Assembly: GCA_949487135.1 (NCBI GenBank)
Contig: CATAJQ010000002.1
Span: 80,540 to 144,539, forward strand
Length of the DNA stretch: 64,000 nucleotides
Direction of reading: 5' to 3'
Origin: Cellvibrionales bacterium UBA7375
GTDB taxonomy: Bacteria > Pseudomonadota > Gammaproteobacteria > Pseudomonadales > Porticoccaceae
The notes below the pieces were generated by a model, which saw nothing but the letters and a program-made list of their open reading frames with translations, did no database searches and was not told where the DNA came from. Positions 1-64,000 of the stretch are shown here, in pieces (within the stretch, counting starts at the first letter, position 1; every line of letters begins with the position of its first letter). The position numbers and the translations under genes are program-made.

Positions 1-1
1 C

Positions 2-310
2 GACGCCGCAATCAGAGAAACCTATGAAGAAACCGGCTGGAACGTAGAAATTGAAAACCTTATAGGTATATACAGTAGCAAAGCAAAAGTAAGCGGTATT
101 ACTTATTATCGCCTAGCTTTTTCCGCCCGTGAGATTTCTCATGATGAGCAAGCATGCATTGATCCAGATATTGACGAGGTTCTTTGGTTAACTATGGAAC
201 AGATTACAAGCAATAGTGACCGTCTTCGCAGTGAGCTGGTTATCTCCTGCATCAATGACTTCAATCAGGGTTCGATTTTTCCTTTGGAAATATTTCGTAA
301 CCGCTTATAG
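2..310 (+). CDS. nudJ: NUDIX hydrolase, NudJ-like (5' truncated by window edge)
   Basis: An open frame enters from the window edge and stops with TAG at 308-310, leaving 103 codons without a start. The first residues, AAIRETYEETGW, match the second half of a Nudix box (REx2EExG), which binds the metal and hydrolyses nucleoside di- or triphosphates and related pyrophosphates. NudJ (YmfB) of E. coli sits directly upstream of mnmA-hflD-purB, and the same neighbours follow here, so the NudJ assignment rests on motif plus synteny. It lies 36 bp upstream of mnmA, so co-transcription is plausible. Substrate is not deducible from the fragment. Confidence 0.85.
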   Translation, partial: DAAIRETYEETGWNVEIENLIGIYSSKAKVSGITYYRLAFSAREISHDEQACIDPDIDEVLWLTMEQITSNSDRLRSELVISCINDFNQGSIFPLEIFRNRL

Positions 311-346
311 TGTGCAACCTCAAAACTAAGGCACAAACAACGATTA

Positions 347-1438
347 ATGAGTAGCTTAGAAAAAGTAATAGTCGGCATGTCCGGCGGCGTGGATAGCTCG
401 GTCGCAGCCCTACTTCTAAAACAGCAGGGTTATCAGGTTGAGGGGCTATTTATGAAAAACTGGGATGAGGATGACGGTTCAGAATACTGTACAGCCATTC
501 AAGATCTAGAGGATGCTCAGCAGGTATGCGATAAGATTGGTATACCACTGCATACGGCAAACTTTGCCGCTGACTACTGGGATAATGTCTTTGAGCACTT
601 TTTAGCAGAATATAAGGCTGGACGAACCCCTAACCCAGATATTCTGTGTAATAGAGAAATAAAATTTAAAGTGTTTCTCGAATACGCCGAAATGTTGGGT
701 GCTAACTATATAGCCACTGGTCACTATGTTCGTCGCGGCAATAATAATGGGCAGGCTACTCTTTTGAAGGGCTTAGATAATAACAAGGATCAAAGTTATT
801 TTTTACATGCGGTCAATGAGTCGGCAATAAATCGTTCACTTTTTCCGATAGGAGAATTAGAAAAATCTGAAGTAAGAGAAATCGCAGAAAAAAATGGCTT
901 TGTCACCTCCAAGAAAAAAGACAGTACTGGCATCTGCTTTATTGGAGAACGGCGCTTTAGTGACTTTTTACAGCAATACCTTCCCGCCCAGCCGGGACGA
1001 ATGCTCACGCCTGATGGGGTCGATATGGGCGAGCATCAAGGGCTTATGTTTTATACGCTTGGGCAGCGCCAAGGTCTTGGTATTGGCGGGGTTAAAGATG
1101 CCAGCGATGAGCCTTGGTTTAGTTTAGAGAAAGATCTTGAAAATAATATTTTAATTGTGGGTCAGGGTACTGAGCACCCTCTTCTGTTCAATAATAACTT
1201 AACTGCCTCAGGCATACATTGGATCAATGATGCGCCATTGGGACAGCTTGAGTGCTATGCTAAAACTCGTTATCGGCAACCCGATCAAAGTTGTAAGTTA
1301 ACTTTGGATAAATCTGGTGCCTGCTATGTAGTGTTTGATCAACCTCAGCGGGCTATAACCCCGGGTCAGTCGGTGGTGTTCTATCAAAATGATCAATGTT
1401 TAGGTGGCGGCGTGATTGATAAAGCATGGCGATCATAG
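347..1438 (+). CDS. mnmA: tRNA-specific 2-thiouridylase MnmA
   Basis: This cytoplasmic enzyme adenylates and thiolates U34 of tRNA-Lys, -Glu and -Gln, making the s2U part of mnm5s2U. The N-terminal PP-loop [12 protein letters not shown] (residues 10-21) binds ATP. The two catalytic cysteines appear in [11 protein letters not shown] (about Cys101) and GICFIGE (about Cys197). A C-terminal beta-barrel region follows. At 363 aa the length is normal for the family. It lies between the nudJ-like fragment and hflD, as in E. coli. Its sulfur donor partner TusE is encoded about 16.5 kb downstream in this window, but TusBCD are not seen here. Confidence 0.97.
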
Positions 1439-1469
1439 GCTAATATAAATATTTGTAGAGATAAATAAT

Positions 1470-2093
1470 TTGTTTTCCAAACCATCAAAACAACAGGCGC
1501 TGGCATTGGCCGCTATCTTTCAGGCTTCAAATCAAGTGTATAAGCTTGCCTATAACGGCGTTTCAGATAAAGAAACAATGTCATTTGCTATGTCTACCTT
1601 ACTTAATCAGGATCCTGATAGCCTAGATCAGCTGTATGGTTCTATCGACAATCTACAGGATGGTTTGGATAGTATGAAAATGTTCTTAGAAAATGCTAAC
1701 AACGTATCCGAATCAAAATATAAAGAAGTTATAGGCTATGTGATGTCGTCCATTCATCTAGCCAGTAAGCTTTCTAATGATAATGAACTGCTAACAAAAA
1801 TTGAGAATGGCATTGATAATGCGCGGCAACAGGCCGAGCATTTTTCCATTACTCATGACAATGTATATAGTAATGTTGGTTCTCTCTATCAAGACACTAT
1901 CAGCAATATGCGCCTGCGAATACAGGTAATGGGTTCTGCCGTTTATTTACAACAGTCAGCAGTCGCTGCCAGAATACGCTGTATGCTTTTTTCAGCCATA
2001 AGAAATGCTTTTCTTTGGCGACAGCTCGGTGGCAAAAGACGCCATCTTTTAATGCAGCGAAAAGCATTTCTTAAAGTAATTAACCAGCTTTGA
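1470..2093 (+). CDS. hflD: High frequency lysogenization protein HflD homolog
   Basis: A 207-aa helical protein in the conserved mnmA-hflD-purB order; E. coli HflD is about 213 aa. HflD is a peripheral membrane protein known for interacting with phage lambda CII; its housekeeping role is unclear. The start is TTG at 1470, with GTAGAG as a weak ribosome binding site, and no better ATG is in frame near it. The C-terminal part (LWRQLGGKRRHLL) resembles the basic tail of the family. The 3' end contains a perfect 15-bp inverted repeat, reported separately. It begins 31 bp after mnmA. Confidence 0.9.
   Translation: MFSKPSKQQALALAAIFQASNQVYKLAYNGVSDKETMSFAMSTLLNQDPDSLDQLYGSIDNLQDGLDSMKMFLENANNVSESKYKEVIGYVMSSIHLASKLSNDNELLTKIENGIDNARQQAEHFSITHDNVYSNVGSLYQDTISNMRLRIQVMGSAVYLQQSAVAARIRCMLFSAIRNAFLWRQLGGKRRHLLMQRKAFLKVINQL
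1999..2073. repeat. Perfect 15-bp inverted repeat inside the 3' end of hflD
   Basis: TAAGAAATGCTTTTC (1999-2013) and its exact reverse complement GAAAAGCATTTCTTA (2059-2073) are separated by 45 bases and lie wholly within the last 32 codons of hflD. In RNA this could pair into a long stem. No T-tract follows, so it is not a typical intrinsic terminator. Purpose unknown; it may affect mRNA decay or be coincidental coding constraint. Confidence 0.7.
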
Positions 2094-2138
2094 AAAATAG
2101 TTTTTACTCTGTAACACAACTCTGAAATCTATTTATAA

Positions 2139-3569
<1,431 letters not shown>

Positions 3570-3577
3570 ATAGACCC

Positions 3578-4513
3578 ATGTCGAGCTTTCCAGTACTAGG
3601 CAATATAACAGCACAGCAGTTTCTCGCAGAGTACTGGCAGAAAAAACCTTTATTGATCCGCAATGCGATACCCAATTTTCAGCCACCGGTTGATGGCAAT
3701 GATATAGCCGGTTTAGCCTTAGAACCTGATGTAGAATCTAGGTTAGTGGTTGGCAGTGATTGGCAAATAGAACATGGCCCTTTTGAAGAACGACGTTTTC
3801 AATCACTCCCTGAGAGAGAGTGGACATTATTAGTTCAGGCAGTTGACCTATGGATACCGGAAGTTGCCAATATTCTAGATCATTTTGGCTTTCTACCGCG
3901 CTGGCGTATAGACGATATTATGGTGAGTTATGCCACTGATGGTGGCAATGTCGGCCCTCATTATGATAATTATGATGTTTTTCTATTACAGGGTGAGGGT
4001 CAACGCCAATGGTCTGTCGGTGGACTCTGCGATCAAGATAGTGCCCTATTACCCCATCCAAATTTGCGTATTCTTGCCAACGAGCAGTTCCATCACCAGT
4101 GGACACTAAATTGTGGCGATATGCTGTATTTGCCACCTAAACACAGTCACCACGGTGTCGCTATAGGAGAATGCACTACATACTCTATTGGTTTCCGAGC
4201 GCCTACTGTTACCGAAATGCTCGATGATCTCACTACAGAACTAATGAGCATGGGCACAAACAATGATACGTTTAAAGATCCAGTCCTAACGCCAGATATG
4301 GCTAACCAACCTATTTCTAGTGCTTATTTAGAACAAATTAGAGCGCTGCTAAACAAAACATTAGATGATGATGAGCTTCTACTCAACTGGTTTGCTCAGT
4401 TTATGACCCAACCCAAATACCCTGAATTAGTTGATGTGACGGATGAACTAAGAAATGCTGCTATTGATATATCTGAAGACACTTACAAAGAATACCTTAA
4501 TGGTCAGTCTTAA
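3578..4513 (+). CDS. roxA: Cupin-fold ribosomal protein L16 arginine 3-hydroxylase (RoxA/YcfD)
   Basis: A JmjC/cupin 2-oxoglutarate and Fe(II) oxygenase. The family member in E. coli, YcfD, hydroxylates Arg81 of ribosomal protein L16. The iron-binding HxD is in GPHYDNYDVF (His128, Asp130) and the distal histidine is in KHSHHG (His191 or His192). A helical C-terminal section follows. At 311 aa it is shorter than the roughly 370 aa of E. coli YcfD. It starts 8 bp after purB and is probably co-transcribed. In E. coli phoPQ lie between these two genes; they are absent here. Confidence 0.92.
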   Translation: MSSFPVLGNITAQQFLAEYWQKKPLLIRNAIPNFQPPVDGNDIAGLALEPDVESRLVVGSDWQIEHGPFEERRFQSLPEREWTLLVQAVDLWIPEVANILDHFGFLPRWRIDDIMVSYATDGGNVGPHYDNYDVFLLQGEGQRQWSVGGLCDQDSALLPHPNLRILANEQFHHQWTLNCGDMLYLPPKHSHHGVAIGECTTYSIGFRAPTVTEMLDDLTTELMSMGTNNDTFKDPVLTPDMANQPISSAYLEQIRALLNKTLDDDELLLNWFAQFMTQPKYPELVDVTDELRNAAIDISEDTYKEYLNGQS

Positions 4514-4527
4514 TTTTTCTTCAAGGA

Positions 4528-6330
4528 TCAATTACCTTGTGGAATAGCTGCTGCACCCTGGCGTCTGGGATCTGCACTGCCAACTAGGTATTGACCATTG
4601 GTAGCAATGCTTTGAGTGGAACCAAGAACCCGTGAAGAGGTTGAAATATCATGCCCCATTGATTTAAGCAGGCGCAGGCTATCAACTGAGATTCCTTTTT
4701 CATAAAAGACCCTATCTGGAAGCCACTGATGATGAATTCTAGCGGCTGAAGTGGCTTCAGCAATACCCATATCAAATTCGATACTGTTTAGAATCATCTG
4801 CAAAACAATAGTGATAATTGTACTTCCGCCTGGACTACCGGAAGCCAGTGTTGGTTTGTTATTGGCATTAAATACAATGGTGGGTGTCATAGATGATAGT
4901 GGTCTTTTATAAGGTTCAACAGCATTGGCTGTGCCACCTATCAGGCCATAACCATTAGCAGAACCTGGTTTAGCAGAAAAATCATCCATCTCGTTATTAA
5001 GTAAAAAACCCGCGCCATCAACCGCTATACCATTGCCATAGGCAAAATTAAGGGTGTAAGTATTTGTCACTATATTGCCCTGCTTATCCCATGTAGAATA
5101 GTGGGTAGTTTCTTCACTTTCAGAGTTTTTGGCAGCTACCCATTTTTCCAGTCCTGGATAAACATCTTTTGACTGGCGTGCTTTATGAGGATTGATCTGC
5201 TGGCTTAGAGCTTTGGCATAGTTTTTATCAATAAGCTGATTAATCGGTACTGGAGTAAAATCTGGGTCGCCTAAATAAAGGCTACGATCAGCGTAGGCTG
5301 AGCGCATAGCTTCAGTTAAATGATGTATATAAGCCGCTGAGTTATGGCCCATTGGCATTAGCTCGAAGTTTTCTAGAATATTTAACATCTGTACCAAATG
5401 TATACCGCCAGATGAGGGCGGCGGCATGGCGCAAATTTTGTGATCCCTGTAGGTTCCGCAAACTGGCTTTCGCTCTATAACCTTATAACCGGCTAAATCT
5501 TGAAGTGATATTAGGCCACCCGATCGTTGCATTTGATCCACTATTAGATCAGCAGTTTTTCCTTTATAGAAGCCGTCTGTACCCTGCTTTGATATTCTTT
5601 GTAGAGTTGCACTTAAATCAGACTGTATAAATAAATCGCCAGGTTTGTAGTGACTACCATCAGGCTTGTAAAAGTAGTTTTTAGAGGCGCTGTGTTGTTG
5701 TAATCGCTGTTTGCTTTGGAGTAGTGAATCAGACAGATCATAATTAACCTCAAAACCCTGACTAGCCAATTTTATTGCAGGCTTAAGAACATCTTTAATT
5801 GACATGCTTCCATAGTGATCTAGGGCATAAAGTAGACCAGCAACCGTACCGGGTACACCGGAAGATTGAGCGCTGTAACGTGCTTTTTGGTTATCGACAT
5901 TACCTTCTTGATTAAGAAACATATCCCTGCTGGCTGTGGAAGGTGCCATTTCACGATAGTCGATAGCAATGGTTTTATTTTTATCAGCCAGATGAACAAG
6001 CATAAAACCCCCGCCACCAAGGTTACCCGCTCTGGGCAATGTAACCGCTAGGGCAAAACCTGTGGCTACAGCCGCATCGATAGCGTTGCCACCTGCTTCA
6101 AGAATATCGGCCCCCACTTTGCTAGCAATTTCTTCTTGTGAAACTACCATACCGAGTTGGCTGACTACGGGGTGAAAGCGTGCATTTTTATCTAGAATTG
6201 GGTTGTCGAGGGAGTCAGAATAAACCAAAACCGCATTTAGAGAGATCAAGATTCCTAGGCAGGCAGGCATAAAAAATCTACTTATAATAAGCACGATACG
6301 ACATTCCTTTTGTATAAAATCATGTAGCAA
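4528..6330 (-). CDS. ggt: Gamma-glutamyltranspeptidase (glutathione hydrolase)
   Basis: A periplasmic Ntn-hydrolase that cleaves the gamma-glutamyl bond of glutathione and transfers or hydrolyses it. The autocleavage and nucleophile threonine lies in EETTHYSTWDKQGN (about residue 407). Downstream are the substrate-binding PLSSMTPTIVF and SGSPGGSTI motifs. The hydrophobic N-terminus is a signal peptide. The ORF start at 6330 gives a long n-region; an in-frame GTG at codon 13, with AAGGA upstream, would give a more normal one. Its 600 aa are full length. It converges with roxA, leaving only 14 bp between stops. Confidence 0.95.
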   Translation of the reverse strand: MLHDFIQKECRIVLIISRFFMPACLGILISLNAVLVYSDSLDNPILDKNARFHPVVSQLGMVVSQEEIASKVGADILEAGGNAIDAAVATGFALAVTLPRAGNLGGGGFMLVHLADKNKTIAIDYREMAPSTASRDMFLNQEGNVDNQKARYSAQSSGVPGTVAGLLYALDHYGSMSIKDVLKPAIKLASQGFEVNYDLSDSLLQSKQRLQQHSASKNYFYKPDGSHYKPGDLFIQSDLSATLQRISKQGTDGFYKGKTADLIVDQMQRSGGLISLQDLAGYKVIERKPVCGTYRDHKICAMPPPSSGGIHLVQMLNILENFELMPMGHNSAAYIHHLTEAMRSAYADRSLYLGDPDFTPVPINQLIDKNYAKALSQQINPHKARQSKDVYPGLEKWVAAKNSESEETTHYSTWDKQGNIVTNTYTLNFAYGNGIAVDGAGFLLNNEMDDFSAKPGSANGYGLIGGTANAVEPYKRPLSSMTPTIVFNANNKPTLASGSPGGSTIITIVLQMILNSIEFDMGIAEATSAARIHHQWLPDRVFYEKGISVDSLRLLKSMGHDISTSSRVLGSTQSIATNGQYLVGSADPRRQGAAAIPQGN

Positions 6331-6439
6331 TTTGTATATTCTAAGGACTATACCAAAATTACCGAGGTTTTTTTCTGAGGGTTTTGCAAAATAATTAAAA
6401 TAGCCAACAAAGGAAGCAGATTAATGTGATAAAAATCGG

Positions 6440-6445
6440 TATAAT
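6440..6445 (+). promoter_or_regulatory. Candidate -10 element upstream of the pyrD-pyrK fusion
   Basis: TATAAT occurs in the 130-bp divergent gap between ggt and the pyrD-pyrK fusion. A start site a few bases downstream would leave almost no leader before the ATG at 6461, which favours the TTG at 6491 as the start codon. No convincing -35 box was seen. Confidence 0.35.
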
Positions 6446-6490
6446 TTAACGTATAACGATGTGTTTTTAATTTACTTTGAGCTAATCAAC

Positions 6491-8125
6491 TTGAATACAG
6501 AATTTCTCGGTAAAAAGATATCTGGTCTATTTACAATTCCCTCTGGCATTGTCACCACGGCGACTTCAATAATCCAAGCCACGTTTGATGATATTCCTCA
6601 AATTGGGGTAATTACTACCAAAAGTGTTGGCCTTGAACAGCGCGCGGGTAATCGTGAACCAGTTTACAGTCAATATGCCCCTGGTTGTTTTGTTAATGCG
6701 GTGGGTCTTACCAATCCCGGTGCAAAGGTCGCCGCTGAGCTAATGGCTGATTTAAGGGTGCCTGAAGATCGCTTTTTATTGACCTCAATTTTTGGTGGTA
6801 GTGTTGAAGAATTTGTCGAAGTGGCAAAGATAATGGCACCAGTGTCGGATGGTCTCGAGCTCAACCTATCATGCCCTCATGCTACTGGCTATGGTATGGC
6901 AATGGGACAGGACCCCGCTTTAGTTAAAGAAATAACGGCCGCTGTTAAAGCTGCTGTTGATATACCTGTGGTACCTAAATTAACGCCAAACACTCCAAAT
7001 ATCGCTGAAATTGCCCTTGCTGCGGCTGAAGGTGGTGCTGATGCTATCTGTGCGATCAATACACTTGGTCCTGGCTATACCGCCGCTCATGGTCACCCTG
7101 TGTTAAGTAATGGTGCTGGCGGTATGTCCGGCAAAGCGGTATTGCCAATAGCTTTAAAATGTATTCGTGAAATACGCGCAGTCTGTGATTTGCCCATTAT
7201 TGGGTGTGGCGGTATAAGCAGTGCGGATGATGTTAGACAAACAATGGATGCGGGTGCCGATATCATCGGGGTTGGCTCAGCTCTAACCGGTCTAACCACT
7301 GATGAAATGTGTGATTATTTTAATCAGTTAGAATCTGATATTTGCTTTTCTTCAAATAAAGCTGAAAATCATATCCGCTATGATATCGACATGAACTTTG
7401 AGCCTGTGGTTCTGGTTAAAAATGAGCGTATCTGTGACGATATCTGTGTACTCACCTTTGATCGTAAGATTAATATCCAAGCTGGTGAATTTGTTTTCTT
7501 ATGGGTTCCGGGTGTGGGCGAAAAACCCTTCTCTGCCCTTGCTGATGACCCCTTTCAACTAGCCGTTATTGATGTGGGCATATTTACTCACGCCTTGATG
7601 GATCTTAAAGTAGGTACCGAAGTTTACGTTAGAGGCCCACACGGCATTGCTGTTCAGCCTCATGAAGGTGCCAAGATAATGGCGGTAGCCGGTGGTACGG
7701 GCCTAGCCGCTGTTTATCAGCTTGCAAGAGACTTTGGCAATGCCGAAATCTTTACCGGTGCTCGTTCTGCTGAGCGACATTATTACCTTGATGAGTGCAA
7801 AAAAATTGCCGATGTGCATATAGCGACTGATGACGGCAGTCTCGGCTTTAAAGGTTTTGTTACCGAGATGCTTCGCGCCCGCTTGCAAGAAATGTCTAAG
7901 CAAGAATTAGAAAACATTATGTTTTATAACTGTGGCCCTGCGCCGATGGTGCATGCAGCTGCATCAGTGCAACGTGAGTTTTGTGGCGACCATCAAATTC
8001 ACAGTGCTATTGACTACCTAACCAAGTGCGGTGTCGGTATCTGTGGAGCCTGTGCTACGCCTGAAGGCAAGCGTATCTGCGTAGATGGACCATTTATTCA
8101 AGGTGACCCAGCACCCCAGCGCTAG
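6491..8125 (+). CDS. pyrD: Fused dihydroorotate dehydrogenase (class 1B-like PyrD) and PyrK-like electron transfer domain
   Basis: A two-part protein. Residues up to about 300 form a class 1 dihydroorotate dehydrogenase with the active-site cysteine loop LNLSCPHATGYG, KLTPNTPNI, INTLGPG and the FMN-phosphate region GGISSADDV. From about residue 310 a ferredoxin-reductase-like module follows, with the NAD-pocket region AVAGGTGLAAVY and a C-terminal [2Fe-2S] ligand set CGVGICGAC-x8-C, as in PyrK. In class 1B enzymes PyrD and PyrK are separate subunits passing electrons from dihydroorotate to NAD+. Most gammaproteobacteria instead use membrane-bound class 2 PyrD. The track starts at ATG 6461; TTG 6491 fits homologous N-termini better. 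It overlaps the convergent fadB-like gene by 4 bp. Confidence 0.85.
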   Translation: MNTEFLGKKISGLFTIPSGIVTTATSIIQATFDDIPQIGVITTKSVGLEQRAGNREPVYSQYAPGCFVNAVGLTNPGAKVAAELMADLRVPEDRFLLTSIFGGSVEEFVEVAKIMAPVSDGLELNLSCPHATGYGMAMGQDPALVKEITAAVKAAVDIPVVPKLTPNTPNIAEIALAAAEGGADAICAINTLGPGYTAAHGHPVLSNGAGGMSGKAVLPIALKCIREIRAVCDLPIIGCGGISSADDVRQTMDAGADIIGVGSALTGLTTDEMCDYFNQLESDICFSSNKAENHIRYDIDMNFEPVVLVKNERICDDICVLTFDRKINIQAGEFVFLWVPGVGEKPFSALADDPFQLAVIDVGIFTHALMDLKVGTEVYVRGPHGIAVQPHEGAKIMAVAGGTGLAAVYQLARDFGNAEIFTGARSAERHYYLDECKKIADVHIATDDGSLGFKGFVTEMLRARLQEMSKQELENIMFYNCGPAPMVHAAASVQREFCGDHQIHSAIDYLTKCGVGICGACATPEGKRICVDGPFIQGDPAPQR

Positions 8126-10278
8126 GGATAAAACTTGCTAACTGTTGTTGCCATTTTGCGCATCGATTCTGTGGGCTGATAGAGTTGTGCAATATCTGAG
8201 TAGTAATCTGCTCTTTGACAGATATTGGCTATTCCTTGCTCGTCCATCCAGCGACAGATTCCACCTCTAAATGGCGGGAATCCAACACCCCAGATTAATG
8301 CCATATCTGCCTCGATCGCAGTATCGACAATACCTTCATCTAAACAGTGGTTCATTTCTATAGCGAGGGGCAATAAAAGTCTATCAATAATTGTCTGCGG
8401 ATCTATTTCACGGTGTTTACCGGCTACTGACTCTAATAGCTCAATACTGTCTTTATCTATAGTTTTCTCGGGACGACCGCCTTTGCTTGGGGTATAAGAG
8501 TAATACCCCTTAGCATTCTTCTGTCCTTGACGACCCGATTTTAAAAGTATTTCTGTGGGTGTTGTATCGTCATATACAAATCGCTCGGGTATACCTTCAG
8601 ACATCACTGAATAGCAATGAACAATGGTATCTAAGCCGACAACATCCATTAAATAAGCTGGACCCATGGGCATGCCCCACTGTTCCATCACCTGATCTAT
8701 CTGTTGAAAACTTACGCCATCACGCAATAATAATTCCATAGCAAAGCACTGGGCAAAAAGTACCCTATTGACTAAAAAGCCAGGGCAATCATTAACCACA
8801 ATCGGCTTCTTACCAAGTCGTAGCGCGTGGTTACAGACAGCGGCAATGGTTTGATCGGATGTATGTTCACCTCTAATAACCTCCACAAGGGGCATAACAT
8901 GTACTGGATTGAAAAAATGCATACCGCAAAAACGTTCTGGCTTCTGCAGTGACTGTGCAAGTTGATTGATCGATATACTTGAGGTGTTTGATACTATTAT
9001 CGCATCATCGGATAGCTGCTTATCCAGTGCCGATAGAACAGTATTTTTGATGGGTAAATGCTCAACAACTGCCTCAACTACAAACTGTGCATTGTCTAGA
9101 TCTTGATCGTTTAGTGTAGGCTTAATCATTGCCAAAATAGCCGCAGCTTTTTGCGTATCTAACTTGCCCTTTGATACAATTTTTTGCAGGAGTTTATCCG
9201 CTTCATTAAGCCCCAAGTCTAAGGCGGGCTGGGCTATATCTTTCATAACCACTGGACAGCCTTTGGTGACGGACTGATAGGCAATACCACCACCCATAAT
9301 GCCTGCGCCTACAACCGCTGATTGAGCTATTTCAGGTAAGGGATTATCGATTTGTTTGGCGTAACCTTTGGCTTTTCTGGCCACATATTGATCACCGACA
9401 AATAAACCAATTAAAGCACGCGCCTCTGAACTCTGAGAGAGTTCATAAAAAACACCGGCTTCTTTTTGGATAGCTTCATCTCTTGCGAGTAAGGCTGATT
9501 GTGACATTAACTCTATCGCTTTAATTGGGGCTGGATAATGACCGGCTGTTTTTTGCGTCACCACAGCTTTAGCCATATTAGCTATAGCATCTATTTCAGT
9601 TTGTGCTTGATTTATTGGGGATAGTTTACGTTTTCGCGTAAGGCAATAATCAATGCTTCCAGAGGTCATGTCGTTTAACTGTTGAAGTGCCTCTGCACGC
9701 AATTGATTGGGTTCGACAACCTTATCCACTACCCCAGACTTAAATGCTTGCTGAGCGCTGTATTGGCGGGCTGTGGTTATCCATTCTACTGCTGTAGCAA
9801 AGTCGCTTAAACGCGGAAGCCTTACAGTCCCTCCCCAGCCTGGGAGTATTCCAAGACCAGTTTCAGGTAATCCGATTCGTGCATTAGTAGAGATTATTCG
9901 TATATCACAGGCTAGGCATACTTCTAGACCACCACCTAAGGCAAAGCCGTTAATAGCGACCACTGTAGGGAAAGGCATATCTTCAATGGCTGACATCATG
10001 CCATTGATGTGTCTAGCGGAGTCTAGAAATTGATCTTCAGAGGCATCAAACATTTGTTTGAACTGGGTGATATCGGCACCCACAATAAAGGCATTCTTAC
10101 TACTAGTAATAAGTAGACCGGCAACATCTAAGGACTCCTGAGCTAGCTCGATGGCTGTATGAAGCTCATCAAGGGTTTGTTTGTCTAGCTTGTTAACCGA
10201 GCCTTCAGCACTATTAAAGTTGAGCTCTAGAAAGTTATTTTCTATTTTTGTAAGACTTAACTTTTCACCGGTATACAT
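8122..10278 (-). CDS. fadB: Fatty acid oxidation complex alpha subunit (enoyl-CoA hydratase / 3-hydroxyacyl-CoA dehydrogenase)
   Basis: A multifunctional beta-oxidation enzyme. The N-terminal crotonase part has the oxyanion and acid/base segments INGFALGGGLEV and PETGLGILPGWGG. The central Rossmann motif is GAGIMGGGIAY (about residue 328), followed by the dehydrogenase motif HFFNPVHVMPLVEV and a C-terminal dimerisation domain. At 718 aa it is close to E. coli FadB (729 aa) and FadJ (714 aa). No thiolase (FadA) gene adjoins it, so the partner must be elsewhere, and FadJ-type function cannot be excluded. A GGAGGTG-type ribosome binding site lies just upstream of the start. Confidence 0.92.
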   Translation of the reverse strand: MYTGEKLSLTKIENNFLELNFNSAEGSVNKLDKQTLDELHTAIELAQESLDVAGLLITSSKNAFIVGADITQFKQMFDASEDQFLDSARHINGMMSAIEDMPFPTVVAINGFALGGGLEVCLACDIRIISTNARIGLPETGLGILPGWGGTVRLPRLSDFATAVEWITTARQYSAQQAFKSGVVDKVVEPNQLRAEALQQLNDMTSGSIDYCLTRKRKLSPINQAQTEIDAIANMAKAVVTQKTAGHYPAPIKAIELMSQSALLARDEAIQKEAGVFYELSQSSEARALIGLFVGDQYVARKAKGYAKQIDNPLPEIAQSAVVGAGIMGGGIAYQSVTKGCPVVMKDIAQPALDLGLNEADKLLQKIVSKGKLDTQKAAAILAMIKPTLNDQDLDNAQFVVEAVVEHLPIKNTVLSALDKQLSDDAIIVSNTSSISINQLAQSLQKPERFCGMHFFNPVHVMPLVEVIRGEHTSDQTIAAVCNHALRLGKKPIVVNDCPGFLVNRVLFAQCFAMELLLRDGVSFQQIDQVMEQWGMPMGPAYLMDVVGLDTIVHCYSVMSEGIPERFVYDDTTPTEILLKSGRQGQKNAKGYYSYTPSKGGRPEKTIDKDSIELLESVAGKHREIDPQTIIDRLLLPLAIEMNHCLDEGIVDTAIEADMALIWGVGFPPFRGGICRWMDEQGIANICQRADYYSDIAQLYQPTESMRKMATTVSKFYP

Positions 10279-10516
10279 AAAAACACCTCCTTTTTATTTT
10301 TTAGTTTAACGGTTCCTATTGTTCAGTCTATAACAATGTCTGACTCCTTGGTTTTGTATTATTAATAACCAAACAAAGATGATAATAATAGATCTTGGGT
10401 AAAATATTCGTCCAGAAACTAAATAAATTGATATTTGCACCCTATTTCAGATTGACGAGATGGTACTGGGTCAGTATTATGCCCACCTCTTATTAGAGAC
10501 CGCTTGGTGAGACATT

Positions 10517-10593
10517 CGGGGATTAGCGCAGTCTGGTAGCGCGCCTGCTTTGGGAGCAGGATGTCGGGGGTTCAAATCCCTCATCCCCGACCA
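10517..10593 (+). tRNA. tRNA-Pro (anticodon TGG)
   Basis: The acceptor stem CGGGGAT pairs with ATCCCCG, the discriminator is A and CCA is encoded. The anticodon arm CCTGC-TTTGGGA-GCAGG gives UGG, and the T-loop TTCAAAT is present. It is the first of a Pro-Arg-His tRNA cluster upstream of folD, an arrangement also known in Pseudomonas. Confidence 0.97.
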
Positions 10594-10635
10594 CTTTCCG
10601 GCTGTAGGGTTAGGCTGAATTGGTTGACTCTGAAT

Positions 10636-10712
<77 letters not shown>

Positions 10713-10750
10713 TTTAAGTCATTAAGAATCTAGCAGTTGTTTAGCTGGTG

Positions 10751-10756
10751 TATAAT
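10751..10756 (+). promoter_or_regulatory. Candidate -10 element for tRNA-His
   Basis: TATAAT lies 20 bases before the tRNA-His 5' end, a sensible distance for a short leader. No clear -35 hexamer was found at 17 bp, so tRNA-His may instead be part of the upstream tRNA transcript. Confidence 0.35.
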
Positions 10757-10775
10757 CGGTTTTACTCAGTGTGAT

Positions 10776-10852
10776 GGTGGACGTAGCTCAGTTGGTAGAG
10801 CCCCGGATTGTGATTCCGGTGGTCGCGGGTTCAATCCCCGTCGTCCACCCCA
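10776..10852 (+). tRNA. tRNA-His (anticodon GTG)
   Basis: The acceptor GTGGACG pairs with CGTCCAC. The C73 discriminator pairs with an encoded G at position -1 (10776), the hallmark of tRNA-His. The anticodon loop TTGTGAT reads GUG, and CCA is encoded at 10850-10852. It is third and last in the cluster, 135 bp before folD. Confidence 0.97.
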
Positions 10853-10986
10853 TTTCCTTCTTGTGTAATAATTTTATCAATATATCTAATCATTGTTTTT
10901 ATCTGGTTTCATTTTTCAGGTAAAATATTAACTCGTATTTTTATATTTAAGCTGATCTAAACCAACGATAAATGGGTTAACTCTTT

Positions 10987-11832
10987 ATGTCTGCACTTAT
11001 TCTAGATGGCAAATCTTTAGCAAAGAAAACTGAAGCTGAACTCAGTCAGCGTGTCACAGCGCTAAAGCTCGCTAACAATGGTCAAGCGCCTATTCTTGCA
11101 ACCATATTAGTAGGTTCTGATCCTGCCTCTGGAACCTATGTAAAAATGAAGCAAAATGCCTGTAAGCGTATTGGTATGGAGAGTATTGCTGTTGAGTTAT
11201 CTGAGCAAACTGCCACTGAACAGCTATTGGCCACTATTAATGAGTTAAACGATAACCCTAACTGTCATGGTATTTTGTTGCAGCACCCGGTTCCCGCACA
11301 AATTGATGAGCGTGCCTGTTTTGACGCCATAGCTGCCGAAAAAGATGTGGATGGGGTTACCTGTCTTGGTTTTGGCCGAATGGCCATGGATGAACCCGCT
11401 TATGGCTCTGCTACACCGCAAGGGATTATGCGCATTCTAGAAGCCTATGATATTGAACTATCTGGTAAACATGCCGTTGTAGTTGGCCGAAGCCCTATTT
11501 TGGGTAAACCTATGGCATTAATGCTGTTGAATGCCAATGCTACGGTCACTATTTGTCATTCACGCACTCAAGATCTTCCATCTTTGATTAAACAGGCTGA
11601 TATTTTAGTAGGCGCCGTGGGAAGACCTGAATTTATCAAAGCTGAATGGATCAAAGATGGGGCTGTGGTGGTTGATGCTGGCTATCATCCGGGTGGTTTG
11701 GGCGATATTGAGCTCGAGCTCATTATGCAAACAGCTACAGCCTATACCCCTGTTCCCGGTGGTGTTGGGCCTATGACCATTAACACACTGATTTTACAGT
11801 GCGTTATGGCAGCAGAAAAAAAGTTGAGCTAA
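10987..11832 (+). CDS. folD: Bifunctional methylenetetrahydrofolate dehydrogenase / methenyltetrahydrofolate cyclohydrolase
   Basis: This enzyme interconverts 5,10-methylene-, 5,10-methenyl- and 10-formyl-THF using NADP, feeding one-carbon units to purine and formyl-Met synthesis. The substrate-site lysine lies in [14 protein letters not shown]. The family signatures [12 protein letters not shown] and, for the NADP domain, [16 protein letters not shown] and [14 protein letters not shown] are intact. The 281-aa length is standard (E. coli 288 aa). Position after the tRNA cluster and near cysS matches Pseudomonas gene order. Confidence 0.98.
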
Positions 11833-11862
11833 TACAAGCTAAACTATTTTTGGTCAAATTTG

Positions 11863-12603
11863 ATGTCAGATTCCTTATTCAGCCTAGATATTTTAGTTGC
11901 TCACAGAGGACTTCAAGCTCGCTACCCTGAAAACACCATTCTTGGGTTTAACAAAGCCATTGAGCAAGGTGCTAAATTTATCGAATTAGATATTCAATTT
12001 AGTAAAGATTGCTTGCCGGTTATTTATCACGACTCAGACCTTCAACGTGTTAGTGGCTGTTGTGGCACAATATTGGATTACTCTAGACAAGAGCTATTAA
12101 AATTACCCGCCCATGAACCACATAGATTGGGTAATAGCTTTAAATCTGAAACCATTGCACCTTTGGAGGCGCTGGTTGATATTTTACAGCAGCATCCCAA
12201 GGTGACTGCCTTTGTCGAGCTTAAAGAGGAATCTATAGCGCACTGTGGTAGAGAAACTATGCTCAATGCTGTCCTTGATATACTAAAGCCTGTGGAGCAA
12301 CAGGTAGTCATTATTAGTTATGATTATCTTCTGGTATTGGCTGCAAGGGAAAACCAATGGCCGAAAGTGGGTGTGGTTCTAAAGCAATGGCAGGATCTTA
12401 ATACTGAAATTGTACAAAATAGCACATCAGATTTTATCTTTGTTGACCATGAAAAGATCCCTGAAGAGATTGCTGATATTCAGGCGATAAAAGCACCCCT
12501 AGTGGCCTACGAAGTCGGTGATAAACAACTGGGTCAGCAACTGCTTAATAAGGGTGTCACAATGCTTGAAACGTTTGAACTGGAGCAATTAAGCTTAAGC
12601 TAA
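11863..12603 (+). CDS. Glycerophosphodiester phosphodiesterase family protein
   Basis: A GDPD-type TIM barrel, about 246 aa. The N-terminus carries the HRG...ENT motif ([13 protein letters not shown]), with [11 protein letters not shown] and YHDSDLQR supplying the metal and catalytic residues. Such enzymes release glycerol-3-phosphate from glycerophosphodiesters during phospholipid turnover. No signal peptide is visible, so it resembles cytoplasmic UgpQ more than periplasmic GlpQ. The track starts at a TTG one codon before ATG 11863; the ATG is the likelier start. It overlaps the convergent cysS stop by 4 bp. Confidence 0.88.
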
Positions 12604-13991
12604 GACCTTCTCCACTGAGTACCTTCGCGGCTATCTTCTAAAACAACACCCGAATCCAGTAATTGCTGTCTTATCTGATCGGCTTTAGCAAAGTCCTTAT
12701 CCTGTTTAGCCTGCTGTCTTGCTTGAATATAATGTTCGATCTGTTCTGCGGATAATTGATTATCACCTCTGGCAAGGGTAAACCATTGCTCAGGATCTTG
12801 TTGAAGCAAACCGAGAATATCCGAAAGACCTTTTAATTCTTGCATCAAGGCAATCTGCTCATCGCCTTTAGCTTGATTAACCGCTTTTGCCAGACGATAA
12901 AGCTCACTGATAGCCACTGGTGTATTAAGATCATCCAAAAGCGCCTTAAAACCATCGCCAGAGCTATTTAGAAGGCTTTCTATTGGCGCTACACCTCGAA
13001 TAAAGCCATATAGGCTATCGAGAGTCCGCCAAGCGCTGTCGAGCAAGTCTTTACTAAAGTTTTGTTCAGAGCGGTAATGAGATGACAGGATAACGTAGCG
13101 CAGTACTTCTCCTGGGTATTGCTGTAAAAGATCTCTCACTAGGCGGAAATTACCCAGTGATTTAGACATTTTTTCGCCATCAATGTTTATAAAGCCATTG
13201 TGCATCCAAAAGTTTGCCAAAGGCTTGCCATCATTGGCACAGCAGCTTTGCGCTATTTCATTTTCATGGTGGGGGAATATCAAGTCATGGCCACCACCAT
13301 GAATATCAATGGTTTCGCCTAGATGCTTTTTAATCATGGCTGAACATTCAAGATGCCAGCCCGGACGACCTCTACCCCAAGGGCTATCCCAACCAGGCTC
13401 TTTCTCTGTTGAAGGCTTCCACAGCACAAAATCACCCGCATACTGCTTATAGCCAGCGACCTCAACACGGGCACCGGCCTCTTGCTCATCTAGATTGCGT
13501 TTAGAAAGCTCACCATATTTGGACATTGATGGCACAGAGAACAGTACATTACCCTTATCAGCTTCAATCTGAGAGTCTGCGGGATAGGCATGGCCTTTTT
13601 CAACCAGCGTCTCAACCATCTGAATCATATCTGGTATATGCTGAGTGGCATAGGGTATGACATCGGGCTCGAGAGTATTCAGGGCTAACATATCTTCAAA
13701 GTATGCATCAGAAAACTTATTAGTAATCTTATTAATATCTATAGATAAATCATTGGATTTGTTGATTATTTTATCATCAATATCGGTGATATTACGTGCA
13801 TATGTTACGCCAGGATAGATAGCGCGAAGTACCCGATAGAGTGTATCAAACACCACTGCGGGTCGTGCATTACCTATATGAACATAGTTATAAACCGTCG
13901 GACCACAGACGTACATGGTGACGTTATGTGGATCAATTGGCTGAAAATCTTGCTTTTCACGCGCTATGCTATTGTAGAGCTTAAGGTTCAT
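12600..13991 (-). CDS. cysS: Cysteinyl-tRNA synthetase
   Basis: A class I aminoacyl-tRNA synthetase charging tRNA-Cys. The zinc and HIGH-type region is [16 protein letters not shown] near the N-terminus. The second signature is KMSKSLGNF at about residues 266-274. Zinc ligands appear around LECSAM and [19 protein letters not shown]. At 463 aa the length is typical. The start codon directly abuts the glnS stop, so the two synthetases form an operon transcribed glnS-cysS, as in Pseudomonas. Confidence 0.98.
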
Positions 13992-15650
13992 TTAGGCTTT
14001 CCAGTTGTCTCGCAATCCAATGGTACAGTTAAATACTAGGCTTTCATCAGTCTTGCTGTCACGGCAGAAATACCCTTCGCGCTCAAATTGATAGCGCTCA
14101 GTAGGCTGAATATTAGCCAAACTTAATTCAGCTTTACAACCCTTGAGCACTTTTAACGAGTTTGGATTAATATGATCAGTAAAGCTACCCTCACCCGAAT
14201 CGGGTAGTGCTTGGTTAAACAGTCGGTCGTATAGATTGACTGTGCAGTCGACTGAATTAAGCGCGGAAACCCAGTGTATAACGCCTCTTGGCCTAATACC
14301 CTCTGGCGCATCAGCACCAACGGTATTCTCAATAACTGAAGCTTTGATTTCTTGTATATCACCAGTGGTGTCACGAATAACTTCATCTGCACGAATAATA
14401 TAGGCGCCACGCAATCTTACATATTCACCTAAAACCAAACGTTTGAATTTTTTACGCGATAAGCCGGTATCCTCAGAAAAGTCACTCTGATCAATATAAA
14501 TTTGACGATCAAAAGGTAGCTCTCTACTGCCGAGATCATCCCGTTGTGGGTGTGATGAGGCGGTAAACTGCTCAGATTGATCGTAATTAGTGAATGTCAC
14601 CAAAAGTGGCTTAAGTACACACATGGCTCTGCGAGCGTTGATATTGAGGTCGTCGCGAATAAAGTGCTCAAACTGCGCCATATCAACCACGCCGTCAGTT
14701 TTAGCTACTGCCAAGCTATCACAAAAGTTTCGAATCGCTTGAGGGCTTACACCTCGTCGGCGCAAACCAGAGATGGTCGGCATTCTAGGATCATCCCAAG
14801 CTTCAACATGCCCTTCATCTACCAGCTGCTTAAGTTTGCGCTTACTGGTTATGCTGTAATTGATATTTAAACGCCCAAATTCGTACTGACTGGGTGTTGA
14901 GGGAACATCAAGATTTTCTATAAACCAGTTGTATAGCGGTCTATTGGCAGCAAATTCAAGCGTACATATAGAATGAGTTACGCCTTCTATGGCATCTTCT
15001 TGGCCATGAGCAAAGTCATAGGCCGGATAGATATTCCACTTATCGCCAGTTCTATGATGAGCAATACGTTTAATTCTATAGAGCACCGGGTCGCGCATAT
15101 TAATATTTGGCGATGCCATATCTATTTTCGCACGGAGGGTCATTGCGCCTTCGGGTATTTCACCCGCTTTCATTTGTTCTAACAGCGCCCTGCTTTCAGC
15201 CGCTGGCCTATAGCGATAAGGACTTTCTCTGCCAGCTTCAGTTAGAGTGCCGCGATATTCACGCATCTGCTCCACATTAAGCTCACAGACATAGGCTTTA
15301 TTTTGATAGATTAGATCGCATGCCCATTGATAAAGCTGATCAAAGTAATCTGAAGCGAAACGAATATCGCCACTCCAGTTAAAGCCAAGCCATTTAACAT
15401 CCTCAATAATAGATTGAACATACTCATCGCTTTCTTTCTCAGGGTTAGTATCATCAAAGCGAAGATTGCATTCGCCAGCAAATGATTCCGCCAATCCAAA
15501 GTTAACACAGATCGATTTTGCATGACCAATATGCAGATACCCATTGGGTTCCGGCGGGAATCTGGTGACTACTTTAGATGTTTTACCCGAGGCTAAATCA
15601 TCGCCAATGATTTGCTGAATAAAATTGGTTGGTTTATCGCTGTCAGTCAT
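13992..15650 (-). CDS. glnS: Glutaminyl-tRNA synthetase
   Basis: A class I synthetase charging tRNA-Gln directly. The HIGH motif occurs in FPPEPNGYLHIGHAKSI (about residues 32-48), and the KMSKS-like motif is SITSKRKLKQLV. The C-terminal beta-barrels that recognise the anticodon are present. At 552 aa it matches E. coli GlnRS (554 aa). It is the first gene of the minus-strand glnS-cysS pair and is divergent from ppiB across about 200 bp. Confidence 0.98.
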   Translation of the reverse strand: MTDSDKPTNFIQQIIGDDLASGKTSKVVTRFPPEPNGYLHIGHAKSICVNFGLAESFAGECNLRFDDTNPEKESDEYVQSIIEDVKWLGFNWSGDIRFASDYFDQLYQWACDLIYQNKAYVCELNVEQMREYRGTLTEAGRESPYRYRPAAESRALLEQMKAGEIPEGAMTLRAKIDMASPNINMRDPVLYRIKRIAHHRTGDKWNIYPAYDFAHGQEDAIEGVTHSICTLEFAANRPLYNWFIENLDVPSTPSQYEFGRLNINYSITSKRKLKQLVDEGHVEAWDDPRMPTISGLRRRGVSPQAIRNFCDSLAVAKTDGVVDMAQFEHFIRDDLNINARRAMCVLKPLLVTFTNYDQSEQFTASSHPQRDDLGSRELPFDRQIYIDQSDFSEDTGLSRKKFKRLVLGEYVRLRGAYIIRADEVIRDTTGDIQEIKASVIENTVGADAPEGIRPRGVIHWVSALNSVDCTVNLYDRLFNQALPDSGEGSFTDHINPNSLKVLKGCKAELSLANIQPTERYQFEREGYFCRDSKTDESLVFNCTIGLRDNWKA

Positions 15651-15856
15651 ATTGCATCGCTTGATGGCTAATTTAGGTGCGAAGTATAGCTCTCAGCAGG
15701 CTTTCAATAAACCTTAACCCTCGTTGAAGTTGAAATAATTTATAAAATATCCATCCAATTACGACTTATTTAGATTAAACGCAAAGTTCTCTTTGATTTA
15801 CGCGCATTACAAATTAAAATGTAGGGTAGCTTCCTAAAAAATTAATGGACCTTAAT

Positions 15857-16366
15857 ATGATTACATTCCGCACCACTATGGGCGATATTTTAATAGAATT
15901 AGATTTTGATAAAGCACCAATATCTTCTGCCAATTTTTTAACCTATGCTAAAGACAGCTTTTATAATGATACGGTTTTTCACCGTGTTATTAATGGCTTT
16001 ATGGTTCAGGGTGGCGGCATGACGTCTGATATGCAACAAAAAACAGGCAATGCTCCAATTGAAAATGAGGCTGACAATGGCCTAAAGAATGATATTGGAA
16101 CTTTGGCAATGGCAAGAACTGCAGACCCGCATTCAGCCTCTTCCCAGTTCTTTATCAATGTATCTAATAATGACTTCCTAAATCACAGCGGCAAAAACAT
16201 GCAGGGCTGGGGTTATGCGGTTTTTGGCAAGGTAGTAGAAGGTATGGATGTTGTTGAAAAAATCAAAACAGTCCCTACTGGGAGTGCCTTTGGACACCAG
16301 GATGTTCCCATTGATCCCATCGAGATCACTGAAACTATTATTAGCGACGAATACTCAGCTAAATAA
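15857..16366 (+). CDS. ppiB: Peptidyl-prolyl cis-trans isomerase, cyclophilin type (PpiB)
   Basis: A cytoplasmic cyclophilin that accelerates proline isomerisation in folding proteins. The core segments [14 protein letters not shown], ANDxx-like [20 protein letters not shown] and [10 protein letters not shown] are present. About 170 aa is normal. The ORF track uses ATG 15845; ATG 15857 has GGA at a better distance and begins with the usual [10 protein letters not shown]. No signal peptide, consistent with PpiB rather than PpiA. It is followed 8 bp later by lpxH, the Pseudomonas order. Confidence 0.95.
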
Positions 16367-16374
16367 TTTAGTTT

Positions 16375-17091
16375 ATGGCTATCCTGTTTATATCAGATCT
16401 CCATCTATCACCAGAACGCCCGGAGGTAACCCGGGCGTTTTTGTCTTTCCTGCGACAACAAACAGATTCAACCGAAGCGCTGTTTGTTCTAGGTGATCTA
16501 TTTGAGGCATGGATTGGTGATGATGACACCTGTGCGACAGGTATTGAAGTTCAAAAAGCCTTTAAACAGCTAACTGACAAAGGCGTTGCCTTATTTGTCC
16601 AACATGGCAATCGTGACTTCTTTCTCGGTAAGCGATTCTGTAAAACCACTGGTGCTAACCTACTTGTCGATGAGCACCTTGTTGAATATAACGACAAAAC
16701 TGTTTTAGTGATGCATGGTGATACTCTGTGTACCGACGACGTTGACTATATACATTTTAGGCGCAAAATTCGTCATCCCATTAGTAAGTTCTGCCTACAA
16801 TTACTGCCATTAAAGTACCGGCAAAAATTAGCCACCAATATGCGCGCAAGAAGTAAGGCTGCCAACGCCAATAAAGCCAGCGCCATTATGGATGTTAATA
16901 CTAATGCAGTTGATGCGGTAATGACTAAACATGGGGTTACAACGCTTATACATGGGCATACACACCGACCCGACCGCCATCAACATACAGGCGGTGAAAG
17001 AATTGTGTTAGGTGATTGGCATGATAAGGGTTGGTATATAGTTTGGGATTCTTCAGGTATAAACTTAAAAAGCTTTAGCATCCTAGGCTAG
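16375..17091 (+). CDS. lpxH: UDP-2,3-diacylglucosamine diphosphatase LpxH
   Basis: A peripheral inner-membrane calcineurin-like phosphoesterase that cleaves UDP-2,3-diacylglucosamine to lipid X in lipid A synthesis. Metal motifs in order are FISDLHL, LGDLFEAWIGDD, GNRDF, MHGDTLC and GHTHRP. The 238-aa length is that of E. coli LpxH (240 aa). It lies 8 bp after ppiB. A strong terminator-shaped hairpin lies within codons 14-23 and may limit transcription reading in from ppiB. Confidence 0.96.
   Translation: MAILFISDLHLSPERPEVTRAFLSFLRQQTDSTEALFVLGDLFEAWIGDDDTCATGIEVQKAFKQLTDKGVALFVQHGNRDFFLGKRFCKTTGANLLVDEHLVEYNDKTVLVMHGDTLCTDDVDYIHFRRKIRHPISKFCLQLLPLKYRQKLATNMRARSKAANANKASAIMDVNTNAVDAVMTKHGVTTLIHGHTHRPDRHQHTGGERIVLGDWHDKGWYIVWDSSGINLKSFSILG
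16415..16442 (+). terminator. Intrinsic-terminator-like hairpin inside the 5' coding region of lpxH
   Basis: A perfect 9-bp G+C-rich stem AACGCCCGG / CCGGGCGTT with a 7-base loop runs straight into TTTTT (16438-16442). It has all the parts of a Rho-independent terminator but lies about 40 bp inside lpxH and 49 bp after the ppiB stop. It could terminate most ppiB transcripts, with lpxH expressed by readthrough or by translation-coupled antitermination. Confidence 0.6.
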
Positions 17092-17180
17092 ATTTATTTA
17101 TTACTCGTATAGAGATGGAAAACTCTCTGCTATGCGTTATTATTAACACAACATTTATTTAATTAATCAGGATACTACCC

Positions 17181-17864
17181 ATGAATACAAATCCAGATAA
17201 ATATAGCTCTGCAACAACTAATGCCCGTATTTCCACTGATGGTCTTGATCCTGCTGTAGCTAAAGTTTTACGCAGTACTTACACACTTTTAGGTGCAACT
17301 TTAACCTTTAGCGCTGTAATGGCCGGAATCTCTATGGCGATGAATGCGCCGTACTTTGGTTTATGGACTTTACTGCCCTACTTTATATGCCTGTGGATGG
17401 TTGAGAAAAACAAAAACAATGCTTCAGGCCTTGCTTGGGTATTTGCCCTAACCGGATGGATGGGCTTCACATTGGGCCCCATTATTAGCATTTATCTTGC
17501 CGACGTTGGCTCTGAGCCAATTATGATGGCGCTCGGTTCCACTGCGCTGGTATTTTTTGCCGCCTCAGCTTATGTACTAACCACAAGAAAGAACCTTAAC
17601 TTTATGACCGGTTTTTTGATGACCGGTATTCTGGTTGCCTTTGCCGCGGGAATTGCCAATATATTCTTACAAATACCTGCTCTAGCCATTACTGTTAGCT
17701 CTGTATTTGCCTTTCTTTCAGCCGCTATTATTATGTGGCAAACCAGTGCCATTATTCACGGTGGTGAGCGCAATTACATCTCTGCTACAGTGACCCTCTT
17801 TGTGATGATCTACAATCTTTTTGTCAGTCTTCTGCAAATATTTGGTGTTATGAGCGACGACTAA
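17181..17864 (+). CDS. Bax inhibitor-1 / YccA family inner-membrane protein
   Basis: A 227-aa polytopic membrane protein with about seven hydrophobic segments, after a roughly 35-residue polar N-terminus. It shows the BI-1 family pattern of closely spaced helices and a conserved C-terminal ETSAIIH-like stretch (here WQTSAIIHGGERNYISA). E. coli YccA interacts with and is slowly degraded by FtsH. A good ribosome binding site (AGGA) precedes ATG 17181. A terminator follows. The adjacency yccA-tusE is conserved with E. coli, although the Pseudomonas tusDCB genes expected between them are missing. Confidence 0.93.
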   Translation: MNTNPDKYSSATTNARISTDGLDPAVAKVLRSTYTLLGATLTFSAVMAGISMAMNAPYFGLWTLLPYFICLWMVEKNKNNASGLAWVFALTGWMGFTLGPIISIYLADVGSEPIMMALGSTALVFFAASAYVLTTRKNLNFMTGFLMTGILVAFAAGIANIFLQIPALAITVSSVFAFLSAAIIMWQTSAIIHGGERNYISATVTLFVMIYNLFVSLLQIFGVMSDD

Positions 17865-17885
17865 TTTAAATTTTAGTTTTTACTC

Positions 17886-17912
17886 AAAGCCCTGCATACT
17901 GTAGGGCTTTTT
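17886..17912 (+). terminator. Intrinsic terminator after the YccA-family gene
   Basis: AAAGCCCT / AGGGCTTT forms an 8-bp stem around a 9-base loop and ends in a T-run (TTTTT). It lies 22 bp after the stop of the Bax-inhibitor family gene and separates it from tusE. Confidence 0.85.
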
Positions 17913-17942
17913 ACTATTTAACTGATAATTGGCTTATCCCTG

Positions 17943-18245
17943 ATGACTGATCAAAGTAATTACCTCAATGAATTGCCTGAATGGTCAGCGGACTTAGCTT
18001 ATAAGCTAGGTATTGAGGAAGGATTTAAGCTCACCCAAGAGCATGTTGAAATACTTAATATTGCTCGTAAGTTTTATGCCGATTATGGATTCTCCCCGTC
18101 AATGAGACCACTGTGCAAGGTAGTTAGTGCCACTTTAGGAACTGATAGGGGACGCAGCATCTATTTAAATAAATTATTCCCGGGCAGCCCAGCCAAACTG
18201 ACGGCAAAATTAGCCGGCCTGCCAAAACCAAAGAACTGTTTATAA
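17943..18245 (+). CDS. tusE: TusE/DsrC-family sulfur carrier protein
   Basis: A 100-aa DsrC/TusE-fold protein. The sulfur-carrying cysteine is the penultimate residue (LPKPKNCL), matching the C-terminal Cys of TusE. Upstream in the arm no second cysteine is seen at the DsrC CysA position, so it is TusE-like rather than DsrC-like. TusE accepts persulfide from TusBCD and hands it to MnmA for tRNA 2-thiolation. Its stop abuts the ATG of the next gene, giving a tusE-PCD-trmA operon in which two products act on tRNA. TusBCD are not in this window. Confidence 0.93.
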   Translation: MTDQSNYLNELPEWSADLAYKLGIEEGFKLTQEHVEILNIARKFYADYGFSPSMRPLCKVVSATLGTDRGRSIYLNKLFPGSPAKLTAKLAGLPKPKNCL

Positions 18246-18587
18246 ATGAATTTACTCGATTACAATCTAAATGCATTACCCGAACATCAAAACCTGGTGC
18301 CAACGAATCAATACGCCGAGTTATTAGCACAAATTGATAACTGGGAAATTATTCAAAAAGACGGTGTTGATCGCCTTTTTTGTGTCTTTAAATGCTCTGA
18401 TTTTGTTGCTGCAATGGGTTTAGCAGAATCTATCTCTGAGATTGCTGAACAGGTGGATCATCACCCTGCTCTTTTGATTGAATGGGGGAAGCTGTCAGTA
18501 AGCTGGTGGTCACATAATCTTAGGGGTCTGCATATTAATGATTTTATTATGGCTGCTAACACGCAAAAAATTTATAGCGCCCAATGA
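18246..18587 (+). CDS. Pterin-4a-carbinolamine dehydratase family protein
   Basis: A 113-aa protein with the PCD signature E-x3-H-H-P...W...H...D-F, seen in AEQVDHHPALLIEWG and SWWSHNLRGLHINDF. The family dehydrates 4a-hydroxytetrahydropterin to recycle the cofactor of aromatic hydroxylases; some members assist molybdopterin or other pterin chemistry. No phenylalanine hydroxylase is nearby, so the role here is open. It starts immediately after tusE and its TGA overlaps the trmA ATG (ATGA), implying translational coupling. Confidence 0.88.
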   Translation: MNLLDYNLNALPEHQNLVPTNQYAELLAQIDNWEIIQKDGVDRLFCVFKCSDFVAAMGLAESISEIAEQVDHHPALLIEWGKLSVSWWSHNLRGLHINDFIMAANTQKIYSAQ

Positions 18588-19678
18588 ATCAAGATAGCCT
18601 GCAAGTTCAAACAAACTACCAACAGCAGCTCTGTGACAAGGTTGATTACTATAAAAAGCTAATGGCCGAGGCTGGTATAACTCTGCCTGATTTGGAAATA
18701 TATGATTCACAGCCCTATGGTTTTCGTATGCGCGCTGAATTTCGTGTATGGCATGAAAATGGACAGGCTCATTATGCAATGAATAAGCCTGGTCAAAAGC
18801 GCCCTTTTATTATTCAAGACTTCCCCATAGGTTCTGCCCTTATTAATCGGTTAATGCCACAAATAATGGCTGAGGTAAATAATAGTGATACTCTAAGCTA
18901 TAAATTATTTAGCATGGAGTATTTGACCACTACCACTGGCGAAGCCTTAATAACTCTGATTTATCATCGGCAATTAGATGAACAATGGCAGCAGGTTGCC
19001 GAGCAGTTGCAGTCAACTTTTAACATCAAGGTCATTGGCCGTAGTCGCAAGCAAAAAGTTGTTCTGAGTGACGATTTTGTAACGGAAACCCTTGAGGTTC
19101 ATCAGCGCCAATATAGCTACCTGCAGGTTGAAGCCAGCTTTACTCAACCCAATGCCCAGGTCAATCAAAAGATGCTTACATGGGCTTGTAATTGCCTAGC
19201 TAACAGCAGTGATGACTTGGTCGAGTTGTACTGTGGTAATGGCAACTTTACTGCTGTTTTAGCCCAATATTTCGACAAGGTACTGGCTACAGAAATATCT
19301 AAGGTTTCGGTTAACTCAGCAAATACTAATTTTGCTGCTAATAAAATTGATAATGTCACCATCGCGCGACTTTCTAGCGAAGAGTTTACTCAAGCGCTTA
19401 ACCGAGAAAGAGCATTTAGGCGATTAGCCGATATTAATTTAGATAGCTTTAACTTTTCTACTATATTTGTTGACCCGCCACGTGCAGGCCTAGATTGCGG
19501 CACTGAGAAGTTAGTGACCGAGATGGACCATATTCTCTATATATCCTGTAATCCAGAGACCCTAGCTGCAAATTTACAGCAAATCACCAAGACTCACCGA
19601 GTGGTAAAAGCAGCTTTATTTGATCAGTTCCCTTGGACTCACCATATTGAATCTGGTGTTTACTTAGAAAGAATCTAG
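18584..19678 (+). CDS. trmA: tRNA (uracil-5-)-methyltransferase TrmA
   Basis: A SAM-dependent enzyme making m5U54 (ribothymidine) in the T-loop of tRNAs. The SAM-binding motif is ELYCGNGNFTAVL, followed by FVDPPRAGLD and the catalytic-cysteine segment ISCNPETLAANL. There is no N-terminal TRAM domain or iron-sulfur cysteine cluster, which separates it from RlmD/RlmC. At 364 aa it matches E. coli TrmA (366 aa). It is translationally coupled to the PCD gene by a 4-bp overlap and also overlaps the convergent DUF2489 gene by 4 bp. Confidence 0.96.
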   Translation: MNQDSLQVQTNYQQQLCDKVDYYKKLMAEAGITLPDLEIYDSQPYGFRMRAEFRVWHENGQAHYAMNKPGQKRPFIIQDFPIGSALINRLMPQIMAEVNNSDTLSYKLFSMEYLTTTTGEALITLIYHRQLDEQWQQVAEQLQSTFNIKVIGRSRKQKVVLSDDFVTETLEVHQRQYSYLQVEASFTQPNAQVNQKMLTWACNCLANSSDDLVELYCGNGNFTAVLAQYFDKVLATEISKVSVNSANTNFAANKIDNVTIARLSSEEFTQALNRERAFRRLADINLDSFNFSTIFVDPPRAGLDCGTEKLVTEMDHILYISCNPETLAANLQQITKTHRVVKAALFDQFPWTHHIESGVYLERI

Positions 19679-20127
19679 GCACTCTTTGCCAGTGTATTAG
19701 CGGCTAGTTCTATAGCCTCAGAATGGCTCTCTTCAATTGATAAACGCTCTTTTTCTAATCGTTGCTTGTCTTGTGACGACAAAGCTTTCCAGGCGTCTAA
19801 AATCGGCAAATGCGAGGTTTCCATGGCTAGAGACTGAAATGCTTGCAATGATGGGGCTTGATCCTCTGTGGGGCTATAATGCTGAGCGAGAAAACCAATC
19901 CGCATAGCCGCCTCTGTTGGAGTTAAATCATTTTGTAAAAGCGCCTGAGCTATGACTCGTATCGAGTGCTGAGCATCAAGTTGCGATTGAGATTTTGGCT
20001 GAAATTCAACCGGCTGAGTTCTACGCTTGGCTTTTTGCTTTAATTTGAAGGCTAAAACAGCAGAATAGATAACTAAGATAGTGGTGATAACACCACCGAC
20101 AATAATTATTAATTGAAGATTAGACAC
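19675..20127 (-). CDS. Membrane-anchored DUF2489-like protein of unknown function
   Basis: A 150-aa protein with one N-terminal transmembrane helix (about residues 5-26), a basic KLKQKAKRR stop-transfer sequence and then a helical cytoplasmic domain. The domain, with repeated features such as SIRVIAQALLQNDLTPTEAAMRIG, resembles DUF2489 as known from pseudomonads. Function unknown. It lies 28 bp downstream of rmuC on the same strand and probably shares its transcript. Confidence 0.75.
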   Translation of the reverse strand: MSNLQLIIIVGGVITTILVIYSAVLAFKLKQKAKRRTQPVEFQPKSQSQLDAQHSIRVIAQALLQNDLTPTEAAMRIGFLAQHYSPTEDQAPSLQAFQSLAMETSHLPILDAWKALSSQDKQRLEKERLSIEESHSEAIELAANTLAKSA

Positions 20128-20155
20128 AGTATTCCCTTATAGATTAATAGCTATA

Positions 20156-21385
20156 CTACGCATCACTAGGGGGTATTAGTTTATCCGCTAAGGCTTTCTT
20201 AGTTTTAGCGCCGAGTGTTTTAAGCTCTTCACTGCGTTTAACTAAATTGCCTCTGCCCGTCGATAATCTCTTAAACGCAGTATCATAGGCATCCTTACTC
20301 TTATCAAGATGTTTGCCAATATCTTCTAGCGCCTCTACATGAAGGACAAAAAGATCATAAAGAGCACCGGCTTTTTCTGCTATCTGCTGGGCATTAATAT
20401 TCTGATCAGCATAGCGCCATAAATTTTTGATAGTTCTCAGAGTTACCATAAGTGTACTGGGACTTACTAGAATAATGCCTTTATCGTAGGCTTCGCGCAT
20501 AATATCCGGATCGTTATCCAAGGCGAGCATAAATGCGGATTCAACCGGAATAAAAATTAAAACAAAATCGAGACTATTAACATTTTCCAATTTTTCGTAA
20601 TTCTTAACGCTAAGACCTTTAATATGAGCTCGTAACGAATTGAGATGTTGGTTTAGGCTCTGGTTGCGGCCCTCACCCTCTTCAGCATGAAAGTAACGCT
20701 CATAATCAATTAAGCTTACTTTGGCATCAATTATAATATCTCTGCCCTCAGGTAGATGAATAATTACATCGGGGTTACGACGTTTACCCTCCTCATCTTT
20801 TAACGCGACCTGGGTTTCATATTCACGACCCTTGGATAATCCTGAGTCTTCGAGTAATTTTTCTAATACAAATTCGCCCCAATTGCCCTGCTGCTTGTTG
20901 TCGCCCTTGAGCGCATTAGCAAGACTGGCGGCATCTGATGAGACTTTCATGGTTTGCTTTTGCAGCTCACTAATTTGACCGGCAAGACGATTGCGATCAG
21001 CATTTTCTTTATCATAAGCTGAGGAAACCTGCTTGCGGAAGTCTCCAAGATCGCGTCGTAACGGGCTAAGGGATGTTTCTAATGCCTGTTTGCTCTGCTC
21101 AGAAAATTTAGTTTGCTTATCGTCAAAGATCCGATTCGCCAGATTTTCAAATTCTTGACCTAAACTGACCTTAGCTTCCTGAACCATTTTTAATTGAGAT
21201 TCAAAATTTGATTGCTGACTGGATAGTTTTTCTTCAAGTACAAGCTTTTCTGTATTGAGTTGGGCTATATCGCTTGATAACTCATTGCGACCTAATACTC
21301 GACCTAAAAGAGTGCCGATTAGTAGAGAAATGGCACAGGTGACGAGACCTATAAAAACGGTGCTTGTAAAAAAAGTCGATTCCAT
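20156..21385 (-). CDS. rmuC: DNA recombination protein RmuC
   Basis: A 409-aa protein with an N-terminal transmembrane segment, a long coiled coil (about residues 35-170) and the RmuC PD-(D/E)XK-like core. The core shows GNWGEFVLEKLLEDSGL, PDVIIHLPEGRDIIIDAKVSL and FIPVESAFMLAL. RmuC limits recombination at inverted repeats in E. coli; the mechanism is thought to be nuclease action at DNA structures. It is divergent from the AddB-like gene across 91 bp, putting three DNA-processing genes side by side. Confidence 0.95.
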   Translation of the reverse strand: MESTFFTSTVFIGLVTCAISLLIGTLLGRVLGRNELSSDIAQLNTEKLVLEEKLSSQQSNFESQLKMVQEAKVSLGQEFENLANRIFDDKQTKFSEQSKQALETSLSPLRRDLGDFRKQVSSAYDKENADRNRLAGQISELQKQTMKVSSDAASLANALKGDNKQQGNWGEFVLEKLLEDSGLSKGREYETQVALKDEEGKRRNPDVIIHLPEGRDIIIDAKVSLIDYERYFHAEEGEGRNQSLNQHLNSLRAHIKGLSVKNYEKLENVNSLDFVLIFIPVESAFMLALDNDPDIMREAYDKGIILVSPSTLMVTLRTIKNLWRYADQNINAQQIAEKAGALYDLFVLHVEALEDIGKHLDKSKDAYDTAFKRLSTGRGNLVKRSEELKTLGAKTKKALADKLIPPSDA

Positions 21386-21476
21386 TGGCTAATTTATCCA
21401 GTTAGCTATTATTTATTGTAATGTTCTGAGATTATAGCGCTTAAATCTGAATTTAAATAAGTCTAATATTAAGCAG

Positions 21477-24122
21477 ATGTTACCTCCATTAATAAATATC
21501 GCTCCTTTTCGCGATGCGATTGAAAGAAATCAGCTGATTTTAACGGCTAATCAGCGTCTTGCCGCCCAGATTCAGCAGGCTTGGGGTCAGTCTATCAATC
21601 ACAAAGCTGAAGCATGGAAAGCGCCTAGGGTGATGTCGCTCGAGCATTGGCTGAACTTTTGCTGGAATGAACTCCAAGATCAAAACCACTCACTGGTGGA
21701 TGGCTATGCACAGGTTGGAAAACTTCAAAATCTGTTTTATTGGGAACAGGCCATAAACCAACAGGACGATTCAATCGATCAAAGTTTTGCCACGATGGCT
21801 AATGACTGCTATGACCTATTAAAACGATGGCAAATACCTATAGATAGTTTCGACGACCCCAGTGCTGCTGTGTATAAATTTAAACGCTGGGCGAGTAGCT
21901 ATCAAAAAATGATAGATAACAACAAACTACTGACCCCCGCATGCGCTTGGCAAATAGTCGGTGAGGCTTTTTTGCAACAGGCGCTGCCCATAGAAGAACA
22001 TATATTTTTATATGGCTTTCAATCTATTGCGCCGCTTCAACATTGGATTCTTGAAAATGCAAGCCAAGCACTTAAACCTATAGAATCATTTGAGCAAAAC
22101 GCCAGTGTTACTAAATTTGAGTGCGCCGACCCGAGCGAAGAGTTGCAAGTAGCTGCTAACTGGGCAGCACAGCGACTACTAACAAACCCAAAGCAACGCA
22201 TTGGCTTAGTTATTCCCGATCTTAATAACCGAGTATTAGAAACCGCTAGGGTTATCAATGAAGCCTTGGCAGCAAACAACTGTACAACTGCTGTCAATAT
22301 CACGGCAGGGGTTAAGCTAGCAGAAACGCCATTATTACAGTCAGCATTGGCACTATTGGAATTGGTTGAATATCAGCTACCGACACAGCATTGGCTTGGC
22401 ATATTGAACGCACCCTACTCTCATTTTAGTTGTTTACCTATTCAGTTTAAGGTTGATTGTGAACTGGAGATAAGAAGTAGCAAACAACATGAACTTGGGC
22501 TGGATAAATTTATCCAAATCATTCGCGGACAACAGGCAGTGCTTGAAAACCCAGATGTTGTTCAAGCTCAGCTCCAACCACTTTACGATATACAGCAATC
22601 CATTCGTCAAACAGGTTCACAGAAGCGATCGTTTTCCCAGTGGGCTGCATTTTACAACCAATTTATAAAACAACTTGGTTGGCCTGGCTTAAGCAATCCG
22701 ACTAGTCTTGAATATCAACAGATCCAGTATTGGGAAAAACTCTTAGGTTTTTTCTGTGAATTAGATAATTTAGCTATAGAAATAAGTCGCTCCAAGGCGC
22801 TTTGGTATATGCATAAATTAGCTAATGAACATTTATTCCATCCTCAAACAGGCGACACCCCATTACAGGTCATGGGGCTACTTGAGGCTGTGGGTCTGCA
22901 GTTTGATCAGTTGTGGATAACGGGCATGCATCATGCGAATTTACCCGCGGCAGGATCAATGAATCCAGTACTTTCTGCAGCCTATCAACGCAGGCAAAAA
23001 ATGCCCTTTAGCGTTCCCGAGAATGAACTAACAATTGCTAAGAATCTTCTGTCAGGTTTCACCAGTAACTGTGCCCAGTTATTTTTTAGCTACCCCAGTA
23101 CCGATGGTAAAACACCACTGGAGCAAAGCCCACTTATTAAGCATTACAATCAACAGGATGTCGCTTCGAAGGTTGCAACATTGGCTATGCCTAGCTGGTT
23201 AGTACAACCCTATCAATGCAATATCGCCGAGGATCCTGGGCATGCCTATAAAGCAAGCCTTGAGCCTATTCGTGGTGGAACGTCTATCCTAAAAAATCAG
23301 TCAACCTGCCCGTTTAATGCTTTTGCTAGGCATAGGTTGTGGGCAACTGATTTTGAACAGCCCATTATAGGGCTTGAGGCAATTGATAAAGGCAGTATTG
23401 TGCATGAAATCCTCTATCGGCTTTGGGTTAACTGGGAAACATCAACAGTTTTTAATGCTCTGTCTGACAATCAAGTTAAACAACAAGTAGAGCAAACTAT
23501 CGATGAAGTGCTAACCCATCAAGCGACTATTAACTCAGTTCTTCTTGGCGATAACTTCAAACAATTAGAACAACAACGCTTGAGTAAAATAATACGACAA
23601 TGGCTGGAGCTAGAAAGGCAAAGACAACCGTTTGAAGTTGTGGCAACTGAGCAAAAAAAGAAAATTTCTTTTGGCGAACTTAGTATTTCGTTAATTATGG
23701 ATCGTCTAGATTCAGTAGACGGACAAACCATGGTTATTGATTATAAAACAGGGTCTGTGAAAGCTAATGTATGGTTGGGTGATCGACCCAAGGATCCACA
23801 ATTACCGCTGTATATATTAGCAACTAATCCACAACCTATGGGCTGTGTATTTGCCTGCTTAAAAGGCAATGAACAACAATTCTTAGGTATTTCCAAAGAT
23901 CTAATGATTGATGGCGCTAAACCATCAAATGACTGGGATGTGCAGCTAAAGGAGTGGCAACAGGCTACCAACAATTTGGCTGAAGAATTTATACAGGGTA
24001 AGGCTATTTTAGAAGTCTACAATACGACTGAATTTAACTATCAAGCCGATTTATTGCCATTTAACCGCTGGCATGAGCGACAGGATATACAAAGACTGGT
24101 TAAGGCAAAGGTAGAGAAATGA
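21477..24122 (+). CDS. AddB-like PD-(D/E)XK nuclease, probable double-strand-break repair protein
   Basis: An 881-aa protein whose N-terminal region (LTANQRLAAQIQQAW) follows an inactivated helicase fold without a Walker A lysine, as in AddB of proteobacteria. The C-terminus carries a RecB-type nuclease: RGGTSILKNQSTCPFNAFARHRL leads into it, with GSIVHEILYRLW, MDRLDSVDG and the catalytic IDYKTG. The C-terminal cysteine cluster of Bacillus AddB (4Fe-4S) is not evident. It overlaps the helicase gene by 4 bp, which indicates a heterodimer like AddAB that resects double-strand breaks. Annotated in related bacteria as a probable DNA repair protein. Confidence 0.88.
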   Translation: MLPPLINIAPFRDAIERNQLILTANQRLAAQIQQAWGQSINHKAEAWKAPRVMSLEHWLNFCWNELQDQNHSLVDGYAQVGKLQNLFYWEQAINQQDDSIDQSFATMANDCYDLLKRWQIPIDSFDDPSAAVYKFKRWASSYQKMIDNNKLLTPACAWQIVGEAFLQQALPIEEHIFLYGFQSIAPLQHWILENASQALKPIESFEQNASVTKFECADPSEELQVAANWAAQRLLTNPKQRIGLVIPDLNNRVLETARVINEALAANNCTTAVNITAGVKLAETPLLQSALALLELVEYQLPTQHWLGILNAPYSHFSCLPIQFKVDCELEIRSSKQHELGLDKFIQIIRGQQAVLENPDVVQAQLQPLYDIQQSIRQTGSQKRSFSQWAAFYNQFIKQLGWPGLSNPTSLEYQQIQYWEKLLGFFCELDNLAIEISRSKALWYMHKLANEHLFHPQTGDTPLQVMGLLEAVGLQFDQLWITGMHHANLPAAGSMNPVLSAAYQRRQKMPFSVPENELTIAKNLLSGFTSNCAQLFFSYPSTDGKTPLEQSPLIKHYNQQDVASKVATLAMPSWLVQPYQCNIAEDPGHAYKASLEPIRGGTSILKNQSTCPFNAFARHRLWATDFEQPIIGLEAIDKGSIVHEILYRLWVNWETSTVFNALSDNQVKQQVEQTIDEVLTHQATINSVLLGDNFKQLEQQRLSKIIRQWLELERQRQPFEVVATEQKKKISFGELSISLIMDRLDSVDGQTMVIDYKTGSVKANVWLGDRPKDPQLPLYILATNPQPMGCVFACLKGNEQQFLGISKDLMIDGAKPSNDWDVQLKEWQQATNNLAEEFIQGKAILEVYNTTEFNYQADLLPFNRWHERQDIQRLVKAKVEK

Positions 24123-27100
24123 ATAAAGTAGAAACACAACCAGTTGAATTAAGTGATGCCAAGGCACGCTTGCAGGCGCTTGATCCAAAGCATAGCTTTA
24201 TTGTGTCTGCCCCAGCAGGCTCAGGCAAAACAGGGCTGATTACCCAAAGGCTGTTAAGACTTTTAAGTACCGTCGAAAATCCTGAAGAAATTCTATGTAT
24301 TACCTTTACCCGCAAGGCAGCTGCAGAGATGCGAAAGCGTATTCACAGTGCCTTAGTATATGCGGATCAAAATCCACGACCCAGTGATGCTTTTGCCGCG
24401 CAAACATGGGATCTTGCTAATCAGGCTTTGACTAGAGACAAAACCCTTGAATGGAATCTGTTAGATATACCCTATAGATTGCGCATTAAAACAATTGATA
24501 GTTTCTGCCACTACATTGCTAAACAGTTTATGTTTGATAGAGGCAATGGTTCGTTGCCAGAACAGTCAGAATACCCACAGGCCTTATACCACATAGCCGC
24601 TCGTGAACTGCTAAAGCAAATAGAAAGCACCAACCCTACAGGTGAAGCTTTGACAGTGGTTGCTGCTCATATGGGTAATGATTTAGGTCGCTGCGAGAAA
24701 CTATTTGCCAATATGCTCAGCAAGCGCGATCAATGGTTGCCGCATATCTTTACTACTGCCAATAATAGCGACTATTTCCAGCAGGTAATTGAACAGTTAA
24801 TTGGTAATACGCTTGAACAAATTGAACAGCAATTATTTCCACTTGCCGGCGAACTAATAGAACTTGCCGACTACGCGGGAAATAACGCCGCCAAAGAGAA
24901 TACTAATTTATATGCTTTAAAAGGCATAGCTGACTATCCGCCACTCAACCAACAGGGCCTTGGTCAGTGGAAAAACATTCTGCGACTTTTAGTAAAAAAA
25001 GATAAAGATTTTTCACCGCGAAAAACAGTCTCTGTGCGCGAGGGCTTCCCGCCTTCTGGGTCCGATGAAAAAGCCCGCATGAAGAGTCTGCTGGCAGAAT
25101 ATGCTATCGATACACGCCTGCAATCACTCGTAGTAGATGTTATGCATTTACCGGAAGTAGCCATCAGTGTTGATCAACAGCAAATACTTAATGCACTTGG
25201 TTTGCTATTACCACAACTTGCGGCAATATTAAAAATTATCTTCCAGCAACAGGGGCAATCGGATTACTCTGAAATAACAATGACCGCATTAGATGCATTA
25301 GAGCCTGATTCTCAAACTGATGTTATTTCAGATATCACACTTAAGTTGGATTATCAGTTAAGTCATATACTGGTTGATGAATTTCAGGATACCTCAGGTT
25401 CTCAGATGCGCTTACTTGAGCATCTAGTGAATGGTTGGGAGCCAAAAGACGGCAGAACCCTATTTCTTGTGGGTGATGCTATGCAGTCTCTCTATAGCTT
25501 TAGAGATGCACGTGTCGGCTTGTTTATTAATGCCCAACGCTATCCTATTGGACCGGTGCAATGTCACTCACTAGCACTAACGAGTAATTTTCGCTCGAAA
25601 AAAGGTATTGTAGATTGGGTAAATCAGAATTTTGTACAAGCCTTTCCTGCAGTAGCCAATATAAATCGCGGTGCAGTGCCCTACCATCCATCGACTTGGG
25701 TTAAAGATAAGGAACAATCTCAGGCGGTTTATTTTCACGGTTATAGTTGCAAAGAAACGAACGACTATAATATTGCAGAGGCCGAGCATATAGCTAAGCT
25801 TTGCCAACAAATTAAACAGGATAAGCCCGATCAAACGACAGCAATTTTGGTACGCAATCGGGGGCATTTAAAACACATAGTTCCAGCGCTGGTAGATGCC
25901 AATTTAAACTGGGAAGCCATAGATATTGATCCGCTGGCAGACCGCATGCCAGTGATTGATTTGATGTCTATCACCAGAGCAATATTATCCCCAGCCGATA
26001 GAATCGCCTGGTTATCTGTGTTGCGCGCGCCTTTTTGTGGTCTCGCCCTAAAAGATCTTGTTCAGTTAACTAATGGAAATAAAACAACAGGCAACCAGCC
26101 CGACTGTATTTTACATAACCTTTGTCTATGGCATCAAAACCCGGAAGCGTTTAAAGATCTCACCCCTTCGGGTAACGATATTCTTTCTCGAGTTGCACCC
26201 ATACTGATAAATGCCTGGGACAACCGCAATACTGATAATCTACGCAATCTAATTGAGCAGTTATGGATAGAGCTTGGTGGTCCGGCAACGCTTATTAATC
26301 AGCGGGATATTTTTGATATTCGTAGTTATTTAGATCTTCTTGAACAGTGGCAACAGGCTGGAACTATTAAAGACTGGTGTGAATTTAACACTGCGGTAGA
26401 TAATTTATACGCTCAACCTATTGCAAAAACTTCGAGTGATTTATCAGCACCTATTCAAATAATGACCATCCACAAAGCTAAGGGCTTAGAATTTGATCAG
26501 GTTATTCTGCCAGGATTAAGTAAAAGCCCTAGGTCAGATGACAATCCATTATTGCGCTGGCAAGAGCAAGTCGATGAAGATAACAACACTTCCTTACTAC
26601 TAGCGTCGCTAGGACCCTATGATGAAGAAAATGACCAGATATATAGTTACCTAAAGCATGAGCAATCAGCTAGAACTATTCTTGAAAATACACGAGTACT
26701 CTACGTAGCAGCAACTAGAGCGATACGGCAACTTCATCTGTTTGGTAAACTTATTCCAACCAAAGACAGTTGGCAGAAACCCGCTAAAAACAGTCTACTA
26801 GCCTGTATATGGCCATCCCTAGAAATGCTTATTGATCAGCCTGGCTACACAGTTTCACCGTTAAATGATTCGGATAAAGATGATCAGCTCAATAATTCAC
26901 TGAATATTAATTATGTTCGACGATTGACGAGCGATTTCACTGGCGTTTCCATGCCTAGGGATATGATGAGTTTGGGTGTTAATACGCAATATGCTAATAA
27001 TATTAAGACTGACCCCATAGACTACAGAGCACGCCACCTTGGGACAGCACTGCATAGAACCCTAAAACAGATGGCCGTAGATGGAATAAGCCAATGGCCG

Positions 27101-27547
27101 CTAGAAAGAAGAAATACACTAGAAACCGGCTGGATCTCAATGCTTAAGGAACAAGGTATATTGGCAACCGATCAAGAACTCTATCAACTGCGCCAGTCGG
27201 TTGAGACCATGTTAAATGATACAAGGGGTCAGTGGATTCTTGAGAGTCATAATGATGGCCACTGCGAGCAGACGTTGTCATATTTTGACAATCTTAGCCA
27301 AACTATTAAAACATCCATCATTGATAGAACGTTTATCGATAATCAACAACGTTGGATTATTGATTATAAATATAGCTCGCCAGCTGATAACGAATCAGAA
27401 GAAAGTTTTATTGAACGTCAAACACAAGCCTATAGGCCTCAGCTACATCATTATGCTGAACTTTATCAAAAATTAGAGTCCACTAAAGTACGTTGTGCGC
27501 TCTATTTTCCGCAAACAGCCGTATTCATTGAAGTTACAGGCAATTAA
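24119..27547 (+). CDS. AddA-like UvrD-family helicase-nuclease
   Basis: An 1142-aa SF1A helicase. Walker A is APAGSGKTGLITQRL (residues about 31-45), motif Ia is ITFTRKAAAEM, motif II is ILVDEFQDTSG, and late motifs include IMTIHKAKGLEFDQVILPGL and VLYVAATRA. The C-terminus holds a RecB-family nuclease with DRTFIDNQQRWIIDYKYSS. It pairs with the overlapping AddB-like gene to form a probable end-resection complex in place of, or alongside, RecBCD. A UvrD-like helicase plus terminal nuclease of this length matches AddA (about 1150-1230 aa). Confidence 0.92.
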   Translation: MNKVETQPVELSDAKARLQALDPKHSFIVSAPAGSGKTGLITQRLLRLLSTVENPEEILCITFTRKAAAEMRKRIHSALVYADQNPRPSDAFAAQTWDLANQALTRDKTLEWNLLDIPYRLRIKTIDSFCHYIAKQFMFDRGNGSLPEQSEYPQALYHIAARELLKQIESTNPTGEALTVVAAHMGNDLGRCEKLFANMLSKRDQWLPHIFTTANNSDYFQQVIEQLIGNTLEQIEQQLFPLAGELIELADYAGNNAAKENTNLYALKGIADYPPLNQQGLGQWKNILRLLVKKDKDFSPRKTVSVREGFPPSGSDEKARMKSLLAEYAIDTRLQSLVVDVMHLPEVAISVDQQQILNALGLLLPQLAAILKIIFQQQGQSDYSEITMTALDALEPDSQTDVISDITLKLDYQLSHILVDEFQDTSGSQMRLLEHLVNGWEPKDGRTLFLVGDAMQSLYSFRDARVGLFINAQRYPIGPVQCHSLALTSNFRSKKGIVDWVNQNFVQAFPAVANINRGAVPYHPSTWVKDKEQSQAVYFHGYSCKETNDYNIAEAEHIAKLCQQIKQDKPDQTTAILVRNRGHLKHIVPALVDANLNWEAIDIDPLADRMPVIDLMSITRAILSPADRIAWLSVLRAPFCGLALKDLVQLTNGNKTTGNQPDCILHNLCLWHQNPEAFKDLTPSGNDILSRVAPILINAWDNRNTDNLRNLIEQLWIELGGPATLINQRDIFDIRSYLDLLEQWQQAGTIKDWCEFNTAVDNLYAQPIAKTSSDLSAPIQIMTIHKAKGLEFDQVILPGLSKSPRSDDNPLLRWQEQVDEDNNTSLLLASLGPYDEENDQIYSYLKHEQSARTILENTRVLYVAATRAIRQLHLFGKLIPTKDSWQKPAKNSLLACIWPSLEMLIDQPGYTVSPLNDSDKDDQLNNSLNINYVRRLTSDFTGVSMPRDMMSLGVNTQYANNIKTDPIDYRARHLGTALHRTLKQMAVDGISQWPLERRNTLETGWISMLKEQGILATDQELYQLRQSVETMLNDTRGQWILESHNDGHCEQTLSYFDNLSQTIKTSIIDRTFIDNQQRWIIDYKYSSPADNESEESFIERQTQAYRPQLHHYAELYQKLESTKVRCALYFPQTAVFIEVTGN

Positions 27548-27617
27548 TCTTTCCCTTCGTCAAATTTCAAGTACAATATAATTATTGGGGAACAGATAAA
27601 CAATTAGGAATTAAAAA

Positions 27618-28685
27618 ATGGATACTCAAGCAGTTGAGAATATAAACATCGAAGCGCCAGAAATTTTGATCACTCCAGCAGAACTAAAGCGCGAGATACC
27701 TCTTACCGATAAGGCGCGTAAAACGGTTGCTGATGGACGTCAGGTTATTGAAAATATTTTAGCCGGTAAGGATCATCGCGTACTTGTGGTGGTAGGCCCC
27801 TGCTCTATCCATGACCTAGATGCGGCACATGAATATGCCCTAAGACTTAAAAAGCTTGCTGACCAAGTCAGCGATAGCCTGTACATAGTTATGCGTGTCT
27901 ATTTTGAAAAGCCCCGCACAACAGTGGGTTGGAAAGGTTTGATTAATGACCCCTATATGAATGATTCATTTAAGATCACTGATGGTCTGCATATTGGTCG
28001 AAAATTATTGCGCGATATTCTCGAAATAGGCTTGCCGACGGCGACTGAAGCGTTAGACCCAATTTCGCCACAATATATGCAAGACCTTATCGCTTGGTCA
28101 GCCATTGGTGCTCGCACTACAGAATCTCAAACCCATAGAGAGATGGCTTCAGGCCTTTCTTCTTCTATAGGCTTTAAAAATGGTACCGATGGTGGATTAA
28201 CGGTTGCCATAAATGCACTACAGTCTGTGGCTAACCCTCATAGATTTTTAGGCATAAACTCGGATGGTAAGGTTTCTATTGTTACAACCCGCGGCAACCC
28301 CAATGCTCATGTTGTGCTTCGCGGTGGCAATGGTAAGCCAAATTATGACTCTGTCAGCGTATCTATATGCGAACAGGAATTAAACAAGGCCAATATTAAG
28401 CCTAATATTATGGTTGATTGCAGTCATGCCAATTCAAATAAAGACCACAACCTTCAGCCTTTGGTTCTAGATAATGTCAGCAACCAAATATTAGAGGGTA
28501 ATAAGTCCATAATAGGCGTGATGCTTGAAAGTCATATTAATGGCGGCAACCAAAAGCTATCTTCTAATGCAGATGATATGCAATATGGTGTTTCTGTTAC
28601 CGATGCCTGTATTGATTGGGAAACCACCGAAAAATCGCTGGTTGAAATGGCCGATAAACTTCGTGAGGTTTTAAAAACCCGTTAA
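27618..28685 (+). CDS. 3-deoxy-7-phosphoheptulonate (DAHP) synthase, class I
   Basis: The first step of the shikimate pathway, condensing phosphoenolpyruvate with erythrose-4-phosphate. Class I AroFGH features are VVVGPCSIHD, MRVYFEKPRTTVGWKG, IGARTTESQTHREMASGLS and the late VDCSHANSNKDH. At 355 aa it matches the E. coli isozymes (348-356 aa). Which aromatic amino acid inhibits it cannot be told from the sequence. A TATAAT at about 27581 and a TAGGA ribosome binding site precede the ATG. Confidence 0.95.
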   Translation: MDTQAVENINIEAPEILITPAELKREIPLTDKARKTVADGRQVIENILAGKDHRVLVVVGPCSIHDLDAAHEYALRLKKLADQVSDSLYIVMRVYFEKPRTTVGWKGLINDPYMNDSFKITDGLHIGRKLLRDILEIGLPTATEALDPISPQYMQDLIAWSAIGARTTESQTHREMASGLSSSIGFKNGTDGGLTVAINALQSVANPHRFLGINSDGKVSIVTTRGNPNAHVVLRGGNGKPNYDSVSVSICEQELNKANIKPNIMVDCSHANSNKDHNLQPLVLDNVSNQILEGNKSIIGVMLESHINGGNQKLSSNADDMQYGVSVTDACIDWETTEKSLVEMADKLREVLKTR

Positions 28686-28701
28686 GGAATAGTACTGCCC
28701 T

Positions 28702-29397
28702 ATGCCCAAGCTTTTACTATTAATAGCAGTTATTGCCGGCCTCTGGTATTGGTGGTCTTATCAAAAAAATCTAGCCGATGATAAGCGTAAGCCATTTCTA
28801 TGGAGAAGTGGCTTCTGGCTGATCTTAGCCCTTGCGGTATATTTTGTTGTCACTGGACGCATGCACTGGCTAGGTGCCGGTATTGCCGCTTTGGTGCCGC
28901 TTTTACGCACACTGTTTGTCTGGGGCTCAAGTGCAGGCCCTCTTTTGCGATTATTTGGGCGCTTTAAAACCACACCATCACAATTTAAAACCTCATTCTT
29001 AGTCGTAACCATTAATTTTGCCAATGGCAGTATTGATGGCGAGGTTATTTCTGGTAACTACGAGGGTAAACGACTCAGCGAGTTATCAGCAGATGAACTC
29101 AAAGAATTATCACAACAATACAAACAAGCAGATAGGGAATCCTTTATCCTGCTGCAGGCTTATATGATTCGTAGCAGTAGCTCGAGCAACCAATCTGACA
29201 GTCAATTCAAATCTAATAGCTTTAGTGATATTTCCAATGATGAAGCCTATGACATTTTAGGTCTACCAACATCAGCAAGCCAGGAAGATATTATTAAAAC
29301 CCATAAACGCCTAATGCAACGTATACACCCTGATCGCGGTGGGAGCGATTATTTAGCCGCTAAAATCAATGCAGCTAAAGACCAGCTAATCAAATAA
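28702..29397 (+). CDS. Membrane-anchored J-domain protein
   Basis: A 231-aa protein with hydrophobic segments in the first 75 residues, a middle cytoplasmic region, and a J domain at the very C-terminus (about residues 177-231). That domain begins DEAYDILGLPTSASQEDI and carries the HPD tripeptide in RIHPDRGGSDY, which stimulates DnaK ATPase. The arrangement (membrane anchor first, J domain last) resembles DjlA/TIM14-like cochaperones. It may recruit DnaK to the inner membrane; clients unknown. It follows the DAHP synthase gene by 16 bp. Confidence 0.88.
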   Translation: MPKLLLLIAVIAGLWYWWSYQKNLADDKRKPFLWRSGFWLILALAVYFVVTGRMHWLGAGIAALVPLLRTLFVWGSSAGPLLRLFGRFKTTPSQFKTSFLVVTINFANGSIDGEVISGNYEGKRLSELSADELKELSQQYKQADRESFILLQAYMIRSSSSSNQSDSQFKSNSFSDISNDEAYDILGLPTSASQEDIIKTHKRLMQRIHPDRGGSDYLAAKINAAKDQLIK

Positions 29398-29471
29398 TTT
29401 TAGGTAAAACTATCTAGCCTGCTAGAAGAATCAACTCTACAATAAGCGTTAATATTTCAAGGATTGCTATT

Positions 29472-30608
29472 ATGTCGAATGACAGCGCAACAATTTCTTT
29501 ATGTAAAGAGCTAATCTCCCGAGCATCAGTTACTCCTGAGGATGCAGGCTGTCAAAAACTTATGACTGAAAGACTTGCTGCTATCGGATTTACTATTCAA
29601 CATCTTCGATTTGATGATGTGGATAATTTTTGGGCCATTCGCGGTGATTCAGGTCCTATTTTGTGTTTTGCTGGACATACTGATGTAGTTCCATCGGGTC
29701 CAGAGAGTAGCTGGCAAACACCACCATTTGAACCAACCCTAAAAGATGGCATGCTCTATGGTCGTGGTGCAGCGGATATGAAAGGTTCATTAGCTGCTAT
29801 GATTATTGCAGTTGAACAATTTGTTGAAGAGAACCCAAAACATAATGGGCGTATAGCTTTTCTTGTTACTAGTGATGAAGAAGGTATAGCCGCCAATGGT
29901 ACGGTGAAAGTTGTCGATTGGCTAAAACAACAACAGTTAATTCCTGAATACTGTTTAGTGGGTGAGCCCTCCAGTAGCAACCAGTGTGGCGATACTATCA
30001 AAAATGGTCGCCGCGGATCTTTGGGCTGTAACATGCGAATAATTGGTCAGCAGGGTCATGTAGCCTATCCACAGCTTGCAAATAACCCAATACATATTGC
30101 AGCCCCTGCCCTGGCCGAACTCGCAGCACATGAATGGGATCAAGGTAATGATTTCTTCCCTGCTACTAGCTTCCAAATTTCCAATATCAATGGCGGCACA
30201 GGGGCCACTAATGTTATACCTGGTGAGCTAGAAATTATTTTTAACTTCCGCTTTTCTACCGAAGTTACCGATCAACAGTTACGTGATCGCACAGTTGCAA
30301 TTCTAGACAGGCACCAACTTAACTACGAATTAAATTGGCACCTAAGTGGTCAGCCTTTTTTAACCGCTGAGGGTGAGCTTGTTGATGCCGCCGTAAAGGC
30401 AGTAAAAGAGGTAACTGGCTTAGATACTCAATTATCAACCGCCGGCGGTACCTCAGATGGGCGTTTTATTGCTCCTATGGGCACACAGGTGGTCGAATTG
30501 GGGCCAGTAAACGCCACTATTCACCAAATCGATGAATGTGCATCTGTAGATGACTTAAATAAACTTACCCATATATACCAGTCACTGCTTAAGCATCTAT
30601 TTGTTTAA
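29472..30608 (+). CDS. dapE: Succinyl-diaminopimelate desuccinylase
   Basis: An M20 zinc hydrolase that produces LL-diaminopimelate for lysine and peptidoglycan. Zinc ligands lie in [11 protein letters not shown] and [15 protein letters not shown], and the catalytic glutamate is in TSDEEG. The dimerisation lid domain occupies about residues 180-295. At 378 aa it matches E. coli DapE (375 aa). The same window carries dapA, another step of the pathway. It faces rsmJ convergently with 15 bp between stops. Confidence 0.97.
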
Positions 30609-30623
30609 ACAGGTTACAGACCA

Positions 30624-31427
30624 TTATTTAGGGAGCTTTTGCTTAGCAAAAATATCGTATCGGGTAGACTTACCCTCTAGCGAGTAGCTAGGCTTTTGCA
30701 TGCCCAAATAGTCTGAATGCGCTGGACGCTTTACCACTATCCTATACACAGCCTTATCAAGGGCATGCTCAAGTATTTGAGCCGAATCGTCATCTGCACC
30801 GACAATTTGATGTAAAGCCTGCATCTCTTTTTTAACCTGAGCTGATTTTTTTCTCGGCGGAAACATCGGATCTATATAAATAACGTCCGGATATTCATGC
30901 TCAGATAATTTCTTTAGATAATCTAAGCTATTGGTATGAGATAAGCTCATGCGACTCATTATTTGTGCAAGTTCAATATCCTCAGCAGCGGCAATTACTG
31001 CACGATCAAGACCATCTTTGAGCAATTGAAAAACAATAGGATTACGTTCAAGCAAGTTTAAGCTACAGCCTAGACTTGCTAACACAAAACCATCTGAGCC
31101 TAGACCTGCGGTTAAATCTAGTACTTTAGGGAAAAACTTACCAGAAACCCCAATGGCCTTAGCTATCATTTGACCATTTCCTCCGCCATGGTTTCTTCGG
31201 TGCCTATGAATACCAGAAACAAAGTCACAGCGAATAGCACCATGGTTGTTGGCAAGTGGCATAAATACTAAACCCTGGTCGGTAAAAGACAAATAATAGT
31301 CTGCTTCTGGCGATACAGATTGTTTATTTGATGTTATATATTCGAGAGGTAGACCGATTAGGTCGGAAATATTCCTTGCAGCCTGTTCGAAACAAATATC
31401 AGCGTAGGTAACTATAATTTTAGACAT
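30624..31427 (-). CDS. rsmJ: 16S rRNA (guanine-1516-N2)-methyltransferase RsmJ
   Basis: A SAM methyltransferase modifying G1516 in 16S rRNA. Features are DLTAGLGSDGFVLASLGC (SAM motif I), LLERNP and the catalytic-loop motif YIDPMFPPRKKSA. The track extends the frame to 31541, but residues before MSKIIVTYAD are low-complexity and unlike the family. I therefore place the start at ATG 31427, giving about 267 aa (E. coli RsmJ is 250 aa). Its upstream region contains DnaA-box-like sites. Confidence 0.93.
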   Translation of the reverse strand: MSKIIVTYADICFEQAARNISDLIGLPLEYITSNKQSVSPEADYYLSFTDQGLVFMPLANNHGAIRCDFVSGIHRHRRNHGGGNGQMIAKAIGVSGKFFPKVLDLTAGLGSDGFVLASLGCSLNLLERNPIVFQLLKDGLDRAVIAAAEDIELAQIMSRMSLSHTNSLDYLKKLSEHEYPDVIYIDPMFPPRKKSAQVKKEMQALHQIVGADDDSAQILEHALDKAVYRIVVKRPAHSDYLGMQKPSYSLEGKSTRYDIFAKQKLPK

Positions 31428-31897
31428 ATAACTATTTAAACATAGTTGTTTAGTTGTGTTGATAAAAAACCCGAATTTCTTGCAACTTGCTATTAAATTT
31501 ACACAAACAAAAATCTGAAATAAGTAGTTTAAAATGTTCATGATCTGAATTGGGGCATTATTCTAAATAGATTGCTAGATCTTAAAAATTATCACCATAA
31601 TAGGGCAATAAACTATCCACAGAACCTGTGGATAACTTTGTGGAAGACTAGTATAGCAAGTGGATTTAAGCCAGAAAAACCACGGTTTTTATACAGATTG
31701 GTTAATTTTTGTACAGACTAAAAATACCTTATAAAACAATGACTTAAAAACAATTAAAGCAAGAATCAATAACTTACATGGCATTTATAAAGTGAAGTTT
31801 TAAAAAAAAGACGTATCTGTGGAAAAACGACCATAGATATAGAACTAAGGAGTAATTCTTTTGCCCAGAGCGAGCAAAATTTAAAACCATAAAGGGA
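31428..31897. promoter_or_regulatory. AT-rich 470-bp non-coding region with DnaA-box-like sites
   Basis: No credible gene was seen between rsmJ and the MBL gene. The stretch is AT-rich. It holds TGTGGATAA at 31627-31635, a perfect DnaA box on the minus strand. CTATCCACA at 31613-31621 differs by one base and faces it. TGTGGAAAA at 31818-31826 is TTTTCCACA on the minus strand, fitting TTWTNCACA. The first two form TATCCACAG-AAC-CTGTGGATA. It may be a DnaA-responsive promoter for rsmJ, a DnaA titration or reactivation locus, or less likely an origin; no dnaA, dnaN, gidA or rpmH lies nearby. Confidence 0.5.
31614..31634. repeat. Perfect palindrome made of two opposed DnaA-box-like sequences
   Basis: TATCCACAG and CTGTGGATA are exact reverse complements separated by AAC. 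As DNA this presents two DnaA boxes head to head; as RNA it forms a 9-bp hairpin with a 3-base loop, but no T-tract follows. Confidence 0.7.
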
Positions 31898-32668
31898 CTA
31901 TAGCGCACTCAATTGCAACCAGTCAAACCCTTCTTCTTGATCTGCGTAAATAATATTTGCAGAGCCCTTATAAACGTTTTCAATCGATGATTTAGCTAAC
32001 TGCTTATTGTTGTTACTAAGGCTAATATGACCAATAACTAACTGCTGAATACAGCTTTGGTCAATTTCATTGATCAATGCAGCCGTTTGCTGATTATTTA
32101 AATGACCCCACTGCCCGCCCACACGATCTTTTAAGAATCTTGGGTACGATCCAGATTGTAATAATACTAGATCATGGTTGGCTTCAATAAGTAAGCCATT
32201 ACAACCGCTATATTGTTTGATTATATAGGGTGTAATAGAGCCAACATCGGTAAGAATACCAAAACGGTTTTCATTATCTTCAAGAATAAATTGAACAGGC
32301 TCGTTGGCATCATGGGGCACTGGGATTGGCTTAACCTCAATATCGCCCAGCTTAAATACTTGGTGGCTATCAATTATATTAATACCAGCATAGGCCTTAG
32401 AATCGAATCCTGTAGCTCTTAGACAGCCTGCGGTGATAAATATATCAATTGAATAGCGTGTTGCTAGAGGTAATACACCCTTCCAGTGATCGCTGTGTTC
32501 ATGGGTAACTAAAATAGCATCAATATCATCTGGCGTTTTATCTAGGCGCTGCAAACGTTTGATACATTCTTTAATAGAAAAACCGCAATCGATCATAATA
32601 CAGGTAGTTTTGGATTGGATAATTGTAGAATTACCCTTGCTGCCGCTACCTAAGGAGGCAAAACGCAA
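31898..32668 (-). CDS. MBL-fold metallohydrolase (YycJ-like)
   Basis: A 256-aa metallo-beta-lactamase-fold protein. It opens with RFASLGSGSKGNSTII and carries the metal motif THEHSDHWKG, with further ligands in PVPHDANEP and GHISLSNNN. The N-terminal GSGSxGN motif is typical of the YycJ/WalJ subgroup, implicated in DNA repair or cell wall coordination in Firmicutes and of unknown role here. It is 14 bp downstream of bamC in the run dapA-bamC-MBL, an order also known in Pseudomonas. Confidence 0.9.
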   Translation of the reverse strand: MRFASLGSGSKGNSTIIQSKTTCIMIDCGFSIKECIKRLQRLDKTPDDIDAILVTHEHSDHWKGVLPLATRYSIDIFITAGCLRATGFDSKAYAGINIIDSHQVFKLGDIEVKPIPVPHDANEPVQFILEDNENRFGILTDVGSITPYIIKQYSGCNGLLIEANHDLVLLQSGSYPRFLKDRVGGQWGHLNNQQTAALINEIDQSCIQQLVIGHISLSNNNKQLAKSSIENVYKGSANIIYADQEEGFDWLQLSAL

Positions 32669-32682
32669 TGGTTATACCTCCC

Positions 32683-33711
32683 TTAAGACATATTACTTCT
32701 AACTATATTAAGAAGTTTTAAAGCCAATTCCTTGCCAAGACTGTCACCCTCAAGACTAACGATTCTGATTTCAATCGACGACTCAACTTGCTCGACTAAA
32801 ATACGATAATTGGCCGCTAGCACCTGTTCTTTGTTGTTAGCGTTAAACCAACTGCTAATACCCGATGATTCTTGCTCAACCATATCGTCTGAATAATTAA
32901 CCAGCAGCAATCCCTTTGTTGTATCTTGATCGACAAGGGTAAAGCCACCACGTGCGGCAGAATAATTTATAGAGGCCCAAGTTCTATCAAAGGATAGATT
33001 GACCAAAATATAGGGATCAGCAACCTCTGGCTTGATGATTTCAACTTTAGATTCACCGCCTATATCCTGAGCAAGCAGTGATACTGAGGCATAATCAGGC
33101 TGCGCAACAAGCTGATTCGCCAAAAAGGAAACCATATCCTGCTCTTTAGCATCGGAATGTGATGAGGCAGGCCAATTATTATTTGCCTCTTGATCAATAG
33201 ATTTTAATTGATGAAGAACAGAAATCTCAGTGCTATTTAACTGCAGCCCGGGTGAAATAGTAAATCTAAATCTATGAACGTTGTCAGGATCTGAATTATA
33301 ACTTAACCAGGCAGTTTCGATAACGCCGGAAGAACCGTCGGCTTTTGCTGAACCAATACTGTTTTTATTTAATATATTGCGTACTCTGGGCCAGAGTTCA
33401 CTGGGTTTATTATTGATAAGAATCCATCGTTTCTGATCAATTTTTTGAATTTTTACTAATTGTTCAAATGTATTGACAGAAACTGGCTGCGGCCTGGGGA
33501 CTTCAGTGAAACTTGGGGTTGAAATATCACCTGAAACCGGTGGTATCGAATACAACTGCCCCAATTTAGACGCACTCAATTGCTCTGGAACAACAAGAAC
33601 CTGCGTTTCCGGTGACAAAAGGTAATCGTTACTATTATCTTCAATACCTAACCAACTACAGCCTGAAAGCGTAAAACAGGCCGCCATTATTAATTTAGAG
33701 ATATTATTCAT
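32683..33711 (-). CDS. bamC: Outer membrane assembly lipoprotein BamC (NlpB/DapX)
   Basis: A lipoprotein of the BAM complex that inserts beta-barrel proteins into the outer membrane. The lipobox LSGC places the lipidated cysteine at residue 18, followed by an extended N-terminal stretch and two helix-grip domains. The second half ends with VRILVEQ-like and LNIVRSNM segments. At 342 aa it is full length (E. coli 344 aa). It lies downstream of dapA with 35 bp between, the classical dapA-nlpB order. Confidence 0.92.
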   Translation of the reverse strand: MNNISKLIMAACFTLSGCSWLGIEDNSNDYLLSPETQVLVVPEQLSASKLGQLYSIPPVSGDISTPSFTEVPRPQPVSVNTFEQLVKIQKIDQKRWILINNKPSELWPRVRNILNKNSIGSAKADGSSGVIETAWLSYNSDPDNVHRFRFTISPGLQLNSTEISVLHQLKSIDQEANNNWPASSHSDAKEQDMVSFLANQLVAQPDYASVSLLAQDIGGESKVEIIKPEVADPYILVNLSFDRTWASINYSAARGGFTLVDQDTTKGLLLVNYSDDMVEQESSGISSWFNANNKEQVLAANYRILVEQVESSIEIRIVSLEGDSLGKELALKLLNIVRSNMS

Positions 33712-33746
33712 GCAATTTAACCCTACTGCCCTTTTAATTGTTATTT

Positions 33747-34625
33747 CTATACAAGCGATACTGATTTAAGTGCCTGTATAACTTTGACTTGATTAGCCTG
33801 TGAAAGTTGCGTCAAGGGCAATCGAATTGCATCGTTAATTAATCCCAACTGGCTCACGGCCCATTTAACCGGAATAGGATTAGATTCAACAAACATTGCA
33901 TCATGAATCGCAAGCAGCTGCTGATCAATTGCAAGTGCTTGCTGTGCGTCTCCATTAAGTGCTGCCTCACACATTTGTGCCATCATCTTTGGGGCAACAT
34001 TAGCCGTTACGGATATATCACCTTGCCCACCCAAAAGCATTAATTCACGGGCGCTGTGGTCATCACCTGAGTAGATAGCAAAAGTCTTTGGAGAGTTTTC
34101 TATCAGCCATGCCGCGCGAGCTAAGTCTCCCGTAGCCTCTTTAATTCCGACAATATTAGAAATTTCACTTAAACGAACAGCGGTTTCAGGCAGCATATCG
34201 CAGGCAGTTCGACCGGGAACATTATATAAAATTTGCTCTATATCAACTGCTTCAGCAACGGTTTTGTAATGTTGATACAGGCCTTCCTGAGTTGGCTTAT
34301 TGTAATAAGGGGTAACCAGCAAGCAAGCATCTGCACCCGCTAGTTTAGCGGCAGCGGTTAACTCAATAGCCTCTCGAGTACAGTTTGCCCCAGTCCCAGC
34401 AATCACCGGAATACGACCATTAGATATGGCTACAGCTTTTTTAATAACGCGACTGTGCTCTTCAACACTTAATGTCGCAGATTCTCCGGTAGTTCCTACA
34501 GCAACCAAACCATGGGTGCCCTGCTCTATGTGCCATTCTACAAGTCGCTCTAGGGCTTCCCAATCGACATCTAGACTGTCGGGGATCATCGGAGTCACTA
34601 GGGCGACAATACTTCCAGTAATCAT
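33747..34625 (-). CDS. dapA: 4-hydroxy-tetrahydrodipicolinate synthase
   Basis: A cytoplasmic class I aldolase joining pyruvate and aspartate semialdehyde, the committed step to diaminopimelate and lysine. The Schiff-base lysine is in VGIKEATGD (about residue 161). The tyrosine relay and ligand motifs are GTTGESATL and YNVPGRTACD. At 292 aa it equals E. coli DapA. It leads a dapA-bamC-MBL operon and has a good ribosome binding site (AAGGAACAAAG) upstream of ATG. Confidence 0.98.
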   Translation of the reverse strand: MITGSIVALVTPMIPDSLDVDWEALERLVEWHIEQGTHGLVAVGTTGESATLSVEEHSRVIKKAVAISNGRIPVIAGTGANCTREAIELTAAAKLAGADACLLVTPYYNKPTQEGLYQHYKTVAEAVDIEQILYNVPGRTACDMLPETAVRLSEISNIVGIKEATGDLARAAWLIENSPKTFAIYSGDDHSARELMLLGGQGDISVTANVAPKMMAQMCEAALNGDAQQALAIDQQLLAIHDAMFVESNPIPVKWAVSQLGLINDAIRLPLTQLSQANQVKVIQALKSVSLV

Positions 34626-34688
34626 CTTTGTTCCTTAAGCTTTAATTCTTTAATTCCATTAGCTATTAACAATATTAGCAAATGGCGA

Positions 34689-35621
34689 TTAACTCTTGGT
34701 ATAAAAATCAGACTCTCCCGCTGGGCGCGTTTTAAAGCGACGATGAGCCCAGAGATACTGTTCCGGTTGTAATCTGACAAAACTCTCAACAAGATTGTTA
34801 ACTCGTGTAGCATCAATAATATCATCACCTGTTGGAAAATCTTCAAGTGCAGGATGCACTGTAATCTTATAGCCCTGATTTCCAGGTAATCTTACATGAG
34901 TAAAGGGTACAACAGTTGCGCCAGTTTTTTCGGCTAATCGCGCTGTAGCATATACAGTAGCTGCATTAACACCAAAAAAAGGTGCAAATACGCCCTGTTT
35001 TATCCCATAATCTTGATCGGGTGCATACCAAACTGTCCGACCAGCCTTTAGTGCTTTCATAGTACCGCGAACGTCTCTTCGTTCATAGAGTCGGCTATTG
35101 CCTGAACTTTTATGCAATCTGCCCTTTATTTGAATGTAATCATAAATCGGGTTGCCATGAGCACGATACATGCCGTCTCTATCACAGACCGTTGAAATAG
35201 CTGCTGCACCTACTTCTATGGTGGTGTAATGGATGCTTAAGAGGATAATCCCCTTTCCTTCTGCTTGCTGTAAATGCTCTAAGCCCTCAAACTTTAATAG
35301 CTTTGAGAAACGTTTTTTTGACCACCACCAAGCTATTCCCAACTCCATAATAGCGATACCCATATTGACGAAGTTTTCTCGTAATAACTTAGCTTGCTGG
35401 GTCTTATCAAGTTCAGGGAAACAGAGTTCTATATTAGTTTTAGCGATATGCTTTCGATTAGTTGGCAATTTGTAGAGAAATAAGCCAACCAACTTGCCCA
35501 ACCCAAGTAAGCCACTAAAAGGAAGTAAGACTGCGATTCTCCAAATGGCAAAATAAAGCCACGTTTTTAACAAACCTGGACTTAAAAACCGTAATTGAAA
35601 ATTTGCACCCTTAGCATTCAT
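34689..35621 (-). CDS. lpxL: Lipid A biosynthesis lauroyl-type acyltransferase (LpxL/HtrB family)
   Basis: A 310-aa inner-membrane acyltransferase with a single N-terminal membrane anchor (LKTWLYFAIWRIAVLLPFSG). The catalytic H-x4-E motif lies in SIHYTTIEVGA, with downstream YRAHGNPIYDYI and YAPDQDYG segments typical of HtrB/LpxL. It transfers a secondary acyl chain from acyl-ACP to Kdo2-lipid IVA. LpxL, LpxM and LpxP cannot be separated securely by eye. It lies 18 bp after fabV, so lipid A acylation is co-expressed with fatty acid reduction. Confidence 0.88.
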   Translation of the reverse strand: MNAKGANFQLRFLSPGLLKTWLYFAIWRIAVLLPFSGLLGLGKLVGLFLYKLPTNRKHIAKTNIELCFPELDKTQQAKLLRENFVNMGIAIMELGIAWWWSKKRFSKLLKFEGLEHLQQAEGKGIILLSIHYTTIEVGAAAISTVCDRDGMYRAHGNPIYDYIQIKGRLHKSSGNSRLYERRDVRGTMKALKAGRTVWYAPDQDYGIKQGVFAPFFGVNAATVYATARLAEKTGATVVPFTHVRLPGNQGYKITVHPALEDFPTGDDIIDATRVNNLVESFVRLQPEQYLWAHRRFKTRPAGESDFYTKS

Positions 35622-35639
35622 ATAGTGGCACTTAGGTTA

Positions 35640-36830
35640 TTAAACCATATTCGATATAGCGACATCCGGATTAACGTCGACATCGTAGTCAACGCCGTCA
35701 ATCTCAAAACCAAATAGATTCAAGAATTCTTTTTTATAACCATCAAGATCTGTTAAATCCGCTAAGGTTTCATTGCTGATAGCCGCCCAACTGTCAGATA
35801 CTGCATCTTGAATGGCTGGATCGAGTTCTAACTCATCGACTCTTAGGCGTCCCTCTTCATCCAAACGAGGGGTATCAGAATACAAACACTCGGTAAATAA
35901 ACGATAAAGCTGCTCTATACAGCCTTCGTGTGTTCCTGTTTTCTTCATCTCTTGAAATAGCATCGCTAAATACAGTGGCATAATAGGTATAGCTGAGCTT
36001 GCTTGGGTTACAACTGCTTTAAGAACAGAGACACGCGCATCACCACCAGAAGATTGCAATTGATCACGAATGGTTAATACCTTTTTATCGAGATCTTTTT
36101 TAGCTTGGCCAATTGTGCCGTCCCAATATAAATCCCAAGTGATTTTTTCACCAATGTAGGTAAACGCTGTTGTTTTAGGGCCTTCAGCCAACACACCTGC
36201 TTCTTGCAGAGCATCGGTCCACATCTGCCAATCTTCACCACCCATGACCGCAACCGTATCGTCAATTTCTTGCTGGTTAGCGGCTTCGAGGCTGAATTCT
36301 TGAACTTCTTCTTTGTCAGTATTAACACCTAACATAGTGACATCTTTACCCACCGGCTTTAGGGTTGAATTATATACTTCGCCGGTATCTGGGTGCTGAC
36401 GTCGTGGTGCGGCAAGACTGTAGATAACTAGATCAACCTGACCTAAATCTTGCTTAATGGTTTCAATCGTTTTTTGCTTTATTTCGTTAGAAAAAGCATC
36501 ACCATTAATACTTTTAGCGTAGAGACCATCTTGTTCGGCCATTTTGTGAAATGCTGCACTGTTGTACCAACCCGCTGTTCCAGGTTTTCTATCGGTTCCA
36601 GGCTTTTCAAAAAATATACCCAGAGTTGAAGCACCACCGCCAAAGGCGGCAGAGATACGAGCGGCAAGACCATAGCCGGTTGATGAGCCAATCACTAAAA
36701 CGCGCTTGGGCATGTCTATCTTTGGCTGAGATTTAATATAATTGATTTGATTAAGGACATTGGCCTCACAACCGGTTGGGTGAGTTGTTATACACATAAA
36801 GCCACGAACGCGAGGTTTAATGATCATCAA
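35640..36830 (-). CDS. fabV: Trans-2-enoyl-CoA/ACP reductase (NADH) FabV
   Basis: A 396-aa enoyl reductase that completes the elongation cycle of fatty acid synthesis; FabV enzymes are insensitive to triclosan. The N-terminus [20 protein letters not shown] is characteristic, followed by the nucleotide-binding [16 protein letters not shown]. The catalytic Tyr-x8-Lys is in [19 protein letters not shown] with the nearby QAKKDLD. The second methionine at 36827 may be the true start. It is upstream of lpxL in the same direction. Confidence 0.96.
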
Positions 36831-36952
36831 TTGCTCTCCAAATTAAATAATGTTTTTAGCGTAAAAATATAGTCTAAATCTAAGCGATGTATCATACCTT
36901 AAATCCATAACAATCACGTAAATTTATACTTTTAATACCTTGGCTAAATAAT

Positions 36953-36978
36953 AAAAAAGGCCCAAATATGGGCCTTTT
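36953..36978 (-). terminator. Intrinsic terminator of the aceEF operon
   Basis: On the minus strand AAAAGGCCC / GGGCCTTTT forms a 9-bp stem with a 6-base loop and ends in six T residues. It lies 33 bp after the aceF stop, so no lpd gene is co-transcribed. Confidence 0.88.
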
Positions 36979-37010
36979 CCAATCTTGCTTAGATTTAACT
37001 AATGTCAAAC

Positions 37011-38651
37011 CTATAATGTCATGTGCCTTATATCACTGAGCATCTTAACCAAATAAGTCATAAAGCGACCGGCATCACCACCATTAATTACACGATGATC
37101 ATAGGACAAGGCTAGAGGAAGCATTAATGTTGGCTGGAAGTCAGAACCATCCCATATAGGCTTCATCTGTGATTTGGATACACCTAGAATACCTACTTCA
37201 GGACTATTAACAATCGGCGTAAAGCCATTGCCACCAATAGCGCCCAGACTTGAGATAGTAAAACATCCACCCTGCATATCATTGGGCTTTAATTTACCAT
37301 CACGCGCGAGGGTTGCCATGCTGATTACATCGGATGATATCTCCCAAATTCCCTTCTTATCCGCGTCTTTGATAACTGGAACAACAAGTCCACGAGGGGT
37401 ATCTACTGCCATACCAATATTTATATAGTGTTTTTGAACATAATTTTCACCATCACCCGCAAGTGAACGATTAAATTCTGGATTTGCGGCTAGGGCTGCA
37501 GCTGCAGCTTTAATTATGAAGGCAACCGGAGTTACCTTGATGCCGCGCTTTTCACCTTCGGCTTTAAGAGATTTGCGGAAGGCTTCTAGATCCGTGATAT
37601 CTGCATCATCAAATTGAGTAACATGTGGCACGTTTAACCAGTTACGCTGCATGTTGTCGGCAGTGACTTTCTGAATTTTAGATAGCTTAACGGTTTCAAT
37701 TTCACCAAACTGACTGAAGTCGGCTGCTGGGACCTGTGGGATGCCAGCACCGCCAGAAGCATTTGAGCCTGACTGTAGGGCAGATTTCACAAAGTTGTTA
37801 ACATCATTTTTCTGAATACGAGCTTTTGGCCCTGTTCCAGCTACCTGAGTTAGGTCAACACCCAGTTCTCTTGCCAGTAGGCGAACTGAGGGACCAGCAT
37901 AAATATCAGAAGAATCATTGGTTACAGGAGCAACAGCAGCAGCTGGAGCGACAGATTTTTGAGCAGGCGCAGGTGCAGGTACAGGTGTAGTTACAACTGG
38001 CGCGGCTGGAGCAGGCTCAGATGCCTCAACAGCTGTCTCAACTACCGCAGAACCACCACTAGCAACCTCAATAAAAGCTACCTGATCGCCAGTACCCAAC
38101 TTATCACCCTCTTTGGCAATAATGTTCATAACTGTACCAGTTAGGGTTGAAGGAACATCCATCGTAGCCTTATCAGATTCAAGTACTACAAGGGTATCAC
38201 CCTCTTCAACCTGATCACCAACAGCAACAGAAACCTCAATCAACTCAACCTTGTCGTCGCTACCAATATCTGGCACCAAAGCAATCTGCTCTGATGTGGA
38301 AGCTTCTGTGTCCGCAACAGGCGCTTCAGCTTCGGGATCAGGTGTTACTGTTTCAGCAACAACTGGCTCCGGCTCAGACTTTTCAACGGCTGGCTCAGCG
38401 GAAGCTACAGCATCGGCAGTTTCAATTTCTGCAATAGCGTCTCCAACTTTCACTGTATCGCCTTCTGCTACCAAATACTTAACAACGGCGCCATCGACGG
38501 GACTAGGGACATCCATTGAAGCCTTATCAGACTCTAAAACCACTAGAGAGTCTTCTTGCTCAACAGAGTCACCTACTGATACACATAGTTCGATTACTTC
38601 TACCGACTCTGCGCCACCTAAATCAGGAATTGTTACAATTTCTATTGCCAC
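37011..38651 (-). CDS. aceF: Pyruvate dehydrogenase complex E2, dihydrolipoyllysine-residue acetyltransferase
   Basis: A 546-aa core subunit of the pyruvate dehydrogenase complex. Two lipoyl domains carry their lysines in ESDKASMDVPS and ESDKATMDVPS, joined by Ala/Pro/Glu-rich flexible linkers. The peripheral-subunit-binding domain is at YAGPSVRLLARELGVDLTQV, and the catalytic domain ends with SYDHRVINGGDAGRF. E. coli AceF has three lipoyl domains and Pseudomonas two, so this is the two-domain form. It is 53 bp downstream of aceE. The E3 gene lpd is not next to it. Confidence 0.97.
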   Translation of the reverse strand: MAIEIVTIPDLGGAESVEVIELCVSVGDSVEQEDSLVVLESDKASMDVPSPVDGAVVKYLVAEGDTVKVGDAIAEIETADAVASAEPAVEKSEPEPVVAETVTPDPEAEAPVADTEASTSEQIALVPDIGSDDKVELIEVSVAVGDQVEEGDTLVVLESDKATMDVPSTLTGTVMNIIAKEGDKLGTGDQVAFIEVASGGSAVVETAVEASEPAPAAPVVTTPVPAPAPAQKSVAPAAAVAPVTNDSSDIYAGPSVRLLARELGVDLTQVAGTGPKARIQKNDVNNFVKSALQSGSNASGGAGIPQVPAADFSQFGEIETVKLSKIQKVTADNMQRNWLNVPHVTQFDDADITDLEAFRKSLKAEGEKRGIKVTPVAFIIKAAAAALAANPEFNRSLAGDGENYVQKHYINIGMAVDTPRGLVVPVIKDADKKGIWEISSDVISMATLARDGKLKPNDMQGGCFTISSLGAIGGNGFTPIVNSPEVGILGVSKSQMKPIWDGSDFQPTLMLPLALSYDHRVINGGDAGRFMTYLVKMLSDIRHMTL

Positions 38652-38704
38652 TTAAATCGCCCTTTATAAATAGTCTTTCTATTTGTTAATTACAGTTCCA
38701 ACTA

Positions 38705-41353
38705 TTACAAATACAATGGATTAGGTTTCTCTGGATCTATACCCAATGTCTTAATTGCTTTTTCTACCACAGCCGCCTTAATTGTACCCTGATCAGCCAG
38801 AGCTTTAAGGGCTGAAATAACGACAAAGTTACGATCCACTTCAAAGAAGTGACGTAGTGCTGCTCGGCTATCACTTCGACCGAAGCCATCTGTTCCAAGC
38901 ACATAGAATGGCTGCTCTATATAGGCACGCATCTGCTCAGAATAGGCTTTCATGTAGTCAGTTGAAGCAATAACAGGCGCCTTACAGTCGCCTAATTGCT
39001 CAGTAATATAAGCTGTTTTAGCTTTCTTAGTTGGGTGTAAAAGGTTCCAGCGATCGACTGACTGACCTTCACGAACCAACTCATTAACACTGGTTAAACT
39101 CCAAATATCAGATTCGACATCAAACTGATCTTTTAGAATTTCTGCAGCGGCAATTACTTCATTTAAAATAGTACCAGCACCCATAAGAGTCACTTTCTTG
39201 TCAACTTTACCGGCTTCTGCAAATTTGTACATACCCTTAACTATGCCCTCTTCTGCGCCTTCAGGCATTGCAGGCTGAGTATAGTTTTCATTCATAGTTG
39301 TAAGATAGAAGAAGCAGTTCTCTTGATCTTCAAACATGCGCTTAACACCTTCTTGAACGATCACAGCTAGCTCATAGCTAAAGGTAGCATCGTAACTCTT
39401 ACAATTAGGGATGGTATTAGCCAAAATAAGACTGTGTCCATCCTGATGCTGTAGACCTTCACCATTAAGGGTAGTTCGGCCGGCAGTTGCACCAATAAGG
39501 AAGCCTCTTGCCTGACTATCACCAGACGCCCAAGCTAGATCGCCAATACGTTGGAAACCAAACATTGAATAGAAGATATAGAAAGGAATCATTGGGCAAG
39601 AGTTAGTACTGTATGATGTAGCTAGTGCCAACCAAGCAGACATAGCCCCTGCTTCGTTAATACCCTCTTCCAGTATCACGCCCTTCTTGTCTTCCTTGTA
39701 GTACATAATTTGCTGATGATCGTGAGGGACATACTTCTGACCTGCAGAAGTATAGATACCCAATTGCCGAAACATACCTTCCATACCAAAAGTTCGCGCT
39801 TCATCGGGAACAATAGGTACTACACGACTACCAATGTTCTTGTCTTTTACCAATGATGAAAGAACGCGAACGAACGCCATAGTGGTTGAAATTTCACGCT
39901 CACCAGAACTTTCAAGTTGCTTTTTGAACGCTGATAGTGGCGGCGCAGTCATTGCCTCAAAATCTGCCTTACGGGCTGGCAATGGGCCACCAAGCTCCTG
40001 ACGACGGCCTTTCATATAGGCAATTTCAGGGCTGTCTTCAGCCGGCTTGTAGTAGGGTACTGTCTCTAACTGATCATCCGGTATCGGAATGCCAAAACGA
40101 TCGCGGAACTTACGCAAGCTGTCCATATCGAGCTTTTTGACAGAATGAGTGTCGTTGGCAGCTTCGCCCGCATCACCCAAACCATAACCCTTAACCGTTT
40201 GTGCAAGAATAACTGTTGGCTTACCTTTACTCTCTGATGCTTCAGCATAGGCGGCATATACCTTGTAAGGATCGTGTCCACCTCGATTAAGCGCCATAAT
40301 CTGCTCATCAGTCATATCTTTTACAAGTTCTAATAACTCGGGGTATTTACCAAAGAAATGCTCGCGCGTATAAGCACCTCCATTGTATTTGTAGTTCTGC
40401 AGCTCACCATCACAAACTTCATTCATACGTTTGATAAGTAAGCCAGATTTGTCTTTTTCAAGTAGTTGATCCCAGTGGCGACCCCAAACTACTTTAATAA
40501 CATTCCAACCCGCACCACGAAATACACCTTCAAGTTCTTGCATAATTTTGCCATTACCGCGAACAGGGCCATCAAGACGCTGTAGATTACAGTTAATAAC
40601 AAAAACAAGATTCTCAAGCTCTTCACGACCGGCTAGAGAGATAGCGCCTAAACTTTCTGGCTCATCACACTCACCGTCACCCAAGAATGCCCATACTTTG
40701 CGATCACCACGGGCCACAAGACCTCTAGCTGACAAGTAACGCATAACGTGAGCTTGATAAATGGCTTGGATAGGACCAAGACCCATAGAAACTGTAGGGA
40801 ACTGCCAATAGTCCGGCATCAACCAAGGATGAGGATAAGATGAAAGCCCTTTACCATCGACTTCACGACGGAAGCTATCAAGCTGATCTTCTGAAAGTCT
40901 ACCTTCGAGGAATGACCGAGCATACATACCTGGGGCACTATGGCCTTGGAAGAATACTAAATCACCAAGATTTTCGCCTTCAGAACCTCTGAAGAAGTAG
41001 TTAAAGCCAATATCATAGAGCGTTGCAGCTGATGAAAAGCTAGCAATGTGGCCGCCAATCCCTTCACTTTGCTTGTTAGCGCGCATAACCATGGCAAGAG
41101 CATTCCAGCGAATCAAAGATCTAACACGACGCTCCATGAATAGGTCGCCAGGCATCACTTTCTCTTTGTTAGCTGGTATTGTGTTGCAATAAGGCGTGGT
41201 AATCGATTGAGGTAAGCCAACGCCAGTATTAGTAGCACGAGCTTGTAATTGACTTAAAATATAAGAAGCTCTGTCGCTTCCTTGTGCTCGACAAATTGAG
41301 TCAAACGCTTCTAACCATTCTTGGGTTTCTGTTGGATCTAAATCCTGAGACAT
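38705..41353 (-). CDS. aceE: Pyruvate dehydrogenase E1 component, homodimeric type
   Basis: A thiamine-diphosphate enzyme decarboxylating pyruvate and acetylating the lipoyl groups of AceF. At 882 aa it matches E. coli AceE (887 aa). The ThDP-binding motif appears as LGDGECDEPESLGAISLAGREELENLVFVINCN, quoted in part: GDGECDEPES leads to FVINCN. Active-site loop residues lie in FFKGRVA-equivalent YTREHFFG. It opens the aceE-aceF operon. No pdhR regulator or other gene lies in the 263 bp upstream, which is AT-rich. Confidence 0.98.
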   Translation of the reverse strand: MSQDLDPTETQEWLEAFDSICRAQGSDRASYILSQLQARATNTGVGLPQSITTPYCNTIPANKEKVMPGDLFMERRVRSLIRWNALAMVMRANKQSEGIGGHIASFSSAATLYDIGFNYFFRGSEGENLGDLVFFQGHSAPGMYARSFLEGRLSEDQLDSFRREVDGKGLSSYPHPWLMPDYWQFPTVSMGLGPIQAIYQAHVMRYLSARGLVARGDRKVWAFLGDGECDEPESLGAISLAGREELENLVFVINCNLQRLDGPVRGNGKIMQELEGVFRGAGWNVIKVVWGRHWDQLLEKDKSGLLIKRMNEVCDGELQNYKYNGGAYTREHFFGKYPELLELVKDMTDEQIMALNRGGHDPYKVYAAYAEASESKGKPTVILAQTVKGYGLGDAGEAANDTHSVKKLDMDSLRKFRDRFGIPIPDDQLETVPYYKPAEDSPEIAYMKGRRQELGGPLPARKADFEAMTAPPLSAFKKQLESSGEREISTTMAFVRVLSSLVKDKNIGSRVVPIVPDEARTFGMEGMFRQLGIYTSAGQKYVPHDHQQIMYYKEDKKGVILEEGINEAGAMSAWLALATSYSTNSCPMIPFYIFYSMFGFQRIGDLAWASGDSQARGFLIGATAGRTTLNGEGLQHQDGHSLILANTIPNCKSYDATFSYELAVIVQEGVKRMFEDQENCFFYLTTMNENYTQPAMPEGAEEGIVKGMYKFAEAGKVDKKVTLMGAGTILNEVIAAAEILKDQFDVESDIWSLTSVNELVREGQSVDRWNLLHPTKKAKTAYITEQLGDCKAPVIASTDYMKAYSEQMRAYIEQPFYVLGTDGFGRSDSRAALRHFFEVDRNFVVISALKALADQGTIKAAVVEKAIKTLGIDPEKPNPLYL

Positions 41354-41616
41354 GCGGCACCAATAGTTGTAATGGATTCAATTTTAAAGGGGTTACTGTT
41401 GCAAGTGTCACGTCCTTTACAAAGAGACACTTTGACCCCCGAATGAAGGCGCATATCATAATGTAGTGAGGCTACAAAATCAATGGAATTGAATAGATTT
41501 GAAAGGGATATTTTAACAACAATTAGCTTTATATATTCACAATAAATCAATGATATATATAGTATTTTAATTTTTTATTTTTAAGTTAGTTTAACTACAT
41601 AAATGCAATTACACAG

Positions 41617-44469
41617 TTAATAGGGGTACATATAGTGCTTATCTATGACTGTTTGGTTAGCTTGATCAGTATCTGATGCAGGGTTATTTTGCGTTTGAAC
41701 CCATAATCTACGCGGCTTATCGAGGACTAAACGCTGATAGGCAAGTTGAATATCAGCAATGGATAAGGCATTAATAGCACTCGCTAATTGATTGTAAAAA
41801 TCAAAGTTATTAAAGCCTAAATTGAGTGACTTTAAGTGGCGAGCACTGTATTCGGTAAGGTTATCTGGTGCCTTCTCTATATCAACCAATAGCGCCCTTT
41901 TATGACGTTGAAGCTCTGCAAGGCTAAGATTATCGATCTGTTGCTTAAAACGCTGATTAAAAGCAACAAACTCGTTCTTTAACTCATGCTCAGAGGCAAC
42001 TGGAGATTGCGCAATCATACAGATTCCTGGCACCCTATTAATAGGCAAAGAAAAAGCAGAGACCACATAGCCTAGTTGCTTTTGCGTGCGTAACTCATTG
42101 TAAAAAGGTGCTGAGATCATCTGCGCCAGCAACCCCGAAACCGCCCTCTCCTTTAATGTATCGGTATCAGCCTGAATATACTGAATAAGCACTGTATCCT
42201 CATGATCAATGGTCATGCTTCGGCTAATATCATATTGTTGCAGCTTAGCTATTTTATAATGGTTAGTTAAAGCGTTAAATTTAACAACTTGCAACTGCTT
42301 AACAAGCCGACCCAGTGTTTCGCGATTTAAATTACCACTAGCTAGCATTTCAACTTCGAGTTCGCCTAACAATTCTGATGAAAACTGCTTCAAATCAGTC
42401 ATATTAATATCGGTAATAGCCCTAGCCTGATCAGTAGGTATCCACCTTCCTTCCACAACTGAATAAAAATAATTAATAATCTGCCTGAATGGATAGTCAC
42501 GCTTGGTATTATTTTTATTTCTTATTTGTTGCTGTTTAATAAATTCAAAACGTTGTTGATTCCACTGAGGATTCGTTAACACGGAAAGTATTTTTTGCAG
42601 CAAAATCTCCTGCTTATCAGAATAACCTCCAATATCAATGTTAAGACCCTGTTTATCTGCAGTTATATTGTAATTAAGACCCGCCATTAACGCAGGATAA
42701 AGGGCAACATTAAGCTGATCCAAAACATAGGCGACGTAAAGTTTAGCACTGGAAAAACCGTGCAAATCGGCGACTCTATTACTCGCCAATGAAATAGATA
42801 ACTGCGCTTTGGGCGTGCCAAATTCGGTATTTGGGAAATGCCAAACTCTCAGCCCAGGTTTATCGACATAGATTACTGGCTTCTCATAAGAAGGCGAATC
42901 GATTAGATCCAGCCATGAGGGTATAAAGGGATTTGCACCCGATAGAGAAAGGTCAAATACAGCGACGCCGTTTTCTATAGCCTTGATATAACTATCATCT
43001 AGAGCCTGAGATTGATAGGGAGTATGGTAAAACAAAGAAGCATTTTTAACTGTCGCATCTGGTGACACCGCAAAAACCAACATATTGCTTGGGCTCAATA
43101 TATCAGCGAGGTTTTTAACCAGCTGAGCATTAAATTCATGGGCCACATAGGGCGCGCGCAATACTTCACCGCCATGATACTGATGCATAGATCTAGCAAT
43201 AGAGGTGGTATAGGACATCGGCTGCTGTTTTTCAGCAAACCTAAAGGCTATATCTCCCATTGCGGCTAACTCTTGCTGACGCCATCTTTCTATTCCCTGC
43301 TCTTTTATCAAGTCTATCCATGCAAAGAGCTCAATTAACACCTGATCACGAGCCTTATCTCCCTCTGGAGTAAGGCCAATGTCAATAGAGAACAAACCGG
43401 CTGAACGATCCTCCAGGGCTAAACCAGCCGATAGCGAGTTCGCCCAACCCTTTGCCTTGAGCGATTGCAATAAACTACCCTGCCCCTCATAGCCAATCAT
43501 AGCGGCAAGATACTGAGCTGGCTTTGATGACCAGTATGAACTTAACTTTGGCATTTCAAACAGTAGGCCAAGCTCGCGGCTATCTTTGAGTGGGCTTACA
43601 TTGACCTGCAACGGCAAATCTGATGGATTTATATAATGCGCTGGGTAACTCTCTATCTCTATTTGCTTATCTTGTATCGATGAAAACTTATCATGGGCTA
43701 AAGACTGAAGTTCATCCAATGACTCTTTTCCAAGCAGTACTAGCGTCATTAAATTGGCCGAATAATACTTATGGTAGAAATCAATAAGCTCAGTGCGCAC
43801 ATCTGAAAATTGATTATCAGCCAAAGTATCTAAATTACCTACATTGAACTTTGACAAAGGGTGCTTAGGGTTTGCTATCTCTCTAAGAACATCCCACTGC
43901 CTTCGACTGTCATTTTTATATTTTAATTGATATTCCGATTCAACAGCATTCCGCTCTCTATCAACATAACTGGGGTCAAACAGTGGATCAGTAAAGAATG
44001 GGGCAAACCGATCTAAAGCATCGCTCAGATGATCGGCGTTAACATCAAAAAAGTAATTAGTATGCTCAAGCCCTGTACTGGCATTGTGGCTTCCGCCGTG
44101 TTCGCTAATAAACGTCTGATAGGCACCAGGCTGTGGATATGGCTTGGTGCCTAGGAACAGCATATGCTCTAAGAAATGCGCCAACCCCTGCCGTTGAATG
44201 GGATTTTGATAACTACCTACATAAAGATCTAAAGCTGCTGCTGCCTTGTCAGTGGTGGGGTCCGAAATAAGTAATACATCAAGGTTATTAGGCAATATAA
44301 CTCGCCGGTATTGACGCTGGTCATTGGCACTCTTGACAATTGACTCAGACTGAAGGGATGAGAAAGAATTAAAAATACCAGAACTGCAGGAAGCCATAAT
44401 CGATAAGCAACAGAGCAAAGCAAAAAATGGCCTGATATAAAAAAATTCACGCAATAACCGCATTCTCAT
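41617..44469 (-). CDS. M16 family metallopeptidase (protease III/pitrilysin-like), probable lipoprotein
   Basis: A 950-aa insulinase-family zinc protease. The inverted zinc motif is HFLEH in LAHFLEHMLFLGT (about residue 100), with the distant glutamate in ERNAVESEYQLKYKND. Inactive M16 domains follow, as in pitrilysin (962 aa in E. coli). The N-terminus is a hydrophobic signal ending SIMASC, a plausible lipobox, so the protein may be anchored in the periplasm. It would degrade small peptides and protein fragments. It lies 40 bp downstream of the perM-like gene. Confidence 0.93.
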   Translation of the reverse strand: MRMRLLREFFYIRPFFALLCCLSIMASCSSGIFNSFSSLQSESIVKSANDQRQYRRVILPNNLDVLLISDPTTDKAAAALDLYVGSYQNPIQRQGLAHFLEHMLFLGTKPYPQPGAYQTFISEHGGSHNASTGLEHTNYFFDVNADHLSDALDRFAPFFTDPLFDPSYVDRERNAVESEYQLKYKNDSRRQWDVLREIANPKHPLSKFNVGNLDTLADNQFSDVRTELIDFYHKYYSANLMTLVLLGKESLDELQSLAHDKFSSIQDKQIEIESYPAHYINPSDLPLQVNVSPLKDSRELGLLFEMPKLSSYWSSKPAQYLAAMIGYEGQGSLLQSLKAKGWANSLSAGLALEDRSAGLFSIDIGLTPEGDKARDQVLIELFAWIDLIKEQGIERWRQQELAAMGDIAFRFAEKQQPMSYTTSIARSMHQYHGGEVLRAPYVAHEFNAQLVKNLADILSPSNMLVFAVSPDATVKNASLFYHTPYQSQALDDSYIKAIENGVAVFDLSLSGANPFIPSWLDLIDSPSYEKPVIYVDKPGLRVWHFPNTEFGTPKAQLSISLASNRVADLHGFSSAKLYVAYVLDQLNVALYPALMAGLNYNITADKQGLNIDIGGYSDKQEILLQKILSVLTNPQWNQQRFEFIKQQQIRNKNNTKRDYPFRQIINYFYSVVEGRWIPTDQARAITDINMTDLKQFSSELLGELEVEMLASGNLNRETLGRLVKQLQVVKFNALTNHYKIAKLQQYDISRSMTIDHEDTVLIQYIQADTDTLKERAVSGLLAQMISAPFYNELRTQKQLGYVVSAFSLPINRVPGICMIAQSPVASEHELKNEFVAFNQRFKQQIDNLSLAELQRHKRALLVDIEKAPDNLTEYSARHLKSLNLGFNNFDFYNQLASAINALSIADIQLAYQRLVLDKPRRLWVQTQNNPASDTDQANQTVIDKHYMYPY

Positions 44470-44509
44470 AAACCTGATCGACTGCTGCCTATTTAGACTT
44501 TTTACTCAT

Positions 44510-45571
44510 TTAATCTTCTTGAACAGAGGTTCTAGGCCATGCGTTGTAAATAGCCTTAACTAAGGTGGCTAGAGGGATAGCGAAAAATAGCCCCCAGAAG
44601 CCCCAAATTCCGCCAAAGATAAGTACTGCTATAACTATCACTACAGGGTGTAGGTTTACAACTTCAGAAAACAATAAAGGTACCAAAACATTACCATCAA
44701 CAATTTGAATAATGGCATAAAGTGCAACCAGCCATGCGAAGTTGTTACTTATTCCCCATTGCAGGTAACCGACCAATAACACTGGAATCGTTACCAAGGT
44801 TGCTCCTATGTAGGGAATCAACACCGAAAGACCAACCAATGACGCAAGTAGCGCCGCATACTTGAGGTCTAAAAATAAAAATACGACAAATGAAACTACC
44901 CCTACAATAAGTATTTCAATGGCTTTTCCACGAATATAATTAGCAAACTGAATATCCATTTCATCCCATATAACCGTCATCACCCGACGCTCTTTTGGTA
45001 GCATATTGGATATAAAGTTAAGTAGCACTTCCTTATCTTTAAGCATGAAGAACACTAGCAGAGGCACTAAAAACAAGTAAATCATAATGGCTAGTATGCT
45101 TGGAAAGCTACTGATTGAAAGGCTTAGAAGCTGTTCTGCTAAATTGGCAATCTCTTCAGAAACCCGCGCAACAACCAGCTGGATTTGCTCGGGCCCTATA
45201 TACTCTGCAGCCTTTTCCGGCAATGAACTTAACAGCTGCTTTAACTGCCCGACCATATTTGGTAGCTCTTTCAAAAGAAGTGAGGTCTGCCTACCTATTA
45301 GTGGAATCAAAACAACCAATACAGTGATAAAAGTGACTAAAAATAAGATATAGGTAGATAAGACAGAGACTATTTTTGAAAAGCCGAATTTTTGTAGATT
45401 GTTCACGACGCCCTGGAGCAAAAAGGCAAATACCAAGGCCGCTATAACTGGCCCTAGCACATCACCCAGAGTAGCGAGAATAACGATAGCGGCAACCACA
45501 AATACACTCAGCAGTACCGCCTCTTCAGTGCCAAAATATTGCGCCATCCATCTCTGTAAAACCTTCTTCAT
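44510..45571 (-). CDS. perM: AI-2E family transporter / PerM-like permease
   Basis: A 353-aa polytopic membrane protein with about eight hydrophobic helices. Two or three come at the N-terminus, an amphipathic middle section follows, and a cluster sits at the C-terminus. Family landmarks include PLLVFFMLKDKE and GATLVTIPVLLVGYLQWG. The family includes TqsA exporters, Na+/H+ antiporters and PerM, so substrate is unknown. E. coli perM (yfgO) is divergently next to bepA (yfgC), and the same arrangement appears here. Confidence 0.87.
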   Translation of the reverse strand: MKKVLQRWMAQYFGTEEAVLLSVFVVAAIVILATLGDVLGPVIAALVFAFLLQGVVNNLQKFGFSKIVSVLSTYILFLVTFITVLVVLIPLIGRQTSLLLKELPNMVGQLKQLLSSLPEKAAEYIGPEQIQLVVARVSEEIANLAEQLLSLSISSFPSILAIMIYLFLVPLLVFFMLKDKEVLLNFISNMLPKERRVMTVIWDEMDIQFANYIRGKAIEILIVGVVSFVVFLFLDLKYAALLASLVGLSVLIPYIGATLVTIPVLLVGYLQWGISNNFAWLVALYAIIQIVDGNVLVPLLFSEVVNLHPVVIVIAVLIFGGIWGFWGLFFAIPLATLVKAIYNAWPRTSVQED

Positions 45572-45774
45572 AACGACTCCGTGATTAAAATAGAAGTTTA
45601 TACCACCAATATGGCATATTATTAGCAGATGATACAGATATCACGGATGAAACCAATCTGTTTTTTTTCTGTCGAAACTGTCATGAAAAAGGTTATCGGC
45701 CTGACCGATATAATTTTTTATAAGTAAGATAGTCAATACAAAATCAATCTTTAATATTATTAAGGCTCAAACAA

Positions 45775-47208
45775 TTGCTAAAAGTACTACTCATACCCTT
45801 CCTTTTAATCCCTAGCTTCAGTTGTTTGGCTGCCGATATAAAATTACCTATGCTCGGTGACAGTAGTTCAGGCATAGTATCCAAAAATAAAGAATATAAA
45901 CTTGGAAAAGCATGGCTACAACAATTTAGACGATACGTTAAACAACATGATGACCCGCTTTTTCAGCAATATTTAGAACAGTTAACCTTTGATTTAGTCA
46001 CTCACAGTGAGCTTGAAGACACTAGGCTTACACTTGTCTTGGTCAATAATTCCAGCATTAATGCTTTTGCAGTACCTGGAGGAATAATTGGTGTTCATAC
46101 CGGAATTTTTACCCATGCTGATAATGAAGATCAGCTTGCCTCAATTATCAGTCACGAATTGGCTCATCTAAGCCAACGTCACTATGCAAGAAGTGTAGAA
46201 TCCAACCAAAATAGTTCAGCTATTGCACTGGCTGGTCTTTTAGCCACGCTTATTGTCAGCTCAAAAGCTGGTACTGATGCAGGTATGGCCGCCCTTTCCG
46301 CAACTCAAGCATTAGCCAGTGATCAGCAGTTGCGCTACAGCAGAAACAATGAAAAAGAAGCCGACCGTCAAGGTATAAAAATCATGGAGAGATCTGGCCG
46401 AAACCCCCGGGCATCAGCTGATATGCTCGAAAAAATGATGGCTATTACTCGCTACAAAGCAAATCGATTGCCAGAATTTTTATTGACGCACCCTATGACT
46501 GAGCGTCGAGTATCTGATACCAAATCAAGAACGATAAAGTATCAAGATCAAGATTTTCCAGATAGATTTGATTTTTATATCATGCAAGCTAGAGCGCAGG
46601 TTCTACTTCAAGATAACCCCAGGTATTCGATCAAATATTTTCAGCAAAAACTAGCCGAGGAACAAACGAATAGTGACGCTTATAGCTACGGTCTTGCACT
46701 ATCTCATGCTAATGCCGGCAACTTTAGTCTAGCTAAGCAACTTATATCTCGCCTTATCGGTAAAGACACAGGCTATGAGCCCTATATCTATACTGATATT
46801 GAAATTGATATTGCCGCCGGCAATTATAAACAGGCGCTAAAAAACCTCGATTATCAATTAGGGCTTAAGCCAAATAATTTTCCATTAAAAATACTCTATG
46901 CAGATGCGCTGTGGAAATCTCATCAATATCAACAGTCGGCTAAAGTATTGACACTCTTAAGTAGACAGCGCCCACAGGATCCGAGCATATGGTATCAATT
47001 AGCTGAGGTTCGTGGCTTAGCAGGTAATATTGCAGGTGTTCATAGAGCTAGAGCAGAATATTTTATTTTAATCGGTGCCCTAGAAAATGCGCAAAGGCAA
47101 TTAAATTTTGCTGAAAAACTATTGCAAAAAGACGTAAAGCAATTGGCCATCGTTAAACAGCGCTTATTGGAGATAAATGAGATGGAAAAGGAATTAAAAA
47201 AACTCTAG
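45775..47208 (+). CDS. bepA: M48 metalloprotease BepA-like, beta-barrel assembly-enhancing protease
   Basis: A 477-aa periplasmic protein with signal peptide ([17 protein letters not shown]). It has an M48 domain with the zinc motif [10 protein letters not shown] (HExxH, about residues 123-127) and distal ligand region [15 protein letters not shown]-terminal TPR-like helices (about residues 290-470) follow. BepA promotes LptD maturation and degrades stalled outer membrane proteins. The start is TTG 45775 with AAGG upstream; no ATG is in frame nearby. It is divergent from perM across 203 bp, as in E. coli, and overlaps the nadA stop by 4 bp. Confidence 0.93.
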
Positions 47209-48263
47209 GTGGTTTTTTTAAAATCTAACATTCTATCTAATGCTGTTGTGGCTAACTGAGCAATAGTTGGCTCAACATTAATTTCGCCGCTATCCGACTC
47301 AAGACAGTGCAATAGGTTTTTTAAGGTATTCATTCCCATCCATGGACAATTCGCACAGCTTCTACAGGTCGCACCACTGCCTCCCGTTGGCGCTATAATT
47401 AGCTCTTTATCCGGAACTGCCTGCTGCATCTTATAGAAAATACCCTGATCTGTAGCCACTATCAGTCGCTGCTGTGGAAGACTTTTAGCCGCTGCAATCA
47501 ACTGTGAAGTTGAGCCAACCACATCAGCTATATCAACCACAGATTGTGGAGATTCTGGATGAACGAGAACGGCAGAATCTTCATGCACCTGTTTTAGGTC
47601 AGTTATACCCTTTGCTTTAAATTCTTCGTGCACAATACAGCTGCCATTCCACATCAACATATCAGCACCGGTTTGCTTTTCAACATAGGCCCCTAGATAT
47701 TTATCCGGTGCCCAGATGATTTTCTCACCTAAGGCGTCCAAATGATCAACCACATCAACCGCGATACTCGAAGTAACAACCCAATCTGCGCGCGCCTTTA
47801 CCTCAGCAGAAGTGTTGGCATAGACCACAACTGCTCTATCGGGGTGTTGATCACAAAAGGCATTAAATTGATCGGCTGGGCAGCCTATATCAAGCGAGCA
47901 TGTAGCCTCAAGGGTGGGCATTAATACTTTTTTAGTAGGAGTAAGAATTTTGGCTGTTTCGCCCATAAACTTAACACCAGCAACAATTAAGGTGTCGGCG
48001 CTATGAATACTGCCAAAACGAGCCATCTCAAGGGAATCTGCTACCACACCACCTGTTTCCTCAGCTAAAGCTTGAATCAGTGGGTCGGTATAATAGTGGG
48101 CGACAATAACAGCATTTTTTTTAACTAAAAGTTGCTTAATCTGCTTGCGAATTAACGCTAGCTGCTCGGGAGGCAAAGGCTCATCAATGGATACTTTATT
48201 GAGGTAGTCTTGAACGAGAGCCGTGGTGTCGTTGCTAGAGATGGAGTTTTGATCTTGATGCAT
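47205..48263 (-). CDS. nadA: Quinolinate synthase A
   Basis: A [4Fe-4S] enzyme condensing iminoaspartate with dihydroxyacetone phosphate to quinolinate for NAD synthesis. Cluster cysteines lie in [13 protein letters not shown] and [18 protein letters not shown]. The triplicated NadA fold begins with [21 protein letters not shown]. At 352 aa it matches E. coli NadA (347 aa). A 37-aa membrane protein gene lies just upstream on the same strand, 13 bp from its start, and is likely co-transcribed. Confidence 0.97.
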
Positions 48264-48276
48264 ATAAGGCGAAATT

Positions 48277-48390
48277 TTATACGCTTGCTAACCAGTAGAT
48301 AGCACCAGTTACAATTATTAACACAACAGCTATAGCGGCAATTGCATCAGCCTTGCCATCACCATCATTTTGATTATTTACGTCTGTCAT
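48277..48390 (-). CDS. Small single-pass membrane protein (37 aa), not in the ORF track
   Basis: An ATG at 48390 opens a 37-codon frame ending TAA at 48277. The product has an acidic N-terminus ([19 protein letters not shown]) and one hydrophobic helix [15 protein letters not shown], ending ASV. An AAGG ribosome binding site lies about 8 bases upstream. The gene ends 13 bp before nadA in the same direction. A clean membrane-helix pattern with a polar leader argues for a real small protein. Function unknown; topology would be N-in if the acidic end stays cytoplasmic, but charge does not settle it. Confidence 0.65.
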
Positions 48391-48616
48391 TAAAATACCT
48401 TAAAAGAATAGTTACCAAAAAAAAGGGGTTGCACCTGCAAACAGCGGCATTTTAACAAGCATTTATCAACCTGTCTTGCCAAAACACCGCACTAATCAAT
48501 AAATTGACTTTATTCCTTTTAATTTGCGCTATATAGGGAAATATTAATTCAAAACCTGTGTGTCAATCTGTATCATTGCGCTCTTTCCATAGATAAATAC
48601 TTTTAAAGTAGTTTAA

Positions 48617-50281
48617 ATGTATAAATACGATAATTACGACCATAAAATTGTCAATGAGCGTGTTGAGCAGTTTAGAGACCAAACACAACGCTATTTAGCG
48701 GGTGAAATTGCAGATGAGGAGTTTCTTCCATTGCGCCTGCAAAATGGTCTCTACTTACAGCGCCTTGCCCCTATGCTTCGTATTGCTGTTCCTTACGGCA
48801 TGCTTTCAAGCGCACAGGTAAGAAAGTTAGCTCATATTTCCCGCGTCTATGACAAAGGCTATGTTCATTTTACAACTCGCCAAAATATTCAACTTAACTG
48901 GCCAGCACTTGAAGAAGTGCCAGATATTTTGTCAGAATTAGCTGAGGTTGAAATGCATGCCATTCAAACAAGTGGTAACTGTATTCGCAACACTACTACT
49001 GATCAATTTGCCGGTGTTGCGAGAGATGAAATTGAAGATCCCCGCCCCTGGTGTGAACTTATTCGACAGTGGTCAACTCTTCATCCAGAGTTTGCTTTTC
49101 TACCGCGAAAATTCAAAATAGCTGTCTGCGGCTCTGAAGAAGACCGTGCGGCCTTCCTATTACATGATATTGGCTTGCAGCTGGTTAAGAATGATGCAGG
49201 AGAACTGGGCTTTGAAGTTTTTGTCGGCGGTGGCTTGGGCCGTACACCCATTATTGGCTCATCGATTAGAAAATTCTTACCTAAGCAACACCTATTATCT
49301 TATCTGGACGCCATTCTTCGGGTTTATAATCGCTTTGGCAACCGTGATAACAAGTATAAGGCGCGCATAAAGATACTAGTTAAGGCCTGGACTCCTGAAG
49401 TCTTTGCCGAACGTGTAGAAGCAGAGTGGGAACATATTAAAGATGGCCCGTCCACACTTACTGACACTGAATTTGCCAGAGTTAAAAGCTTCTTCCCATT
49501 GCCCCAATATCAAACAATAGATGGTGCTGACTCTGCTAAACAATTAGCTACTACAGCCTCTGATAATATTGCTTTTAGCCGTTGGTTAGATCGAAATACA
49601 CAGTTGCAAAAACAAGCGGGCTATCGATCGGTCACCCTATCTTTAAAGCCTGCTGGAGTTGCCCCAGGTGATGTTACTGACAAACAACTAGAAACCATTG
49701 CCGATCTTGCTGACCGCTATTCCTTTGGTGAATTGCGCGCGACCCACAACCAAAATGTTGTGCTTACCGACGTCGTTGAATCAGATTTATTTGAACTCTG
49801 GCAACAGGCCAAGCAATCTGGCTTAGCAACACCCACTATCGGTACCATTAACGATATGATTTGCTGCCCTGGTGGAGACTATTGCTCTTTAGCCAATGCT
49901 AAATCTATCCCAGTAGCAGAAGCCATTCAACGCAAGTTTTCGGATCTTGATTATGTCTATGATCTGGGTGATCTTGAGTTAAATATTTCTGGCTGCATGA
50001 ATGCCTGTGGTCACCACCATATCGGCCATATAGGTATTCTTGGTGTGGATAAGAAAGGCAAGGAATGGTATCAGATTCAACTCGGTGGTAGTGCCAATAA
50101 AAACGCGGCTCTAGGTAAGGTGCTTGGACCGTCATTATCTCGCGATGAAATTACCGATGGCATTGAAAAACTGTTGGATGTATATGTAGAAAATCGCATT
50201 GCAGATGAAAGCTTTTTAAACACCTATCAACGCATTGGCATTGAGAAGTTTAAGGAAAGAGTTTATGCCTCAACTACTTAA
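48617..50281 (+). CDS. cysI: Ferredoxin-type nitrite/sulfite reductase (CysI-like)
   Basis: A 554-aa siroheme/[4Fe-4S] reductase with the duplicated NIR/SIR fold. Cluster and siroheme cysteines are in ICCPGGDYCSLANAKS and NISGCMNACGHHHIG. Ferredoxin-like half domains occur around RNTTTDQFAGVA. It reduces sulfite to sulfide, or possibly nitrite to ammonia. The downstream DUF934 gene, a known companion of this type of CysI in Pseudomonas, favours assimilatory sulfite reduction. No cysH or siroheme synthase gene adjoins it. About 225 bp of AT-rich upstream DNA hold its promoter. Confidence 0.93.
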   Translation: MYKYDNYDHKIVNERVEQFRDQTQRYLAGEIADEEFLPLRLQNGLYLQRLAPMLRIAVPYGMLSSAQVRKLAHISRVYDKGYVHFTTRQNIQLNWPALEEVPDILSELAEVEMHAIQTSGNCIRNTTTDQFAGVARDEIEDPRPWCELIRQWSTLHPEFAFLPRKFKIAVCGSEEDRAAFLLHDIGLQLVKNDAGELGFEVFVGGGLGRTPIIGSSIRKFLPKQHLLSYLDAILRVYNRFGNRDNKYKARIKILVKAWTPEVFAERVEAEWEHIKDGPSTLTDTEFARVKSFFPLPQYQTIDGADSAKQLATTASDNIAFSRWLDRNTQLQKQAGYRSVTLSLKPAGVAPGDVTDKQLETIADLADRYSFGELRATHNQNVVLTDVVESDLFELWQQAKQSGLATPTIGTINDMICCPGGDYCSLANAKSIPVAEAIQRKFSDLDYVYDLGDLELNISGCMNACGHHHIGHIGILGVDKKGKEWYQIQLGGSANKNAALGKVLGPSLSRDEITDGIEKLLDVYVENRIADESFLNTYQRIGIEKFKERVYASTT

Positions 50282-50750
50282 AGACAATCGAGTTATAGAG
50301 GATAGCTGGACTTATCTAGCAGAAGACGCTCAGTCACTTCCCGACGGAGACCTTTTATTATCCTACGCTCAGTGGCAAATATTTTCTGACCAGATTGAAG
50401 CCCACAGAGGTAACGTCGGTGTTGTTATTGAGGGCAATGCCGAAATTGAAGATATTATCGAGCCTCTGCTAAAACTGCCCCTTATAGCCATTAACTTCCC
50501 CAAATTTGCCGATGGGCGCGGTTTTTCAGTCGCGTCGTTATTAAGAGACCGCTATAACTACTGCGGAGAAATACGCGCCGTTGGTGGTTTTATACGCGAT
50601 CAGTTATATTTGCTAAGTCGCTGTGGTTTTAATGCATTTAAATTTATCGAAGATATAGATTTATCGGAAGCATCTAAGTCACTTGAAGACTTCTCAGAAA
50701 CTTATCAAGTGAGCGCCGACCAAGAAAATCCACTTTTTAGAAGACGATAA
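50265..50750 (+). CDS. DUF934 protein associated with sulfite reductase
   Basis: About 161 aa from the likely start ATG 50265 (MPQLLKDNRVIEDSW); the track extends it to an earlier ATG at 50235 inside cysI. The core FPKFADGRGFSVASLLRDR is the DUF934 signature, with GEIRAVGGFIRDQLYLLSRCGF following. DUF934 genes regularly accompany CysI and are thought to help sulfite reduction, perhaps in electron delivery; biochemistry is unproven. It overlaps the cysI 3' end by 17 bp, so the two are translationally coupled. Confidence 0.9.
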   Translation: MPQLLKDNRVIEDSWTYLAEDAQSLPDGDLLLSYAQWQIFSDQIEAHRGNVGVVIEGNAEIEDIIEPLLKLPLIAINFPKFADGRGFSVASLLRDRYNYCGEIRAVGGFIRDQLYLLSRCGFNAFKFIEDIDLSEASKSLEDFSETYQVSADQENPLFRRR

Positions 50751-50787
50751 TTAGCTTATAAGTTGTATCAACAAGCAGGTTTAAATT

Positions 50788-51954
50788 ATGGATCAGCACG
50801 TTGTTTTTATCTTTTTCCTTATTTTTACTGGCGGTGCCCTGCTTGCATCGCTTGCGCTTTTTGGTCGCCAGCCTCTTTTAGTTGCCTATATTGCACTCGG
50901 TGCCCTGATGGGTCCCTTTGGTCTTGGCTGGGTTTCTGATGTTGATTTAATCGCCCAGATATCGTCCATTGGTATCGTTTTCTTACTCTTTCTTCTCGGC
51001 TTAGATATGCAGCCACAATCACTGCTCAACGTTCTTAAGCAAGTAGCTCATATCACTCTAATCAGTTCGCTCTTATTTGCCTTTATTGGCTTTGGCATTG
51101 CATACAGCTTTAACTTTACGCTGATTGAATGCACCATTATTGGTGCGGCAATGATGTTCTCAAGTACCATTATTGGGATTAAATTATTACCTACAACAGC
51201 GCTTCACCACAAACACTCAGGTGAGTTAATGGTTGGCATGCTGTTAATGCAAGATTTCTTGGCGATTGCGGTATTACTGGTGCTTTTATCAGCAAGCTCA
51301 AGTGAAAATGGCATGTCCAGCCTAGCCATAAGTATTGTGGCGTTACCGGCATTGGTTGCATGCTCGATGTTTTTGGTGCGCTATCTTTTACAACCTTTAT
51401 TCGCCCGTTTTGATCGTATAGGTGAGTATATATTTCTACTAACTATTGGTTGGTGTCTAGGTATTGCTGAGTTAGCTGAAGTAATCGGCCTATCTAAAGA
51501 AATTGGCGCTTTTATTGCTGGTATATCCCTAGCCACAAGTCCAATTGCACAGTACATTGCTCTTAATTTAAAACCCCTAAGAGACTTCTTTTTAATACTG
51601 TTTTTCTTTTCACTAGGCGGAGGATTCGACCTATCTCTACTGCCTTCAATAGCGATTCCTGCCATTTTACTAGCACTGGTAATGCTTTCGCTGAAGCCGG
51701 TGGTATATCGCTACTTATTGCGCTCTCAGAGCGAAAACAACAGTCTTTCATGGGATATTGGGTTTAGATTAGGGCAAAACAGTGAGTTTTCCCTTCTGAT
51801 TGCTTATATGGCGTTTAGCACGCAATTAATCGGCAATGATGCATCGCATTTAATTCAAGCAACTGCCATCATTACCTTTTTAATCTCAAGCTATATCGTA
51901 GTATTTAATTTCCCCAACCCAATCGCAGTCAATGAACGATTGCGTCGAGACTAA
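50788..51954 (+). CDS. CPA2 family cation:proton antiporter (Kef-type, membrane domain only)
   Basis: A 388-aa membrane protein with 11-12 predicted helices, including ALGALMGPFGLGWVSD and FLLFLLGLDMQPQ near the N-terminus, as in KefB/C and other CPA2 antiporters. It ends shortly after the last helix, so the cytoplasmic RCK/TrkA_N nucleotide-binding domain of KefC is missing. Ion (K+ or Na+) is not deducible. It lies 37 bp after the DUF934 gene and meets sohB tail to tail with 2 bp between stops. Confidence 0.88.
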   Translation: MDQHVVFIFFLIFTGGALLASLALFGRQPLLVAYIALGALMGPFGLGWVSDVDLIAQISSIGIVFLLFLLGLDMQPQSLLNVLKQVAHITLISSLLFAFIGFGIAYSFNFTLIECTIIGAAMMFSSTIIGIKLLPTTALHHKHSGELMVGMLLMQDFLAIAVLLVLLSASSSENGMSSLAISIVALPALVACSMFLVRYLLQPLFARFDRIGEYIFLLTIGWCLGIAELAEVIGLSKEIGAFIAGISLATSPIAQYIALNLKPLRDFFLILFFFSLGGGFDLSLLPSIAIPAILLALVMLSLKPVVYRYLLRSQSENNSLSWDIGFRLGQNSEFSLLIAYMAFSTQLIGNDASHLIQATAIITFLISSYIVVFNFPNPIAVNERLRRD

Positions 51955-51956
51955 AT

Positions 51957-53024
51957 CTACTTATAAATATTTGAACTGTTGGTAAGACGTCCCCACCATT
52001 TTACTAGAAGCCTATCAGCACTCTCTTCAGCGGCAATGCCTAAACGCTGAGGCAGTTTCTTTTTCTGTACATAGTTAATTTCAAACACCTTAGATTCTTT
52101 AGCGCTATGTGTTAGATATTCATCACTGGTCATAAGTTCATCAACCAAGGCTAGCTCGTGGGCTCGCGAACCAAACCACACTTCTCCTGTTGCTACCTTA
52201 TCGATATCAATTTGAGGGCGACGTTCTGCTACATAGGATTTGAATAATTGATGAGTATCTTGCAGATCTTCAATAAATTTCTCACGACCCTGCTCGGTAT
52301 TCTCGCCAAAAATAGTCAGCGTTCTTTTATGTTCACCCGCGGTTAATAATTCAAAATCAACATCGTTTTTCTTAAGCAACCTATGAAAGTTAGGTAGCTG
52401 TGCTACTACACCTATAGAGCCAATAACGGCAAAAGGTGCTGCCAGTATTTTATCGCCAACACAGGCCATCATATAGCCACCACTGGCGGCGACCTTGTCG
52501 ACACAAATTGTAATAGGAATATTTTTTTTGCGTAGACGATCCAACTGACTACTGGCCAAACCATAGCTGTGAACCATGCCGCCAGAGCTCTCAAGCTTGA
52601 CAACCACTTCGTCTTTGGCTGTAGCTTGGGTAAGTATTGCCGTGACCTCCTCGCGCATATTCGTAACAGCAGACGCACTGACATTACCATTAAATTTTAT
52701 AACAAAAACTCGCTTTTCATTAGCAGTGCCTGAACCAGCATTCTTTTTCTTACTTTTAGCCAGCTTCTTCTCTTCTTTGCGACGTTTTTTTGCCTCAGCT
52801 TTTTGCACAGATGAATCCATTAAAGCCATCGACATAGCTTTATTAATATCATCATATTGATCGTTTAGGGGATTAATTTCTAATTCACCCTTATCACCAC
52901 CCTGCCGATTTTTTTGGCTTGCACCAGCAACAATTGCAACCAATAAACCAAAACCCACAATTGCGGTGACTGTCTTGGCAAAAAACAAACCATATTCTGC
53001 TAAAAATTCCAAACTAAACTCCAT
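51957..53024 (-). CDS. sohB: SohB-like inner-membrane serine protease
   Basis: A 355-aa S49 peptidase with an N-terminal transmembrane helix (about residues 8-32), a charged KKRRKEEKKLAKSKKK linker and a ClpP-like protease domain. The nucleophile serine lies in AASGGYMMACVG, and the lysine is likely in GEHKRTLT. SohB belongs with SppA signal peptide peptidases and acts in the periplasm; E. coli SohB (349 aa) suppresses htrA loss. The family order and length fit well. Confidence 0.94.
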   Translation of the reverse strand: MEFSLEFLAEYGLFFAKTVTAIVGFGLLVAIVAGASQKNRQGGDKGELEINPLNDQYDDINKAMSMALMDSSVQKAEAKKRRKEEKKLAKSKKKNAGSGTANEKRVFVIKFNGNVSASAVTNMREEVTAILTQATAKDEVVVKLESSGGMVHSYGLASSQLDRLRKKNIPITICVDKVAASGGYMMACVGDKILAAPFAVIGSIGVVAQLPNFHRLLKKNDVDFELLTAGEHKRTLTIFGENTEQGREKFIEDLQDTHQLFKSYVAERRPQIDIDKVATGEVWFGSRAHELALVDELMTSDEYLTHSAKESKVFEINYVQKKKLPQRLGIAAEESADRLLVKWWGRLTNSSNIYK

Positions 53025-53306
53025 ATTTTACGTATTACAATGGGTGAATGATGCAAATAGAAAAATACACCAATTTAAAGTATGTATTTAGGAAATGGAT
53101 TATAGACCAATTTAATAATTGAACAATGTTAATAAAAACTGCGTAATTTAACGCAAAAGCACATTGTTTAGGTTGCAAAAGCAAACCTGTACGGATAAGG
53201 TTTGCGCATTCAATATTAAGCAGCCTAAACATTAGCAAATAGACTCGCTTTTTGATCCAACAGTCTCCATTTCGCTAAAACAAACTGGCATACAAAGGAT
53301 AGACAT

Positions 53307-54812
53307 ATGACGGAAAGATTAGCACAAGCATTTCAAAAGAATTTTTTAGGTAACTCGCCCAGCTGGTACCAAAAAATTATTATTGCCTTTTTGGTGATTA
53401 ATCCAATTCTACTGATGATTACTACGCCGTTTGTACTAGGCTGGGTGCTTATTGCACAATTTATCCTAACTTTGGCAATGGCTCTCAAATGCTACCCACT
53501 TCAGCCTGGTGGCTTAATTGCAATTGAAGCCATATTGCTCGGCTTGGCAAGTCCTGAGAATGTCTACGACGAAGCTGTAGCTAACTTTCAGGTGATCTTA
53601 TTATTGATGTTTATGGTAGCAGGCATTTATTTTATGCGCGACATGCTACTGTATACTTTTACCAAAATACTACTTAATGTTCGTTCAAAAACTACCCTTT
53701 CTTTTCTATTTTGCTTCTCAGGTGCAGTTTTATCCGCATTTCTCGATGCACTAACGGTAACAGCGGTACTAATTACTGTAGCTGTTGGTTTTTATTCGGT
53801 CTACCATCGTGTAGCCTCAGGTAAAGCATCAACTGATGCAACTCACAACCATCTTGATAACAGCAGTGTTATCGAAGCCAACAGTGAAAATCTAGAGCAA
53901 TTTAAAGCATTTTTGCGCAGCTTAATAATGCATGGTGCTGTAGGTACAGCTCTAGGCGGTGTAACTACTCTGGTTGGCGAACCACAAAATCTATTAATTG
54001 CTGAAAAAGCCGGATGGCAATTTATTGAATTCTTTATGCGTATGGCACCAGTAACTATGCCAGTTTTTGCCTGTGGTTTACTTTGTTGCATATTACTAGA
54101 GAAAGCTAAAATCTTAGGTTACGGCGCGCAATTACCCGATGCCGTCAGACAGGTTCTTACAGAATTTAGCCAAGAAGATGAAAAAAATCGCACTAAAGAA
54201 CAGGTAGCAACTCTAATTATTCAAGCTGTAGTTGCCCTAATTTTAGTATTTGCCCTTGCTTTTCACTGGGCGCCGGTGGGTCTTATTGGTCTTATGATCA
54301 TTGTTCTTTTAACGGCATTTAATGGTGTAACCGAAGAGCACCAAATAGGCAAGGCATTTGAAGAAGCCCTGCCCTTTACCGCCTTACTGGTAGTGTTCTT
54401 TGCTATTGTGGCAGTAATACATGAACAACACCTATTCTCGCCTGTGATAACATGGGTATTAGCGATGGATCCAGCATCGCAACCAGGAGTCTTCTTTTTA
54501 GCCAATGGTTTGCTATCTGCAATTAGTGACAATGTATTTGTGGCTACTGTGTATATCAATGAGGTTAGAGTTGCACTTGATTCTGGAATGATTGATCGCG
54601 ATCAATTTGATAAGCTAGTAATCGCCATTAACACCGGCACTAACTTACCCAGTGTTGCTACCCCTAATGGTCAGGCTGCGTTCCTATTTTTGCTTACCTC
54701 AGCCTTAGCTCCTCTTATTGGGCTGTCTTATATGCGCATGGTGATTATGGCTCTGCCCTACACTATTGTATTGACGGTAGTGGGTCTACTGGGCGTTCTA
54801 TATATGCTTTAG
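53307..54812 (+). CDS. nhaB: Na+/H+ antiporter NhaB
   Basis: A 501-aa polytopic membrane protein, near E. coli NhaB (513 aa), with helices throughout. Typical segments are [42 protein letters not shown] and [20 protein letters not shown]. It exports Na+ in exchange for protons and supports life in saline media, in line with a marine source. No partner gene is adjacent. The preceding 282-bp gap is AT-rich with no credible gene. Confidence 0.97.
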
Positions 54813-54865
54813 ACGGCAATAATCGTTAGAGCTTTCTTAGAATGATGCATAGGCTTGTAGCAACC

Positions 54866-55203
54866 TTATATAACATTTGAAAGATAGTAATCCCGAACAG
54901 CCATAATAATTCTGGCTGAATGTTTGTCGCTTCGGGCATTAACGTGTTCGCCCAAGACATCACTGGACAGAAAGCTCAAATATTGAGCTAATTCAGCTGT
55001 ATTTTTCGATTTAAGCGCCTTAGCATAAACTTTTGGGACATATATCTATAATAACTATCATTTGAGCTCTTAGGACCTCCTATATCTAAGGGGTCCCAAT
55101 GATTGGTTAGAACATAACCAATTGATTGGAAGAAGCTGTTATGTTCGATACGAACAACATTTTTAATATCCGCCAGTTGTCTAACTGATTGTAAGTAGGA
55201 CAT
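54866..55203 (-). pseudogene. Frameshifted small gene, WDP-type (DUF1871-like) hypothetical protein
   Basis: The track shows only the first 71 codons. They give a convincing start (MSYLQSVRQLADIKNVVRIE) and a family-like core GYVLTNHWDPLDIGG...NDSYYRYM. The frame then degenerates and stops at 54988. Switching frame near 55030 continues sensibly: VYAKALKSKNTAELAQYLSF, then LGEHVNARSDKHSARIIMAV, to a TAA at 54866-54868. Joined, the product is about 112 aa and looks like one intact small protein broken by an indel. It could be a true pseudogene, a sequencing error or, less likely, programmed frameshifting. Family naming is by memory. Confidence 0.7.
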
Positions 55204-55373
55204 ATTGAGACTCCGCTTGTAATTTATAAATCCATTTATTGCAATATATGCGGGCTGACCAATAAATAGCTATTGATTAATCCCGTCATCCTAAAAGTAG
55301 ACTACATTTGAGCTAACTACAATATCGATCATGCTTTACAAGTAAAAATACGTAGGGTGTATATTTAACAAGC

Positions 55374-55402
55374 AAAAAAAACACCCCTTCGGGTGTTTTT
55401 TT
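55374..55402. terminator. Bidirectional intrinsic terminator
   Basis: ACACCC-CTTC-GGGTGT forms a 6-bp stem with a tetraloop, flanked by seven A on the left and seven T on the right. It can terminate either strand. It lies 11 bp past the stop of the minus-strand beta-propeller gene, which it most likely serves. Confidence 0.9.
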
Positions 55403-55413
55403 GCCATTAATAC

Positions 55414-58161
55414 TTAGTCTTCAGGGAAAAGCCAGAATGAAGGTATTACATTTTGGTCATTCACATAGAACACTGTATTGTTGTGGATAAAGGAACGCTG
55501 ACGATCATTATTAGACCACCAATTATTAACACCTCCTGATATGTAACCGCTGTTCATAATCGATGCGCTGTCTGAAATGTCCTTGTTAAATAAGTTAAAC
55601 ATATAAAGTCGATTTTCTTGTGCGTAACCGGCAGCTGTATTAGAGGATAGTGTTACCGGTATGGTAAAGCGATCCTGACTGTCGCTGACTTGCTGATAAG
55701 TAAATGCATGACGGTTATATCTTGCAGGAGAATGTATCCAGTCAGAATCTTCACCGATACTGAGTGCCGTCAGCGATACAGGATTATCCATTGCGGCAAC
55801 GTTAAATAATTCTAGTTTAATATATCCATTTTCATCTTGCCCTAAACCTAACAACAAATCATCATTAACTGGATGAAGGAAGTCTGAAAAACCCGTTACC
55901 TCTAACTCACCGGCTATAATTGGGTTTTCTTGTTCTGAGAGATCCAAGACATAAAGAGGGTCGGTTCGCTCAAATGTAACTAAATATAGCGTATCCCCAA
56001 AAAACCTAACCCCATATAGGTCTTCATTAGGCTTACCTATCTCATTAGGGTACTGTTCATTGGGCAATGTGGCCACTTGATCCATAGAGTAGGCGGTTGG
56101 CGAATGTTGCAGAACTGTTAGCTGATGATCTCTATTGTCCTCGGCATCACCGGTCCACATACTACTAACCACTCTCAGGTATCCGTTGTGTTCATTAATA
56201 CGAAAATCAATTTCACCTGAGCCAAACAAATGTCCGTTGACCTCACCAGATCCACTATAGGCAAGGCTAGTGGAGAGATTGAAACGGTGTATCAACGTCT
56301 TAGAATTAGCTCCCCACCCCTCTGTTTGAATAAAGTAAATCGCATTTTGACTGACATAGATTCCAGAGGTGGATTCTAGGTAACAGGTACTATTTACGAC
56401 CTTCTTGTGCTTTACATCAACGGCCACAAGCATGGTCATAGTTGGATAACCATATTGATCGGGTGCTGACTCATGCTCATCGTTAATCATCAAACAATCA
56501 GTTGCATCTAAAAGATCAGTTTCTTGGTTGTTGATAAAAGCTTTTGGCAGCAAATCTGAACTGGAAACATCATTCAGAATTTCTTGATTTGTCGCCTTTT
56601 GGTCAAACGTGGGGAAATCAATATAGTGATGTATTTCTGGGGTGTGGCGAGCAACTAAATACACAAGATCACCTTTTTTACGACTGGTAACAAAACCACC
56701 CTCGACTTCAAATTTCCAATCTAGCTCGGGGTTAGCGACATCTGAAATATCATAAACTGATAACCCTGTGGTCTGTCCTCGCCAAACCGAAGGATCCATA
56801 AAGGCAGTTCCATACATTCCCCACCAGCCGGAAGTACTGATTGATGCAAGCTGATCACCATTAGTATAAAGTCCCTCAATAGTCCGGTTGTCATCGACTA
56901 TAATGTTTCCAGCCTCAGAGACAGACGCTTGGCTTGGGTTAGTTGCCATAATTTTGATTGAACGCAACTCAGGAATAATAGGTTGCAATGGCTCATCAGC
57001 TACAGCCAGTTCTTCACCTACCTCTATCGCATCATCAAATAGGGCAATAGGCTCATCAAAGATAAAACAACAATCATCATACAAACTGTAACTTGGCGCT
57101 ATAAAGAGATGTTCACCATCATATTTAACGAAATCATGTTCATCGATATTTTTTTCTAAAGTATAAGTAGTCGTGAAAGAATCTCCGCCACTTTCCGATG
57201 TAGATGCATCCATTGCCATTTCCGGCATTGCATCCACCGCTATCATATCCATAACCTCACCAAAAGCTCGGTCATAACTTTGGGTAAAGTTTGATGAAAA
57301 TTCTTGAGTGCTTTTCATCTGCACCAACAGTCCTGAAGCTCTGGCCAACAAAAGATCTGGCATCAAAGAGCCAATATATTCTTCAACTTGATCAACATAG
57401 GACCTTGTAGCACTAGTTGCTACTGCACCATTCACCAAGGACTCTCCTCGAACGCCAAAAAGATAGCGTAAGAGCAACAGACCATCCGTTAAAGCATCCA
57501 TTGAGCCATTGCCATCTATATCCAATATAGGTGAAGCCGCATTTAAATAATCCTCAATTTGTTGTGATGATGAGGACGAGTCAGCAGAAATCGCACCCGC
57601 TGTAAGGGCACTTCCTCTTATCCCAAATGCATATCTGAGTAACAATAAACCATCTGTGAGAGCATCGACATCGCCATTTTGATCAAAATCCCACCCATAT
57701 AATTGATCGCTATCAGTATTATCGATGAGATTGAAAGACAATTTCATTGAGCCATGTGCATAACAGTAATACATCAAAGAATTACCACTAAAATCTGACG
57801 GGATAGTGATTGTTAATTGCTCGCCATTTACAATAGATGCGGCACCCTCAACAGCACCTGAGCCATTACTGGAGTATTGAATGTCAGAGTTAGCAACCTT
57901 CCAGTCATCACCTATATTGAAAGCGTGGCCACTATCCGTCCTAATAAAAGTATGGGAATAGCCTTTTTCTAACGACAGCTCGATTGATTCACCATTGGGT
58001 TCAGTCGAAAAAATATAAAAAGGCGATGCAAAAGGATTTGAGTTTAATCGGACGTAAGTGGTCGTGTCATTGGAGAAGCTTGGTATACTCAATGCGCAAA
58101 GTGCCAACGCAACGATCAAATGAGTGATGCTTATACATTTTTTTGTTAATTGATATAACAT
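55414..58161 (-). CDS. Exported multidomain protein: cupredoxin-like domain, two dockerin-like repeats, beta-propeller
   Basis: A 915-aa secreted protein. Residues 1-30 are a signal peptide. Residues 31-148 resemble a cupredoxin with a possible copper set His79, Cys133, His136 and Met139 in YYCYAHGSM. Residues 154-270 hold two calcium-binding dockerin-like modules built on DxDxNGxxDALTDGLLLLRYxFG. From about 270 to the end is a large domain resembling the secreted bacterial beta-propeller family (PF09826 by memory), with segments such as STSGWWGMYGTAFMD and VRFFGDTLYLVTFERTDPLYVLDLS. No enzyme active site is recognised. It is transcribed away from the CIA30 gene and ends at a terminator. Confidence 0.85.
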   Translation of the reverse strand: MLYQLTKKCISITHLIVALALCALSIPSFSNDTTTYVRLNSNPFASPFYIFSTEPNGESIELSLEKGYSHTFIRTDSGHAFNIGDDWKVANSDIQYSSNGSGAVEGAASIVNGEQLTITIPSDFSGNSLMYYCYAHGSMKLSFNLIDNTDSDQLYGWDFDQNGDVDALTDGLLLLRYAFGIRGSALTAGAISADSSSSSQQIEDYLNAASPILDIDGNGSMDALTDGLLLLRYLFGVRGESLVNGAVATSATRSYVDQVEEYIGSLMPDLLLARASGLLVQMKSTQEFSSNFTQSYDRAFGEVMDMIAVDAMPEMAMDASTSESGGDSFTTTYTLEKNIDEHDFVKYDGEHLFIAPSYSLYDDCCFIFDEPIALFDDAIEVGEELAVADEPLQPIIPELRSIKIMATNPSQASVSEAGNIIVDDNRTIEGLYTNGDQLASISTSGWWGMYGTAFMDPSVWRGQTTGLSVYDISDVANPELDWKFEVEGGFVTSRKKGDLVYLVARHTPEIHHYIDFPTFDQKATNQEILNDVSSSDLLPKAFINNQETDLLDATDCLMINDEHESAPDQYGYPTMTMLVAVDVKHKKVVNSTCYLESTSGIYVSQNAIYFIQTEGWGANSKTLIHRFNLSTSLAYSGSGEVNGHLFGSGEIDFRINEHNGYLRVVSSMWTGDAEDNRDHQLTVLQHSPTAYSMDQVATLPNEQYPNEIGKPNEDLYGVRFFGDTLYLVTFERTDPLYVLDLSEQENPIIAGELEVTGFSDFLHPVNDDLLLGLGQDENGYIKLELFNVAAMDNPVSLTALSIGEDSDWIHSPARYNRHAFTYQQVSDSQDRFTIPVTLSSNTAAGYAQENRLYMFNLFNKDISDSASIMNSGYISGGVNNWWSNNDRQRSFIHNNTVFYVNDQNVIPSFWLFPED

Positions 58162-58307
58162 TACAACACCTCAAAATTTTTATTATTCAACGTTTATACA
58201 ATCTGTCAAAACATCCAAATTTAACTCTGTAATCTGCAAAGATTATGGTACACAGACAAATATATGCCCTTTTGTCCAAAATAGCCAACTGAGTCGTGTT
58301 GATTATC

Positions 58308-58880
58308 TTATAAATCGACATAGTAAAATCCTATTTCAGATACGGATATATCAGCAATATGATCTCGACCAAAGGCAACCACCCCAATACTTTTAATACT
58401 AGCGGATTTAACATTTTTCCTGATCCACCCACTGGATGCAACAAAGTTTTCTAGAGGCAATTTTATTATCCGCCAATTTTCGTTTACATCAAATTCTGCT
58501 TGATAGTATTGCCAGGGTAATAAAGTACCTTTGGTTCTAAGATGAAGATAATATTTCTGGTTATTTCCTTTTACATTGATATAAATACCACTAACACTTT
58601 TTGTGTTGATATTGTGAAGGTTTGTTCTGAACTGGATAAAACCACCATTATTCACAGTACTTACAGTCCCGGTTAAACGAGCAAGGGGAATGTTCTCTTT
58701 ATCTTCAAATGTCAATGTTCCCTGAGAAATACCACCCATAACTTGATCGCTAATATAACTCCAACGTTTCTCTGGCTTGCCATCAAAGTCATCAATTAGC
58801 ATAGGCTTTCCCCATGTTGAAGTGGTCGCACAATAGCCAACAATTAAAACAATTAGCATTTTTAACATTGTAAAAACCAC
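58308..58880 (-). CDS. CIA30 family protein with signal peptide
   Basis: A 190-aa protein. A hydrophobic N-terminus (LKMLIVLIVGYCATTSTWG) acts as a signal peptide. The CIA30 jelly-roll domain follows, with MLIDDFDGKPEKRWSYISDQVMGG (quoted in part) and the later LPLENFVASSGW and SIGVVAFGR segments. CIA30 is named for a mitochondrial complex I assembly factor; bacterial exported members are of unknown role and may bind carbohydrates or cofactors. Its ATG directly follows the stop of the TIGR03643 gene, so they form a two-gene operon between two large exported proteins. Confidence 0.88.
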   Translation of the reverse strand: MVFTMLKMLIVLIVGYCATTSTWGKPMLIDDFDGKPEKRWSYISDQVMGGISQGTLTFEDKENIPLARLTGTVSTVNNGGFIQFRTNLHNINTKSVSGIYINVKGNNQKYYLHLRTKGTLLPWQYYQAEFDVNENWRIIKLPLENFVASSGWIRKNVKSASIKSIGVVAFGRDHIADISVSEIGFYYVDL

Positions 58881-59147
58881 CTATCTATTTTTGTATTGAG
58901 TTGGACAGTATGCTCTTAAAACACCAGAGGGACGCTTTGAAAGGTGTTTAGTACTTCTATTAGACACTCTTTTTCGCCATAGTTTGAATGAGCTCAACGT
59001 AACATTCGATCGCATTAATTTGATAACAGATGATTCGTTGATTCCGTAATTGTATTCTATCGCTTCAAAAGGCGTTCGATCTTCCCATGCCATTTCAATA
59101 ATGCGAGATATGTCCTCTGAGGAAAATTGATACTTATTATTAGCCAA
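58881..59147 (-). CDS. TIGR03643 / DUF2805 family small protein
   Basis: A small protein of about 88 aa with the family core IIEMAWEDRTPFEAIEYNYG, then SSVIKLMRSN and FKLWRKRVSNRSTKH. It looks like a small helix-turn-helix-like DNA-binding fold. The track extends it to 59231 with an unlikely hydrophobic leader; TTG 59147 has AAAGG about 8 bases upstream and starts just before the conserved core, so I prefer it. It overlaps nothing and abuts the CIA30 gene. Members of this family often sit near photolyase/cryptochrome genes, none of which are seen here. Confidence 0.85.
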   Translation of the reverse strand: MANNKYQFSSEDISRIIEMAWEDRTPFEAIEYNYGINESSVIKLMRSNVTLSSFKLWRKRVSNRSTKHLSKRPSGVLRAYCPTQYKNR

Positions 59148-59367
59148 GTTATTACCTTTATTCCATATAATGTATAAGAATACGATTACCACGTTTTTTC
59201 GTATCAAAAGGTAATGATCAAAAAGAATCATCGATAATCATCAATGTGATGAAAGTCTAATTTCAATTACAGTTAAATTATAATCATCATAAACCTGATA
59301 TATGTTTATTTAGTTAAGCAAATAATTAATATATAGTTAGGTCATACATACTAATAAGAGGTTTTTA

Positions 59368-62300
59368 ATGCTTAGGCCACTAAAAATAACAAAATTACTG
59401 ACCTTAGTATCTGCCATTATAGTGCTGAGTGGCTGCAATACCGAGAGTCAAGCGACTAATCACACCTCGATGAATTCTGATTTATCAGTCATTCCAAAAG
59501 AAAAACTACTCTCAGTATCAAAAACCATGCGCAGTCAAGCGACCATGGGACCTTCTGGTTGGATGATGGACTGGGATATTGATAAAAATGGCAAAGCTGA
59601 CGCACTGACAGATGGTCTTATGATTTTGCGTTACGGCTTTGGAATTAGAGGTAGCCAGCTTACTTCCGGAGCCATTGCCAGTGATGCGACACTTACCTCT
59701 AATGAAATTGGTGAACACCTTGATGATATGGTCACTGTGGTTGACATTGACAATAATGGACAGTTTGACGCACTTACCGATGGCTTAATTATCTTACGCT
59801 ACTTATTTGGTATTTCAGGAGAGTCTCTTATCAATGGTGCGGTTGCGAGTAATGCTGAACGAGCTTCAGTTCCCGCAATTACAGACTACCTAGTTAACAA
59901 CATGCCGGGTAGTAATTCAGGTGGGTTAACAAACAGTGTTATTATTAACGAGGTTTCATCTTCTAATTCGACATTTGACGATGAAGATGGTGACAGCCCA
60001 GACTGGATTGAACTCTATAACAATAGCAATACAACCTATGATCTGACTGGCTGGAGTATATCTGACGATAATTTAAATCCAGCTAAATGGATCTTCCCTT
60101 CAACCTCACTAGCACCTGGCGCATATTTGCGTGTTTGGGCCTCTGACAAGGACAGAGCGGGTGGAGGCGTGTTCAAGACATTAATTAATCAGGGCGATGT
60201 CTTCCGATATATCATACCAACCTCAAACCCAAGCACCTCATGGGTCAATTTAGGCTTTAATGACAGTGGCTGGCTCCAAGGAGCCAGTGGTTTTGGTTAT
60301 GCAGACGGCGATGACACGACCATAATACCTAATGGCACAAGCTCTGTGTTTGTAAGGAAAGTATTTGCCGTTAACGACCTAGAAATGATGGACAAACTAT
60401 GGCTAGATATTGATTACGATGATGGTTTCGTTGCCTATATCAATGGCGTTGAAATCGCTAGAGCCAATATTGTTGGTAATCGTCCAAGCTATAATGCAGG
60501 CACTATATCAGACCGCGAAGCAACCATGTGGCAAAGCGGAAACCCTACTCGTTTTCCAATTAATAACTTCCAAGAATTACTCAACAATGGCGATAATGTT
60601 CTGAGCATTCAAGTACATAATATCAACTCTAATTCATCTGATATGACGTTAATACCATTCCTCTCAGCCTTTTACTTAGGCTCCACCAACGATGGTATAA
60701 CACCGCCTTCTATTCTTGGCTTTGAAGACCCAAGCTTGCATACAAACTTCAAGATTTCTTCGAGCGGTGAAGAATTAACACTTTATGACAGCAACGGCTC
60801 TCAAATTGACTATATGAATGTTACAGCTATGAACACCGATAACAGCATAGGTCGCTCTCCAATTGACGGAAGTATCTTATTTTTTGAAAACCCAACTCCT
60901 GGAGAGCAAAATCCCTCTATTGGCTTTAGCGGCGCCATTGAAAGTGAAGTTATATTCTCTCATCAAGGTGGAGAATTTAATGGTCAAAGCGTGAGTTTAG
61001 CTGGCGCAGCTGAGGGTGAAGAAATACGTTACACTCTCAACGCAGCCATACCGACTAAGCTTTCTAACTTGTACACCTCCCCTATTATGATCAGTGGAGA
61101 CACCGTAATTCGCGCCAAAATTTTCAAAGACAACCATATACCCTCGCGAACCGATAGCAGAACTTACATTACATCAAACACCCATGACTTGCCGATTGTG
61201 ACTCTTGTGTCTGAGCCGAATAACTTCTTCAGTCAGCAACAGGGAATTTACGAATATGGCCCTGAAGGTAACTATGAGAATTCGCTTCCTTTCTTTGGCG
61301 CCAACTTCTGGCAAGACTGGGAACGCGATATTCACTTTAGTTTTTATGAGCCAACCGGTGAACTAGGTGTTGCACTGGATGCAGGGGTAAAAATATTTGG
61401 CGCATGGAGTCGTGCCAATGATCAACGATCTATGTCGATTCACGCCCGTGGTCGCTACGGCTTCAGCAAATTAGAATACCCCATTTTCCCATCTCTAGAT
61501 TATGACAAGTTTGAGTCTATTGTCCTTCGTGGTGCAGGGAACGACTGGATGAAAACTAATGTCAAAGATGTAATAGCAACAAGTTTAATGGAAGGCAGTG
61601 GCCTTGAATATCAAGCTAATCGATCAGCTGTGGTCTATCTCAATGGTCAATACTGGGGTTTTTATAATATTCGAGAAAAAGTAAATGAGCACTTTCTGGA
61701 CGACAAGATTAACGTCGATAAAAGTGAGATTAATATTCTTACTAACAACGGCGAAATTGTCGAAGGTAGCAACACGGAATATAACGAGTTAATTGATTTT
61801 GTCACTAACAATAGCTTAACTGTTCAATCAAATTATGACTATGTAGCAAGTCAAATTGACATAGATAACTATATTACTTATCAGGTCGCACAAATATATT
61901 TCGATAACACTGATTGGCCGGGCAATAATGTAAAATTTTGGAACTCACCTGAAACTAAGTGGCGCTGGATACTCTTTGACACTGACTTCTCATTTGGTCG
62001 TCCCTGGGAAGGTTCAGCAGCTTACTACAACGATACATTATCATTTGCTCTATATCCTTATGGCGGTGGATGGCCTAATCCAGCATGGTCTACCCTCCTT
62101 GCTCGCAAACTGATGGAAAATACAACGTTTAAAAATAAGTTTATCAATCAATTTGCCGATGAGATGAATACACGATTCGAAGCCGACAATGTCCGTGCAC
62201 ATGTTAATAGTGTTGCAAATTCTGTAAGTTCCGAAATTAGCCGACATTTTGCCCATTGGAGCAATTGGGATAACCGCTCAGAGTATTGGAGAAACCAAGG

Positions 62301-62667
62301 TATGTTGTCCTCCTATGGGGAATGGCAAAATGAGGTAAATAAAATAATAGAATTTACTGATAACCGTTTACCCAATTTGGCCGGCCATTTTAGAAGTTAT
62401 TTTGGAATCGGTGGCATGTTTAATCTTAATATTTCGATTAACAATACTGAAGCAGGTTCAGTGCAGTTAAATTCGCTAACGATTGATAGCTCTAATTGGC
62501 AAGGTGAATACTTTGACTTTATTCCTGTTACATTGACAGCAATACCCAATGAAGGCTATGAATTTGTTGGCTGGCAAGGCTCTGTAAATCAATTTGACCC
62601 TAATGCGACCCTGACAACCTCGCAAAATGCCAATGTTCAAGCCATATTCCAAGCAGTACAAAATTAG
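59368..62667 (+). CDS. Lipoprotein with dockerin-like repeats, split lamin-tail domain, chitobiase-like domain and CotH kinase domain
   Basis: A 1099-aa exported protein. The lipobox LSGC puts the lipidated cysteine at residue 23. Residues 66-180 are two dockerin-like modules, close relatives of those in the neighbouring beta-propeller protein. A lamin-tail fold starts at 190 (INEVSSSNSTFDDEDGDSPD) and resumes at about 456 (SLHTNFKISSSGEELTLYD) after an inserted module of about 180 residues. A chitobiase/hexosaminidase C-terminal-like domain follows (525-605), then a CotH kinase-like region (about 615-1000) with YLNGQYWGFYNIREKVNEHF and WILFDTDFSFG. The C-terminus (1010-1099) resembles InlB-type repeats (FVGWQGSV). 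CotH phosphorylates spore coat proteins in Bacillus; the target here is unknown. Confidence 0.85.
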   Translation: MLRPLKITKLLTLVSAIIVLSGCNTESQATNHTSMNSDLSVIPKEKLLSVSKTMRSQATMGPSGWMMDWDIDKNGKADALTDGLMILRYGFGIRGSQLTSGAIASDATLTSNEIGEHLDDMVTVVDIDNNGQFDALTDGLIILRYLFGISGESLINGAVASNAERASVPAITDYLVNNMPGSNSGGLTNSVIINEVSSSNSTFDDEDGDSPDWIELYNNSNTTYDLTGWSISDDNLNPAKWIFPSTSLAPGAYLRVWASDKDRAGGGVFKTLINQGDVFRYIIPTSNPSTSWVNLGFNDSGWLQGASGFGYADGDDTTIIPNGTSSVFVRKVFAVNDLEMMDKLWLDIDYDDGFVAYINGVEIARANIVGNRPSYNAGTISDREATMWQSGNPTRFPINNFQELLNNGDNVLSIQVHNINSNSSDMTLIPFLSAFYLGSTNDGITPPSILGFEDPSLHTNFKISSSGEELTLYDSNGSQIDYMNVTAMNTDNSIGRSPIDGSILFFENPTPGEQNPSIGFSGAIESEVIFSHQGGEFNGQSVSLAGAAEGEEIRYTLNAAIPTKLSNLYTSPIMISGDTVIRAKIFKDNHIPSRTDSRTYITSNTHDLPIVTLVSEPNNFFSQQQGIYEYGPEGNYENSLPFFGANFWQDWERDIHFSFYEPTGELGVALDAGVKIFGAWSRANDQRSMSIHARGRYGFSKLEYPIFPSLDYDKFESIVLRGAGNDWMKTNVKDVIATSLMEGSGLEYQANRSAVVYLNGQYWGFYNIREKVNEHFLDDKINVDKSEINILTNNGEIVEGSNTEYNELIDFVTNNSLTVQSNYDYVASQIDIDNYITYQVAQIYFDNTDWPGNNVKFWNSPETKWRWILFDTDFSFGRPWEGSAAYYNDTLSFALYPYGGGWPNPAWSTLLARKLMENTTFKNKFINQFADEMNTRFEADNVRAHVNSVANSVSSEISRHFAHWSNWDNRSEYWRNQGMLSSYGEWQNEVNKIIEFTDNRLPNLAGHFRSYFGIGGMFNLNISINNTEAGSVQLNSLTIDSSNWQGEYFDFIPVTLTAIPNEGYEFVGWQGSVNQFDPNATLTTSQNANVQAIFQAVQN

Positions 62668-62695
62668 GATATATCAAAGATAGGCAGAAATTATT

Positions 62696-62733
62696 CTGAG
62701 ATTATTTACCGGATTTTTCGGTGATAATCTCGG
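62696..62733 (+). terminator. Hairpin after the CotH-domain gene, possible terminator
   Basis: GAGATTAT / ATAATCTC with an inner ACCG / CGGT gives a 12-bp interrupted stem, 29 bp past the stop codon. A T-run lies in the loop, but none follows the stem on the plus strand, so it may act as a 3' stabiliser or a factor-assisted terminator. Confidence 0.45.
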
Positions 62734-63157
62734 AATAAAACCTTGTTGGCTGCCTTGAGACCTCAAAGTCTTGTGAAGCAATAAGGGAACTAAAAGCCAA
62801 GCTGAAAGAGATGATAAAAGTGGTCATGGGCGAGAACTGATTTGCGACGCTGTTATGTTACTTAAAATCAGCAAATCACTGCTAATGACTTTTGTGAATA
62901 GCCTACATAACTTAAATTAATAAGCCTTCCGTTAAGGTCTTAGCCTATTCTTGCTTTACCTTTATATTGATAGTTTGTTCAGGGTCTTTTGTAGTATTAA
63001 AATCACCTTTACGACCAAAAGAATCCACCTTTATCTGGTAACAGCTCAATACAATAAATAACTTATACCTAACAAGTTAAATGATCTACTATAAATAATA
63101 GATAGGTGGCTATTTTTGACTAATAGCAACCTCGAAAAATAACCAAATGAGTTTGTT
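62734..63157. other. Non-coding stretch, nothing recognised
   Basis: No convincing gene, RNA or repeat was identified. Short frames exist, such as a 30-odd-residue Lys/Glu-rich one around 62750-62840, but they lack a start with a ribosome binding site and resemble nothing known to me. Confidence 0.5.
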
Positions 63158-63385
63158 ATGGATAGAGAAACAGCAATAATTGCCAATGATACATTTAATC
63201 AGTGCCTAAAAAATTTATTTGCACTTCTTCCCATCCTTAAAAAGGGTTGTGATTCTGATGAGGAGTTCAATTATTTTCAAAGAGAAATTGCTAGACTGGG
63301 AAATATGGCAGACTTAAAAATACTAGATTTTATGAATGCTAAATATCCTGAATTAAAATTGGAAAAGAGACTTGAAGATAAGTAA
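63158..63385 (+). CDS. Small hypothetical protein
   Basis: A 75-aa frame, mostly helical and charged, containing one cysteine (LKKGCDSDEEF) and ending KLEKRLEDK. No signal peptide, membrane helix or family is recognised. The ribosome binding site is weak. It stands alone between two non-coding stretches. Its amino acid composition is normal for a soluble protein and no long frame opposes it, which supports it being real, but without comparison it remains uncertain. Confidence 0.5.
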   Translation: MDRETAIIANDTFNQCLKNLFALLPILKKGCDSDEEFNYFQREIARLGNMADLKILDFMNAKYPELKLEKRLEDK

Positions 63386-63715
63386 TTCAAACGAGTAACA
63401 CAATCCAGAAATAAAAGGCACTTATTTTTTAATAAAAATTAGTACGTGTAGCCAATAAACATTACAAGCCTAAACCAACGGCATATCTGCGACTTTGGTT
63501 AGATCTAATAATGCTCCCAAGCTGTTTAACTGTTAGCGGTTAGGGGTTTTATCAACATTCCTTTAGCCCTTTGTGCACTCTGCTCCACACCTTAATGACA
63601 GTATTGTAAAGTATTAATGAGCATTTATGAATAGAATATATAGGCTAAAAGCTAGATATTTAAAGGGTTTAGGCTATGTTATGAGTATTTATTAGGACTT
63701 GTATAGAATGGTAAT

Positions 63716-63729
63716 TGGCGGTGAGAGAG
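63716..63729 (-). repeat. Possible tRNA-Ser 3'-end remnant (candidate att core)
   Basis: The minus strand reads CTCTCTCACCGCCA, equal to the last bases of many tRNA-Ser genes: acceptor TCTCACC, discriminator G and CCA. No T-loop or anticodon arm precedes it, so it is at most a fragment. Fourteen bases is short and chance is possible. Confidence 0.4.
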
Positions 63730-63801
63730 TCCGCGTAATTATTTTAAAAAACTGTTTACATTCAATAGTTTAAGAGATTATTTCTGAGTTTAATCTTTAC
63801 A

Positions 63802-63823
63802 GTACCCAACTTGGTACCCAACT
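63802..63823 (+). repeat. Direct repeat GTACCCAACT, two copies
   Basis: Two identical 10-base units are separated by TG, giving a 12-base period. They lie about 75 bases from the possible tRNA-Ser fragment and could be integrase arm sites. Confidence 0.55.
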
Positions 63824-63887
63824 CAAAATTCCTTTTAATGACTTTTCATGAAACAAAACCACATTCCAGGATGCCGAAAATGGTTGA

Positions 63888-63899
63888 GGGGGTACCCCC
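63888..63899. repeat. Perfect 12-bp palindrome GGGGGTACCCCC
   Basis: A perfect G+C-rich palindrome in otherwise AT-rich non-coding DNA, sharing the GTACCC core with the direct repeats 65 bases upstream. It may be a protein-binding site. Confidence 0.55.
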
Positions 63900-64000
63900 C
63901 TTTTTGTCAGATGGGACTCCTATATTTCTATACTATTACCAATCTGCACGAACGAATTGAAATTATTTGGTTTTAGTTAGGGCATATGTAATTCTATGCA

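Follow-up and report, generated by a model that had tools for sequence, protein, structure and literature searches.

A terminator-like hairpin within the first codons of lpxH is a candidate leaky terminator of ppiB and attenuator of lpxH

Terminators of upstream genes that also serve as attenuators of the downstream gene have been described for frd and ampC in E. coli and for nlpD1 and penA in Burkholderia, and antitermination at ampC depends on growth rate (PMC6045580). Internal terminators are known as well, for example those of Clostridia ABC importers, where long stems with poor U-tracts tune operon stoichiometry (PMC9045158), and read-through is frequent in E. coli (PMC6131387). The pair ppiB-lpxH has been termed a conserved operon in P. 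aeruginosa (PMC13086221), and disruption of ppiB in E. coli was reported to be polar on the essential lpxH (PMC7353009). Here we describe a terminator-like hairpin that lies inside the start of lpxH itself. No description of a terminator within lpxH was found in the literature searched, and neither lpxH nor ppiB is named in the text portion of an E. coli 3'-end mapping paper (PMC7815308).

The window, meaning the whole 64-kb stretch of DNA that was analysed, comes from a genome of 1.44 Mb in 47 contigs, and the nearest named relatives of its lpxH are from SAR92-clade and Porticoccaceae bacteria. The features used below, in window coordinates, are as follows:

15860..16366, plus strand: ppiB, cyclophilin-type peptidyl-prolyl isomerase; best NCBIfam matches to the PpiB and PpiA families, both below the curated cut-off
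16375..17091, plus strand: lpxH, UDP-2,3-diacylglucosamine diphosphatase (lipid A pathway); NF003743 at 306.7 bits (cut-off 134) and TIGR01854 at 294.3 bits (cut-off 190.35)
16415..16423, plus strand: 5' stem arm AACGCCCGG, covering lpxH codons E14, R15 and P16 and base 1 of E17
16424..16430, plus strand: loop AGGTAAC, which varies freely among relatives in the alignment
16431..16439, plus strand: 3' stem arm CCGGGCGTT, covering the end of T19, R20 (CGG), A21 (GCG) and the start of F22
16438..16442, plus strand: T5 tract (F22-L23), with release predicted at ~16440-16446

The hairpin has a 9-bp stem, a 7-nt loop and T5, and occupies codons 14-23 of lpxH. An earlier note, made from the sequence alone, had reported a terminator-like hairpin inside the start of lpxH and just after ppiB, and both points were confirmed, the former by sequence, fold energy and a hairpin scan and the latter by the end of ppiB at 16366, which leaves 8 nt to the lpxH ATG. 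Its description of a perfect 9-bp GC stem with T5 was correct for the nine pairs and the T5, but two of the pairs are A-U (the other seven are G-C) and the T5 overlaps the end of the stem, with its first two T pairing with AA. After the 9-bp stem there are three T only, followed by GTCTTTCC. The stem can be extended to 11 pairs, one of them G-U, by joining 16413-16414 to 16440-16441. The fold energy of the hairpin was -20.6 kcal/mol compared to a shuffled mean of -10.1, and none of 200 shuffles was as low. Both sequence elements of an intrinsic terminator were found, namely a GC-rich stem-loop (-14 to -20.6 kcal/mol, z of -4 to -4.7) and a U-tract, which is T5 in the window, weaker in Pseudomonas and missing from a few loci. 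Using a terminator-like score and cut-offs (30 and 36) of our own, which were also applied to the controls, the hairpin ranked first among terminator-like sites of the surrounding 14 kb (10-24 kb), and was the only sense-strand match within an ORF across the 64-kb window at a score of ≥36. The in-ORF background for these scores consists of the 64-kb window and the rest of lpxH. Hairpins elsewhere in the window, at 55375-55402, 47194-47221 and 36952-36981, scored on both strands and lie outside long ORFs; these are probably bidirectional terminators.

For comparison among relatives, we gathered 355 loci, 350 of which had a testable lpxH, and grouped them into 138 clusters at 60% protein identity, a level at which synonymous sites should be saturated. 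The gene directly upstream of lpxH was ppiB in 264 of 286 related loci. A whole-gene scan of the 138 clusters found a hairpin scoring ≥30 in 24.6% of clusters at the first 30-nt window after the DLHL motif, compared to 0-2.2% in every other window. In the window's own order, 25 of 59 clusters had the hairpin, compared to 7 of 31 in an E. coli-like order and 2 of 48 in other gammaproteobacteria; we take the E. coli-like order to be Enterobacterales because both the E. coli hairpin and an lpxH like that of E. coli occur in some of its members. The hairpin occurs in two or more orders, and is conserved in the sense of occurring within sampled clades, where at least half of the clusters are without it at the cut-off. 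It lies ~35-44 nt past the lpxH start codon in most loci (~39 nt in the window), and the sense strand, which is the T-rich side, outscored the antisense strand in 32 of 34 hairpin clusters. The T tail is weak in Pseudomonas (TTTCTGG). A stem of the CGCCCGG/CCGGGCG type is retained with little or no T tail in L074/L154, L206 and L217, and these tail-less stems are unexplained by plain termination.

A blastn search of E. coli genomes with the window's lpxH as query returned no match, the genes being too diverged. The window's genome also encodes a distant second LpxH-like metallophosphoesterase (L002; G000:C1:1318-1983), which scores 34.9 bits and falls well short of the LpxH cut-off. In two other genomes, one of the same genus (G016:C4:70957-71635) and one small genome of another order (G573:C1:39724-40406), lpxH is seemingly split into two overlapping frames, which may reflect a frameshift, assembly error or decay.

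Synonymous codon choice was evaluated by resampling, holding residues fixed and drawing codons according to usage in the window's long ORFs. For the window's lpxH, the observed hairpin score was reached in 5 of 60,000 synonymous draws, and the joint frequency of the stem codons CGC CCG .. ACC CGG GCG is 6e-5. Of the Arg codons in the window's long ORFs, 4.5% are CGG, yet CGG accounts for 71 of the 77 Arg codons at the stem site across the window's order, while CGC (R15) and CCG (P16) are almost fixed among relatives. With codon pools drawn mostly from one or two genes per locus, 26 of the 138 clusters had a hairpin at the site at p ≤ 0.01 (binomial 3e-25), and E. coli lpxH alone gave p = 0.019. 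In 58 distinct lpxH genes from Pseudomonas, the stem codons were CGC in 100%, CCG in 98%, CGG in 100% (versus 20% gene-wide), GCG in 100% (versus 43%) and TTT in 95% (versus 38%), and the hairpin window held the strongest codon bias in the first 130 codons. Across all stem-bearing clusters, TTT at F22 showed a weak preference (21 of 28 versus 16.5 ± 2.5 expected). The earlier note had proposed asking whether synonymous sites of the stem are conserved in relatives and had named stem-breaking synonymous changes as evidence against it. The resampling, the codon fixation and the Pro-codon covariation described below speak strongly in its favour, and no stem-breaking synonymous changes were seen in close relatives. 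Judged from these codon patterns, the hairpin is under selection at synonymous sites, beyond the needs of the protein.

The hairpin also recurs with different stems. Across Pseudomonadales, CGCCCGG-N7-CCGGGCG is near-invariant because the residues R-P-[D/E/A]-x-x-R-A combined with full pairing permit only CGC CCG G...C CGG GCG. The same codons carry another stem in E. coli K-12, AACCGGCG-ATCAC-CGCCGGTT and then TTCTGCGTTTTTT (within 553,899-553,875 of NC_000913.3), and other stems rebuilt there are GGCCTGA/TCAGGCC, AAAGCCTGC/GCAGGCTTT and GCCCTGA/TCAGGGT. The pairing register differs between lineages (i+j mostly 61 to 65), so inheritance alone does not account for the hairpin, which has been remade or shifted. 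The codon of P16 tracks its pairing partner, being CCG in 67 of 74 cases with R20 CGG and CCT in 8 of 15 with Q20 CAG (Fisher 7.6e-7). Among 30 diverse sequences sharing one register, 96.3% of cells were paired and four of the nine pairs had changed on both sides, a result matched by 0 of 500 shuffles, with relatedness uncontrolled. The loop-closing pair has changed from G-C to A-U in L007 and L174.

Where ppiB and lpxH are further apart, a hairpin may lie between them, and it was never found alongside the one in lpxH. For 72 loci with a gap of 26-300 nt, a terminator-like hairpin occurred in the gap in 24, in lpxH in 14 and in both in none (Fisher 0.003, uncorrected for relatedness). Textbook terminator-like hairpins with long T runs stand between the two genes, directly before lpxH, in L302 (for example, AAGGGAGCGCTCGCTCCCTTTTTTT), L306, L308, L241 and L274. 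Counted by cluster, the lpxH hairpin was present in 27 of 82 with a gap of ≤25 nt, 6 of 37 with a wider gap and 1 of 19 with no adjacent ppiB; this last case appears to be a start-codon miscall, as a re-check finds none. The remaining 55 short-gap clusters have the gene pair without the hairpin. After correction for the tree, the association of the hairpin with a short gap, a gap hairpin or ppiB leans the same way, with 8-9 independent pairs, too few to count. The pattern is most simply read as a need for a terminator after ppiB, which compact gene pairs write inside lpxH. The earlier suggestion that the hairpin could uncouple lpxH from ppiB is supported, for a partial uncoupling, by its position at the boundary of the two genes and by the gap hairpins of other lineages, but full uncoupling is impossible because every transcript for whole LpxH must pass the hairpin.

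Taken as a sequence-based reading, the hairpin is probably a leaky, or partial, intrinsic terminator at which much of the ppiB mRNA ends, and it doubles as an attenuator of lpxH. Once RNA polymerase from the ppiB promoter had copied 40-70 nt into lpxH, the hairpin would fold and a fraction of polymerases would be released at the U-tract. The position of the hairpin, past the lpxH start codon, leaves no room for a promoter beyond it, and all full-length LpxH would therefore derive from read-through. LpxH, an essential enzyme in low demand, would in this way be kept below its upstream neighbour within one operon, and a ribosome on lpxH close behind the polymerase would melt the hairpin and favour read-through. 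What we infer is termination, leakiness and modulation by the ribosome; the sequence features and the sense-side T bias fit intrinsic termination with read-through. The putative ppiB terminator also lies before the end of the downstream lpxH, the position expected of an attenuator of the frd-ampC kind.

A refinement of this explanation, rather than an alternative to termination, is that termination responds to some condition by way of how ribosomes initiate or how fast they move on lpxH (or at the end of ppiB), and that lipid A synthesis is regulated in this way. The layout is suitable, with the ppiB stop so near the lpxH ATG and the hairpin at its usual distance past the start in most loci, and at pyrL of E. 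coli an advancing ribosome prevents intrinsic termination (PMC5021804). Translation-dependent antitermination, which the earlier note had raised, is plausible for the lpxH hairpin. However, neither a conserved alternative fold nor a leader peptide nor a ligand site was noticed there, and Rfam gave nothing above threshold at the site and no match even at E ≤ 1, and we hold the idea of a condition-sensing attenuator as possible but doubtful. The main live rival to termination is a decay-protecting hairpin, a barrier to 3'-to-5' exonucleases: the whole ppiB-lpxH mRNA would be made, the lpxH part would decay while ppiB is protected, and decay would set the ppiB:lpxH ratio. Protective hairpins of this kind after the first gene of operons have been documented by Term-seq in enteric bacteria (PMC5927463), and such a barrier would account for strong stems with little T tail (L206, L217, L074) and for the weak Pseudomonas tail. 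It is at odds with the T-rich sense side in nearly all hairpin clusters, with the fixed TTT in Pseudomonas and with several gap hairpins (L302, L306, L308) that are textbook terminators with long T runs, and we regard it as unlikely.

Near-invariance of the stem in Pseudomonadales could also point to a DNA palindrome that binds a protein, as an operator or other site. Given the encoded residues, though, pairing alone forces that sequence; the quite different stems and registers at the same codons elsewhere would not be tolerated by a sequence-specific protein; and the T-rich side is the sense side, which together make this reading very improbable. Finally, the hairpin might arise by chance or as a by-product of the protein, with residues RPxxTRAF yielding it from common codons. 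This motif is conserved and does permit the stem, but the explanation was rejected on the basis of the synonymous resampling, the unusual codons CGG and GCG and the Pro codon that changes with its partner, and we give it almost no credence.

The LpxH enzyme is essential and is a target for antibacterials. Should the hairpin prove to terminate transcription, read-through of a signal in the gene's own codons would set how much LpxH is supplied in E. coli, Pseudomonas and relatives. The 'silent' codons 14-23 would then be functional, which would be relevant to recoded genes and expression constructs, and the locus would offer a clean case of one DNA stretch selected both as protein and as terminator, in which pairing predicts codon choice.

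As a leaky terminator and attenuator, the lpxH hairpin would most closely parallel several described systems while differing from each. Like decay-protecting operon hairpins, it is a stable hairpin just past a first gene, but those operons were chosen for absence of the hairpin-plus-U signature that the lpxH site carries (PMC5927463). It shares with the Clostridia ABC importers a long GC stem and a poorer U-tract after the first gene, an arrangement that there gives high upstream and low downstream transcript; those terminators are intergenic, whereas the lpxH hairpin must also encode LpxH residues 14-23. As in the pyrBI attenuator of E. coli, where the terminator lies within the pyrL leader, a ribosome close behind the polymerase would prevent the hairpin, but lpxH has no leader peptide or known signal and the translated frame is the gene itself. 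Like frd-ampC and nlpD1-penA, the putative terminator of an upstream gene would double as the attenuator of the downstream one; in those pairs it lies before the downstream coding sequence, whereas at lpxH it lies inside the coding sequence of an essential gene, in at least two orders.
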